Assembly (NCBI GenBank): GCA_913031205.1
Contig: CAJWEM010000001.1
Coordinates: 96,723 to 140,990 of the forward strand
From: an uncultured Gammaproteobacteria bacterium
GTDB taxonomy: Bacteria > Pseudomonadota > Gammaproteobacteria > Poriferisulfidales > GCA-002705445
Direction: 5' to 3'
Length of the DNA: 44,268 nucleotides
A model generated the notes under the pieces. The model saw only the letters and a list, made by a program, of their open reading frames with translations, had not been told where the DNA came from and searched no databases. The translations under genes were made by a program, and so were the position numbers. Below are positions 1 through 44,268 of the stretch, one piece after another (position 1 is the first letter of the stretch; every line of letters starts with the position of its first letter).

Positions 1-674
1 GAAATTTTTGCAAGATCGGAATAAACTGGCGGATAAGCTGCATGGACATAACCAGTCATTAGATGGGTTTTATTTTTACCTCTAATCGGCCCAATCAGAA
101 CTTCAATGGTTGTTAAAATAGTTCTTTTTACCATTCTTGTTCTCAAATCAATTAATTTGTATAGAGGCTCGCAAAATTTTTGTTGGTCGACATAAGCCCA
201 TCCTATTTCGTGATTAGAAATAGATTCAGCAGCTTGATGAACATCTTGTTCGACATTAACACCCGCAGTTTTTAAAATTCTCTTGATTGTTAAGCCAAAC
301 TTTGGGCCAACATTTTCAACTCCATGTGTAATACATGGAAGTCCTGATGCAGCGAAGACGGCTGGTAGAAAAGCACTCATTGGTGTATTACGTAGAAAAC
401 CATTATAAGGTTCTGCTATATCAATTATTTCTTCAGCTGATGAAGTTATTATGTTTGATTTATCAATCAATGCTTTCAGAGATCCTATATTTTCATCCAT
501 AGTTTCTCTCTTCATTCTCAAAGCAATTAAATAAATAGCAGCTTGCACTGAATCAGCATCTTTATCTAAAATATTTAACATAGAATGATAACTATCATCC
601 TCTGAAATATTTTTGCTGAACTCAGGGCCAGTAGCTACTTTCTGTATTGCTCCTCTTAATATATTTTCCGACAA
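1..674 (-). CDS. TrpD/YbiB-like glycosyltransferase family 3 protein, partial
   Basis: This is the N-terminal part (about 224 residues) of a protein that runs off the left edge. The start is TTG at 674, chosen because GAGGAG lies 6 nt upstream (681-686) and no ATG is available there. The translation shows the helical N-terminal domain of the anthranilate phosphoribosyltransferase / nucleoside phosphorylase fold, then stretches such as FLPAVFAASGLPCITHGVEN and a later IGPIRG that resemble the TrpD substrate and phosphoribosyl regions. The glycine-rich GTGGD loop of true TrpD is replaced by a YNGFLRNTP-type segment, so anthranilate transferase activity is doubtful and a YbiB-like paralogue is more likely. 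The function is unknown. It diverges from the Sel1 gene across 80 nt. Confidence 0.75.
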   Translation of the reverse strand, partial: MSENILRGAIQKVATGPEFSKNISEDDSYHSMLNILDKDADSVQAAIYLIALRMKRETMDENIGSLKALIDKSNIITSSAEEIIDIAEPYNGFLRNTPMSAFLPAVFAASGLPCITHGVENVGPKFGLTIKRILKTAGVNVEQDVHQAAESISNHEIGWAYVDQQKFCEPLYKLIDLRTRMVKRTILTTIEVLIGPIRGKNKTHLMTGYVHAAYPPVYSDLAKI

Positions 675-754
675 AAGATTCTCCTCAAATCATTTAATTT
701 TTTTATATTATATGTATATACTATGAAATTAAATAGTGTTAATGGGATATAGCT

Positions 755-1177
755 ATGAAAAAAAATGAAGTTGAACTTAATAGTGGTTTAAGCGCTTTCG
801 AAGCAAAACATTTTTCTCGTGCAATGCAACTCCTTTCTCCATTAGCAGAAGCTGGACATACAGAAGCCCAGCATAGATGTGCAATAATGTATCAAAATGG
901 CTTAGGGAATAAAGCAAATCCTTTGCTTGCTTTCAAATGGATGAAAGCTGCTGCTGAAAGTGGTCATGCTCTCGCTCAGCACGGTCTAGGATTTATGTAC
1001 ATGGAGGGTGATTGCGTCGAAAAAAACGGAGAAGCTGCAGTTCATTGGTATACTAAGGCTGCTAGCCAAGGCTTGGTTGGGTCACTAACTACTCTTGCAA
1101 TGATGTACGAAGAGGGAAACCTAGTAGAACAAGACAAAGAAAAAGCGAAAGAACTATTAAAAAAAGCTGGATTTTGA
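755..1177 (+). CDS. Sel1-like repeat protein
   Basis: A 140-residue protein made almost entirely of Sel1/TPR-like repeats. At least three units of the pattern A-(E)AQ-x-x-(L/C)-x-x-M-Y-x-x-G followed by A-x-x-W-x-x-K-A-A-x-x-G are visible, spanning roughly residues 33-135. Such repeats form alpha-helical solenoids that mediate protein contacts; no enzymatic motif is present. There is no signal peptide, so a cytoplasmic location is likely. Upstream is a weak purine stretch (GGGAT) about 7 nt before the ATG. It sits next to the TrpD-like gene (divergent) and a small membrane protein gene 59 nt downstream. The partner protein cannot be deduced from sequence. Confidence 0.85.
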   Translation: MKKNEVELNSGLSAFEAKHFSRAMQLLSPLAEAGHTEAQHRCAIMYQNGLGNKANPLLAFKWMKAAAESGHALAQHGLGFMYMEGDCVEKNGEAAVHWYTKAASQGLVGSLTTLAMMYEEGNLVEQDKEKAKELLKKAGF

Positions 1178-1236
1178 ATTAGCATATAAGTATGTAAAAC
1201 TACGTTATTAACTTTTAAGTTTTCATGGGGTAAAAA

Positions 1237-1476
1237 ATGCATAGTATTTATCAAAGACTTAATAGACTTCTTTATGCTTTAACACTCATATTATTCTTAC
1301 TCCATCCTTTTAATATAATTTATTTTTTTATTAAGGGTAAATCGTTTTTTAGTTTTATGAGTAAGTTATTGCCTTACAATGAAAGCACAGTTGCTTTAGC
1401 CGCACTTTTAATTTTTCCGCTTTATTTAATTATAAGGTGGGTATTAACAGGTAGGTTTACTATAAAACCAGCATAA
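1237..1476 (+). CDS. small two-helix membrane protein, unknown
   Basis: A 79-residue hydrophobic protein I do not recognise. Residues about 11-33 and 50-70 form two likely membrane helices joined by a short basic loop (KGKSF), and the C-terminus is short and basic. A GGGG purine run lies 6 nt upstream of the ATG, which supports translation. Its stop is one base away from the stop of the convergent ilvD gene, matching the tight packing seen elsewhere. It could form a unit with the Sel1 gene upstream (59 nt gap). Its codon and base use look like those of its neighbours. Confidence 0.6.
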   Translation: MHSIYQRLNRLLYALTLILFLLHPFNIIYFFIKGKSFFSFMSKLLPYNESTVALAALLIFPLYLIIRWVLTGRFTIKPA

Positions 1477-1477
1477 T

Positions 1478-3166
1478 TTACTGATCAAATACATCAGTCA
1501 CAGCTCCTTTTGATGCTGAGCTCACGAGAGAAGCATATTTCGCTAAAATTCCTTTTTTGTATTTTTTATTAAAATTAGTTAATTTTTTTAATCTGTTTTT
1601 TATTTCAGACTTACTAATTTTTAAATCAATTTTTTGTAACTGGGCGTCAATTTGAATCTTATCTCCATTTTTAATTATTGCAATTGGTCCCTTCATAGCT
1701 GCTTCAGGAGAAACATGCCCTATAACAAATCCATGACTTCCACCAGAAAACCTTCCATCTGTAATTAATGCGACATCTTTACCTAAACCTTTACCCATTA
1801 TCGCGCTAGTTGGTCCTAACATTTCTCTCATGCCAGGGCCACCTTTTGGACCTTCGTACCTAATGACCACGACATGTCCTTTTTTAACCTTGCCTTTTAG
1901 AATAGCTTCCATTGCTTTTTCTTCAGAGTCAAAAACAATAGCTTTACCTTCAAATTTTAATCCTTCTTTGCCAGAAATTTTTGCAACCGCACCATCTGGA
2001 GCAAGGTTTCCATATAATATAACTAGATGACTATCTTTTTTAATGGGATCGTTCAAAGGTTTTATAATTTTTTGTTTTGCTGGATATTTTTTTGTCTTAC
2101 TCAAGTTTTCAGATAATGTTTTCCCTGTGACAGTGAGACAATCCCCATAAAGCATTCCTGCATCAAGAAGTGTTTTCATCATTGGTTGTATACCGCCAAT
2201 TTTAACAAGTTCCGACATCATGTATTTTCCACTAGGTCTTAAATCACCTAAAACGGGAACTTTTTTACCAATCTTTGTAAAATCGTCAAGTTCAAGCTTA
2301 ACTCCAACAGCATTAGCCATTGCAAGCAAATGTAAAACAGCATTAGTGGAACCACCAAGAGTGATAGTGACTGTAATAGCGTTAATAAAAGCCTTTCTTG
2401 TCATTATATCTTTCGGCGTAATGTTTTTTTCTAGTAAATTTCGCATTGCAATACCAGCATTCAAGCAATCTAATTTTTTGTCTTTAGAAACCGCTGCTTG
2501 TGAAGAACTTCCAGGCAGACTCATTCCAAGAGCTTCCACGGCAGATGCCATTGTATTTGCAGTATACATACCACCACATGAACCTGGTCCAGGAATTGCA
2601 TTTTCCTCAATTTGCTTAAGCTCTTCTTCGGTAATTTCTTTTTTTGCAAACTGTCCAACGGCCTCAAACACTGAAACAATATCAATCTTTTTATTTTTAT
2701 AGACACCGGGCATGATTGTTCCGCCATAAATAAATAGTGATGGTCTATTTAACCTTGCTAATCCAATTAAACAACCTGGCATATTTTTATCACAACCACC
2801 TATAGCTATTACACCATCAAAACCTTCACAGCCGGCAACTGTTTCTATTGAGTCAGCAATTATTTCTCTAGAAACAAGTGAGTATTTCATTCCCTCGGTA
2901 CCCATTGAAATGCCATCAGATATTGTAATAGTATTAAAAATCACAGGTTTTAGATCATTTGATTTGACTCCTTTACTTACTGATTCTGCAAGCTGATTTA
3001 TGTGCGAATTACATGGAGTAACTTGACTCCATGTGGAAGCAATACCGACTTGTGGAATTTCGAAATCTTTATCTTCAAAGCCAACGCCTCTGAGCATAGC
3101 TCTGCTAGGAGCTCTTTCATAGCCTTTAACAATTTCTCTCGAAAATTTAGTATTGTTTTTTTTCAT
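1478..3166 (-). CDS. ilvD: dihydroxy-acid dehydratase
   Basis: Dehydrates 2,3-dihydroxy-isovalerate and 2,3-dihydroxy-3-methylvalerate to the 2-oxoacids in valine, leucine and isoleucine synthesis; cytoplasmic and Fe-S dependent. The 562-residue length fits the shorter IlvD class. Three cysteines at the expected cluster positions are visible: C52 (TPCNSH), C125 (GGCDKNMPG) and C197 (GPGSCGGMYTANTMA). The start ATG shares bases with the stop of the upstream ABC ATPase gene (TAATG), so the two are probably translationally coupled. This puts an Fe-S enzyme at the end of an iron-import operon, an unusual but logical pairing. ilvE lies just across the divergent promoter. Confidence 0.96.
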   Translation of the reverse strand: MKKNNTKFSREIVKGYERAPSRAMLRGVGFEDKDFEIPQVGIASTWSQVTPCNSHINQLAESVSKGVKSNDLKPVIFNTITISDGISMGTEGMKYSLVSREIIADSIETVAGCEGFDGVIAIGGCDKNMPGCLIGLARLNRPSLFIYGGTIMPGVYKNKKIDIVSVFEAVGQFAKKEITEEELKQIEENAIPGPGSCGGMYTANTMASAVEALGMSLPGSSSQAAVSKDKKLDCLNAGIAMRNLLEKNITPKDIMTRKAFINAITVTITLGGSTNAVLHLLAMANAVGVKLELDDFTKIGKKVPVLGDLRPSGKYMMSELVKIGGIQPMMKTLLDAGMLYGDCLTVTGKTLSENLSKTKKYPAKQKIIKPLNDPIKKDSHLVILYGNLAPDGAVAKISGKEGLKFEGKAIVFDSEEKAMEAILKGKVKKGHVVVIRYEGPKGGPGMREMLGPTSAIMGKGLGKDVALITDGRFSGGSHGFVIGHVSPEAAMKGPIAIIKNGDKIQIDAQLQKIDLKISKSEIKNRLKKLTNFNKKYKKGILAKYASLVSSASKGAVTDVFDQ

Positions 3167-4215
3167 TATCTCTCAAATATAACGTAATGCTTAATATCAA
3201 GTTCAATGCCTATGGAATCACCAATCGCGTGATTGTGATGACTAGGCGCATAACAAAGTATTGAATATTCATTATTATATAATAATTTATATAAGAATTC
3301 TGCGCCTCTGAATTGTTTTTCTAATATTACCGCTTTTTTCGGGCTTGAATCATTATGAATAATATCATCAGGTCTTATCAACATTTCTAAGTTTTCAAAT
3401 TTTGTTAAATCGTTTTTTATTCTTTCATTATTTAAAAGGCCTAATGGTATTTCAAAGCTATTGTCATTAACTTTTCTTACCGGCAAAAAAGTGCCTAAAC
3501 CAATAAAACCTGCCACAAATTTGTTTGCTGGTTTATGGTAAATATCATATGGAGTTCCAATTTGTTGAATTACGCCTTTGTTCATAATTGCAACTTGATC
3601 AGCAATATTAAAAGCTTCATTTTGATCATGTGTAACAATAATTGATGTGATTGATAATTCTTTTAACAAGTCGCGTACATCTGAAACGAGCTCCTCTTTG
3701 ATATCTTGATCAATATTAGAAAAAGGTTCATCCATTAAAATTATATCAGGTGAAGGTGCCAAGGCCCTTATTAATGCAATTCTTTGTTGCTCGCCACCAG
3801 ATAGCTCATGGGGAAATTTGTTTTTATGCTCCGGTAAGTTTACAAGGTCAAGTAAATAATTAACGCGGTTCTCTTTCTCAAGATCTGAATGATTTTTTAA
3901 TCCAAATTCAATATTTGTTTTTACATCCATATTTGGAAATAAAGCATAGTCTTGAAATACCATTCCCATATTTCTATTTGCGACCGGCATATTTTCGACA
4001 CTATTTGTAATACAAACTCCATCTTTTAGAATCGATCCAGAAGAAACATCTTCAAAACCCGCTATTGCCCTTAATAAAGTTGTTTTTCCACAACCACTCG
4101 GTCCAAGAATACAATTAATTTCTGAATCTTGTATGTTGAGGTTAATATTAGAAAGAATTTTATTTTTTTCTTCGAAGATTAGAGACAAATTTGAAATAAT
4201 GATTTTTTTATTCAT
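3166..4215 (-). CDS. fbpC: ferric iron ABC transporter, ATP-binding protein
   Basis: A 349-residue ABC ATPase that powers iron(III) import with the permease and binding protein encoded just upstream. Visible motifs are Walker A GPSGCGKTT (near residue 40), signature LSGGEQQR, Walker B IILMDEP followed by a switch histidine (VTHDQNEA), and a C-terminal regulatory region of about 110 residues, as in FbpC/PotA-type ATPases. The gap to fbpB is 10 nt, and the stop overlaps the ilvD start. The substrate is assigned from the FbpA-type binding protein in the operon, not from the ATPase itself. Confidence 0.92.
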   Translation of the reverse strand: MNKKIIISNLSLIFEEKNKILSNINLNIQDSEINCILGPSGCGKTTLLRAIAGFEDVSSGSILKDGVCITNSVENMPVANRNMGMVFQDYALFPNMDVKTNIEFGLKNHSDLEKENRVNYLLDLVNLPEHKNKFPHELSGGEQQRIALIRALAPSPDIILMDEPFSNIDQDIKEELVSDVRDLLKELSITSIIVTHDQNEAFNIADQVAIMNKGVIQQIGTPYDIYHKPANKFVAGFIGLGTFLPVRKVNDNSFEIPLGLLNNERIKNDLTKFENLEMLIRPDDIIHNDSSPKKAVILEKQFRGAEFLYKLLYNNEYSILCYAPSHHNHAIGDSIGIELDIKHYVIFER

Positions 4216-4225
4216 AATTTATGAA

Positions 4226-5797
4226 TTATACCTTATTTCTTTTTCCTAATATATTTTTTGTAATTATTATTACTGGAATAATTCCAGCAATTACTATCAT
4301 AATTGCCGAGCTCGATGCATCTGCAATCCTTTCATCTGAAGCTAATTCAAAAGCTTTGATTGATAAAGTATTAAAATTAAATGGTCTTAAAATTGCCGTT
4401 AGTGGTAGTTCTTTCATAATATCTATAAACACAACTAAAAAACTAATTAACAATGGAGTCTTGAGTAAATGAAAATGTATCTTTAAAAACATAGTTAAAT
4501 TATTAGCGCCTAAAGATTTAGCAGCATCATCTGTTGATAAACTTACTGACTCAAGTCCTGCTTTAATTGTTCTTGAAGAAACTGTTAAAAATCTAATGCA
4601 ATAAGCAAATATTAAAATAAAAATAGTTCCACTAAAAAGTAAGCCAATAGATACATTAAAATTATCAAGCAGTATTTGATTAATAAAGTTATCAAAACTT
4701 GATAACGGGATCATTACGGCAATTGCTATTACGGGGCCAGGGATTGCATATCCTAAAGTAATAATCTGCATAAATTTATTTGTGATACTTTTTGGCTTAA
4801 GCCTTTTTATATAAGTTACAAGTACGGAAATAAGAGAAATAACTATGGATGCAACTAAAGCCAAAAATAAAGTGCTCTTTACAATTTCAAAAAAGCTTTG
4901 ATCTATAATTTCATTTGATATAAAAATTGACCAATATAGTAATTGGAAAAAAGGAATGATAAATCCAAATAATAAAGGTGCTAAACAAATTAAAATTATA
5001 AAAAAACTGTTCTTTTTTGATGTCTTTTTAAAGTTAAGCTTTGATTGAGTTTTAATATTTTCTGAGTATCTAACTTTTTTTCTGGAATTCTGCTCTAAGA
5101 ATACAAAAATAAAAACAATACTCAAAAACAGTGTGGCCATTTGAGTAGCAGTAATTGTATCGTTCATTCCAAACCACGTTCTAAATATACCCGTTGTGAA
5201 AGTTGGTATTCCTAAAAATGTTACGGTACCAAAATCTGCCAACGCCTCCATCGCTGCTAAGGTTACTCCCAGAGTTATTGCTGGCCTTGCCATTGGTATA
5301 GATATTTTTAAAAAAATTTCTAACTGAGAGGACCCTAAAATTTGTGCATTTTCATAAAGTTCTTTTGATTGCTCAAGAAAAGCTCCTCGAGCCAGAATAT
5401 AAACATATGGATAAACAACCAACGATATCATTATAATTCCGCCAAAAAGATTTCTAATGTCTGGCAAAAAATTATAATTGTCAATTATTCCAACGTAGGT
5501 TATTGCAATAATATATGCTGGCATAGCTAAGGGCATTAATAAAAGCCAAGAAATTATTTTTCTTAAAGGGAAGTCATAAATTGATGTTAGCCAAGCTGTA
5601 ACTGTTCCAAATACAAAAGAAAGAAAACCAACGCCAAAAGCTAAAGATAAAGAATTTATAAAATATTCAGCTAAAACATTATCAATAATGTGTTGCCAAT
5701 TATCACTATATGGAAAGAAAATTGAGGATCCCAAATATACAAATGGAATCATAAAAAGTAACGCAATGAATACTGCTAGTCTTTCTAAGTTTAAAAT
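4226..5797 (-). CDS. fbpB: ferric iron ABC transporter permease (ATT start)
   Basis: A fused two-module inner-membrane permease with about twelve transmembrane segments and two binding-protein-dependent transport motifs (the first around EALADFGTVTFLG, the second around KELPLTAILRPFNF). Starting at the first ATG (5752) would cut off the beginning of the first membrane helix and leaves no Shine-Dalgarno. The frame stays open upstream to ATT at 5797, and AGGGGA (5804-5809) sits exactly 6 nt before it. There is no ATG, GTG or TTG between the in-frame stop and 5752. I therefore place the start at ATT, giving 523 residues. It follows fbpA by 14 nt. Confidence 0.9.
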   Translation of the reverse strand: MLNLERLAVFIALLFMIPFVYLGSSIFFPYSDNWQHIIDNVLAEYFINSLSLAFGVGFLSFVFGTVTAWLTSIYDFPLRKIISWLLLMPLAMPAYIIAITYVGIIDNYNFLPDIRNLFGGIIMISLVVYPYVYILARGAFLEQSKELYENAQILGSSQLEIFLKISIPMARPAITLGVTLAAMEALADFGTVTFLGIPTFTTGIFRTWFGMNDTITATQMATLFLSIVFIFVFLEQNSRKKVRYSENIKTQSKLNFKKTSKKNSFFIILICLAPLLFGFIIPFFQLLYWSIFISNEIIDQSFFEIVKSTLFLALVASIVISLISVLVTYIKRLKPKSITNKFMQIITLGYAIPGPVIAIAVMIPLSSFDNFINQILLDNFNVSIGLLFSGTIFILIFAYCIRFLTVSSRTIKAGLESVSLSTDDAAKSLGANNLTMFLKIHFHLLKTPLLISFLVVFIDIMKELPLTAILRPFNFNTLSIKAFELASDERIADASSSAIMIVIAGIIPVIIITKNILGKRNKV

Positions 5798-5809
5798 TTA
5801 CTATCCCCT
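5795..5809 (-). promoter_or_regulatory. ribosome binding site plus ATT start of fbpB
   Basis: On the minus strand AGGGGA (5809-5804) is followed by six bases and then ATT (5797-5795). The SD core lies in the short gap after the fbpA stop codon. It is the only good SD near the fbpB start and points to a non-canonical start codon. Confidence 0.55.
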
Positions 5810-5811
5810 AA

Positions 5812-6876
5812 CTATTGCCAGCCTACTCTATCCATTAATTTTACAGCATTTGGATTTAAATCGCCTAACTTATTTAGTGATAATTCATCTAGCTTCACAT
5901 CTCCCCAACTACTTAATATTTTACTGACTTTGGCATCTTTAATAACTGGGTACTCATTATTTGTTTTTGCATACCATTCCTGGGAATCTTTTTCGAGCAT
6001 GAATGATATTAGTTCATTTGCGTTATTAACGTTCTTTGCGTATTTTGCGATACCTACTCCGCTAATATTTACATGAGCTCCTCTATTATCTTGATTTAAA
6101 AATATCACTTCAGTGAGATCAGCTGCTTTTCTCTTTTCAGGCTCTTTAGAATTTAACATCAATATGTAGTAATAGTGGTTGACTATGGCAATATCGCATT
6201 CGCCCTTTGAAACTGCTGTAATTTGTGCGCGGTCGTTACCAGATGGTTTCCTAGCAAAATTACTAACTAAATCTTTTACAATTTTTTCTGCTTTTTTTTC
6301 ACCATGATTTGCAATCAATGAAGCGACTAAAGATTGATTATATATATTATTTGATGACCTCACGCATATCCTTCCCTTCCATTGATCTCTTGTTAAATCT
6401 TCAAAATTTTTAAGATCATTTTTATCTTTCATATTTTTTGATATCACTACGGTTCTTATTCTTTTTGATACGCTTATCCATTCTCTGTCTTTATCAATAT
6501 AGTTCGGAGACAATTTGTTCATAATAGAGAAATTATTTATTTTTTGAAGTAGCCCCATTCTTTTTGCTCGATCAAGCCTTCCAACATCAACTGTTATAAA
6601 TAAATCTGCGGGAGAACTTTTGCCCTCAGACTCCATCCTTTTAAGCAAAGCATCTGACTTTGCCGTGATAAGGTTTACCTTGATACCAGTTTTGCTTGTG
6701 AATTTCTCAAGCATTGGTTCTATCAGTTTGCCTTTTCTTCCAGAGTATATATTTACTTCTTCATCTGCATGGCTTGCTCCAGAATGACCATAAGAATTTA
6801 AAGAGGTAAGAGTAAATATTAATATTAAAATAACCCTTAAAGCTTTATAATTCATAAAAAAAAGTGTATTTTGCAT
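5812..6876 (-). CDS. fbpA: periplasmic ferric iron-binding protein
   Basis: A 354-residue substrate-binding protein that captures Fe(III) in the periplasm and delivers it to the FbpB/FbpC importer. A signal peptide is clear: basic MNYKALR, a hydrophobic stretch, then cleavage near SYG-HSG. The mature part begins VNIYSGRKG, typical of the FbpA/FutA family, and the NHYYYI motif carries the paired tyrosines that bind iron in this family. The start at 6876 is backed by AGGGA about 9 nt upstream; the ATG at 6855, which gives a more ordinary signal peptide, has no SD. First gene of the operon fbpABC-ilvD, with a Fur-like site 37-54 nt upstream. Confidence 0.93.
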   Translation of the reverse strand: MQNTLFFMNYKALRVILILIFTLTSLNSYGHSGASHADEEVNIYSGRKGKLIEPMLEKFTSKTGIKVNLITAKSDALLKRMESEGKSSPADLFITVDVGRLDRAKRMGLLQKINNFSIMNKLSPNYIDKDREWISVSKRIRTVVISKNMKDKNDLKNFEDLTRDQWKGRICVRSSNNIYNQSLVASLIANHGEKKAEKIVKDLVSNFARKPSGNDRAQITAVSKGECDIAIVNHYYYILMLNSKEPEKRKAADLTEVIFLNQDNRGAHVNISGVGIAKYAKNVNNANELISFMLEKDSQEWYAKTNNEYPVIKDAKVSKILSSWGDVKLDELSLNKLGDLNPNAVKLMDRVGWQ

Positions 6877-6912
6877 TTATATTTTCCCTAATATAAAGTT
6901 GTATTGAGCTAT

Positions 6913-6933
6913 AAATGATAATATTTCTCATTT
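6913..6933. promoter_or_regulatory. Fur-like operator between fbpA and ilvE
   Basis: TGATAAT-A-TTTCTCA (6916-6930) matches the 7-1-7 Fur inverted repeat TGATAAT-N-ATTATCA at 7/7 bases in the left arm and 5/7 in the right. It is flanked by AAATGA (6913-6918) and TCATTT (6928-6933). It sits upstream of an iron-import operon, where Fur control is expected. The matches are seen directly; binding is inferred. Confidence 0.5.
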
Positions 6934-6947
6934 GCATATGCAAATGA
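6928..6947. repeat. perfect 20-bp palindrome in the fbpA/ilvE divergent region
   Basis: TCATTTGCAT followed directly by its exact reverse complement ATGCAAATGA, with no spacer. Its left end overlaps the right arm of the Fur-like site, and its right end lies 26 nt before the ilvE start. The lack of a loop and of a T-run argues against a terminator, so a dimeric repressor operator is the likeliest role. Confidence 0.75.
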
Positions 6948-6973
6948 ATAATTACGAAATGTGGAGTCGAAAA

Positions 6974-7897
6974 ATGACAATGTCTGATAGAGATGGTTTT
7001 ATTTGGTTTGATGGCGAACTCGTTCCATGGCGAGAAGCCAAGGTGCATGTCTTGACTCATACACTTCATTATGGAATGGGTGTATTTGAAGGAGTAAGAG
7101 CTTACGAAACTGAAAACGGAACTGGTATATTTCGACTTTCCGATCATACAAAAAGACTTATAAACTCAGCGAAGATTCTTGGTATGAAAATACCATTTTC
7201 AGAAGATGAAATTAATGATGCCACAAGACTTGTAGTTAAAGAAAATAATCTTAAATCAGGGTATATCAGACCAATGTGCTTTTATGGATCTGAAGGAATG
7301 GGTTTAAGAGCAGATAATTTAAAAGAACATTTAATTGTTGCCGCTTGGGAATGGGGATCTTATTTTAGCGAAGACAACTTAAAAAACGGAATTAGAATAA
7401 AAACATCCTCTTACACTCGACATCATGTTAACGCAACAATGTGTAAGGCAAAGGCTAATGGAAATTACATTAACTCGATGCTTGCTCTCCAAGAGGCTTT
7501 AAATTGTGGTTATGACGAGGCCCTACTTTTAGATGTCCACGGTTACGTATCTGAAGGAAGCGGCGAAAATTTATTCATTGTAAGTAACAACACAATATAT
7601 ACTCCAGAAGTAAACTCAGCACTCGACGGAATAACTAGAAGGACAGTCATGAAAATTGCTGAAGATGAAGGTATAGAAATAAAAGTTAAACAAATGACGC
7701 GAGACGAGGTGTACATTGCTGATGAGGCATTTTTTACCGGAACTGCTGCTGAAGTTACACCAATAAGAGAATTAGATGATAGGACAATAGGAAGAGGCTC
7801 AAGAGGTCCTGTAACTGAAACTCTTCAAAAGAAATTTTTTGATGTTGTTAACGGAAAATCTGAAAAATATAAAGATTGGTTAACAATAATAAAATAA
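6974..7897 (+). CDS. ilvE: branched-chain amino acid aminotransferase
   Basis: A PLP enzyme that carries out the last transamination to valine, leucine and isoleucine. The 307-residue length matches IlvE when translation starts at ATG 6974 (MTMSDRDGFIWFDGELVPW), which has GGAG 7 nt upstream (6963-6966). An in-frame ATG at 6932 would add 14 unconserved residues and lies inside the palindrome. Family motifs are visible: HYGMGVFEGVRAY, the PLP-lysine region CKAKANGNYINSMLA, and EGSGENLF. It diverges from the iron/ilvD operon, so two branched-chain genes flank one regulatory region. The zinc-finger gene follows after 4 nt. Confidence 0.96.
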   Translation: MTMSDRDGFIWFDGELVPWREAKVHVLTHTLHYGMGVFEGVRAYETENGTGIFRLSDHTKRLINSAKILGMKIPFSEDEINDATRLVVKENNLKSGYIRPMCFYGSEGMGLRADNLKEHLIVAAWEWGSYFSEDNLKNGIRIKTSSYTRHHVNATMCKAKANGNYINSMLALQEALNCGYDEALLLDVHGYVSEGSGENLFIVSNNTIYTPEVNSALDGITRRTVMKIAEDEGIEIKVKQMTRDEVYIADEAFFTGTAAEVTPIRELDDRTIGRGSRGPVTETLQKKFFDVVNGKSEKYKDWLTIIK

Positions 7898-7901
7898 TTT
7901 T

Positions 7902-8099
7902 ATGGTAACAAAAAAAAATAAAAAATCAGACGAAGCTATTATGGTAAAAGTATCTGATTTACCTCTCAGCTGTCCAAGAGATAATTATTTAAAACTTTCT
8001 CACCCTAAAATTTTTCTACCAATAGAAAAAGAGCAAGACGGTTTGATTCAGTGCCCTTATTGCTCTACAGTTTATAAATTAGATAAAAATCAAGAATGA
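7902..8099 (+). CDS. CHCC zinc-finger domain protein
   Basis: A 65-residue protein with the zf-CHCC pattern: a cysteine in LSCPRDN, a histidine in LSHPKIFLPI, then CPYCSTVYKL. The same fold occurs in the mitochondrial complex I subunit NDUFS6. Bacterial stand-alone versions are common near ilvE and LPS-core genes in gammaproteobacteria, but their role is not established. It probably binds one Zn ion. It starts 4 nt after ilvE with no clear SD, so coupled translation is likely. Confidence 0.85.
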   Translation: MVTKKNKKSDEAIMVKVSDLPLSCPRDNYLKLSHPKIFLPIEKEQDGLIQCPYCSTVYKLDKNQE

Positions 8100-8123
8100 T
8101 AATAAAGTAATCCATATTTTATA

Positions 8124-8921
8124 ATGTTAATTTCTGTAATTATTACAACTTATAATAGCCCAGATTTTCTTAAGAAATGTTTAGACTCTTTCCTCACGCA
8201 ATGTGATAAAAATTTTGAAATTATTATTGCAGATGACGGATCAACTTCATCAACAAAAAATATTATTGAGAGTTTTAAAAACTCAGATTTAAAAATATAT
8301 CATGCTTGGCATGAAGATAAAGGTTTTAGAGCTGCTAAAATAAGAAACGAAGCAGTCAAACTGTCCTCAGGTGAATTTCTGATTTTTATTGATGGAGATT
8401 GTATTGTTTTTAATGATTTTGTAAAAAATCATAGAAATATTTCCGAAAAAGGTTTTTTTTCGAGAGGAAATCGTGCAAAACTCTCACAAAAGTTTTCAAA
8501 GATAATTATTGGGACCGAGGATCAAAACAAAATTAGTATTTTAAAATTAGTTTGGTTAAGACTTAATAGTGATATTAACAGGTTGTTGCCGGTTTTAAGA
8601 TTCCCTCACTATCCATTCAAAAAATTAAAAAAGAAAAAATGGGAAGGAGCGAAAACATGCAATCTAGGGGTATGGAGAAGTGATTTTGAAACAGTTAATG
8701 GTTACGACGAGTCTTATGAGGGCTGGGGTAGAGAAGACTCTGATTTTGTAGTTAGGCTGATTAATAATAATATTTATAGAAAGGAAGCGATATTTTCTAC
8801 AGGTCTTTTGCATTTAAATCATGAGATTATTAGTAGAGAAAATTTTTCTAAGAATGATAAACTGTTAGAAGACACAATACAGAACAAAAAAACTTACGCT
8901 AAAAATGGATATATAAAATAA
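8124..8921 (+). CDS. glycosyltransferase family 2, probable LPS core transferase
   Basis: A 265-residue GT-A fold enzyme. The N-terminal nucleotide-binding start (ISVIITTYNSPDFLKKCLDS), ADDGS, and a DGD (DxD) metal site near residue 91 are visible. The C-terminal GWGREDSDFVVRL stretch resembles the galactosyltransferase-like C-terminal module (Glyco_transf_7C) found in bacterial GT2 enzymes. Donor and acceptor sugars cannot be read from sequence. Its stop overlaps the hldE start (TAATG), which places it in the heptose/LPS core operon. Confidence 0.87.
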   Translation: MLISVIITTYNSPDFLKKCLDSFLTQCDKNFEIIIADDGSTSSTKNIIESFKNSDLKIYHAWHEDKGFRAAKIRNEAVKLSSGEFLIFIDGDCIVFNDFVKNHRNISEKGFFSRGNRAKLSQKFSKIIIGTEDQNKISILKLVWLRLNSDINRLLPVLRFPHYPFKKLKKKKWEGAKTCNLGVWRSDFETVNGYDESYEGWGREDSDFVVRLINNNIYRKEAIFSTGLLHLNHEIISRENFSKNDKLLEDTIQNKKTYAKNGYIK

Positions 8922-10402
8922 TGAGCCTTTTTAAAAAATCAAAAATTTTAGTGATAGGCGATGCTATGCTTGATAGATATTCATTCGGATCAACTAATAG
9001 AATATCTCCAGAAGCTCCAGTACCCGTTTTAAAAGTTGAAAAAGAAATTCTAAAACCAGGTGGTGCTGCAAATGTTGCGTCAAACATTTCTTCGCTAGGT
9101 CAAGAAACAACTTTAATTTCTAGTGTTGGAACGGACAGTAACGGCAAGGTATTAAAAGATTTAATAAATTCTCAAAAAGTAAAACTAATATCAAAAACGA
9201 ATAAAAATTTTAAAACAACTACAAAGACAAGAATAATAAGTCAAAATCAACAATTAATGAGAATAGATGACGAATGCGAAAATGACTCAACAGCCTTCCC
9301 GCTACCCTCAAATATTGAAAACTTGATAAAAGCCTCGGATGCCATTATTTTTTCAGATTATAAAAAAGGTGCTCAAAAAAATATTATAAAATTAATAAAA
9401 TTATCAAATAAATATAAAAAACCGATATTCATAGATCCTAAAGGAAACGATTTTACTTGTTACAAGAACGCTTTCTCACTAACACCAAATAGAAAAGAAT
9501 TTGAATGTGTTGTTGGAAAATGTTTAACAAATAAAGATATTATTAGGAAAGCGAAAAATCTAATCAAAAAACTGAATCTAAAATCTATCCTCGTTACCTT
9601 AGGTTCGGATGGAATGATTTTGGTTGAAGGAAATAATAAATCAACTCATATTAAAGCAACATCTATAAATGAAGTATTTGACGTCACCGGCGCAGGAGAT
9701 ACTGTAATTGCTGTCCTTTGTGCAACTTATCTGGCGTCCGAAAGAAAAGACTTAAAATTTGCTGCTGTGGTAGCAAATGTTGCGGCTGGAGAGGTAATTA
9801 AAAAACTTGGAGCCCAATCTATATCTAGTAATGAATTAACTTCAAAAGTTTATGAGAATTTAAATTTAGTTAATGAAATTGAAAATGAATATTTTTCAAA
9901 GCTAGATGATCTAGACGAACATAATAGAATTATCAAAAACGAAAAAGAATTGGAAAAAATTGTTAATTTAATAAGAGAATTAGGATTCAAAGTTGGTTTT
10001 ACTAATGGATGTTTTGATATTCTGCACCGAGGTCATATAAAATATTTAGATCAAGCAAGGAAAACTGTAGACTTTTTGTTTGTTGGTGTTAACGACGATA
10101 ATTCAGTGAAAAAATTAAAGGGAAAAAATAGACCAGTTAACAATGTAAAAGATAGGATTGATTTTTTAAATAGGGCTACTTTAGATGATGCATTTATTAT
10201 CTGTTTTAGTGAGCCAACACCAATAAAACTTATAAAAAAAATAAAGCCTGATATTTTGATAAAAGGTGGCGATTATAAAGCAAACGAAATTGTTGGTAGT
10301 TCTTTTGTAAAGAAAAATAATGGGCAAGTAAAAATAATTCCTTTTGTAAAAGGATACTCAACTTCAAATATTATAAGGAAAATCAATAAATCCGCGAATT
10401 AA
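8921..10402 (+). CDS. hldE: bifunctional heptose-7-phosphate kinase / heptose-1-phosphate adenylyltransferase
   Basis: Makes ADP-D-glycero-beta-D-manno-heptose for LPS inner core. The 493 residues contain two domains. The N-terminal ribokinase-like kinase (about 1-320) has KPGGAANVASN near the start and the DVTGAGDTV anion-hole motif. The C-terminal nucleotidyltransferase (about 340-493) has GFTNGCFDILHRGHIKYL with its HxGH. The length and fused layout match proteobacterial HldE. The ATG overlaps the preceding stop, and waaF follows after 6 nt. Confidence 0.96.
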   Translation: MSLFKKSKILVIGDAMLDRYSFGSTNRISPEAPVPVLKVEKEILKPGGAANVASNISSLGQETTLISSVGTDSNGKVLKDLINSQKVKLISKTNKNFKTTTKTRIISQNQQLMRIDDECENDSTAFPLPSNIENLIKASDAIIFSDYKKGAQKNIIKLIKLSNKYKKPIFIDPKGNDFTCYKNAFSLTPNRKEFECVVGKCLTNKDIIRKAKNLIKKLNLKSILVTLGSDGMILVEGNNKSTHIKATSINEVFDVTGAGDTVIAVLCATYLASERKDLKFAAVVANVAAGEVIKKLGAQSISSNELTSKVYENLNLVNEIENEYFSKLDDLDEHNRIIKNEKELEKIVNLIRELGFKVGFTNGCFDILHRGHIKYLDQARKTVDFLFVGVNDDNSVKKLKGKNRPVNNVKDRIDFLNRATLDDAFIICFSEPTPIKLIKKIKPDILIKGGDYKANEIVGSSFVKKNNGQVKIIPFVKGYSTSNIIRKINKSAN

Positions 10403-10408
10403 ACTTTT

Positions 10409-11395
10409 ATGTCTTCACAACGAATATTAATAGTTCCTCAGAATTGGCTTGGTGACATCGTTATGTCACAAACACTCCTAAAAAAAATTAAAAGTGAAGA
10501 TATCAAAGCAAAAATCGATGTGCTTGTTGAACCAGCATTCAAAGAATTAATAGAGAGAATGCCAGAAGCTAATCAACCGATTGTATTAGATTGTAAACAC
10601 AAAGAGCTTGGTTTGATGAAAAGATTTAATCTTGCAAAAAAAATTCGCGGTTCTTATGATCAAAGTATTGTTTTATCTCGTTCCTTAAAATCCGCATTAA
10701 TTCCGTACTTAGCAAAAATACCAATTCGAACTGGTGAAAGGGGGGAGTCAAGATACATTTTAATAAATGATTTAAAATCCTTCTCAAAGGAAGATAGAAG
10801 AAAAACTGCGTATAGATATGTTTCCATGTTTTCCGAAAAAGAGGAGCTTGATGAAAAGTATTACCCCTCATTAGAAACCAATACAAAAAACCTCGAAGCT
10901 CTTATATCAAAACATGTAATAAATCTTGATAAAAAAATTGTTATTTTTGCGCCTGGAGCTGCTTTTGGGCCATCAAAAATGTGGCCGATTGATAAATTTA
11001 AAGAATTATTAGAAAAATTGGATCAAAAGTACAAAATCTTGATACTTGGAAGCAAAAGTGAAATAAATTTAGGGGATCAAATAGCTGATGGAAAAAATGC
11101 CATAAATTTATGCGGCAAAACCTCGATTCAAGATGCCGTTGACTTAATGCACATTTCTGAATTTTGTGTGTCTAATGATTCTGGATTGATGCATCTTGCA
11201 TCAGCAACAGGAACCAAATCAATATCAATCTATGGTGCAACATCGCCAGATCTAACTCCCCCACTAACGACAAATAAAGAAATTCATTATAGACGAGTTT
11301 CTTGTAGTCCATGCTTTGAAAAGAAATGTAAATATGGACATTACAATTGTCTAGTAGAGATTCAAGCTGATGATGTTTTTAAGTCATTCAAATAA
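10409..11395 (+). CDS. waaF: ADP-heptose:LPS heptosyltransferase II
   Basis: A 328-residue GT9 enzyme that adds the second heptose to Kdo2-lipid A-bound heptose I on the cytoplasmic face of the inner membrane. The N-terminus ILIVPQNWLGDIVMSQTL, the central APGAAFGPSKMWP and the ADP-binding SNDSGLMHLASATG motif are those of WaaF. The 3' end overlaps the 3' end of the opposite-strand hldD gene by 34 nt, so the last residues are constrained on both strands. Confidence 0.94.
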   Translation: MSSQRILIVPQNWLGDIVMSQTLLKKIKSEDIKAKIDVLVEPAFKELIERMPEANQPIVLDCKHKELGLMKRFNLAKKIRGSYDQSIVLSRSLKSALIPYLAKIPIRTGERGESRYILINDLKSFSKEDRRKTAYRYVSMFSEKEELDEKYYPSLETNTKNLEALISKHVINLDKKIVIFAPGAAFGPSKMWPIDKFKELLEKLDQKYKILILGSKSEINLGDQIADGKNAINLCGKTSIQDAVDLMHISEFCVSNDSGLMHLASATGTKSISIYGATSPDLTPPLTTNKEIHYRRVSCSPCFEKKCKYGHYNCLVEIQADDVFKSFK

Positions 11396-12282
11396 GCTTC
11401 AATGCCCTCGCCTATCCCAAAAAATTCATAATTATAACCAGCTTTGAGAAGTTTATTTATATTTGCTTGCGTAAAATTTTGATACTTTGGTACTAAATAA
11501 CTAGGCATATCTATATAGTTAAAATTTCTATGCTGATCACTGTAAAATTTGAATATATTTTCAGCTATGGTATTAAATGTTTCTGCTTTGCCAGTCCCAA
11601 CATTATAAATATCATGGAATGATTTTTCCATAAAAAATATATTGATTGAAACGACATCATCTATATAAATAAAGTCTCTCATTTGTTCTCCGTCGTTATA
11701 CCCATCAGTTCCTTTAAACAAAGATATTTTTTTGTCTTTTAGATATTCATTATTCATTTTGTATGCCATGGACGCCATTTTTCCTTTATTTTCTTCTCCC
11801 CTTCCATAAACATTAAAATACCTAAGCCCAACCGCTGGATAATTTTGATTCATAATATATTTATCAAAGAGTAGTTTTGACTCTGCATAAACATTTAAAG
11901 GTGATTCATTTTCCTCGACTTCCTCTGAGTTTTTATTTAAACCATATACTGATGCACTTGAAGCATATATAAATTTTGCACTATTTTTAATTGCTACAGA
12001 AAAAATTTTCTTAGAATATTCAAAATTTGTATCCATCATAAATTTCTTATCATATTCCATCGTATCCGAGCATGCGCCTTGGTGAAAAATACAGCTTATA
12101 TTATTCAAGTTTTCTAAATTCAAAAAATGTCTGTATTCTTTGAAGCGAAGATTATTAAGATTCTTTGGGTTTGGATATTTTTTCTTATCATCGATTAAGA
12201 TCAAATCTTCTATTCCCATGAGATTTAACCTTTTTGCAATATTATAACCAATAAATCCTGCGGCACCTGTTACTATAATCAA
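11362..12282 (-). CDS. hldD: ADP-L-glycero-D-manno-heptose-6-epimerase (TTG start)
   Basis: Converts the ADP-D,D-heptose made by HldE into ADP-L,D-heptose, the donor for WaaC and WaaF. It is an extended SDR enzyme: GAAGFIG NADP loop (residues 6-12), YxxxK catalytic pair at 132-136, and GEQMRDFIYIDDV later on. Family members begin MIIVTGAAGFIG; here that alignment falls on TTG at 12282, one base after the waaC-like stop, with AAGGG 8 nt upstream inside the previous gene's last codons. An ATG at 12312 would add ten unconserved residues and overlap the upstream gene, so TTG is preferred (306 residues). Confidence 0.93.
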   Translation of the reverse strand: MIIVTGAAGFIGYNIAKRLNLMGIEDLILIDDKKKYPNPKNLNNLRFKEYRHFLNLENLNNISCIFHQGACSDTMEYDKKFMMDTNFEYSKKIFSVAIKNSAKFIYASSASVYGLNKNSEEVEENESPLNVYAESKLLFDKYIMNQNYPAVGLRYFNVYGRGEENKGKMASMAYKMNNEYLKDKKISLFKGTDGYNDGEQMRDFIYIDDVVSINIFFMEKSFHDIYNVGTGKAETFNTIAENIFKFYSDQHRNFNYIDMPSYLVPKYQNFTQANINKLLKAGYNYEFFGIGEGIEAYLNDLKTSSA

Positions 12283-12283
12283 A

Positions 12284-13342
12284 TTAATTACCCTTAGAGA
12301 AAAATTTATCAATCTTTTGTATTACCTCGTCAGCGCTAATTAGGCTCATAACATCTTTTTGATTATTTTTATAACGCCAATTTGCTTCCTCAGGTTTTTT
12401 TTGAGAGAACTTTTCAAGTGCAATATTATACTTATCGACGCACAAATCAATGCTGTTATAAGGTCCTGCTCTAACTGTATTTGTTACTGCATAAAGTCCT
12501 AAAACAGGAGTACCAGCACATGTGCCAATATGAATTGGCCCACTATCTGGGCTTATTAATAATTTTGAGTTTTTAATCAAAGCATATAATTCATGTAAAT
12601 TTATTTTACCTGAAACATTTATTGGTGAAGAATGCATTTTTTTTATAATTTTTTTGACGAAATTTTTTTCAAATTCATCCTTTGAAGAAGAAATTACACA
12701 ATTTACACCATAATTTTCTGTAATATGGTCAGCAATTAATGCATACCTTTCAATTAGCCAATTTCTATCTTTACTTCTAGAGCATGGGCTTAGAACGAAA
12801 TATTCATTCTTTAAATCTGGATACTCTATCAACAAATCGTTTTTTTTGACCTTTTCTGAAATATCCCATGAATATAAAAAATTCTCTTTTCTTACATTTA
12901 GAATATTAAGGAAACTTAAAAATACATCAACAACATGAGAATGCTTCGAGCTTTCAATTTTTTTGTTTGAAAAAATACTATGAAGATCGCTTGAGCGTGC
13001 AGAGTCATAGCCTAATTTAATTTTTGAATTTATAAATAGACTAACAATATTTGCTCTTAAAGAGACTTGCATTAAAAACATGATATCGAATTTAATTTTT
13101 TTTAGTTCGCTAGCGATTCTCAAATATGATCTCAATGTGTTTTTTTTGTCGAAGATAACAAAATTTATTCCATCGATTTTCTGTAAAAAATCAGCCTCGC
13201 TCTCACCAATTATCCAAGATATTTTTGCCTTGGGATATTCGTTTTTAAGAGTGAATATAAAAGGAAGCATATGGCATATGTCCCCAAGAGAAGAAGTTCT
13301 CAAAATTAATATATTTTCTATTTTTTGACTGCTATTTTGCAT
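12284..13342 (-). CDS. waaC: LPS heptosyltransferase I-like (GT9)
   Basis: A 352-residue GT9 heptosyltransferase. The N-terminal ILILRTSSLGDICHMLPF is typical of WaaC, which adds the first heptose to Kdo. The C-terminal SPDSGPIHIGTCAGTPVLGLYA forms the ADP-heptose site. I start at ATG 13342; a TTG at 13357 is in frame, but that start would overlap the first base of the divergent kdkA gene. Neither has a Shine-Dalgarno. The WaaC rather than WaaF/WaaQ assignment rests on the N-terminal motif and on the separate waaF in the window. Confidence 0.85.
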   Translation of the reverse strand: MQNSSQKIENILILRTSSLGDICHMLPFIFTLKNEYPKAKISWIIGESEADFLQKIDGINFVIFDKKNTLRSYLRIASELKKIKFDIMFLMQVSLRANIVSLFINSKIKLGYDSARSSDLHSIFSNKKIESSKHSHVVDVFLSFLNILNVRKENFLYSWDISEKVKKNDLLIEYPDLKNEYFVLSPCSRSKDRNWLIERYALIADHITENYGVNCVISSSKDEFEKNFVKKIIKKMHSSPINVSGKINLHELYALIKNSKLLISPDSGPIHIGTCAGTPVLGLYAVTNTVRAGPYNSIDLCVDKYNIALEKFSQKKPEEANWRYKNNQKDVMSLISADEVIQKIDKFFSKGN

Positions 13343-13347
13343 ATAAT
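13342..13347 (+). promoter_or_regulatory. candidate -10 box of kdkA, short leader
   Basis: TATAAT lies 9 nt before the kdkA ATG and inside the first bases of the divergent waaC-like gene. A start of transcription at the usual distance would fall at or within a few bases of the ATG, giving a leaderless or nearly leaderless mRNA. No good -35 is spaced 16-18 nt away, so this is weak. Confidence 0.3.
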
Positions 13348-13356
13348 TGGTAAACA

Positions 13357-14037
13357 ATGGATAAAATCATTAAAAATAAGAATATATTTATTCAATATAA
13401 CCCAAGCATTTTAAAAAATTTTTCAGATAAATTGTTTAATACTGATTATATATCTAAAGAAGGACTAATCAAATCTGAAGTCGATGGAAGAGGAAAAACA
13501 TTTGAAATTGAAATAAATGGGGAAAGATTCATTCTTAAACATTATATCCGAGGGGGATTTGCAGCTAAAATAACTTACGATAAATATTATTTTGATTCAA
13601 TAGCCGCAACAAGGCCTTTAAAAGAATATAACTTCTTAAATAACTTATTCAAAAAGGGACTTCCTGTCCCAAGGCCGGCGGCACTACAAGTAGTTACCAA
13701 TAAATTTACATACACAGCCGATTTAATAACTTGCAAGATAAAAAATGAGGGAACTCTTTACGATTTTATTGTAAATGGGAAAATGAATAGTGATTTATGG
13801 AGTTCTCTGGGGTATACACTTGAAAAATTTTGCAATGAAAATGTCTATCACTCTGATTTGAATGCAAAGAATATTCTAATCGATAGAGAAAATAATTTTT
13901 ATTTAGTTGATTTTGATAACTCCTATTTTTTTTATAAAAAAGAATTATTTAGAAAAAGCATAAGACGTCTAGAAAGATCTTTATCCAAAATTGAAAATTA
14001 TAAAAAAGAAATCAAAAATGTTATTAAAGAATTTTAA
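13357..14037 (+). CDS. kdkA: Kdo kinase (3-deoxy-D-manno-octulosonic acid kinase)
   Basis: A 226-residue kinase of the KdkA/WaaP (PF06293-type) group, which phosphorylates the Kdo residue of lipid A-Kdo. Catalytic features are the HSDLNAKNIL loop (H165, D167, N172) and VDFDN (metal Asp near 185), with RFILKHYIRGG providing the ATP-binding lysine region. It stands alone on the plus strand between two minus-strand LPS genes, only 14 nt from the start of the waaC-like gene. Its stop TAA overlaps that of waaA in a shared TTAA. Confidence 0.9.
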   Translation: MDKIIKNKNIFIQYNPSILKNFSDKLFNTDYISKEGLIKSEVDGRGKTFEIEINGERFILKHYIRGGFAAKITYDKYYFDSIAATRPLKEYNFLNNLFKKGLPVPRPAALQVVTNKFTYTADLITCKIKNEGTLYDFIVNGKMNSDLWSSLGYTLEKFCNENVYHSDLNAKNILIDRENNFYLVDFDNSYFFYKKELFRKSIRRLERSLSKIENYKKEIKNVIKEF

Positions 14038-15299
14038 TTAATAATCTTCTTTTCTTTTAAAGATATTAAATACTTTTCAACAATATCCTTAAATTTTAGA
14101 CTATAAGTTCTTGCTACTTCTCCAATTTCAGAAAGATCTTCGTCACTTAATTTGCGATATTTGTCTATGTGTTGTGCTATGTTTTCTTGATCTGAAATAC
14201 CTTTATTATCCTGAATGGCAAGTATTCCATTTAATTTTTTTAAACTCATGATCTCATCATAAAAATTATCAATATTTGGGCCGACAAGTATTGGTCTGCC
14301 GTGCAATGAAGGTTCTATAATATTTTGCACACCTCTCTTTGAGTAACCTCCACCAACATAAACATATTTAGCACTAGAATAAAAATTTTGCAAATCTCCA
14401 AAAGTGTCAATAATTAAAACACTTCTGAAATCAAAAGATCCATTGAGCACGGAATCATAATTATTAGATAAAAAATTTGTACTAATGCCATTGTTTTTGA
14501 AAAAATTAGCAATTGCCTTTGCTCTTTCTATATGTCTAGGTGCTATTACCGTGCTAACTCCATCCTCATTCAAATCTTTTATAACTTGGAGAAATTTTTT
14601 CTCGTCAGGATCGTGCGTTGAAGCCATTAAAAAGTAATTACCAAAAAAATTATTTCTTTTGTTTTTCGTATCGAAATTATAAGCATACTTAAGATTTCCT
14701 ACGGTTAACAATTTTTCATTTTTCAATCCAAGTCTTAAATATTTTTGCTTTTCATAATTAGATTTACACATAACTAAGTTACAATTATTTAAAGCTTCTA
14801 AATAAATCTTTTTGATAAATTTTTTATTATGTAAATTTCTTTGTAGTCTAGCGTTTATTATTACTAATTTGATATTTTCTTTTTTACATATTTTGTAAAA
14901 ATTTGGCCAAATCTCTGTTTCATATATAAGTATGGTTTTGATATTTATTCTACTTAACCAATTAGAGACAAGTAACTTATAATCTAAAGGAAAATATAAA
15001 ACATCAATTTTTGGAAATAATTCTCTTGCGCGCTTCCTTCCAGAAAACGTACTAGTTGATATTAGAATATTATTATTTTTTCCAATTTCTTTAATCAATT
15101 CTTTTGCGCCATTAACTTCTCCCAATGATGAGCAATGAACGCATATATCATTATTTTTACTAATCTGACCAATAAAACCTAGGCGGTTTTTTATTTGATC
15201 GAAATCAGATTTTTTTATTCCTAAATATAAAAAATAAACAAAAGCAAATGGAAACAATAATAGTAATGCGAATGAATAAATAAATTTATGATTTATCAT
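14034..15299 (-). CDS. waaA: Kdo transferase
   Basis: A 421-residue GT-B enzyme that transfers Kdo from CMP-Kdo to the lipid A precursor at the inner membrane. The N-terminal hydrophobic anchor (residues about 8-26), the CSSLGEVNGAKELI segment with the conserved glutamate, DVLYFPLDY, ETEIWPNFY and the C-terminal GGGYSKRGVQNIIEP motif are all those of WaaA/KdtA. Its ATG shares bases with the tolC stop (TAATG), so tolC-waaA are coupled, an arrangement known from other gammaproteobacteria. Confidence 0.95.
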   Translation of the reverse strand: MINHKFIYSFALLLLFPFAFVYFLYLGIKKSDFDQIKNRLGFIGQISKNNDICVHCSSLGEVNGAKELIKEIGKNNNILISTSTFSGRKRARELFPKIDVLYFPLDYKLLVSNWLSRINIKTILIYETEIWPNFYKICKKENIKLVIINARLQRNLHNKKFIKKIYLEALNNCNLVMCKSNYEKQKYLRLGLKNEKLLTVGNLKYAYNFDTKNKRNNFFGNYFLMASTHDPDEKKFLQVIKDLNEDGVSTVIAPRHIERAKAIANFFKNNGISTNFLSNNYDSVLNGSFDFRSVLIIDTFGDLQNFYSSAKYVYVGGGYSKRGVQNIIEPSLHGRPILVGPNIDNFYDEIMSLKKLNGILAIQDNKGISDQENIAQHIDKYRKLSDEDLSEIGEVARTYSLKFKDIVEKYLISLKEKKIIN

Positions 15300-16618
15300 T
15301 AATTTAACCAGCTGTTGACTACTTTAAGATCATCTATAGATAATGTTCCAATGGATTGTTTTAATTTGAGTTTACTAATTAGATAATCATACTTCGATTT
15401 CGAGTAATTTTTTTTTGCTCTATAAAATTCTTTTAATGCTAATAAAACATCTGTAGTTGATCTTGTTCCAACTTCAAACCCTGCTTTATTGTACTCCACC
15501 GATAATTCATTTGATTCTAGAGCTTTCTTTGAGGCCTTGACCTTGCTAATTGCTGACTTTAAATTTAAAAAAGCTTGCCTACTATCTCGTATTACCTCTC
15601 TCTTCTTTTTAAGTAATTCGTACCTAGCCTTTTCCATCTCAAATTCTGCTTGCTTACTACTATAATAAGTGTTTCCTCCAATGAAGATAGGGATGTTTAG
15701 CTCTATACCAATAAAATCATTATTTGAATCGAATGCTCCTGAGGACCCTCCTCCCTTATCTGTTTCTTTAATAGTTCCATAAATATCTAATGTTGGAAAA
15801 TGTTTTGACCTCTCAAATTTAAGATTAGCTATAGCAACATCCTTAGCCCTTTTATAAGCAAGTAAATCTAGGTTCTGCTTCACTGCAAAATTCTCCCACG
15901 CTTTTATATCGTCTGGATCAGGGCTTTTTGCTTTTATATTGTGGTTTAGAGAAGAAAAGCTTTTAAATTGTTTTCCTGTAAGAACATACAGAGACTCTCT
16001 AGCAAGGTCTTTTTGGTTTTCTGCTTCAATGACATTTGTTTCAGATAAATCATATGAAGCTTTCGCTTCTGCATAATCTGTTATCGCAATTAAACCGACT
16101 TCTAATCTTTTTTTTGATTCGTCTAACTGAGATTTTATTGCTGCCTTCTCAGAAACTACATAATCAATATTATCTTCGCTATCAAGAATATTAAAGTAGG
16201 CTTTTGCTAATCTTATTATTAGATTTTGCCTGGCTGAATCTCTCTCTGCCAAAGACTTTGCAACTTGATACTCGCTTTTCTCGAGTAAAGAAAATAAATC
16301 TCTTCTATATAGTGGTTGCTTTAAGTTAATACTATATTCGTCTGTGGTGAACTGCGATGTTGGCGAGGAGCTTCCATATACAGAACCATCGATTGACTCT
16401 CTTGTTCGTTGGCTTGTTCCTTTAAATCTTAAATTTGGAAGAAGGTTCGATCTAGCAATCGGATACTCTTGAAGAGTTGACTTGTGCTTCGCTTCTGCAG
16501 CAAGAAGTTCTGGATCGCTTTTAACCGCAATATTATAAATTTCAAGTAAGTCGGCCGCATAAATATGCTTTGAAAAAATACAAGTAAAAATAAAAATAAT
16601 ATTAAAAAAAATTTTCAT
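15299..16618 (-). CDS. tolC: TolC-family outer membrane efflux protein
   Basis: An outer-membrane channel of type I secretion and drug efflux pumps. The 439 residues begin with a signal peptide (MKIFFNIIFIFTCIFSKHIYA-ADL). They contain two OEP repeats, each with long coiled helices, including ARQNLIIRLAKAYFNILD in the first and KKREVIRDSRQAFLNLKSAI in the second, and a PNLRF-type proline signature. I start at ATG 16618, 4 nt after the rhodanese stop, since the longer frame from 16666 would put 16 polar residues before the signal peptide. No inner-membrane or fusion-protein partner lies in this window. Confidence 0.92.
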   Translation of the reverse strand: MKIFFNIIFIFTCIFSKHIYAADLLEIYNIAVKSDPELLAAEAKHKSTLQEYPIARSNLLPNLRFKGTSQRTRESIDGSVYGSSSPTSQFTTDEYSINLKQPLYRRDLFSLLEKSEYQVAKSLAERDSARQNLIIRLAKAYFNILDSEDNIDYVVSEKAAIKSQLDESKKRLEVGLIAITDYAEAKASYDLSETNVIEAENQKDLARESLYVLTGKQFKSFSSLNHNIKAKSPDPDDIKAWENFAVKQNLDLLAYKRAKDVAIANLKFERSKHFPTLDIYGTIKETDKGGGSSGAFDSNNDFIGIELNIPIFIGGNTYYSSKQAEFEMEKARYELLKKKREVIRDSRQAFLNLKSAISKVKASKKALESNELSVEYNKAGFEVGTRSTTDVLLALKEFYRAKKNYSKSKYDYLISKLKLKQSIGTLSIDDLKVVNSWLN

Positions 16619-16622
16619 ATAA

Positions 16623-16940
16623 TTAATATAATGCCATAGTGTTGTCGACTGTTTTCGCCCACGCATCTATACCGCCACGAAGATTGATGATATTAGTGAA
16701 ATCATTTCTTTCAAAATAAATTCCAACCATTCTGCTTCTAATACCATGATGACAAATGAAAGCTATAGATTGCTCTTCATCAAAATCATGCATCTTGCTT
16801 TGAATTTCAGATATTGGAATGTGAACAGAATTTTCGATATACACTACATTATACTCCCATGTTTCTCGAACATCGATAAGAGTAATATCTGGATTTTCTT
16901 TAATGTGTTGGTGAAGCTCAAGAGCAGTCATTTCAATCAT
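16623..16940 (-). CDS. single-domain rhodanese
   Basis: A 105-residue rhodanese domain. It has LIDVRETWEYN near residues 20-31, the active-site loop FICHHGIRSRM with cysteine near residue 63, and the closing GGIDAW. The CHHGxRS loop is common among GlpE-like and tolC-linked rhodaneses in gammaproteobacteria. It likely moves sulfane sulfur, but the acceptor is unknown. It lies between pcm (13 nt gap) and tolC (4 nt gap) on the same strand, so one operon pcm-rhodanese-tolC-waaA is likely. Confidence 0.9.
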   Translation of the reverse strand: MIEMTALELHQHIKENPDITLIDVRETWEYNVVYIENSVHIPISEIQSKMHDFDEEQSIAFICHHGIRSRMVGIYFERNDFTNIINLRGGIDAWAKTVDNTMALY

Positions 16941-16953
16941 AGATTTAATTATA

Positions 16954-17601
16954 CTAAAAATTTAAAATATTTTTTTTATTATTATTTGTCAAATGATCAA
17001 TGGTTGTTTCAAAAGACTGGTCGCAAACAAGCTTATTTTCAGAAACTTTTTCAATAATATATACATTCATAACTGGATGATTACCAATTACAATAAACAT
17101 CTTTCCATTTTTGTTGAGAGCTTGTTCAAGTTTATAAATTCTTTCCTCAGCTGCTCCAGTAACCACTATGATGTCGTATTTTTTTTCTGGCGTCCAAGAT
17201 GAAAAGATATCTTTATGGGCATAATTCACATTATATATATTGTATTTATCATGGGATTTCTTTGCCTCTTCTAACATTGAGTTATCATTATCTATTGTAT
17301 CAACTACTTTTCCCATGATTGATAAACAGCAGGTAAGATAGCCGCTACCAGTGCCAATTTCTAAAATTTCGTCACTAGAGGTTACCTTTAATAATTGCAA
17401 GATTTTTGCAACTATTAAGGGCCTTAACATATGAAAATTATTTTGCAGAGGAATATCATACTCAGCATAAGATAACTTTTGAAACTCTTTTGGCACAAAG
17501 TCCTCTCGATTAACTTTTTGAATACAATCTAGGGTTTTTTGGCAGCTAATTCCCTCTGGTTTCAGCTGGCTCTCGATCATATTTTTCTTGTTTATTTGCA
17601 T
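16954..17601 (-). CDS. pcm: protein-L-isoaspartate O-methyltransferase
   Basis: Repairs isoaspartyl damage in proteins using SAM. The 215 residues show the family opening (MIESQLKPEGI, then NREDFVPKEFQKLSYAEYDIPL), the SAM-binding glycine motif LEIGTGSGYLT, and VVTGAAEERI. ATG at 17601 gives MQINKKNMIESQ; the ATG at 17580 is an alternative start. First gene of the operon leading to tolC and waaA, divergent from thiC across 146 nt. Confidence 0.9.
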   Translation of the reverse strand: MQINKKNMIESQLKPEGISCQKTLDCIQKVNREDFVPKEFQKLSYAEYDIPLQNNFHMLRPLIVAKILQLLKVTSSDEILEIGTGSGYLTCCLSIMGKVVDTIDNDNSMLEEAKKSHDKYNIYNVNYAHKDIFSSWTPEKKYDIIVVTGAAEERIYKLEQALNKNGKMFIVIGNHPVMNVYIIEKVSENKLVCDQSFETTIDHLTNNNKKNILNF

Positions 17602-17684
17602 AATAATCCATTAAATCAATAAAATTAGTAACACTATAACAAATACACTTGCAAACTGCTTATATGTCAGATAAGTTTATTTAG

Positions 17685-19499
<1,815 letters not shown>

Positions 19500-19555
19500 A
19501 ATCTTGTAAAAGAATTTTAATTAACTTTTAAAACTTTATTCCATAAATTCATAAT

Positions 19556-21064
19556 ATGAAAAATTCAAAATTTGATATTAAAGTCGAAATAAAAAATACT
19601 ATAAAGAAATATAATATTTGTGATATTTGGAATAAAAAAATTCAAGAGGATCTAAAAAAATATAAAAAGCACAGTGATTCTGATATTAATAATAGAGAGG
19701 ATTTTAGGAATCTTGATTTTGTTACGATAGACGGCGAGGACGCAAAAGATTTTGATGATGCTGTATACTGTAAAAAGCTCGAAAAAAATTGGAAATTATA
19801 CGTTGCAATAGCCGATGTAGCGCACTATGTAAAGAAGAACTCATCAATTGATAGAGAGGCTTATAAAAGAGGAACCTCAACTTACTTTCCAAACTATGTT
19901 GTGCCTATGCTACCAGAAGTTCTTTCAAATGATTTATGTTCTCTGAGGCCAAACGAAGACAAACTCACGATAGTTGCAGAGATTGTCATAGATAGCATTG
20001 GTCAAATAAAATCATTCAAATTTCATAATGCAATAATTAGATCATCGGCAAGGCTGACGTACAATATTGTTGAAGATTTTATTAAAGGGAAAAATATAAT
20101 TAAAGATAAAAAAATTATCAATAATATAAATAATCTTTATTCTTTGTTTAAGGCACTTGAAAAAAATAGAAATAAGAGAAATGCAATACATTTTGATTCT
20201 CAGGAAATATCCTTTTTTGTTAATAAAAAAGGAGAAGTAAACAGTATAAAAAATAATATTAGGCAGGAATCTCAAAAAATTATAGAAGAATGTATGATTG
20301 CAGCTAATGTTGCAAGTAGTCTTTTCATAAAAAAAAATAATAAAAACACTTTGTACAGAGTACATGATGAGCCCTCACTCAACAAAGTAGAAGAAGCATC
20401 TATTTCTTTAAAAACTCTAGGTTATAAGTTGTTGCCTAATATAATTCCTTCTTCAAAAGAAGTTAATGACATTTTAAAATTATCTAAGAAAAAATTAGAC
20501 TACCATCTTGTTACTTCAATAATCTTAAGGTCAATGGCAAGAGCAGAGTATACTCCAAAAAATATTGGTCATTTTGGATTATCTTTAAAATCATACAATC
20601 ATTTCACCTCTCCGATTAGAAGGTATCCTGATCTCATAGTTCATAGGATTCTCAAAAATATAATTAATAAAAATAAGGAAGATTACAATTTGAGTGAGCT
20701 TGAAAAAATTGGTGAAATATCTTCAGAGAATGAACGTATCTCAGAGGCAGCTGAAAGAGAAGTTCAATCCATATTACTATGTCACTACGCTAAAAAATTT
20801 ATTGGTAAAAAGTTTGACGCTTCGGTTGAGTCGATCGTTAACTTTGGAATGTTCGTGTCGTGTCATGAAGAACCAATACAGGGATTAGTTCATATATCAT
20901 CACTAGGAAATGAGTATTTTTTTTATGACGATAAAAAGAACGTACTTATTGGAGAAAAATCAGGGAAAAAGTATCGAGTGGGTGATAAAATTAAAGTAAA
21001 GCTTTCAAGTGCGTATCCGTCGGAAAGAAAAATTGATTTTCAACTTGTAAAAGAAAGAAAATAA
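19556..21064 (+). CDS. rnr: RNase R/RNase II family exoribonuclease, N-terminally minimal
   Basis: A 3'-to-5' exoribonuclease of 502 residues, against about 800 in E. coli RNase R. The RNB catalytic domain is intact, with TIDGEDAKDFDDA giving the aspartates D59, D65, D67 and D68. A single S1 domain ends the protein (IGKKFDASVESIVNFGMFV). The two N-terminal cold-shock RNA-binding domains are absent: only about 50 residues precede the active site, and thiC ends 56 nt upstream, so there is no room for them. Position next to rlmB and rpsF supports rnr. No SD is seen. Confidence 0.88.
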   Translation: MKNSKFDIKVEIKNTIKKYNICDIWNKKIQEDLKKYKKHSDSDINNREDFRNLDFVTIDGEDAKDFDDAVYCKKLEKNWKLYVAIADVAHYVKKNSSIDREAYKRGTSTYFPNYVVPMLPEVLSNDLCSLRPNEDKLTIVAEIVIDSIGQIKSFKFHNAIIRSSARLTYNIVEDFIKGKNIIKDKKIINNINNLYSLFKALEKNRNKRNAIHFDSQEISFFVNKKGEVNSIKNNIRQESQKIIEECMIAANVASSLFIKKNNKNTLYRVHDEPSLNKVEEASISLKTLGYKLLPNIIPSSKEVNDILKLSKKKLDYHLVTSIILRSMARAEYTPKNIGHFGLSLKSYNHFTSPIRRYPDLIVHRILKNIINKNKEDYNLSELEKIGEISSENERISEAAEREVQSILLCHYAKKFIGKKFDASVESIVNFGMFVSCHEEPIQGLVHISSLGNEYFFYDDKKNVLIGEKSGKKYRVGDKIKVKLSSAYPSERKIDFQLVKERK

Positions 21065-21065
21065 A

Positions 21066-21800
21066 ATGCAAAAAGAAAAAGTTGTAGGAATTCATGCGGT
21101 AAGAATGTTATTAAAGGTCAGGCCCTTTGATGTCTACGAAATATATTTGTCAGATATGAGTTCAAGAAAATTTTCTGATATCTTAAATTTGGCTAAAATA
21201 AAAAATATTCCAATTAATAAAATATCAGCGGATAAAATTTTTGAAATATCAAATGTAAAAAGCCATCAAGGAGTCCTTGCATTCGCAAAAAGAAAAAAAG
21301 AGATAATCGAAAAAGATTTACTTTCCTTTTTAGAAAAAAAAACTAAAAATCATATCCTTCTAGTACTTGACGAGGTTTCAGATCCTAGAAACCTTGGTGC
21401 ATGTTTAAGAATATGCGATGCATTTAATGTTGCAGCAATCGTTGTAAAAGACCACGACTCAACAAATATAAATGAAACTGTAAAAAAAGTTGCTGCTGGT
21501 GGTGCAGAAACTATACCCATTATCAAAATAAAAAATATTTCTAGAACTTTAGAATTGTTAAAAAAAAATGATTATTGGGTTTATGGTGCTACCGGAGAAG
21601 GGGGCGAAGAAGTGAATGAGATAAAATTTAACTTTCCAACAGTATTGGTTGTGGGCGGTGAATCTAAAGGCCTTCGTAAGAAAACTCTTGAAAATTGTGA
21701 CTTTAAAATAAAGATCAATATGCTTGGAAGCGTCGAGAGCCTGAACTTGTCAGTAGCCACAGGTATAATAATCAATGCAATCAATAGCCAAATAAAATAA
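21066..21800 (+). CDS. rlmB: 23S rRNA 2'-O-ribose G2251 methyltransferase
   Basis: A SPOUT-class methyltransferase of 244 residues. The N-terminal substrate-binding domain begins VVGIHAVRMLL. The C-terminal trefoil knot shows LDEVSDPRNLGACLRICDAF (motif 1), VVGGESKGL (motif 2) and SLNLSVATGIII (motif 3). It starts 1 nt after rnr, the same order as in many gammaproteobacteria. Confidence 0.94.
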   Translation: MQKEKVVGIHAVRMLLKVRPFDVYEIYLSDMSSRKFSDILNLAKIKNIPINKISADKIFEISNVKSHQGVLAFAKRKKEIIEKDLLSFLEKKTKNHILLVLDEVSDPRNLGACLRICDAFNVAAIVVKDHDSTNINETVKKVAAGGAETIPIIKIKNISRTLELLKKNDYWVYGATGEGGEEVNEIKFNFPTVLVVGGESKGLRKKTLENCDFKIKINMLGSVESLNLSVATGIIINAINSQIK

Positions 21801-21829
21801 TTGCAGTATTTAATTTCATTATGTAATAT
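21801..21829 (+). promoter_or_regulatory. candidate sigma-70 promoter of rpsF operon
   Basis: TTGCAG (21801-21806), a 17-nt spacer and TAATAT (21824-21829), about 55 nt before the S6 start. It lies just after the rlmB stop. A short hairpin CTTAGA-TTA-TCTAAG (21847-21861) falls in the leader, but it lacks the known S6:S18 binding elements as far as I can see. Confidence 0.45.
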
Positions 21830-21884
21830 ACACATTCCTTGATCTACTTAGATTATCTAAGAGACAATAACCCATAAGGAAAAT

Positions 21885-22292
21885 ATGAGACATTACGAAG
21901 TTGTTTTTTTAGTTCACCCTGATCAAAGCGATCAAGTCCCAGCAATGATTAAGAAATACACTGGTATCATTACATCTGGTGGTGGAAAAATTCATAGAGA
22001 AGAAGATTGGGGAAGAAGACAATTAGCTTACCCAATAAATAAGATCCATAAAGCTCATTATATTTTAATGAATATTGAATGCGGTAAAGAAGTTATTGAA
22101 GAACTATCCTCAAATTTTAAATTTAATGATGCAGTATTAAGAAATATGGTTCTCAAAAGAAAAAATGCAATTACTGAAAAATCATCAATATTAACTGGTG
22201 ATAGTGAAACAAAAGATGATAACAATACTCCTCAAACTGAAAGTATGAGTAATGAGGAATCATTTGCAGAAAGTGGAGCAGAAAATGTCTAG
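21885..22292 (+). CDS. rpsF: 30S ribosomal protein S6
   Basis: A 135-residue S6. The family start [22 protein letters not shown] and the [10 protein letters not shown] segment are clear, and an acidic, low-complexity tail of about 35 residues follows. An AAGGA SD precedes the ATG by 7 nt. S6 pairs with S18 on the 30S platform; the S18 gene starts inside the last 8 bases of this one. No priB lies between them, as is usual outside the enterics. Confidence 0.96.
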
Positions 22293-22509
22293 ATATTTTA
22301 AAAAACAAAAATTTTGTAGATTCACAAAAGAGGGGATTAAAGAAATAGATTATAAGGATCTTGAGTTGTTAAAAGAATATATTACTGAGACTGGGAAGAT
22401 CTTACCAAGCAGAATTACAGGTACAAAAGCAAAGTATCAAAGGCAGATTTCAACAGCGGTTAAGAGAGCTAGGTATCTTGCGTTAATACCGTATTCTGAC
22501 AATCATTAA
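22285..22509 (+). CDS. rpsR: 30S ribosomal protein S18
   Basis: A 74-residue S18 beginning [14 protein letters not shown] and containing [34 protein letters not shown], the strongly conserved core. The start at 22285 matches the family and has GGAG 5 nt upstream; an upstream in-frame ATG at 22252 would add 11 unrelated residues. Its start overlaps the end of rpsF by 8 nt. Confidence 0.97.
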
Positions 22510-22521
22510 CGAGAAAATACT

Positions 22522-22977
22522 ATGGAAGTAATTCTACTGGAAAAAATTGAAAATTTAGGTGATTTAGGGGATAAAGTGAACGTCAAACCAGGTTATGCTA
22601 GGAATCATTTGATACCAAAGGCAAAAGCAAAATATGCGACAGCAGAGAACTTAAAAGAATTTGAAGAGCAAAAAGCTGAATTGGAGAAAATTGCTGCAGA
22701 GAATCTGAAAATTGCGAAAGAGCGTAAAAGCAAGCTTGACGGAGTTGAACTAAAATTATTGGTCGAAGCAAATGAAGAGGGAATGTTATTTGGATCTATA
22801 GGGCCATACGAAATTGAAAAACAGTTAGTAGATAATGGGCATGAAGTATCTCGAAAGGAAATAAGAATGCCTGAAGGTCCAATCAAAAAAGTAGGCGAAT
22901 ATCCTGTCAATATACACCTAAGCATTGAAATAGATGCAACAGTAAATCTAGTTGTCGAAACAAATAATCAAAGCTGA
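22522..22977 (+). CDS. rplI: 50S ribosomal protein L9
   Basis: A 151-residue L9 with the N-terminal domain [35 protein letters not shown], a long connecting helix, and the C-terminal domain ending in VNLVVE. GAGAAA precedes the ATG. Third gene of the S6-S18-L9 unit. Confidence 0.97.
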   Translation: [151 protein letters not shown]

Positions 22978-23014
22978 TAATATAAAAGTAAAACAATAAA
23001 GCTTGGTTACAAAA

Positions 23015-24379
23015 ATGAGTAAAAGCCTTAAATTTCAGGATCTTAAAGAAGCCCGTAGTTCAATTGAAGCCGAAAGAGCAGTTCTTGGCGGGGTTATACT
23101 TGATAACGAATCTTGGTATAAAATCGCTGATATATTGCAAGTTGATGATTTTTATAACGAATTAAATAGAAAAATATTTTCATGCATTGTTGAACTCTCG
23201 AACAACAATATCCCATTTGATCTTGTGACAATAAATGAAAAAGTAAATCCAAATAACGATGCCTCATTTCATGAATATTTAAAAGAAATAATAAGTGAAA
23301 CGCCCTCTGCTGCCAACATTGCTTCATATGCCAATATTGTTAGAGAACAATCTATAATTAGACAGTTGATTAATGTGAGTAATGATTTAATTGAGAAATC
23401 ACACGATGGATCGGTTGACAGTAAAACACTTTTAGATGAAGCAGAACAAAAAATATTTGGAATTACAGACGAATCTTTGAAGTCCGAAAATGGTTTTAAA
23501 GCTCTAAGTGAGTTGTGTGGGGAATCAATGAAAACTATTGAAAAACTACAAGAAACAAAAGGTGGAATTACTGGGGTACCTACTGGCTTTAGTAAATTTG
23601 ACGAAAAAACTACAGGTTTGCAAAAAGGTGACTTAATTATTGTGGCTGGAAGACCATCTATGGGTAAAACTGCCTTTGCTATGAACATTGCAGAAAACGC
23701 GTCAATTAAAAATGAAGCGGTGACTGCAATTTTCAGTATGGAAATGCCTGGTAGTCAATTATCAATGAGACTGCTAGCTTCAGTAGGTAGAGTTAATCAA
23801 CAAAGACTAAGAAATGGTAATCTAACAGATGACGACATGCCAAGACTAACCAGTGCGGTTGCGATTCTTTCTAAAGCAAATATATTTATTGATGATACGG
23901 CTGCACTTACTCCATTAGATATTCGTGCAAGAGCAAGAAGGTTGAAACGTGAAAAAGGAGCTTTAGATCTTATAGTAATAGATTACATGCAACTAATGCG
24001 ATTTAATAACAGTGTTGAAAATAGAGCAACTGAGCTTGCAGAGATTTCAAGATCTTTAAAAGCTTTAGCAAGGGAATTAGAGGTTCCCGTTATAGCTTTA
24101 TCACAATTAAATAGAGCAGTAGAAAACAGGACTGACAAAAGACCCATGATGTCTGACTTAAGAGAGTCTGGGGCAATTGAACAAGATGCAGATTTAATTG
24201 CATTTATATACAGAGATGAACAGTACAACCCTGACTCCCCTGATAAGGGTAAAGCAGAAATTTTGGTAAGAAAACAAAGGAATGGTCCAACATTCGAAAT
24301 GGTTTTAACTTTTGTTGATAAATGCACAAGATTTGATAATTATACACCTGATATATATTCCTCAGAGGAACTTAAATGA
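23015..24379 (+). CDS. dnaB: replicative DNA helicase
   Basis: The hexameric replication fork helicase, 454 residues from ATG 23015 (an in-frame TTG at 23003 is less likely). The N-terminal DnaB domain begins SSIEAERAVLGGVILDNESW. The RecA-like C-terminal domain has Walker A AGRPSMGKTAF, Walker B LIVIDYMQL and the ALSQLNRAVENR / SDLRESGAIEQDAD segments. It follows rplI by 37 nt and overlaps alr by ATGA. Confidence 0.97.
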   Translation: MSKSLKFQDLKEARSSIEAERAVLGGVILDNESWYKIADILQVDDFYNELNRKIFSCIVELSNNNIPFDLVTINEKVNPNNDASFHEYLKEIISETPSAANIASYANIVREQSIIRQLINVSNDLIEKSHDGSVDSKTLLDEAEQKIFGITDESLKSENGFKALSELCGESMKTIEKLQETKGGITGVPTGFSKFDEKTTGLQKGDLIIVAGRPSMGKTAFAMNIAENASIKNEAVTAIFSMEMPGSQLSMRLLASVGRVNQQRLRNGNLTDDDMPRLTSAVAILSKANIFIDDTAALTPLDIRARARRLKREKGALDLIVIDYMQLMRFNNSVENRATELAEISRSLKALARELEVPVIALSQLNRAVENRTDKRPMMSDLRESGAIEQDADLIAFIYRDEQYNPDSPDKGKAEILVRKQRNGPTFEMVLTFVDKCTRFDNYTPDIYSSEELK

Positions 24380-25440
24380 ATGGACGTATTATAGTTAGCA
24401 AAAATAATTTAGTTCATAACTTATCTGAAATTAAAAAATACGCTAAAAAATCGAAAATAATGTCTGTTATAAAGTCAAATGGATACGGACATGGTATGTT
24501 AGAAGTTGCTTCGGCGCTAGAGGGTTCTGATGCATTTGCAGTTGCAACAATTGAAGAAGCTATTTATCTTCGAGAAAATAAAGTTAAAAAAGAGATTGTT
24601 TGTCTTCAAGGTTTTTCAAATAAACATGAAAGCATTTATTGCTCAAAAAATAATATTCGACCAGTAATTCATTGCCCCGAACAAATCAGTATTATAAATG
24701 AAACATCTTTTGACTTGCCTCTTAGTCTATGGATAAAAATAGATACAGGAATGAATAGATTAGGTTTTAAGAATATTGATTTACCTAAAATTATTGAGCA
24801 AATTGGCAAAAAAATAAAACATCCTGTTGGTGTAATGACTCATTTGGCATGTGCTGACGAAAATGATGATAATTTCTCAAATAATCAGATTAAAACTTTC
24901 GAGAATATTATTAAGGAGACAAACGCAGAACTCAGTATTTTAAACTCTGCAGGGGTTATAAAATATTGGAAAAATTTTAATAATATTAGCGAGTGGATTC
25001 GGCCAGGTATTATGTTATATGGTGTTAGCCCATGTAATAATAATGAAAAAATTAAAATCAAACCCGCAATGACTCTCACTGCTCCAGTAATATCGATTAA
25101 AGAATGTAAAAAAGGAGAAAGAATTGGTTATGGCCACACTTACCATTTTACAAAAGATACCAGAATTGCCTCTTTAGGAATTGGTTATGGTGACGGTTTT
25201 TCAAGAAGTCTAAGTAACGTTGGCAGGGTTTTTTATAAAGATAATTTTTTTAATATTGTTGGTAGAGTTTCTATGGACATATTGACCGTAGATATCGGAG
25301 ATAAGAAAATAGAGTTAGGCGAAGACTTTGAATTATGGGGAAATAATATAAGTATCAAAGATGTGTCAGATTCAATAAACACTATTCCATATGAATTAAT
25401 GTGTGCATTAGGTAACAGACTAAAGAGAGAATATATTTAA
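24376..25440 (+). CDS. alr: alanine racemase
   Basis: A PLP enzyme making D-alanine for peptidoglycan, 354 residues. The PLP lysine K33 sits in SVIKSNGYGHG (usually AVVKANAYGHG). WIKIDTGMNRLGF, IRPGIMLYG, IGYGHTYHF and GRVSMDILTVDIG are the other family blocks. The start overlaps dnaB by 4 nt, with GAGGAA upstream. Its stop shares TTAA with the convergent ligase gene. Confidence 0.95.
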   Translation: MNGRIIVSKNNLVHNLSEIKKYAKKSKIMSVIKSNGYGHGMLEVASALEGSDAFAVATIEEAIYLRENKVKKEIVCLQGFSNKHESIYCSKNNIRPVIHCPEQISIINETSFDLPLSLWIKIDTGMNRLGFKNIDLPKIIEQIGKKIKHPVGVMTHLACADENDDNFSNNQIKTFENIIKETNAELSILNSAGVIKYWKNFNNISEWIRPGIMLYGVSPCNNNEKIKIKPAMTLTAPVISIKECKKGERIGYGHTYHFTKDTRIASLGIGYGDGFSRSLSNVGRVFYKDNFFNIVGRVSMDILTVDIGDKKIELGEDFELWGNNISIKDVSDSINTIPYELMCALGNRLKREYI

Positions 25441-26930
25441 CTTTCAGCGATATCTTGAAGTTTTCTATAATCTATCTTTCCGCTTCCTAATATTGGAAAT
25501 TCTTCTATGATTTTTATTTTTTTTGGAATATATAAATTTGATAACCCAGAACCTTTTATAAAATCAGCTAAGTTTTTTAAATTTGCATCAATTTTGTCAG
25601 TGATCAACATAAGTGATTCTCCCTTTTGCTCGTCCTTAATCGAGCAAACAATACTACTGTTTTCAGGCCAAAGTTTTTTCGGAAAGTCTTCTACAAGCCC
25701 TAAAGAAATCATTTCTCCAGCAATTTTTGCAAATCTTTTAAGTCGACCAAGTATAAATAAGTAACCTTCTTTATCAACATAAGCCACATCGCCTGTGTTA
25801 TACCAGTCAAATTTCTCGTTCATTCCAAAGTATCTATCAATAACATTGTCGCCCTTTATGTATAGCAGACCGCCATTCTCATAACCTTCAATTTTTTCAA
25901 TTTTGTAATCAATTCCAGGTAAAATTTTTCCAACTGAACCGATCTTATAATTTTCAGAAGTATTGACTGATATTGCTGGAGAAGCCTCAGTGACTCCGTA
26001 ACCTTCAAAAATTTTAATATTAAAACTTTGGTATTTTTCATGAGTAGTCTCATCGACTTTCTCTGCGCCAGCTATTAAATATCTAATATTCAAGAAGGTA
26101 GATTTGCTAACGTAAGGGAGATATTTTTTTAAAAATGTATCTGTTGAAAAAAAGACAGTTGCTTTTTTTTCCTCAAGCATTTTTGGAATCGTTTGAAAGT
26201 GAAGAGGCGTAGGATATAATATTACTTTACAACCTGAAAGAATTGGTAACAAAATACCTATACCAAGGCCAAAAGAATGAAAAAAAGGCAGGCATGTAAA
26301 AAACTTATCACTTGAATTTACTTTTAGCGTTTTTAAAACCTGCATCCTATTTGCAAATAAGTTTTTATGAGATAAGCCTACACCCTTTGGATCACTTTCA
26401 GTTCCTGATGTGAAAAGAATAACTGCTAGCTTATCAGAATAATATTTTTTTTTATTAATTAAGGATGATAAAAAATCGAAAAAAGAAGAAATTTTTATTC
26501 TTAAAGACAAATTTTTCCGAATATCTTCTAGGTAAATAATATTACAATCATTATTTTTAATTTTTTCAATCTCCTCATGGAGGTTCGCTTGCTCTATAAA
26601 ATTTCTTGAAGTTATTATATTTTCTATATTTGTATTTTTTATACTAGATAGAATATTCTTTATTCCAGAAGTAAAATTAATAATAGCAATACTTCTATTC
26701 AAAAATTGAATTGCAAAAAAAACAATTGTGGTTGGAACTGAATTAGGCATTATCAAACCAATTGGTTTCGGTTCATTATTACCAATCTTTTTTTCTAAGA
26801 TTTTTCCAAGTAATATAGACTTATATATCAGTCCTACGTTTGAAATTGAATTACCAAGGCTGTCTTCAATTATCTTTGCTTTAAAACCAGAATTAAGAGT
26901 ATCGAGTAAAGATTTATAAATATGCGCCAT
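25437..26930 (-). CDS. acyl-ACP/acyl-CoA synthetase, Aas-like AMP ligase
   Basis: A 497-residue adenylate-forming enzyme. The AMP motif LFTSGTESDPKGVGLSHKNL, FEGYGVTEASP, WYNTGDVAYVDKEG and the hinge GRLKRFAKIAGEMISLGLVE are visible. The hinge is very like the acyl-ACP synthetase half of Aas, which recycles fatty acids from lysophospholipid, but the acyltransferase half of E. coli Aas is missing. It probably activates fatty acids for phospholipid synthesis. The C-terminal catalytic lysine in GSGKIDYRKL is present. The gap to hisI is 9 nt. Confidence 0.82.
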   Translation of the reverse strand: MAHIYKSLLDTLNSGFKAKIIEDSLGNSISNVGLIYKSILLGKILEKKIGNNEPKPIGLIMPNSVPTTIVFFAIQFLNRSIAIINFTSGIKNILSSIKNTNIENIITSRNFIEQANLHEEIEKIKNNDCNIIYLEDIRKNLSLRIKISSFFDFLSSLINKKKYYSDKLAVILFTSGTESDPKGVGLSHKNLFANRMQVLKTLKVNSSDKFFTCLPFFHSFGLGIGILLPILSGCKVILYPTPLHFQTIPKMLEEKKATVFFSTDTFLKKYLPYVSKSTFLNIRYLIAGAEKVDETTHEKYQSFNIKIFEGYGVTEASPAISVNTSENYKIGSVGKILPGIDYKIEKIEGYENGGLLYIKGDNVIDRYFGMNEKFDWYNTGDVAYVDKEGYLFILGRLKRFAKIAGEMISLGLVEDFPKKLWPENSSIVCSIKDEQKGESLMLITDKIDANLKNLADFIKGSGLSNLYIPKKIKIIEEFPILGSGKIDYRKLQDIAES

Positions 26931-26939
26931 AATAAAAGA

Positions 26940-27413
26940 CTATAGTTTTGTTGGGTTTGGCGCATCTCCATAGACTTCATCTGGATCAAAAGTTTTTTTA
27001 TCTTCTTTAAATTTAAGTTTGATCTCTTGTTTGATATTTCCAACTGGTATGCTTCTATAAAAACACGACTTATAGCCAACGTGGCAACTTGCTTCCAAAC
27101 CTTGTAACTCAACCTTTAACCATATTGAGTCTTGATCATCATCAATACGAATATCTTTCACTTTTTGAATTAAACCGCTTGAAGCACCTTTGTGCCATAG
27201 GCATTTTCTGCTTCTACTCCAATAATGAGCCTCACCAGTTTCAATGGTTTTTTTAAGTGCCTCTTCATTCTGATATCCCAGCATCAACACATCCCCAGTA
27301 TTGGCATCTGTTGTAACCACTGGCATAAGACCATTTTCATCAAATTTGGGAGCTAGTTCACTACTCTCTTCTACTTGTTCTACTGTTTTTCTTTCTTTAA
27401 AAATATCCGTCAT
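26940..27413 (-). CDS. hisI: phosphoribosyl-AMP cyclohydrolase
   Basis: Opens the purine ring of PR-AMP, the third step of histidine synthesis. It is a monofunctional HisI of 157 residues: metal-site blocks [32 protein letters not shown] and [11 protein letters not shown] are present, and no HisE domain follows. A 25-residue N-terminal extension and an acidic tail ([12 protein letters not shown]) flank the core. ATG at 27413 overlaps the cysS stop as ATGA, which decides the start over a TTG at 27428. It is separated from any other his gene. Confidence 0.93.
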
Positions 27414-28732
27414 TTTTTTACTCGCCAAGTTGTCTTACCTTTAACATCCTCTAATACTACATTATTTTTGTCTAATTTCTCTCTAATTTCGTCAGCTCTC
27501 TTGAAATCGTTTGATTTTCTAGCTTCATCTCTCTCTTTTATAAGCAATTTTATGTCGTCCTCAGATATAGAGGAATTTATGTTCAAAGATAACCACTCAT
27601 CTTTAGATCTATTAAGAAGTCCTAAAATATTTGCACTGTTAAGAAGTGTTTTTGAACATTTTATTTTCTGCAAATTTGAAATTGCTAATGGTGTGTTTAA
27701 GTCATCTAGCAATGGTTCCAAAACATCTCTGGAGATGGTGTCATCATTTGAATCGTATTCTAAATTTTTATAAAGTTTATTTAAAATATTTTTTGACTGC
27801 TCTAGTAAACTCTCCCCAAAATTTATAGGTTTTCTATAATGGGTACTCAAAAGTGCGAGCCTTATTACTTCTCCATCATAATTATCTAATAATTCATTTA
27901 TAGATATTATATTACCAAGAGATTTTGACATTTTTTCTCCTTCCATCTTTAGGTAAGCATTATGAATCCAATAGTTTGCATATTTCGTATTTTTATTTGC
28001 ACAACAACTTTGTGCGATTTCATTTTCATGATGTGGAAAAATTAAATCTTGTCCGCCCCCATGGATATCTATTTCCTGTCCTAGAAATTTATCAACCATT
28101 GCAGAACATTCAATGTGCCATCCCGGTCTTCCATATCCCCACGGGCTATCCCAACCAGGGTCATCGTTTTCTGATGGTTTCCAAAGAACAAAATCGCCAG
28201 GGTGCTTCTTATAACTTGCTACCTCTACTCTTGCCCCAGATAACATTTCTTCTTTATTACGGTTCGATAATTTTCCGTAGTCTTCAAATGAAGTTATATC
28301 AAATAAAACATGTTTCTCGTTTTTATATGCATATCCATTATCTAAAATTTTCTGAATCATCAGAATTATCTGATCTATATTCTCAGTTACTTTTGGTTCA
28401 ATATCTGGCCTTAAAACAAAAAGGCTGTTCATATCCTGATGATATATGTCTGTATACTTATTTGTTATGCTTGAAATTGGTTCATTAAGTTCTTTTGCGG
28501 CATTATTAATTTTGTCGTCAACGTCTGTAATATTTCTCACGTAACGAACTCTTGGATAAATACTTTTTAACAATCTATAAAAAACGTCAAAAACGATAGC
28601 TGGTCTTGCATTTCCAATATGCGCATAACTGTATACCGTCGGACCACAGACATACATTTTTATTAGATTTTTATCTATTGGAATGAATAGCTCTTTTTCT
28701 TTTGATAGGGTATTATATATTTTCAAATTCAT
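27410..28732 (-). CDS. cysS: cysteinyl-tRNA synthetase
   Basis: A class I synthetase, 440 residues. The HIGH-type site lies in [16 protein letters not shown], Zn ligands in HIECSAM and the FPHHENE block, and the KMSKS loop in [10 protein letters not shown]. The C-terminal domain is slightly shorter than in E. coli (461 residues in total). The gene overlaps hisI by 4 nt and diverges from the dihydroorotase gene across only 42 nt. Confidence 0.97.
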
Positions 28733-28745
28733 AATAAATTGCTCT

Positions 28746-28751
28746 ATTATA
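28746..28751 (-). promoter_or_regulatory. candidate -10 box of cysS
   Basis: TATAAT on the minus strand, preceded directly by TG, 13 nt before the cysS ATG. If used, the 5' leader would be under about 10 nt. No strong -35 is seen. Confidence 0.35.
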
Positions 28752-28774
28752 CACTTTTAAATTATTTGAAAACA

Positions 28775-30115
28775 ATGAAGTCGATCTTAATTTCAAATGC
28801 AACAATCGTCAATGAAAACTCTAAGAAAGTTTCAGATATTTATGTTAAAAACGGAAGAATTGAGCAAATATCGAGTGATTTATCTCATCTAGATGCAGAT
28901 ATAAATATCGATGGTACTGGAAAGTACATTCTACCTGGGATGATTGATGATCAGGTACATTTTAGAGAACCTGGCCTTACAGACAAAGCTGATATCCGGT
29001 CCGAGTCTTTAGCAGCAGTAATCGGTGGAACAACAAGTTTTATGGATATGCCAAATAACAAACCACCAATTATTACGAACGAAGGTTTAGAAAATAAATT
29101 CAAAGTTGCAGAAAATAGATCATTCGCTAATTATTCTTTTTATCTTGGTGCAACCAATGAAAATATAGATGAAATAAAAAATACAATTAAGAAAGCTTGC
29201 GGGATTAAAGTTTTCATGGGTGCCTCAACAGGAAACATGTTAGTTGATGATCCTAAATCTCTTGAACAAATATTTATTCATGCGCCAAAACTTATTGCAA
29301 CTCATTGTGAAAGTTCTCCAATAATTGACAGGAATCTAAAAATCGCAAAAGAAAAATATGGAGAGAATATTCCACTTGAGATGCATACAGAGATAAGAAG
29401 TAGAGAATGTTGTATAGAATCATCTTCATTAGCAATTGATCTTGCCAAAAAATTTGGCTCTCGTCTTCATGTTCTTCATTTGACAACAAGGGATGAATTA
29501 GATTTCTTCTCAAACAATTACGTCGAAAATAAATCAATCACTGCGGAAGTATGCATTCATCACATGCTTTACTCAGAAAAAGACTATGCGACAAAAAAAG
29601 GTTTTATCAAATGTAATCCATCTATAAAAGAAGAAGAAGATAGATTAGCTCTTATAAACGCCGTGAATAATAATGTTATCGACGTAATTGCGACAGATCA
29701 CGCACCACACTTAATATCGGAAAAAACAGCTAAAAAATACGAGGATATACCGGCGGGCTTACCTGTTATACAACATTCATATAGAGCTGTTTTAGAGTTT
29801 TATCATAATGGTATTTTTACTCTAGAGAAAATTATCGAAAAGGCATGTCATAATCCAGCTATATGCTATGACGTTAAAGAAAGAGGTTTTATTCGTGAAG
29901 GATATTGGGCGGATTTGGTTTTAGTTGAGTTTCTTGAGAAGGGTGAAATTGATTCAACTACAATTATGCATAAATGTGGATGGTCAGCGTTTTCGGATGT
30001 TCCATTTAGAACTAAAATTCATAAAACGATAGTGTCTGGGAATATAGCTTTTGATGCTGATACTGGAAAAATCCCAGAACACCCGTTTGGATTAGAGTTA
30101 GAATTTAATAATTAA
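28775..30115 (+). CDS. pyrC: dihydroorotase (DDQVHF variant)
   Basis: An amidohydrolase closing carbamoyl-aspartate to dihydroorotate in pyrimidine synthesis, 446 residues from ATG 28775. The usual HxH metal motif reads DDQVHFREPG, with Q60 in place of the first histidine and H62 kept. This variant is, from memory, common in Bacteroidetes and some Xanthomonas-type dihydroorotases. The carboxylated-lysine position K145 (GIKVFMGAS), histidines in THCES and LHVLHLTT, and ATDHAPH are present. Allantoinase or hydantoinase activity is less likely. The stop shares TTAA with the ferredoxin gene. Confidence 0.85.
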   Translation: MKSILISNATIVNENSKKVSDIYVKNGRIEQISSDLSHLDADINIDGTGKYILPGMIDDQVHFREPGLTDKADIRSESLAAVIGGTTSFMDMPNNKPPIITNEGLENKFKVAENRSFANYSFYLGATNENIDEIKNTIKKACGIKVFMGASTGNMLVDDPKSLEQIFIHAPKLIATHCESSPIIDRNLKIAKEKYGENIPLEMHTEIRSRECCIESSSLAIDLAKKFGSRLHVLHLTTRDELDFFSNNYVENKSITAEVCIHHMLYSEKDYATKKGFIKCNPSIKEEEDRLALINAVNNNVIDVIATDHAPHLISEKTAKKYEDIPAGLPVIQHSYRAVLEFYHNGIFTLEKIIEKACHNPAICYDVKERGFIREGYWADLVLVEFLEKGEIDSTTIMHKCGWSAFSDVPFRTKIHKTIVSGNIAFDADTGKIPEHPFGLELEFNN

Positions 30116-30447
30116 CCTGTCATTTTAAGTTGTTGAATACTTTTTTGGTCTTTATCAACTTCAACAACGATATCGCTCTTAAGCGATGACTGACAAGCAA
30201 GAATGTAGCCTTGATCCAACATGTCTCCATCTAATGTGTAAGCAAAATCAGATAGCTCTTTGACTTTTCCTTCTTTTAAAACTGCTCTACAGGTTCCACA
30301 ACCACCACTTCGGCAATCGCATGGCCATTCTACACCAGCGTTTTTAGCAGCTTGAAGTAAATTTATTTTACCGTTGACTTCAAATGTTTCACCAGTATTA
30401 GAAATAGTTACTTTGTATACTTTATTTTTATCTCCAAATCCAAACAT
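30112..30447 (-). CDS. 2Fe-2S ferredoxin (plant type)
   Basis: A 111-residue beta-grasp ferredoxin. Cluster cysteines follow C45-x4-C50-x2-C53-x31-C85 (CDCRSGGCGTC ... ILACQS), with an additional C43. It has no fused reductase, so it needs a separate partner, not seen here. ATG 30447 is decided by AGGAG 8 nt upstream; the in-frame ATG at 30477 lacks one. About 40 nt upstream on the same strand lies a perfect intrinsic terminator, so the gene is either attenuated or has a promoter of its own in the short gap. Confidence 0.9.
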   Translation of the reverse strand: MFGFGDKNKVYKVTISNTGETFEVNGKINLLQAAKNAGVEWPCDCRSGGCGTCRAVLKEGKVKELSDFAYTLDGDMLDQGYILACQSSLKSDIVVEVDKDQKSIQQLKMTG

Positions 30448-30487
30448 AATAGTTCTCCTATAAGAGTTAATTATCATTCCCCCTTCT

Positions 30488-30516
30488 AAAAAAAAGTAGC
30501 CGGAAAAACCGGCTAC
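30488..30516 (-). terminator. intrinsic terminator upstream of ferredoxin
   Basis: On the minus strand GTAGCCGG, a TTTTT loop and CCGGCTAC form a perfect 8-bp stem (30496-30516), followed at once by eight T (30495-30488). Its G+C content stands out from the AT-rich surroundings. It would end transcripts entering from the right, before they reach the ferredoxin gene. Confidence 0.8.
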
Positions 30517-30565
30517 AAGTGTGCGGAGCTAGGTGCTCCAGGGGATGTACAAAATCATTTAACTT
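30488..30565 (-). ncRNA. candidate ~78-nt small RNA or attenuated leader
   Basis: An extended -10 (TGCTATATT, 30580-30572) predicts transcription starting near 30565. The RNA would contain hairpin GGAGC-ACCTA-GCTCC (30539-30525) and end at the strong terminator. It also holds a nine-codon frame, ATG at 30558 to TAG at 30529 (MILYIPWST), whose stop lies in the first hairpin's loop, but no SD is present. It could be a free small RNA or a leader controlling ferredoxin by read-through. I recognise no known RNA family. Confidence 0.4.
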
Positions 30566-30672
30566 AAACACAATATAGCATAAATTTTAGTAATGTACAC
30601 ATTTATCTATACAAAAATTAAAGAAAAAGTCCCTTATAATACAATTATTTATAAAAATACAAGTTATGTACA
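30546..30672. promoter_or_regulatory. three TGTACA palindromes, candidate MerR operators
   Basis: Identical TGTACA copies lie at 30546-30551, 30594-30599 and 30667-30672, with related TATACA (30608-30613) and TGTATA (30703-30708). TGTACA-like repeats are reported operators of light-responsive MerR regulators of the CarA/CarH/LitR group. One copy lies in the -35 area of the minus-strand promoter and one just downstream of its start. The repeats are seen; regulation is inferred. Confidence 0.45.
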
Positions 30673-30725
30673 AATAAATATAAATAATACTTGATTTTTA
30701 CTTGTATATGAAATATATTCTGTTT

Positions 30726-31652
30726 ATGAATAATCACGAGCAAAAGCAGATGAATAATATTGAACAGAATTACAGGATTGGTTTAACAACTCAAATCACT
30801 GGCATACGTCCCGAGACTCTAAGAGCATGGGAAAGAAGATATAAAGTTGTAAAACCTATAAGAACAGATGCCGGCGACAGACTTTACACTCAAGCTGATA
30901 TTGATAGACTTTTATTGATAAAGAAGCTTGTCGATAATGGCGATGCTATTAGTGCAGTCGCTAACTTAAATTATGAGAATCTTGAAAAAAGAATTTCAAG
31001 TTGTAAATCTGCTATTACAAGTTCTGGAAAAAATGACCTCAATTTCATTCTTCTCGGTAAAACTATCCTAGACAAAAAGAGTTTAGATAGCATGAGACTT
31101 AACATGATCGATGTTGTACAAGACCCAAGGAATATAAAATCTAATTACCACTGTAAAGTTGATTTTATAATCGCCGAAATACCTACTGTGAACCAAGGTA
31201 CTTTTAAAGTTTTACAGAAGCTAATGAAACAATCAAAAGCTTCAAAACTTTTGTGCGCATATGATTTCGGTAAAGAAAGCGATATCTTGGCTTTGAGAAC
31301 TCAAGATACAGGTATCACTAAATTACCACTTAACCACTCTGAAATAACTGACTGGTGTGCAAGTAATTTTCCAAATTACATGAAGTCAGCCTCAACAGCT
31401 AGACTTTTAACTGATCAAGATATACATACTATAGTTGCCGCGGGCAGCAATATTAACTGCGAATGCCCTAAACACCTTGCTGATCTAATATTTAAACTCA
31501 CCGCTTTTGAGAAGTACTCTTCAGAGTGCGAAGTCAGAAACGCTAAGGACGCTGAATTGCATAAGGAATTGGAGACTACTTCCGCAAAGTCTAGATATTT
31601 GATTGAAGAAGTTCTAATAAAACTAGCTAAGGTTGAGGGAATTAAATACTAG
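30726..31652 (+). CDS. MerR-family regulator linked to photolyase
   Basis: A transcription factor of about 308 residues. The N-terminal MerR winged HTH (about 16-80: YRIGLTTQITGIRPETLRAWERRY) matches the CarA/LitR branch that controls photolyase and carotenoid genes in light. The C-terminal part (about 105-308) looks like a degenerate Rossmann-like domain without the DxHxxG cobalamin motif, followed by a CECPKH segment (C245, C247) and a helical tail. It probably senses something other than B12. The start is uncertain: ATGs at 30708, 30726 and 30750 are all in frame and none has a good SD. phr starts 6 nt after its stop. Confidence 0.85.
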   Translation: MNNHEQKQMNNIEQNYRIGLTTQITGIRPETLRAWERRYKVVKPIRTDAGDRLYTQADIDRLLLIKKLVDNGDAISAVANLNYENLEKRISSCKSAITSSGKNDLNFILLGKTILDKKSLDSMRLNMIDVVQDPRNIKSNYHCKVDFIIAEIPTVNQGTFKVLQKLMKQSKASKLLCAYDFGKESDILALRTQDTGITKLPLNHSEITDWCASNFPNYMKSASTARLLTDQDIHTIVAAGSNINCECPKHLADLIFKLTAFEKYSSECEVRNAKDAELHKELETTSAKSRYLIEEVLIKLAKVEGIKY

Positions 31653-31658
31653 TTGAAA

Positions 31659-33044
31659 ATGAAATCACTAGTATTATTTTCTAATGATTTAAGACTTGAT
31701 GATAATGATGCTATAAACGCGTCATATACAAATAGCGATTTATCAGCTTTTCTTTTTGTCTTCGACAAAAAACTATACGAACAGACTCATGGCTCGGCAA
31801 ACCTGTGGTGGCTCGAACAAAGTTTGGAAAGCCTTCGTTCCAGACTCAAGGAAAGAAATATTCTGTTAAATATCCTTGAAGGTAATTATGTCAAAACTAT
31901 AGTTCAAGTCGTAGAAAAATATGAAATAAGTTCTGTTTATTTAAATCAAAACAAAAATCCTGAGTTTATAAAAGTTGAAAAATTGCTTAACAAAGAACTA
32001 GATAAAATTAATGTCGACTTCAATGCCTTTAATAAATCAACATTGGTCGATCCATCAACTATTCTCAACAAAAGTAACGAGCCATATAAAGTTTATAGCC
32101 CTTTTTATAAGCACTGCAAATCGATTTATGCCCAAAAACAAGTCTTAAATTTTCCAAAAGCACCTTTCAAAACCTTTGATCTTGAAGAAAGCCAGATGGA
32201 TATTAGACAAATCTTTTCTGAAAAGAAAGCAGAGTGGTCAAAAAAATTTGAAAATTATTGGAGTCCTGGAGAGCTAGAGGCAACCAAAAAGCTAAAATCT
32301 TTTTTCAAAGGCTATCTGTCTGAATACAAAGATATAAGAAATTTTCCAGGTACTGCCGGTACATCAAAAATGTCACCGCATCTTCGTTTTGGAGAAATCA
32401 CAACTAATCAGATAATTAACCATTTTAATTTTCACCAAGATCATATGCTCAGTAAACACGAGGAGCATTACATAAAAGAATTATATTGGAGAGAATTTTC
32501 CTACTACATTCTTCATCATTTTCCTCATGTAGTGAGTAAGCCATTCAATAAAAAATATGAAGACTTTGAGTGGGAAGAAAATTACGAAGAAAACCTAAAT
32601 CTCTGGAAAAAAGGAAAAACTGGTATAAGAATAGTTGATGCTGCCATGAGAGAGCTTTGGGAAACAGGTTGGATGCATAACAGAACAAGAATGATTGTAG
32701 CTTCCTTTCTTACAAAAAATCTTTTAATTCCGTGGCAAGAAGGTGAAAAATGGTTCAAAGATACGCTATTAGATGCAGATGTTGCAAATAACGTAATGGG
32801 GTGGCAATGGGTGTCTGGTTGTGGAACTGATGCAGCTCCATATTTTAGAATTTTTAACCCTATATTACAGGAAGAAAAGTTTGATCCTGATAATAGTTAT
32901 ACAAAAAAATGGTTGGATGACTTCAACTTATATTCGGAGAATGTCTCCAATGATTTACTAGTTGACAAAAACTTAATTAAACCAATTGTTGATCTTAAAG
33001 AGAGTAGAAATAAGGCTTTGGAAAGATTTTCTAGGATCAAATAG
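31659..33044 (+). CDS. phrB: deoxyribodipyrimidine photolyase (class I CPD type)
   Basis: Light-driven repair of UV-induced cyclobutane pyrimidine dimers, 461 residues. The N-terminal antenna-binding domain starts LVLFSNDLRLDDNDA. The FAD domain shows SPHLRFGEIT, ELYWREFSYYILHHFP, TGIRIVDAAMRELWETGWMHNR and DADVANNVMGWQWVSGCGTD, the flavin and DNA-binding core. ATG at 31659 is preferred over TTG 31653. Likely co-transcribed with merR. Its stop lies 4 nt from that of the convergent ispG. Confidence 0.95.
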   Translation: MKSLVLFSNDLRLDDNDAINASYTNSDLSAFLFVFDKKLYEQTHGSANLWWLEQSLESLRSRLKERNILLNILEGNYVKTIVQVVEKYEISSVYLNQNKNPEFIKVEKLLNKELDKINVDFNAFNKSTLVDPSTILNKSNEPYKVYSPFYKHCKSIYAQKQVLNFPKAPFKTFDLEESQMDIRQIFSEKKAEWSKKFENYWSPGELEATKKLKSFFKGYLSEYKDIRNFPGTAGTSKMSPHLRFGEITTNQIINHFNFHQDHMLSKHEEHYIKELYWREFSYYILHHFPHVVSKPFNKKYEDFEWEENYEENLNLWKKGKTGIRIVDAAMRELWETGWMHNRTRMIVASFLTKNLLIPWQEGEKWFKDTLLDADVANNVMGWQWVSGCGTDAAPYFRIFNPILQEEKFDPDNSYTKKWLDDFNLYSENVSNDLLVDKNLIKPIVDLKESRNKALERFSRIK

Positions 33045-33048
33045 AAAT

Positions 33049-34269
33049 TTATTTATACCTGTTTTCAATATACTCAATCAATATTTTTTTAAAATCATTA
33101 GTTATATTATCGCCTTTTAAAGTAACCTTTTTCTCTCCATCAATAAATACTGGAGCTGTTGGGTTTTCACCTCTTCCGGGAAGACTGATACCAATATCTG
33201 CGTGTTTACTTTCTCCTGGCCCATTTACTATACACCCCATCACAGAAATTTTTAGATTTTCAACGCCAGGGTAATCTTTTTTCCAAACCGGCATGCTTTC
33301 TTTAATATGCTTATCAATATCAAAAGCTAGTTTTTGGAAATAGTCACTACTTGTTCTTCCGCATCCAGGACACGAAGTTACGTCTGGTAAAAAATATCTT
33401 ATACCTAGGCTTTGTAAAATTAGTTTTGCAACGCTAACCTCTTTTGTTCTATTTCCATCTATATCAGTTGTAAGTGAAACTCGGATTGTATCTCCAATTC
33501 CATCTAGCAATAATGGGCCAAGGGCGCATGAAGAATACACAATTCCCCTTTCATTACTTCCCGCCTCTGTTAATCCCAAATGAAGAGCATAGCTACACAT
33601 TTCTGAAATTTTTCTATAAACATCAATAAGCATATTTACTTTACTTAACTTACAAGAAATAATAATTTGATCTTTTTTAAGACCAATTGATTCTGCTAAA
33701 CTTGCATTTTCTAATGCCGATGTGATAACCGCATCACACATTACCTCGTCGAGTGATTTTGGTTTTTTTAATTGATTATTAATATCTAATTTACTTGCTA
33801 GAAGTTCTTGATCTAAACTTCCCCAATTAACTCCAATTCTAACAGGTTTGTTTAACTTGCAAGCTGCATCAATCATTGTTGTAAAATTTTTATCTTTTTT
33901 ATTTTTTTTCCCAACATTTCCAGGATTGATTCTAAACTTATCAAGATAAACAGCGTCATCTTGATATTTGTCTAACAACATATGTCCATTAAAGTGAAAG
34001 TCCCCAACAATCGGAATGTTTTCTCCAGCTTTGTCTAATCTATCTCTAATAAAAGGAATTGCTTTTATTGCGTCTGAATCGTTGACAGTAACTCTTACTA
34101 CTTCTGATCCAGCTTTTGAAAGAGCGATAATCTGCTCTGTGGTTTTTTCGATATCAGACGTATTTGTATCTGTCATCGATTGTACAATAATTGGATTATC
34201 ACCGCCTATAAGAACGTTTCCTACTTTTACTGCATTGGATTTTCTTCTATTTATATTATTATTGCTCAT
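33049..34269 (-). CDS. ispG: 4-hydroxy-3-methylbut-2-enyl diphosphate synthase
   Basis: A [4Fe-4S] enzyme of the MEP isoprenoid pathway, 406 residues from ATG 34269. N-terminal [26 protein letters not shown] and C-terminal cluster sites [10 protein letters not shown] and GCIVNGPGE are the conserved blocks. A longer frame from 34284 adds five residues and is less likely. It diverges from bioD across 42 nt. It is one of several Fe-S proteins in this window (IlvD, ThiC, ferredoxin). Confidence 0.96.
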
Positions 34270-34311
34270 GTATATTATTATCACATGAAGATTAGATAAT
34301 TGGGAGTACTT

Positions 34312-34959
34312 ATGAAAGGTATATTAGTGACAGGTACTGACACGGATGTTGGCAAAACGTGGTTTATGCTTAAATTTGGCTCTCTGCTGAAGGAAAAAAA
34401 TAGAAATTTTCATTTTCTTAAGCCAGTTGAATCTGGATGTATTGAGCCCGATGGAAGCGTAGTTCCAAAGGATGCTACCCAATTTTCTAGGTTGGAAGAC
34501 AAACCTTTAAGTACAATATGTGAATTTATGTTTAAAGCTTATGCATCACCTCCTAAAGCAGCAAAAATGGAGAATAAAACCATAAGTCTTAATCAGATTA
34601 TTAAATTCCTTAATGAAAATAAAAATGATAACGATGATTGCATAAATATTGTTGAAGGGTGTGGAGGCTTTTATTCGCCGATAGCAAATAATAAATTAAC
34701 TGCTGATCTTGCAACAGAACTGAAAATACCCATTGTACTTGTTGTAAAGAATGCATTAGGATGCATAAATCATACTCTCCTTACTATTCAATCAATAAAA
34801 AAATTAAAACTAGATCTCAAGCTCATTATCTTAAATAATATAAATAAAGATACACCTCTCGATAATTTTGAAGAACTTTCTCAATTCACTAATATACCGA
34901 TTATAAAATTAGGCTATAATGAAGGTTTAAATCCTAAAGTGTTAGAGTATTTAGATTAA
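34312..34959 (+). CDS. bioD: dethiobiotin synthetase
   Basis: ATP-dependent carboxylation of DAPA to dethiobiotin, the penultimate step of biotin synthesis. The 215 residues have the P-loop [17 protein letters not shown], and [11 protein letters not shown] (usually EGAGGxxxP). The start ATG 34312 has GGGAG 5 nt upstream. No other bio gene lies in the window. It ends directly against the mutM start with no spacer. Confidence 0.9.
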
Positions 34960-35778
34960 ATGCCAGAATTACCCGAAGTTCAAACAACAATTGATGGAAT
35001 AAAACCATTTTTAATAAATAAAAAAATAATAAGCTGTAATATCTCAGTTAAAAAACTACGCTGGAATATACAAAAAAATCTTTGTAAAGATTTAGTAAAT
35101 TTAAAAATAACCAAAGTATCAAGAAGAGCAAAATACATCATAATTTCTGGAGAAAAATTTTTTCTTACTATACATCTTGGAATGACAGGCACTCTTAGAA
35201 TTGCAAAAAAAAATGACGAGACTAGAAAGCACGATCACTTCAAAATTTTATTAAGCTCTGGTAAGCAATTAAGATTTAATGATCCAAGAAAATTCGGAAT
35301 GATATTCCTCTCTAAAGAGTCTCCACTTGAGGTAAATCGATTATTTTTAAAATTAGGTGTAGAGCCGCTAAACAAAGAATTCAACGCAAAGTTTCTGTAC
35401 GAAAAAACAAGAAATAGGGCTATTCCTATAAAAAATTTCTTGATGAATGCAAATATTATTGTTGGTGTTGGAAATATTTATGCTTCCGAATCTCTATTTT
35501 TAGCTGGTATCAAACCACAAAAAGTTTCAAGTAAATTAACTAGGAAAAACTGTGAGAAGTTAGTTTTTTCTATAAAAAAAGTATTACGAAAAGCGATTAA
35601 GAAAGGTGGATCATCAATCAATGATTATATTAATGCCAATGGTAAAAGTGGATATTTTCAGTATGATTTTAAAGTTTATGGCAGAACATCACTGCCCTGC
35701 CATAATTGTCAAAGTGACATCTTGCAAGTGAAGATAAATCAAAGATCATCTTTCTATTGTAAGAATTGTCAAAAATAG
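34960..35778 (+). CDS. mutM: formamidopyrimidine-DNA glycosylase
   Basis: Excises oxidised purines such as 8-oxoG and nicks the strand. The 272 residues begin MPELPEVQTT, giving the catalytic N-terminal proline after Met removal and E3. The H2TH region (VGVGNIYASESLFLAGI) and the C-terminal zinc finger (CHNCQSDI ... FYCKNCQ) are complete. With phrB it adds to a DNA-repair theme. Its stop lies 4 nt from that of the convergent lipoprotein gene. Confidence 0.96.
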   Translation: MPELPEVQTTIDGIKPFLINKKIISCNISVKKLRWNIQKNLCKDLVNLKITKVSRRAKYIIISGEKFFLTIHLGMTGTLRIAKKNDETRKHDHFKILLSSGKQLRFNDPRKFGMIFLSKESPLEVNRLFLKLGVEPLNKEFNAKFLYEKTRNRAIPIKNFLMNANIIVGVGNIYASESLFLAGIKPQKVSSKLTRKNCEKLVFSIKKVLRKAIKKGGSSINDYINANGKSGYFQYDFKVYGRTSLPCHNCQSDILQVKINQRSSFYCKNCQK

Positions 35779-35782
35779 TTAA

Positions 35783-35965
35783 CTATTTCTTTTGCTGCTC
35801 ATAGAACATTTGATTTAGTCTATGAGAATTTGCATCAGCAGCAGATATAGCTTGTTTTGCTGTCTCTTCAACCAACTCTAGTCTATCTAACAAAGCTTGA
35901 TCAGTTGCGCATCCTGATAATACAAGCGCAACGCCAGCTACTAGAAGTGTTTTTATTTTTCTCAT
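35783..35965 (-). CDS. OprI/Lpp-like alanine-zipper outer membrane lipoprotein
   Basis: A 60-residue lipoprotein. The signal MRKIKTLLVAGVALVLSGC ends in the lipobox LSGC, so the mature chain begins with lipidated Cys19. The mature part is a short coiled coil rich in alanine (LVEETAKQAISAADANSHRLNQMF) that resembles OprI of Pseudomonas, and it ends in KK, the lysine position that links Lpp-type proteins to peptidoglycan. A full AAGGAGG SD precedes the ATG, and a good promoter lies upstream, both fitting high expression. A longer frame to 36004 has no support. Confidence 0.88.
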   Translation of the reverse strand: MRKIKTLLVAGVALVLSGCATDQALLDRLELVEETAKQAISAADANSHRLNQMFYEQQKK

Positions 35966-36015
35966 TGAAGCCTCCTTATTATTATTTAAGCTTAAATTCC
36001 CCAAAGGGATTTTTT

Positions 36016-36043
36016 ACTATATCAAATAAAGGTTGCTAGTCAA
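36016..36043 (-). promoter_or_regulatory. sigma-70 promoter of the OprI-like lipoprotein
   Basis: On the minus strand TTGACT (36043-36038), a 16-nt spacer and TATAGT (36021-36016). Transcription would begin near 36009, leaving a leader of about 43 nt that contains a small CCC/GGG hairpin and the AAGGAGG SD. It is among the best promoter matches in the window. Confidence 0.6.
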
Positions 36044-36163
36044 AGTCATATAATGAACTTCAGCAGCCTTTTGACTGCTGAATTAGTGTTTAAAACTAAA
36101 AAGGAGGACTGAAAATTCTTTTGCGAAAATGCCGTCCTTGGCATACTTTCCCTATAAAAACAG

Positions 36164-36241
36164 TTATTTACCAAGACATTGCTTATAAAGACAAACTGAA
36201 GCAACAACCCAAACTGTAAACATTAATAAAAGCTCTAACAT
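36164..36241 (-). CDS. possible 25-residue single-helix membrane peptide
   Basis: A short frame with ATG at 36241, TAA at 36164, and GGAG spaced 6 nt upstream (36251-36248). Residues about 2-18 are strongly hydrophobic (LELLLMFTVWVVASVCL), followed by a short polar tail YKQCLGK with two cysteines across the segment. This is the layout of small membrane proteins that bind larger complexes. A small hairpin follows (36129-36144, followed by TTTT on the minus strand). I do not recognise a family, and chance cannot be excluded in so short a frame. Confidence 0.45.
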   Translation of the reverse strand: MLELLLMFTVWVVASVCLYKQCLGK

Positions 36242-36316
36242 TTATAACTCCACTACTTAAATAATAATAATAATATATAAGAATATAATAATATATTTAA
36301 CTTATATGTCAACCCT

Positions 36317-36799
36317 TTATTTACTATATTTTCTTAGCAGAGCGTTCTTAACGTCATTACTTACAAAAGATGATACATCACCCCCAAGTTTGGCTATTTC
36401 TTTAACAAGGGATGATGATAAAAAAGCATATGATTCTGAGGGTGTAAGAAAAATTGATTCGATGTTTTGATTAAGTTTTTTGTTCATACTAGACATTTGG
36501 AATTCATACTCAAAGTCTGATACAACACGCAAGCCTCTTAGAATAACTTTTGCATCAAGTTTCGACGCAAAATCAACTAAAAGACCGTCAAAACCAATTA
36601 CTTCGACATTTGTTAATTCTCTAAGCGATTTCTTAGCTAAATCAACTCTCTCAGACGAAGTAAATAAAGTCTCCTTATTAGATTTTTCAACAACGCAAAC
36701 ATATACCTTATCGAAGATATTTGATGCTGCCCTAGCAACAAGATCTTTATGTCCGTTAGTGAATGGATCAAACGTTCCTGGATAAACTGCAATATTCAT
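36317..36799 (-). CDS. coaD: phosphopantetheine adenylyltransferase
   Basis: Penultimate step of coenzyme A synthesis, 160 residues. The N-terminal YPGTFDPFTNGHKDLVARA holds the nucleotidyltransferase TxGH-type motif (TNGH). RGLRVVSDFEYEFQMSSMN and the closing ISSxxVKEIA-like segment (LSSSLVKEIAKLGGDVSSF) are standard. It lies downstream of rsmD (33 nt), a pairing found in many bacteria. Confidence 0.97.
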   Translation of the reverse strand: MNIAVYPGTFDPFTNGHKDLVARAASNIFDKVYVCVVEKSNKETLFTSSERVDLAKKSLRELTNVEVIGFDGLLVDFASKLDAKVILRGLRVVSDFEYEFQMSSMNKKLNQNIESIFLTPSESYAFLSSSLVKEIAKLGGDVSSFVSNDVKNALLRKYSK

Positions 36800-36832
36800 T
36801 TGTAATATTCATATATAAAAAAATAATCATTA

Positions 36833-37423
36833 TCATATCATATTATGTTGGAGTAATAAGTAAGAAACATCGCCACTTTTCCCTTTTCTTTGCAAAGTCC
36901 AATTGGCAGGAATTTTATAATCTTTTAAAAAATCTTTTGTAAACGGAATTTCAACATATATTTTACATTTATCTTTCAAGATTGTTGATGAACTTATCTT
37001 GTCAATCATATTTTGTAATAAGTTTTCTGAAAAAGGAGGATCGAGAAAAATTATATCGACCATATCTTGGACATGATTTTCAAATGAATTAGCATCTGCG
37101 TAAATAATATTTATATTTTTTGCAGATAAAGCATTTTTTTGGTCAATTAAACAGTCAATAGTTTCTTTATCGTTTTCAAGCATATATACATATTTAGCTC
37201 CTCTTGATGCCGCCTCAAACCCAAGCGAGCCACTGCCTGCAAACATATCAAGACATATAGATCCCTCAATATAATTCTGTAACAAATTAAATAGAGTTTC
37301 TTTAATTATTCCTTTTGTTGGTCTCAAATTATTTTTTTCGACAAAATTGATTTTTCGACCACGCCATGTTCCCGCTATCAATTTAATATTTGATTTAGTA
37401 GCTTTATTTCTTTGCTTTTGCAT
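36833..37423 (-). CDS. rsmD: 16S rRNA m2G966 methyltransferase
   Basis: A 196-residue SAM methyltransferase. The family start IAGTWRGRKINF, LRPTKGIIKETLFNLLQ, SAM motif CLDMFAGSGSLGFEA, and catalytic DIIFLDPPF are clear. ATG at 37423 overlaps the M16 subunit gene by 20 nt; a TTG at 37429 is possible. Operon M16-M16-rsmD-coaD on the minus strand. Confidence 0.94.
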   Translation of the reverse strand: MQKQRNKATKSNIKLIAGTWRGRKINFVEKNNLRPTKGIIKETLFNLLQNYIEGSICLDMFAGSGSLGFEAASRGAKYVYMLENDKETIDCLIDQKNALSAKNINIIYADANSFENHVQDMVDIIFLDPPFSENLLQNMIDKISSSTILKDKCKIYVEIPFTKDFLKDYKIPANWTLQRKGKSGDVSYLLLQHNMI

Positions 37424-38738
37424 TACCAACTACCAGAGTAACAAGTGAATTAACATTAATTTCTTTCTTAAAAGCATTCATAATATCTTTTTTGGTAATT
37501 TTAGAAATTTCAGATGTAAAGGTTTTCAAATAGTCCTTCGATAAATCATAATAATTTATCATTGATAAATAATTTAAAATATCACTATTGCTATCAATTC
37601 TTAACGGGAAACCATTAATTATTGAATTTTTTGCATGCTTAAGCTCATCATCTGTAGGTCCTTTTTTTATAAATTCAGCAAGCATCTCTTGGATTAATTT
37701 TACAGATTTTTGTGCTTGATCTGCTTTTGTTTCGATACCGATTAAAAACGGGCCCTCTTCTCTTAAGGGATAAACATAACTATAAACCCCGTAAGTTAAT
37801 CCTCTTTTAACACGAAGTTCTTGCATTAATCTGGCGCTAAAGCCACTTCCCCCAAAAATATAATTTCCAACGTATAAAGGAAGGTGGTTTTCTGAGCCCC
37901 TTCTAATTGAAACTAATCCAATATATATGTGTGCCTGTTCAGAATTAAAATTTTTAAAAATGTACTTCTCTTTTTTACTAATAGTTTTTGTTTGTTTTGT
38001 AATTACCTTTTTCTTTGATTTATCTAAGGATTTAGAAATTTTTTCAGCAATAGCTATAACCTCTTTTTTTGAAAGTGAGGATACAATGGCGATTGATGCA
38101 TTTTTTGCATTTATATTTTTATCATAAAAATCTTTAATATTTTTTCTACTAATTTTTTTCACGGAATCCGCATATCCAATGGAAGGATGTGAATACGGGT
38201 GGTCTCCGTAGATCTCTTTAAAGAACAAATTGGAAGCAATTTCGCTCGGGTCGCTTTGATCTTCAATAATTGTTGATATTGTTCTTTTCTTTTGCAGGTT
38301 AACCTCATTATTGGGGAAAGAACTATCTGATAAAATTTCCAAGAACATTTTCAAAGAGGGATTTAGATATTTTTCCTGTGTTAGTGATCTTAGAGATATA
38401 GATGATCTATCTTTATTAACTGATGTATTAAATATTGATCCGTTTGATTCAAATATCGAGGCAATCTCTTCTGATTTTCTCACAGATGTCCCTTCATCAA
38501 GTAAACTGTGAGTTAACATAGATAGTCCCTTTGTATCTCCATCTCTATTTGAGCCGGCATCAAAGGTTATCTTGATGTCAATCATAGGAATATTGTCAGA
38601 CTTAGAAAACAAAACCTTAATTCCATTTTTTGTTTCGTAAGAAGAAATATTTACATCAGCTTTTGTTATGTTTGTGATACTCATAATTATTATAAAGAAT
38701 GTAATTTTATGTAAATAAAAAATTCTACTTTTCATCAT
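37404..38738 (-). CDS. M16 peptidase family protein, non-catalytic subunit
   Basis: A 444-residue exported M16 protein with a signal peptide (basic start, hydrophobic segment, TKA-DVN). At the metal site the usual HxxEH is missing: the segment reads GLSMLTHSLLDEGTS. Conserved M16 core blocks remain, such as the ARLMQELRVKRGLTYGVYSY region. It pairs with the HxxEH protein encoded just upstream, whose end it overlaps by 14 nt. This matches M16B heterodimers in which one subunit is catalytic and the other helps bind substrate. Periplasmic. Confidence 0.9.
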   Translation of the reverse strand: MMKSRIFYLHKITFFIIIMSITNITKADVNISSYETKNGIKVLFSKSDNIPMIDIKITFDAGSNRDGDTKGLSMLTHSLLDEGTSVRKSEEIASIFESNGSIFNTSVNKDRSSISLRSLTQEKYLNPSLKMFLEILSDSSFPNNEVNLQKKRTISTIIEDQSDPSEIASNLFFKEIYGDHPYSHPSIGYADSVKKISRKNIKDFYDKNINAKNASIAIVSSLSKKEVIAIAEKISKSLDKSKKKVITKQTKTISKKEKYIFKNFNSEQAHIYIGLVSIRRGSENHLPLYVGNYIFGGSGFSARLMQELRVKRGLTYGVYSYVYPLREEGPFLIGIETKADQAQKSVKLIQEMLAEFIKKGPTDDELKHAKNSIINGFPLRIDSNSDILNYLSMINYYDLSKDYLKTFTSEISKITKKDIMNAFKKEINVNSLVTLVVGNAKAKK

Positions 38739-40077
38739 TTACAGTAACGATTGTTTTTGATTTAAATACTAAATACTTTTTGGCTACTTCCCTAACCTGT
38801 TTAGCTGTGACCTTATTAATGTTTTTAGTATATTCTTCTATAAGACTAATGTCGCCAATTGAAGTTTTTAACATACCTAAAATTCTAGCCTGGTAGTCAA
38901 TTGAATCTCTTTGGTAAACTTCTGTCGCAAGAACTTGAGCCTTTATCCTATCAAGCTCACTCTGTTTTACTAGATTTTTCTTCAAATCTTCTATAATTTT
39001 TTCAAGCTCTCTTCGAATTTTATCTGTTTTTTCTCCAACGATTGGGTTTATATCAATTAAAAATAATGGGTCATTTCTTGAGAACATTGAATAACCAGAA
39101 TCAGCATAACTAGCAACTTTCTTTTCCCTAACTAATATTTTTTGTAACCTGGAATTTTGCCCGCTACTCAAAATACCTGAAAGCACTGATAACGCATAAC
39201 AATCAGAAGGATCAACGTCCTTTGAATTTAAACTTGGTACTTTGTACCCCATTATAATATATGATGGTTTACCTTGAATTTGAATTGACACTTCCTTTTT
39301 GCCAAATTGTGGTGGCTCATCCCTAATAATTCTGTCTTCAATTTTAACTTTTTTCTTTGAACCATAATACTTTTTCACGAGTTTCATCGTTTTTTCAAAA
39401 TTAATGTCACCTACAATTACTACAGTTGCATTATTTGGGGCATACCAATTTTTATACCAATTTGATATGTCTACTTCAGTCATACTATTTAAATCTTCCA
39501 TCCAGCCGATAATCGGATCATGATATGAACTATTATTATAAGCACTTGCATATAGCTGTTCATACGCAATACCCTCAGGTTGGTCGTCAGTTCTTAACCT
39601 TCTCTCTTCTTTTATAACTTCAATTTCCTTCAAAAAATCACTTTTGCTAATAACAAGATTATTCATTCTGTCTGATTCAAACTTAAGTGCTTCTTCTAGG
39701 TATTGAGAGGGTAAAGTTTGATAATATGCTGTGTAGTCTTTACTTGTGAATGCGTTTTCTTTACCACCAAGTTTTGAGATGGCCTGCGAAAAAACTCCTC
39801 CGGGATACTTCTTTGTACCTTTGAACATCATGTGTTCAAGAGCATGTGATAAACCCGTTTTACCACTAATCTCATCTGCAGAGCCAATTTTATACCAGAT
39901 ATGGCTTGTAACAACTGGTGCTCTCGTATCTTTTTTTAAAATTATATGAAGCCCATTATCTAATGTTTTTTCCATAACCTCAGCCCTCGAATATGGCGTT
40001 AGAAATAAAGTTAATAATACGAAAACATTTACGCCAACTAAAAAATTCGTAATGTTTTTTTTTAAAAAACGATTCAA
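38725..40077 (-). CDS. M16 zinc metallopeptidase, catalytic subunit
   Basis: A 450-residue insulinase-family protease. The HxxEH site is HALEH in KTGLSHALEHMMFKGTKKYP, with the distal zinc glutamate in the EALKFESDRMNNL helix. The start is TTG 40077, needed to include the signal peptide (LVGVNVFVLLTLFLTPYSRA-EV); the next in-frame ATG lies after it. AGG sits 7 nt upstream. Probably a periplasmic oligopeptidase with the inactive partner downstream. It diverges from rpoH. Confidence 0.92.
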   Translation of the reverse strand: MNRFLKKNITNFLVGVNVFVLLTLFLTPYSRAEVMEKTLDNGLHIILKKDTRAPVVTSHIWYKIGSADEISGKTGLSHALEHMMFKGTKKYPGGVFSQAISKLGGKENAFTSKDYTAYYQTLPSQYLEEALKFESDRMNNLVISKSDFLKEIEVIKEERRLRTDDQPEGIAYEQLYASAYNNSSYHDPIIGWMEDLNSMTEVDISNWYKNWYAPNNATVVIVGDINFEKTMKLVKKYYGSKKKVKIEDRIIRDEPPQFGKKEVSIQIQGKPSYIIMGYKVPSLNSKDVDPSDCYALSVLSGILSSGQNSRLQKILVREKKVASYADSGYSMFSRNDPLFLIDINPIVGEKTDKIRRELEKIIEDLKKNLVKQSELDRIKAQVLATEVYQRDSIDYQARILGMLKTSIGDISLIEEYTKNINKVTAKQVREVAKKYLVFKSKTIVTVNDEK

Positions 40078-40324
40078 AATTCTACCTATAAATATCTAAA
40101 GTGAAATATAATATAATACTAGCATAAAAGGTTTCTTTATTAAGGTATACACTTTTTGCCGATCCACAAATTTGTTGGTGATTAATAAGTTTTTCAATAT
40201 CACATCTTTATTTACACGTAGCTATCAACTATATGAAAAATGTCTCTTTATCTGGCATTTAAAACATTATATAATTATTCAATTATATTTAAACTATTGT
40301 TTTTAAACAATTTTTCAGATAGCA

Positions 40325-40352
40325 TTGCTTATAATTAGCACTCTTGTATAAT
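40325..40352 (+). promoter_or_regulatory. sigma-70 promoter of rpoH
   Basis: TTGCTT (40325-40330), a 16-nt spacer and a perfect TATAAT (40347-40352). The -10 sits in the central spacer of the CIRCE element, so HrcA bound there would block RNA polymerase. Transcription would begin inside the right CIRCE arm, about 32 nt before the rpoH ATG. Confidence 0.6.
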
Positions 40353-40361
40353 GAGTGCTAA
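40335..40361. promoter_or_regulatory. CIRCE element (HrcA operator) upstream of rpoH
   Basis: TTAGCACTC (40335-40343), nine bases, then GAGTGCTAA (40353-40361). This matches the canonical CIRCE inverted repeat at all 18 arm positions and with the exact N9 spacer. CIRCE is the binding site of HrcA, the heat-shock repressor usually found before groESL or hrcA-grpE-dnaK. Here it covers the rpoH promoter and ends 30 nt before the ATG. Confidence 0.9.
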
Positions 40362-40391
40362 TAAAACTTTTATTTGTTGGAATTGGATTTA

Positions 40392-41231
40392 ATGGCTAAA
40401 CAAATTGATTATAAACATTCATCGCTGCCTTCTTGTACGGGAAGTATAGACACATACATAAGTCATGTTATGGCTATACCTGTTCTGTCAACAGAAGAAG
40501 AAGTTAATTTAGGGTATAAACTCCAAAGTTCCAATGACTTAGAATCTGCAAAGAAGTTAATCATGCATAACCTAAGATACGTTGTGTATATTGCAAAAAG
40601 CTATTCTGGTTACGGGTTAAATTTAAATGATTTAATTCAAGAAGGAAATGTGGGATTAATGAAAGCAGTTAAAAAATATAATCCGGAGAAGAATTTAAAA
40701 CTTATAACTTTTGCGGTTTATTGGATAAAGTCAGAAATTCATGAATTTGTTCTTAAAAATTGGAAGATAGTAAAAGTAGCTACTACAAAAACTCAGAGGA
40801 AGTTATTCTTTAATTTAAGATCAAAAAAGAACTCCTTATCTTCTCTTACAAACCAAGAAGCCCAATCAATTGCAAGTGACCTAAAAGTTCCTGTTAAGGA
40901 TGTCATAGAAATGGAAAAAAGAATGCTTAACTTTGATTTGGCTATAGATGAAACAGATAGCGAAGAACAAACTGCGCCACAAGTTTATCTTGAAAGTAAT
41001 GAAATGAAACCTGACGAAGCTTTAGAATATGAAGAAAATAGTAAGATAAATAAAAAGCTATACAGTGTCTTAGAGAATCTTGATCACAGAAGCAGGGATA
41101 TTGTTGAAAGTAGATGGCTAGCTGAGGAAAAGCTAACTCTTGAAGATTTGTCTAAGAAATATGGAATCTCTAGAGAGAGAGTCAGACAGATTGAAACTGA
41201 GTCTATGTCTAAGCTTAAGGAAAATCTTTAA
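40392..41231 (+). CDS. rpoH: RNA polymerase heat-shock sigma factor (sigma-32)
   Basis: Directs transcription of chaperone and protease genes. The 279 residues carry region 2 (NLRYVVYIAKSYSGYGLNLNDLIQEGNVGLMKAVKKYNPEKNLKLITFAVYWIKSEIHEFVL, split by family position), the RpoH box region TQRKLFFNLRSKK that marks sigma-32 apart from RpoD and RpoS, and region 4 (LTLEDLSKKYGISRERVRQIE). ATG 40392 matches the MAKQ-type family start. It is transcribed behind a CIRCE element, linking the HrcA and sigma-32 systems. The stop shares TTAA with ctaB. Confidence 0.95.
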   Translation: MAKQIDYKHSSLPSCTGSIDTYISHVMAIPVLSTEEEVNLGYKLQSSNDLESAKKLIMHNLRYVVYIAKSYSGYGLNLNDLIQEGNVGLMKAVKKYNPEKNLKLITFAVYWIKSEIHEFVLKNWKIVKVATTKTQRKLFFNLRSKKNSLSSLTNQEAQSIASDLKVPVKDVIEMEKRMLNFDLAIDETDSEEQTAPQVYLESNEMKPDEALEYEENSKINKKLYSVLENLDHRSRDIVESRWLAEEKLTLEDLSKKYGISRERVRQIETESMSKLKENL

Positions 41232-42112
41232 AAATTTAACAGTAACACTAAGTACCTATCTGCTAATAGAAAACCAAATAATGCTGAAAGATAAATAATA
41301 GAATAATCAAATATTTTATTGGCCAAATAGTTATTTTTAGAATATTGCATTTTTAAAACGTAATACAAAAAGAATAAATTCAAAAGTAAAGCACCCGTTA
41401 AATAAAAATAGCTTGAGAACTTTATAATAAATGGCATTAAACTTACAATTGTTAGCATAAAGGTATAAAGAGTTATATGTACTCTTGTATATTGTTCTCC
41501 ATGTGTAACAGGTAACATTGGAATCTTTGCAGCAAAGTATTCTTCTTTTCTATAAAGCGCTAATGCCCAAAAGTGTGGTGGGGTCCAAAAAAATATTATT
41601 AGGAATAAAATAATTGCTATTGAATCTACTTGCCCAGTCATTGCAGTCCAGCCTAGCAGAGGTGGCGTAGCTCCAGCAGCACCGCCAATAACAATATTTT
41701 GTGGGGTTCTTCTCTTTAAATACAAAGTGTAAATAAACGCATATCCAACTAAAGAAGCAAAAGTTAACCAAGCTGTTAAGGTATTTATAAGAAAATATAA
41801 AAGTAAAAATCCTATCAAGGCAAGTACAACAGCATAAATTACAACGTTTTTTGGGGCAAGAACACCCATGACTAGCGGCCTTCTCTTTGTTCTAAGCATT
41901 ATGCTATCAATCTTTTGATCTAGTAATTGATTTATTGACCCTGCAGATAATGACATTAGAGCAATGCCAAGGTTACCAATTATAAGTACTTCAAAATTTA
42001 ACGCTAATGGATTTGCTAGAAGCATTCCAATAAATGATGTAAATATCATTAAAGCAACAACTTTTGGTTTTGAGGATTCTATGTATGCTTTAAAGTTATT
42101 TTTTTCAAACAT
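41228..42112 (-). CDS. ctaB: protoheme IX farnesyltransferase
   Basis: A UbiA-family integral membrane enzyme (294 residues, about eight or nine helices) that makes heme O from heme B. The prenyl-diphosphate site NQLLDQKIDSIMLRTKRRP and the later GGAAGATPPLLGW segment with YRKEEYFAAKIPM are diagnostic of CyoE/CtaB. It follows ctaA by 5 nt in the oxidase-assembly operon, so CtaB is the fitting name. Its stop shares TTAA with rpoH. Confidence 0.95.
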   Translation of the reverse strand: MFEKNNFKAYIESSKPKVVALMIFTSFIGMLLANPLALNFEVLIIGNLGIALMSLSAGSINQLLDQKIDSIMLRTKRRPLVMGVLAPKNVVIYAVVLALIGFLLLYFLINTLTAWLTFASLVGYAFIYTLYLKRRTPQNIVIGGAAGATPPLLGWTAMTGQVDSIAIILFLIIFFWTPPHFWALALYRKEEYFAAKIPMLPVTHGEQYTRVHITLYTFMLTIVSLMPFIIKFSSYFYLTGALLLNLFFLYYVLKMQYSKNNYLANKIFDYSIIYLSALFGFLLADRYLVLLLNF

Positions 42113-42117
42113 TTTAA

Positions 42118-43146
42118 TTATGTATTATTTTTTATACCCTTAATGAAAAATAATTGTGTTACTAAACACATTAATAAAAGAGCAGCATTTCCATTATGAG
42201 CAACAGCAACTAATATTGGTAAACCTAATTTAATATTTAATACCCCTAATAAAACTTGAGTACCTAAAAATAGTACCAATAAGAGAGACAAAATTTTCTG
42301 GTACATAGAATTAATCGTGAAATAAGAAAATATTGATAAAAGTAAAACCATAATTGTTGCAAATATTGCCCAAGCTCTGTGCGTAAAATGTATTGCAACT
42401 CTAGCTGGAGTATCAAGCCTTCCAAATTCGTAATTTAAGTCCGTTGCAAGTTCAACTATAAATGCATTATAAAAGTCCATTTGTGGCCACCATGAATTAT
42501 TACATCGAGGAAAGTCAGCACAGGCGAGAGCGGCGTAATTTGTGCTCGTCCAACCTCCAAGCATTATTTGTATAATCAAAACTGACAAAGTTGCAAAAGC
42601 GAAAGCCTGAAGTCTTTTAATTTTTATCATTGAAATGTTAAAGTTATTGTTGGTAATCTCTCCAAAATATGTTGATTTATTATTTCTTAAAAAAATTAAC
42701 CATAGCAATGCAATAATTGTTAAGCCACCAACTAAATGTAACATTACGATTAGGGGTTGTAGTTGTAATGTTACTGTAAACATCCCCAAAGCAGCTTGAA
42801 AAATTACTAAAACTGATACTAAAAGAGAAATTCCTAAAAGTTTGCTCGCATTGTTTTTATAAAATATGAATGAAATGATAAAGATAAAAATTCCAAGGAA
42901 TCCTGCTAAATATCGATGCACCATTTCTTTCCATGCTTTTGCTATATCGACAATTGACCCTTCATATGTACTTTCTGCACTTGCAATCTCTGCAGCATTA
43001 TCTGGAACACCAACAAGGAAACCGTAACAGCCTGGCCAATCTGGACATCCCAGTCCTGCATGGGAAAGTCTAACATATGCACCTAAAGTGATTACGGTAA
43101 ATGTAATAGAGATGACGAATAATAAATAATAGTTAAGTTTTGTCAT
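42118..43146 (-). CDS. ctaA: heme A synthase
   Basis: Converts heme O to heme A for aa3-type cytochrome oxidase. A 342-residue COX15/CtaA protein with about eight helices. It has GAYVRLSHAGLGCPDWPGCYG near the N-terminus, the heme-binding histidines in MVHRYLAG, MLHLVGG, FTHRAWA and AVAHNGNAAL, and a second CADFPRC pair in the middle. AAGGC lies 5 nt before the ATG. Its position between the SCO-like gene and ctaB supports the assignment. Confidence 0.95.
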   Translation of the reverse strand: MTKLNYYLLFVISITFTVITLGAYVRLSHAGLGCPDWPGCYGFLVGVPDNAAEIASAESTYEGSIVDIAKAWKEMVHRYLAGFLGIFIFIISFIFYKNNASKLLGISLLVSVLVIFQAALGMFTVTLQLQPLIVMLHLVGGLTIIALLWLIFLRNNKSTYFGEITNNNFNISMIKIKRLQAFAFATLSVLIIQIMLGGWTSTNYAALACADFPRCNNSWWPQMDFYNAFIVELATDLNYEFGRLDTPARVAIHFTHRAWAIFATIMVLLLSIFSYFTINSMYQKILSLLLVLFLGTQVLLGVLNIKLGLPILVAVAHNGNAALLLMCLVTQLFFIKGIKNNT

Positions 43147-43154
43147 AATAAGCC

Positions 43155-43727
43155 TTATCCTATTCTAGAAACTTTTAAAATTTTCTTAATATCTTTCTTT
43201 AATCCTTCTGCACTAAAGTCTTTATCATAAAAAATAAATATATTTCCAAGGGGATCTATAATGTAAAGGTGATTTTTTTCTAAATTTTTAAAAAAATTGT
43301 TATTAATTACTTTAATGAATCGAATCTTGTCATATTTTTTTATGATTTTTTCATTCTGCTCATTTTCAAAATCATTATTAATTACAATTACATTTGATAC
43401 TCTTGATCTCTCTCTACCTAATGACTCTCTCACTTGTTGCATAACATATAATGTTGCTTCACAAAGTAAGTCGCATGTCTCATTTTCATAAACATACATT
43501 AAAGTCCACTTTTTTCTTTCTAAAATATTATCGAAATCAGTTTCGGCATTTATTGTAATTACGGGATCAATTAAATTCCCATATGATTTTGGTGGTGCAA
43601 TTGGAACAACATCACTATATTTATACATAATAGTTGCGAGAAGAAGTGGTCCTAAAAAAGAAAAAATAATAAGAACAAGATAAAGTCTAGTTTTAATTAA
43701 AGAAAAATAATCTGTTTTATTTTCCAT
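43155..43727 (-). CDS. membrane-anchored SCO/thioredoxin-like oxidase assembly protein
   Basis: A 190-residue protein with one N-terminal membrane helix (about 13-35) and a periplasmic thioredoxin-like domain. C85 and C89 form CxxxC (ETCDLLCE), as in the copper chaperone SCO1, but the proline after the second cysteine is missing, and I see no clear copper-binding histidine: the only nearby candidate is H153 in KNHLYIIDPLGN. It may be a redox helper in CuA site assembly. It overlaps surf1 by 11 nt. Proteins of this size are found at this place in many gammaproteobacterial cox operons. Confidence 0.75.
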   Translation of the reverse strand: MENKTDYFSLIKTRLYLVLIIFSFLGPLLLATIMYKYSDVVPIAPPKSYGNLIDPVITINAETDFDNILERKKWTLMYVYENETCDLLCEATLYVMQQVRESLGRERSRVSNVIVINNDFENEQNEKIIKKYDKIRFIKVINNNFFKNLEKNHLYIIDPLGNIFIFYDKDFSAEGLKKDIKKILKVSRIG

Positions 43728-44268
43728 CTTTTTTTCTCACGTAGTATATAAAGATTAAAATTATAAGCGCAGCTGCCATACTAAACCATTGGAATGCATA
43801 TCCTAAGTGTTTACTGCTACTCATATGAATAATTTTCCACTCTCTATCAAAACCAAAACTGTTATTCTGACCCAATCTAAAAATTACACCATTAATAATT
43901 ACATTTTCTAACTCTAAACTTTCTGCTATTTTCTCAAAGTTCACCGCTTGAATGAGTCTTGGCCAGCTTTCATCTGTAAAAATTTCCCCAATAGTATAAC
44001 TCTTCTCTCTTGGATAAATATACCCGTCAATTTCTTGTACATCCTTTGAAATATTCTGTTGATTCAGGAATTTAAAATTTCTAGGTATATCTTGTCTTGT
44101 TCCTTTCATAGGAATCCAGCCCCTATCAATGAGAATTACTTCGCCGCTTGATATTAGTTTGAAAGGCGAAATAACATTGAAGCCGGGCATTTTATTTTTA
44201 ATTTTATTATCTATTAAAAATACCTTATTTAAATAATTGCCTTTTATACGATAATTTCTATAGAAAAG
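43717..44268 (-). CDS. SURF1-family cytochrome oxidase assembly protein, partial
   Basis: The gene runs off the right edge and its N-terminus (with the first membrane helix) is missing. The frame is open from the edge, and its first residues (YRIKGNYLNKVFLIDN) match the SURF1 strand before the conserved PGFNVISPFKL and VILIDRGWIP blocks. A C-terminal membrane helix (about 20 residues: AFQWFSMAAALIILIFIYYV) precedes a basic tail RKKDGK. SURF1 helps insert heme A into oxidase subunit I. First visible gene of surf1-SCO-like-ctaA-ctaB. Confidence 0.92.
   Translation of the reverse strand, partial: LFYRNYRIKGNYLNKVFLIDNKIKNKMPGFNVISPFKLISSGEVILIDRGWIPMKGTRQDIPRNFKFLNQQNISKDVQEIDGYIYPREKSYTIGEIFTDESWPRLIQAVNFEKIAESLELENVIINGVIFRLGQNNSFGFDREWKIIHMSSSKHLGYAFQWFSMAAALIILIFIYYVRKKDGK

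Follow-up and report, generated by a model that had tools for sequence, protein, structure and literature searches.

Does the repressor HrcA stand above the activator of the heat-shock response, sigma-32, in the bacterium from which this DNA comes? HrcA repression and sigma-32 activation are described in textbooks as alternative or parallel heat-shock systems. A sequence-only reading of the present stretch of 44,268 nucleotides (the window) had found a perfect CIRCE element, the operator of HrcA, over the promoter of the sigma-32 gene rpoH, and had proposed a cascade in which loss of HrcA activity on heat turns on rpoH. Here we describe the locus, the distribution of the operator among related genomes, and the explanations that compete for it.

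Operator and promoter upstream of rpoH

The features of the locus were as follows.

38725-40077, minus strand: gene for an M16-type peptidase (YfmH-like), divergent neighbour of rpoH; sub-threshold family match
40078-40391, no strand: intergenic region of 314 bp between the M16 peptidase gene and rpoH, from the ORF map
40325-40330, plus strand: candidate -35 box TTGCTT, read directly, 16 bp from the -10 box
40335-40361, no strand: CIRCE operator, TTAGCACTC-N9-GAGTGCTAA, with 0 mismatches in 18, 30 bp 5' of the rpoH ATG
40347-40352, plus strand: sigma-70-type -10 box TATAAT, read directly, within the 9-nt CIRCE spacer
40358-40361, plus strand: expected transcription start zone, placed 6-9 nt past the -10 box from the position of that box
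40392-41231, plus strand: rpoH, heat-shock sigma factor sigma-32, 279 aa (TIGR02392, PRK06596, sigma-70 regions 2 and 4)
41228-42112, minus strand: cyoE/ctaB, heme o synthase gene, convergent neighbour (TIGR01473, 308.8 bits)

RpoH was identified by scores of 338.3 bits against TIGR02392 (cut-off 323.1) and 354.7 bits against PRK06596 (cut-off 241), and the RpoH-box motif QRKLFFNLR was present in the translation of 40392-41231. Translation might alternatively begin at an in-frame TTG at 40374. According to the ORF map, rpoH is a lone gene with its own promoter.

The repeat at 40335-40361 reads TTAGCACTC-TTGTATAAT-GAGTGCTAA on the plus strand and is a perfect CIRCE, with agreement at 18/18 arm bases. 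It was the sole match in the window even when up to three mismatches were allowed, a threshold at which dinucleotide shuffles gave a mean of 0.01 matches. The sequence-only reading was therefore correct in describing a perfect CIRCE over the rpoH promoter, and the -10 box that it had placed inside the spacer was read at 40347-40352. For this TATAAT, no -35 candidate other than TTGCTT at 40325-40330 was found; TTGCTT is weak as a -35 in this genome, and the promoter at 40325-40352 was not reported by a consensus scanner. With the predicted start at 40358-40361, just after the -10 box, the CIRCE hairpin is expected to lie outside the rpoH mRNA. The predicted 5' start of the mRNA was about as structured as its shuffles (z 0.30, for a single fold of a single sequence), so that a thermometer like that of E. 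coli is not evident in the rpoH leader by this one fold, and a search of 38000-42200 against Rfam matched no family.

HrcA, its predicted targets and conservation in the family

The genome to which the window belongs comprises 908 kb in 30 contigs and is 93.6% complete. It belongs to the Gammaproteobacteria in the broad sense, since other genomes of its class coincide with named records; G203, for example, agrees with the Thiohalobacter record L150 at identical coordinates. A search for hrcA elsewhere in it, suggested with the original proposal, revealed an intact gene upstream of grpE and dnaK, with an ORF of 347 aa matching PF01628 (E 3.3e-64). When up to two mismatches were allowed, the genome contained two CIRCEs, both perfect, one before groES-groEL (G000:C16:11552) and the other before rpoH. 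A CIRCE-like site with three mismatches (C17:4838), near the join of a HAD-like gene and a downstream ORF, was dismissed as a chance match. At hrcA-grpE-dnaK, no CIRCE was found in the 12 family genomes, the best matches there having 6-8 mismatches and being regarded as noise.

The dnaK and grpE genes are preceded by putative sigma-32 sites, judged against the reference layout CTTGAAA-N13-15-CCCCATnT. Upstream of dnaK the site resembles this layout as CTTGAAA-N13-CCTCAT, and upstream of grpE, inside the 3' end of hrcA, as CTTGAAA-N13-CCATA (both in L004, G000:C4). Such CTTGA-N-CC sites preceded both genes in nearly all of the 12 genomes of the family, although the sequence around them had diverged. 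The pattern CTTGAA-N13-16-CCYCAT had four matches genome-wide against 0 in a reversed control, and the dnaK site was the sole intergenic one of the four; the strict pattern TTGAA-N-CCCCAT, with four matches against three in the reversed control, was uninformative. The sequence CCCCC before hrcA was considered as a sigma-32 -10 element and rejected, as it reads instead as the Shine-Dalgarno sequence of a divergent nadK-like gene.

Alignment of rpoH upstream regions within the family covered 11 regions from 10 genomes, including the window's own; one genome contributed two copies, probably through assembly redundancy. The repeat was kept in all close relatives in which rpoH could be located, as the proposal required: all 10 genomes of the genus or family with an rpoH had CIRCE, and its spacer contained the -10 box in each. 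Across the 11 regions a single arm base was altered, in one genome only; the -10 box TATAAT was invariant (11/11), as were the first three bases (TTG) of the -35 box, and most of the flanking sequence had diverged. The -35 position was occupied by TTGATA, TTGAAA, TTGATT or TTGCTT in the congeners. Neither hrcA nor a CIRCE at rpoH was found in two other families of the same order (f2 and f3).

In two genomes of the same genus (G007 and G009), one of them 98% complete, no RpoH reached the cut-off and a true cyoE was likewise absent. Loss of rpoH was considered for these genomes and was not adopted, the best cyoE match being a weak paralogue (23-25%) and an assembly gap being as likely as loss.

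Distribution and promoter layout of CIRCE-rpoH loci

A small survey of 55 relatives provided 50 readable rpoH upstream regions, in which CIRCE preceded rpoH in 28 of the 31 with hrcA and in 3 of the 19 without it (p 1.5e-7, from counts that ignore phylogeny). In the three hrcA-negative genomes with CIRCE at rpoH (G024, G035 and G052), two of which are incomplete (62 and 86%), the absence of hrcA is likely due to missing assembly; G169, a congener of G035, carries both hrcA and CIRCE-rpoH. A stricter, exact-match pattern, composed of the CIRCE core, 254-284 bases and an rpoH coding motif, matched 108 of 370 genomes of the class, with zero matches in the reversed control. It was present in 105/277 genomes with hrcA and 3/93 without (p 1e-12, the counts again ignoring phylogeny), and the former value is a lower bound because the pattern misses variants. 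The distance from CIRCE to the rpoH coding motif was nearly constant, at 250-280 bp in most families and 334 in one. In named genomes the stricter pattern matched at least 119 stretches, and among the matches listed were Methylocaldum, Nitrosomonas, Thiodiazotropha, Pseudoalteromonas, Dyella, Rheinheimera, Thioalkalivibrio and Aromatoleum, as well as a zetaproteobacterium, Geobacteraceae and Desulfuromonadaceae, the groups being beta-, gamma-, zeta- and delta-proteobacteria. CIRCE-rpoH thus appears to track hrcA across the class, a comparison that supports the claim of an HrcA system above sigma-32.

The HrcA/CIRCE regulon of the Bacillus subtilis type (groESL, hrcA-grpE-dnaK) shares with the window's genome the exact operator consensus with its 9-bp spacer, the hrcA gene, groESL under CIRCE and an operator over the core promoter. 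It differs in that hrcA-grpE-dnaK is here without CIRCE and the second target is rpoH. In Table 8 of Rodionov et al. 2004 (PMC545781), a perfect CIRCE was predicted before rpoH of Geobacter sulfurreducens; groESL is described there as the constant HrcA target. The likeness lies in the perfect CIRCE shortly 5' of rpoH together with that at groESL, whereas in G. sulfurreducens, which belongs to another class, hrcA-grpE-dnaK-dnaJ carries CIRCE too, and the table is without promoter geometry. In the literature passages on CIRCE with rpoH, taken as excerpts, CIRCE at rpoH was reported only in this source (PMC545781). The sequence-only reading, which set rpoH against the usual CIRCE targets, needs correction on this point: the arrangement is widespread in Beta- and Gammaproteobacteria and had been predicted in G. 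sulfurreducens. The main prior survey of HrcA regulons in the beta, gamma and epsilon groups is reportedly that of Permina and Gelfand 2003.

The layout of the promoter varies around this operator. Outside the window's family, CIRCE continues at its right edge into TAnnnT in 121 of 129 loci (TAAAAT in 55, TAATAT in 21), which forms a sigma-70-type -10 box at CIRCE positions 25-30. The window's family has not kept this right-edge hexamer, and its TATAAT stands 12 bp upstream, at CIRCE positions 13-18. Thiodiazotropha, Pseudoalteromonas, Dyella, Nitrosomonas and Aromatoleum, among others, have the same operator at a near-constant distance to rpoH, but with TAAAAT or TAATAT at the right edge of CIRCE, often with a sigma-E-like -35 upstream, and not TATAAT in the spacer. 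One zetaproteobacterium (L180, JAJRTF010000091.1) has TATAAT in the CIRCE spacer at rpoH (ATATAATGA), as in the window's family; in so distant a group, this possibly arose independently.

Most of the other loci also carry GAAC[TC], mostly as GGAACTT, starting 14-16 bp 5' of CIRCE. The motif was present at -22 to -8 in 88 of 128 loci. An equally wide control stretch had it in 6, and none of 200 shuffles gave more than 10. About 16 bases past the motif, TCTAA, TCAAA or TCTCA was found at the junction of CIRCE arm and spacer. Loci L117, L125 and L150 (Thiohalobacter) are examples with GGAACTT about 15 bp 5' of CIRCE and TCnAA at the junction. The consensus layout of sigma-E promoters is GGAACTT-N16-TCnAA, and the rpoH region of E. 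coli carries several sigma-70 promoters and the sigma-E-dependent P3, so that GGAACTT beside CIRCE in many relatives resembles sigma-E control of rpoH. Among genomes with CIRCE-rpoH, the sigma-E-like motif was found in 12/17 with rpoE over the cut-off and in 0/14 without (p 9e-5); when the window's family was counted once, it was found in 0/5 families without rpoE over the cut-off (p 0.0096). Unlike E. coli, none of the 12 genomes of the window's family scores above the cut-off for RpoE, and the sigma-E-like motif is missing too, GAACY being absent within 26 bp 5' of CIRCE; only a sigma-70-type promoter lies under the operator. Given the positions of motif and -10 box, HrcA would cover sigma-E-like and sigma-70-like promoters together in most lineages, and the window's family appears to keep only the sigma-70 version, placed differently.

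The proposed circuit and its alternatives

From these comparisons, 40335-40361 is very probably a genuine HrcA operator at which HrcA directly represses transcription of rpoH. HrcA folds with the help of GroEL and holds its operator, and is freed when GroEL is busy; we infer binding, repression and release on heat at rpoH from this established biology. At normal temperature, an HrcA dimer on 40335-40361 would cover the -10 box and the spacer between the -35 and -10 boxes and would exclude RNA polymerase. Unfolded protein occupying GroEL, or heat inactivating HrcA, would cause its release, upon which groESL and rpoH would be transcribed together. RpoH would then drive genes that have sigma-32 promoters and no CIRCE, here grpE and dnaK, and rising GroEL would restore HrcA and close the loop. 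The sigma-32-like promoters at grpE and dnaK, where CIRCE is absent, also support the cascade as it was first proposed. The contrast then drawn with E. coli is real, but it is expected because E. coli, used as a control of the hrcA profile search, gives no HrcA match.

HrcA might bind at this site and still matter little, if mRNA structure, chaperone sequestration and proteolysis set the level of RpoH and CIRCE trims basal transcription. Sigma-32 of E. coli is controlled chiefly after transcription, the RpoH of the window is an ordinary family member by profile scores, and post-transcriptional control may outweigh transcription. In the single fold of the predicted mRNA start, however, structure did not exceed that of shuffles (z 0.30), so that no thermometer is evident from it, and the operator is among the best-kept upstream parts across deep divergence. 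We consider such a minor role unlikely.

It is very improbable that the inverted repeat works at the RNA level, as a hairpin in the leader of rpoH that acts on mRNA stability or translation, and not as a DNA operator. A transcribed CIRCE can fold as RNA, and an RNA role has been proposed for it in Gram-positive bacteria, but the -10 box falls within the repeat in this genome and at the right edge of it in most relatives (TAnnnT, 121/129), so that transcripts from such promoters would not contain the complete repeat, which argues against this role; that the presence of CIRCE at rpoH follows the hrcA gene also speaks against it. We give just as little credence to a relict, in which an ancestral CIRCE that is no longer bound would persist by chance or through the overlapping promoter. 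The -10 box overlaps the spacer and the conservation is therefore partly promoter constraint, yet the outer and inner arm bases, which the -10 box does not need, are invariant except for one base in one genome, and the site is missing in families f2 and f3, in which the search for hrcA was negative as well.

With direct repression by HrcA as the preferred explanation, the window is best read as a lineage-specific variant of what appears to be a widespread and under-described HrcA-rpoH circuit. Less expected are the wide apparent distribution of CIRCE-rpoH, the presence of a sigma-E-like motif under it, and the position of the putative -10 box within the operator in a lineage that lacks rpoE. 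We lean slightly towards a broader history, in which HrcA repression of rpoH would be an old and general wiring of Beta- and Gammaproteobacteria, its operator lying over a composite sigma-E and sigma-70 promoter, with cytosolic folding stress (through HrcA) gating the input of envelope stress (through sigma-E). The E. coli type would then be derived, after loss of hrcA, and the streamlined lineage of the window would have dispensed with sigma-E and re-formed its rpoH promoter within the operator.

With the repressor above the sigma factor, both in this genome and in many hrcA-bearing genomes of the class, the two heat-shock systems would become one series circuit, and the E. coli scheme without HrcA would not extend to all Gammaproteobacteria. 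Through the sigma-E-like motif under CIRCE, three heat-shock inputs would converge on a single promoter, which would bear on the origin of the E. coli heat-shock network. The series circuit could be approached in cultured relatives, for example Pseudoalteromonas, Dyella or Nitrosomonas.

Two further arrangements were observed among the surveyed loci. In G029 (locus L022), a tandem pair of CIRCEs, 32 bp from start to start, lies 5' of one rpoH, and G051 has two rpoH copies, L246 (G051:C289) and L017 (G051:C325), with CIRCE at one only.
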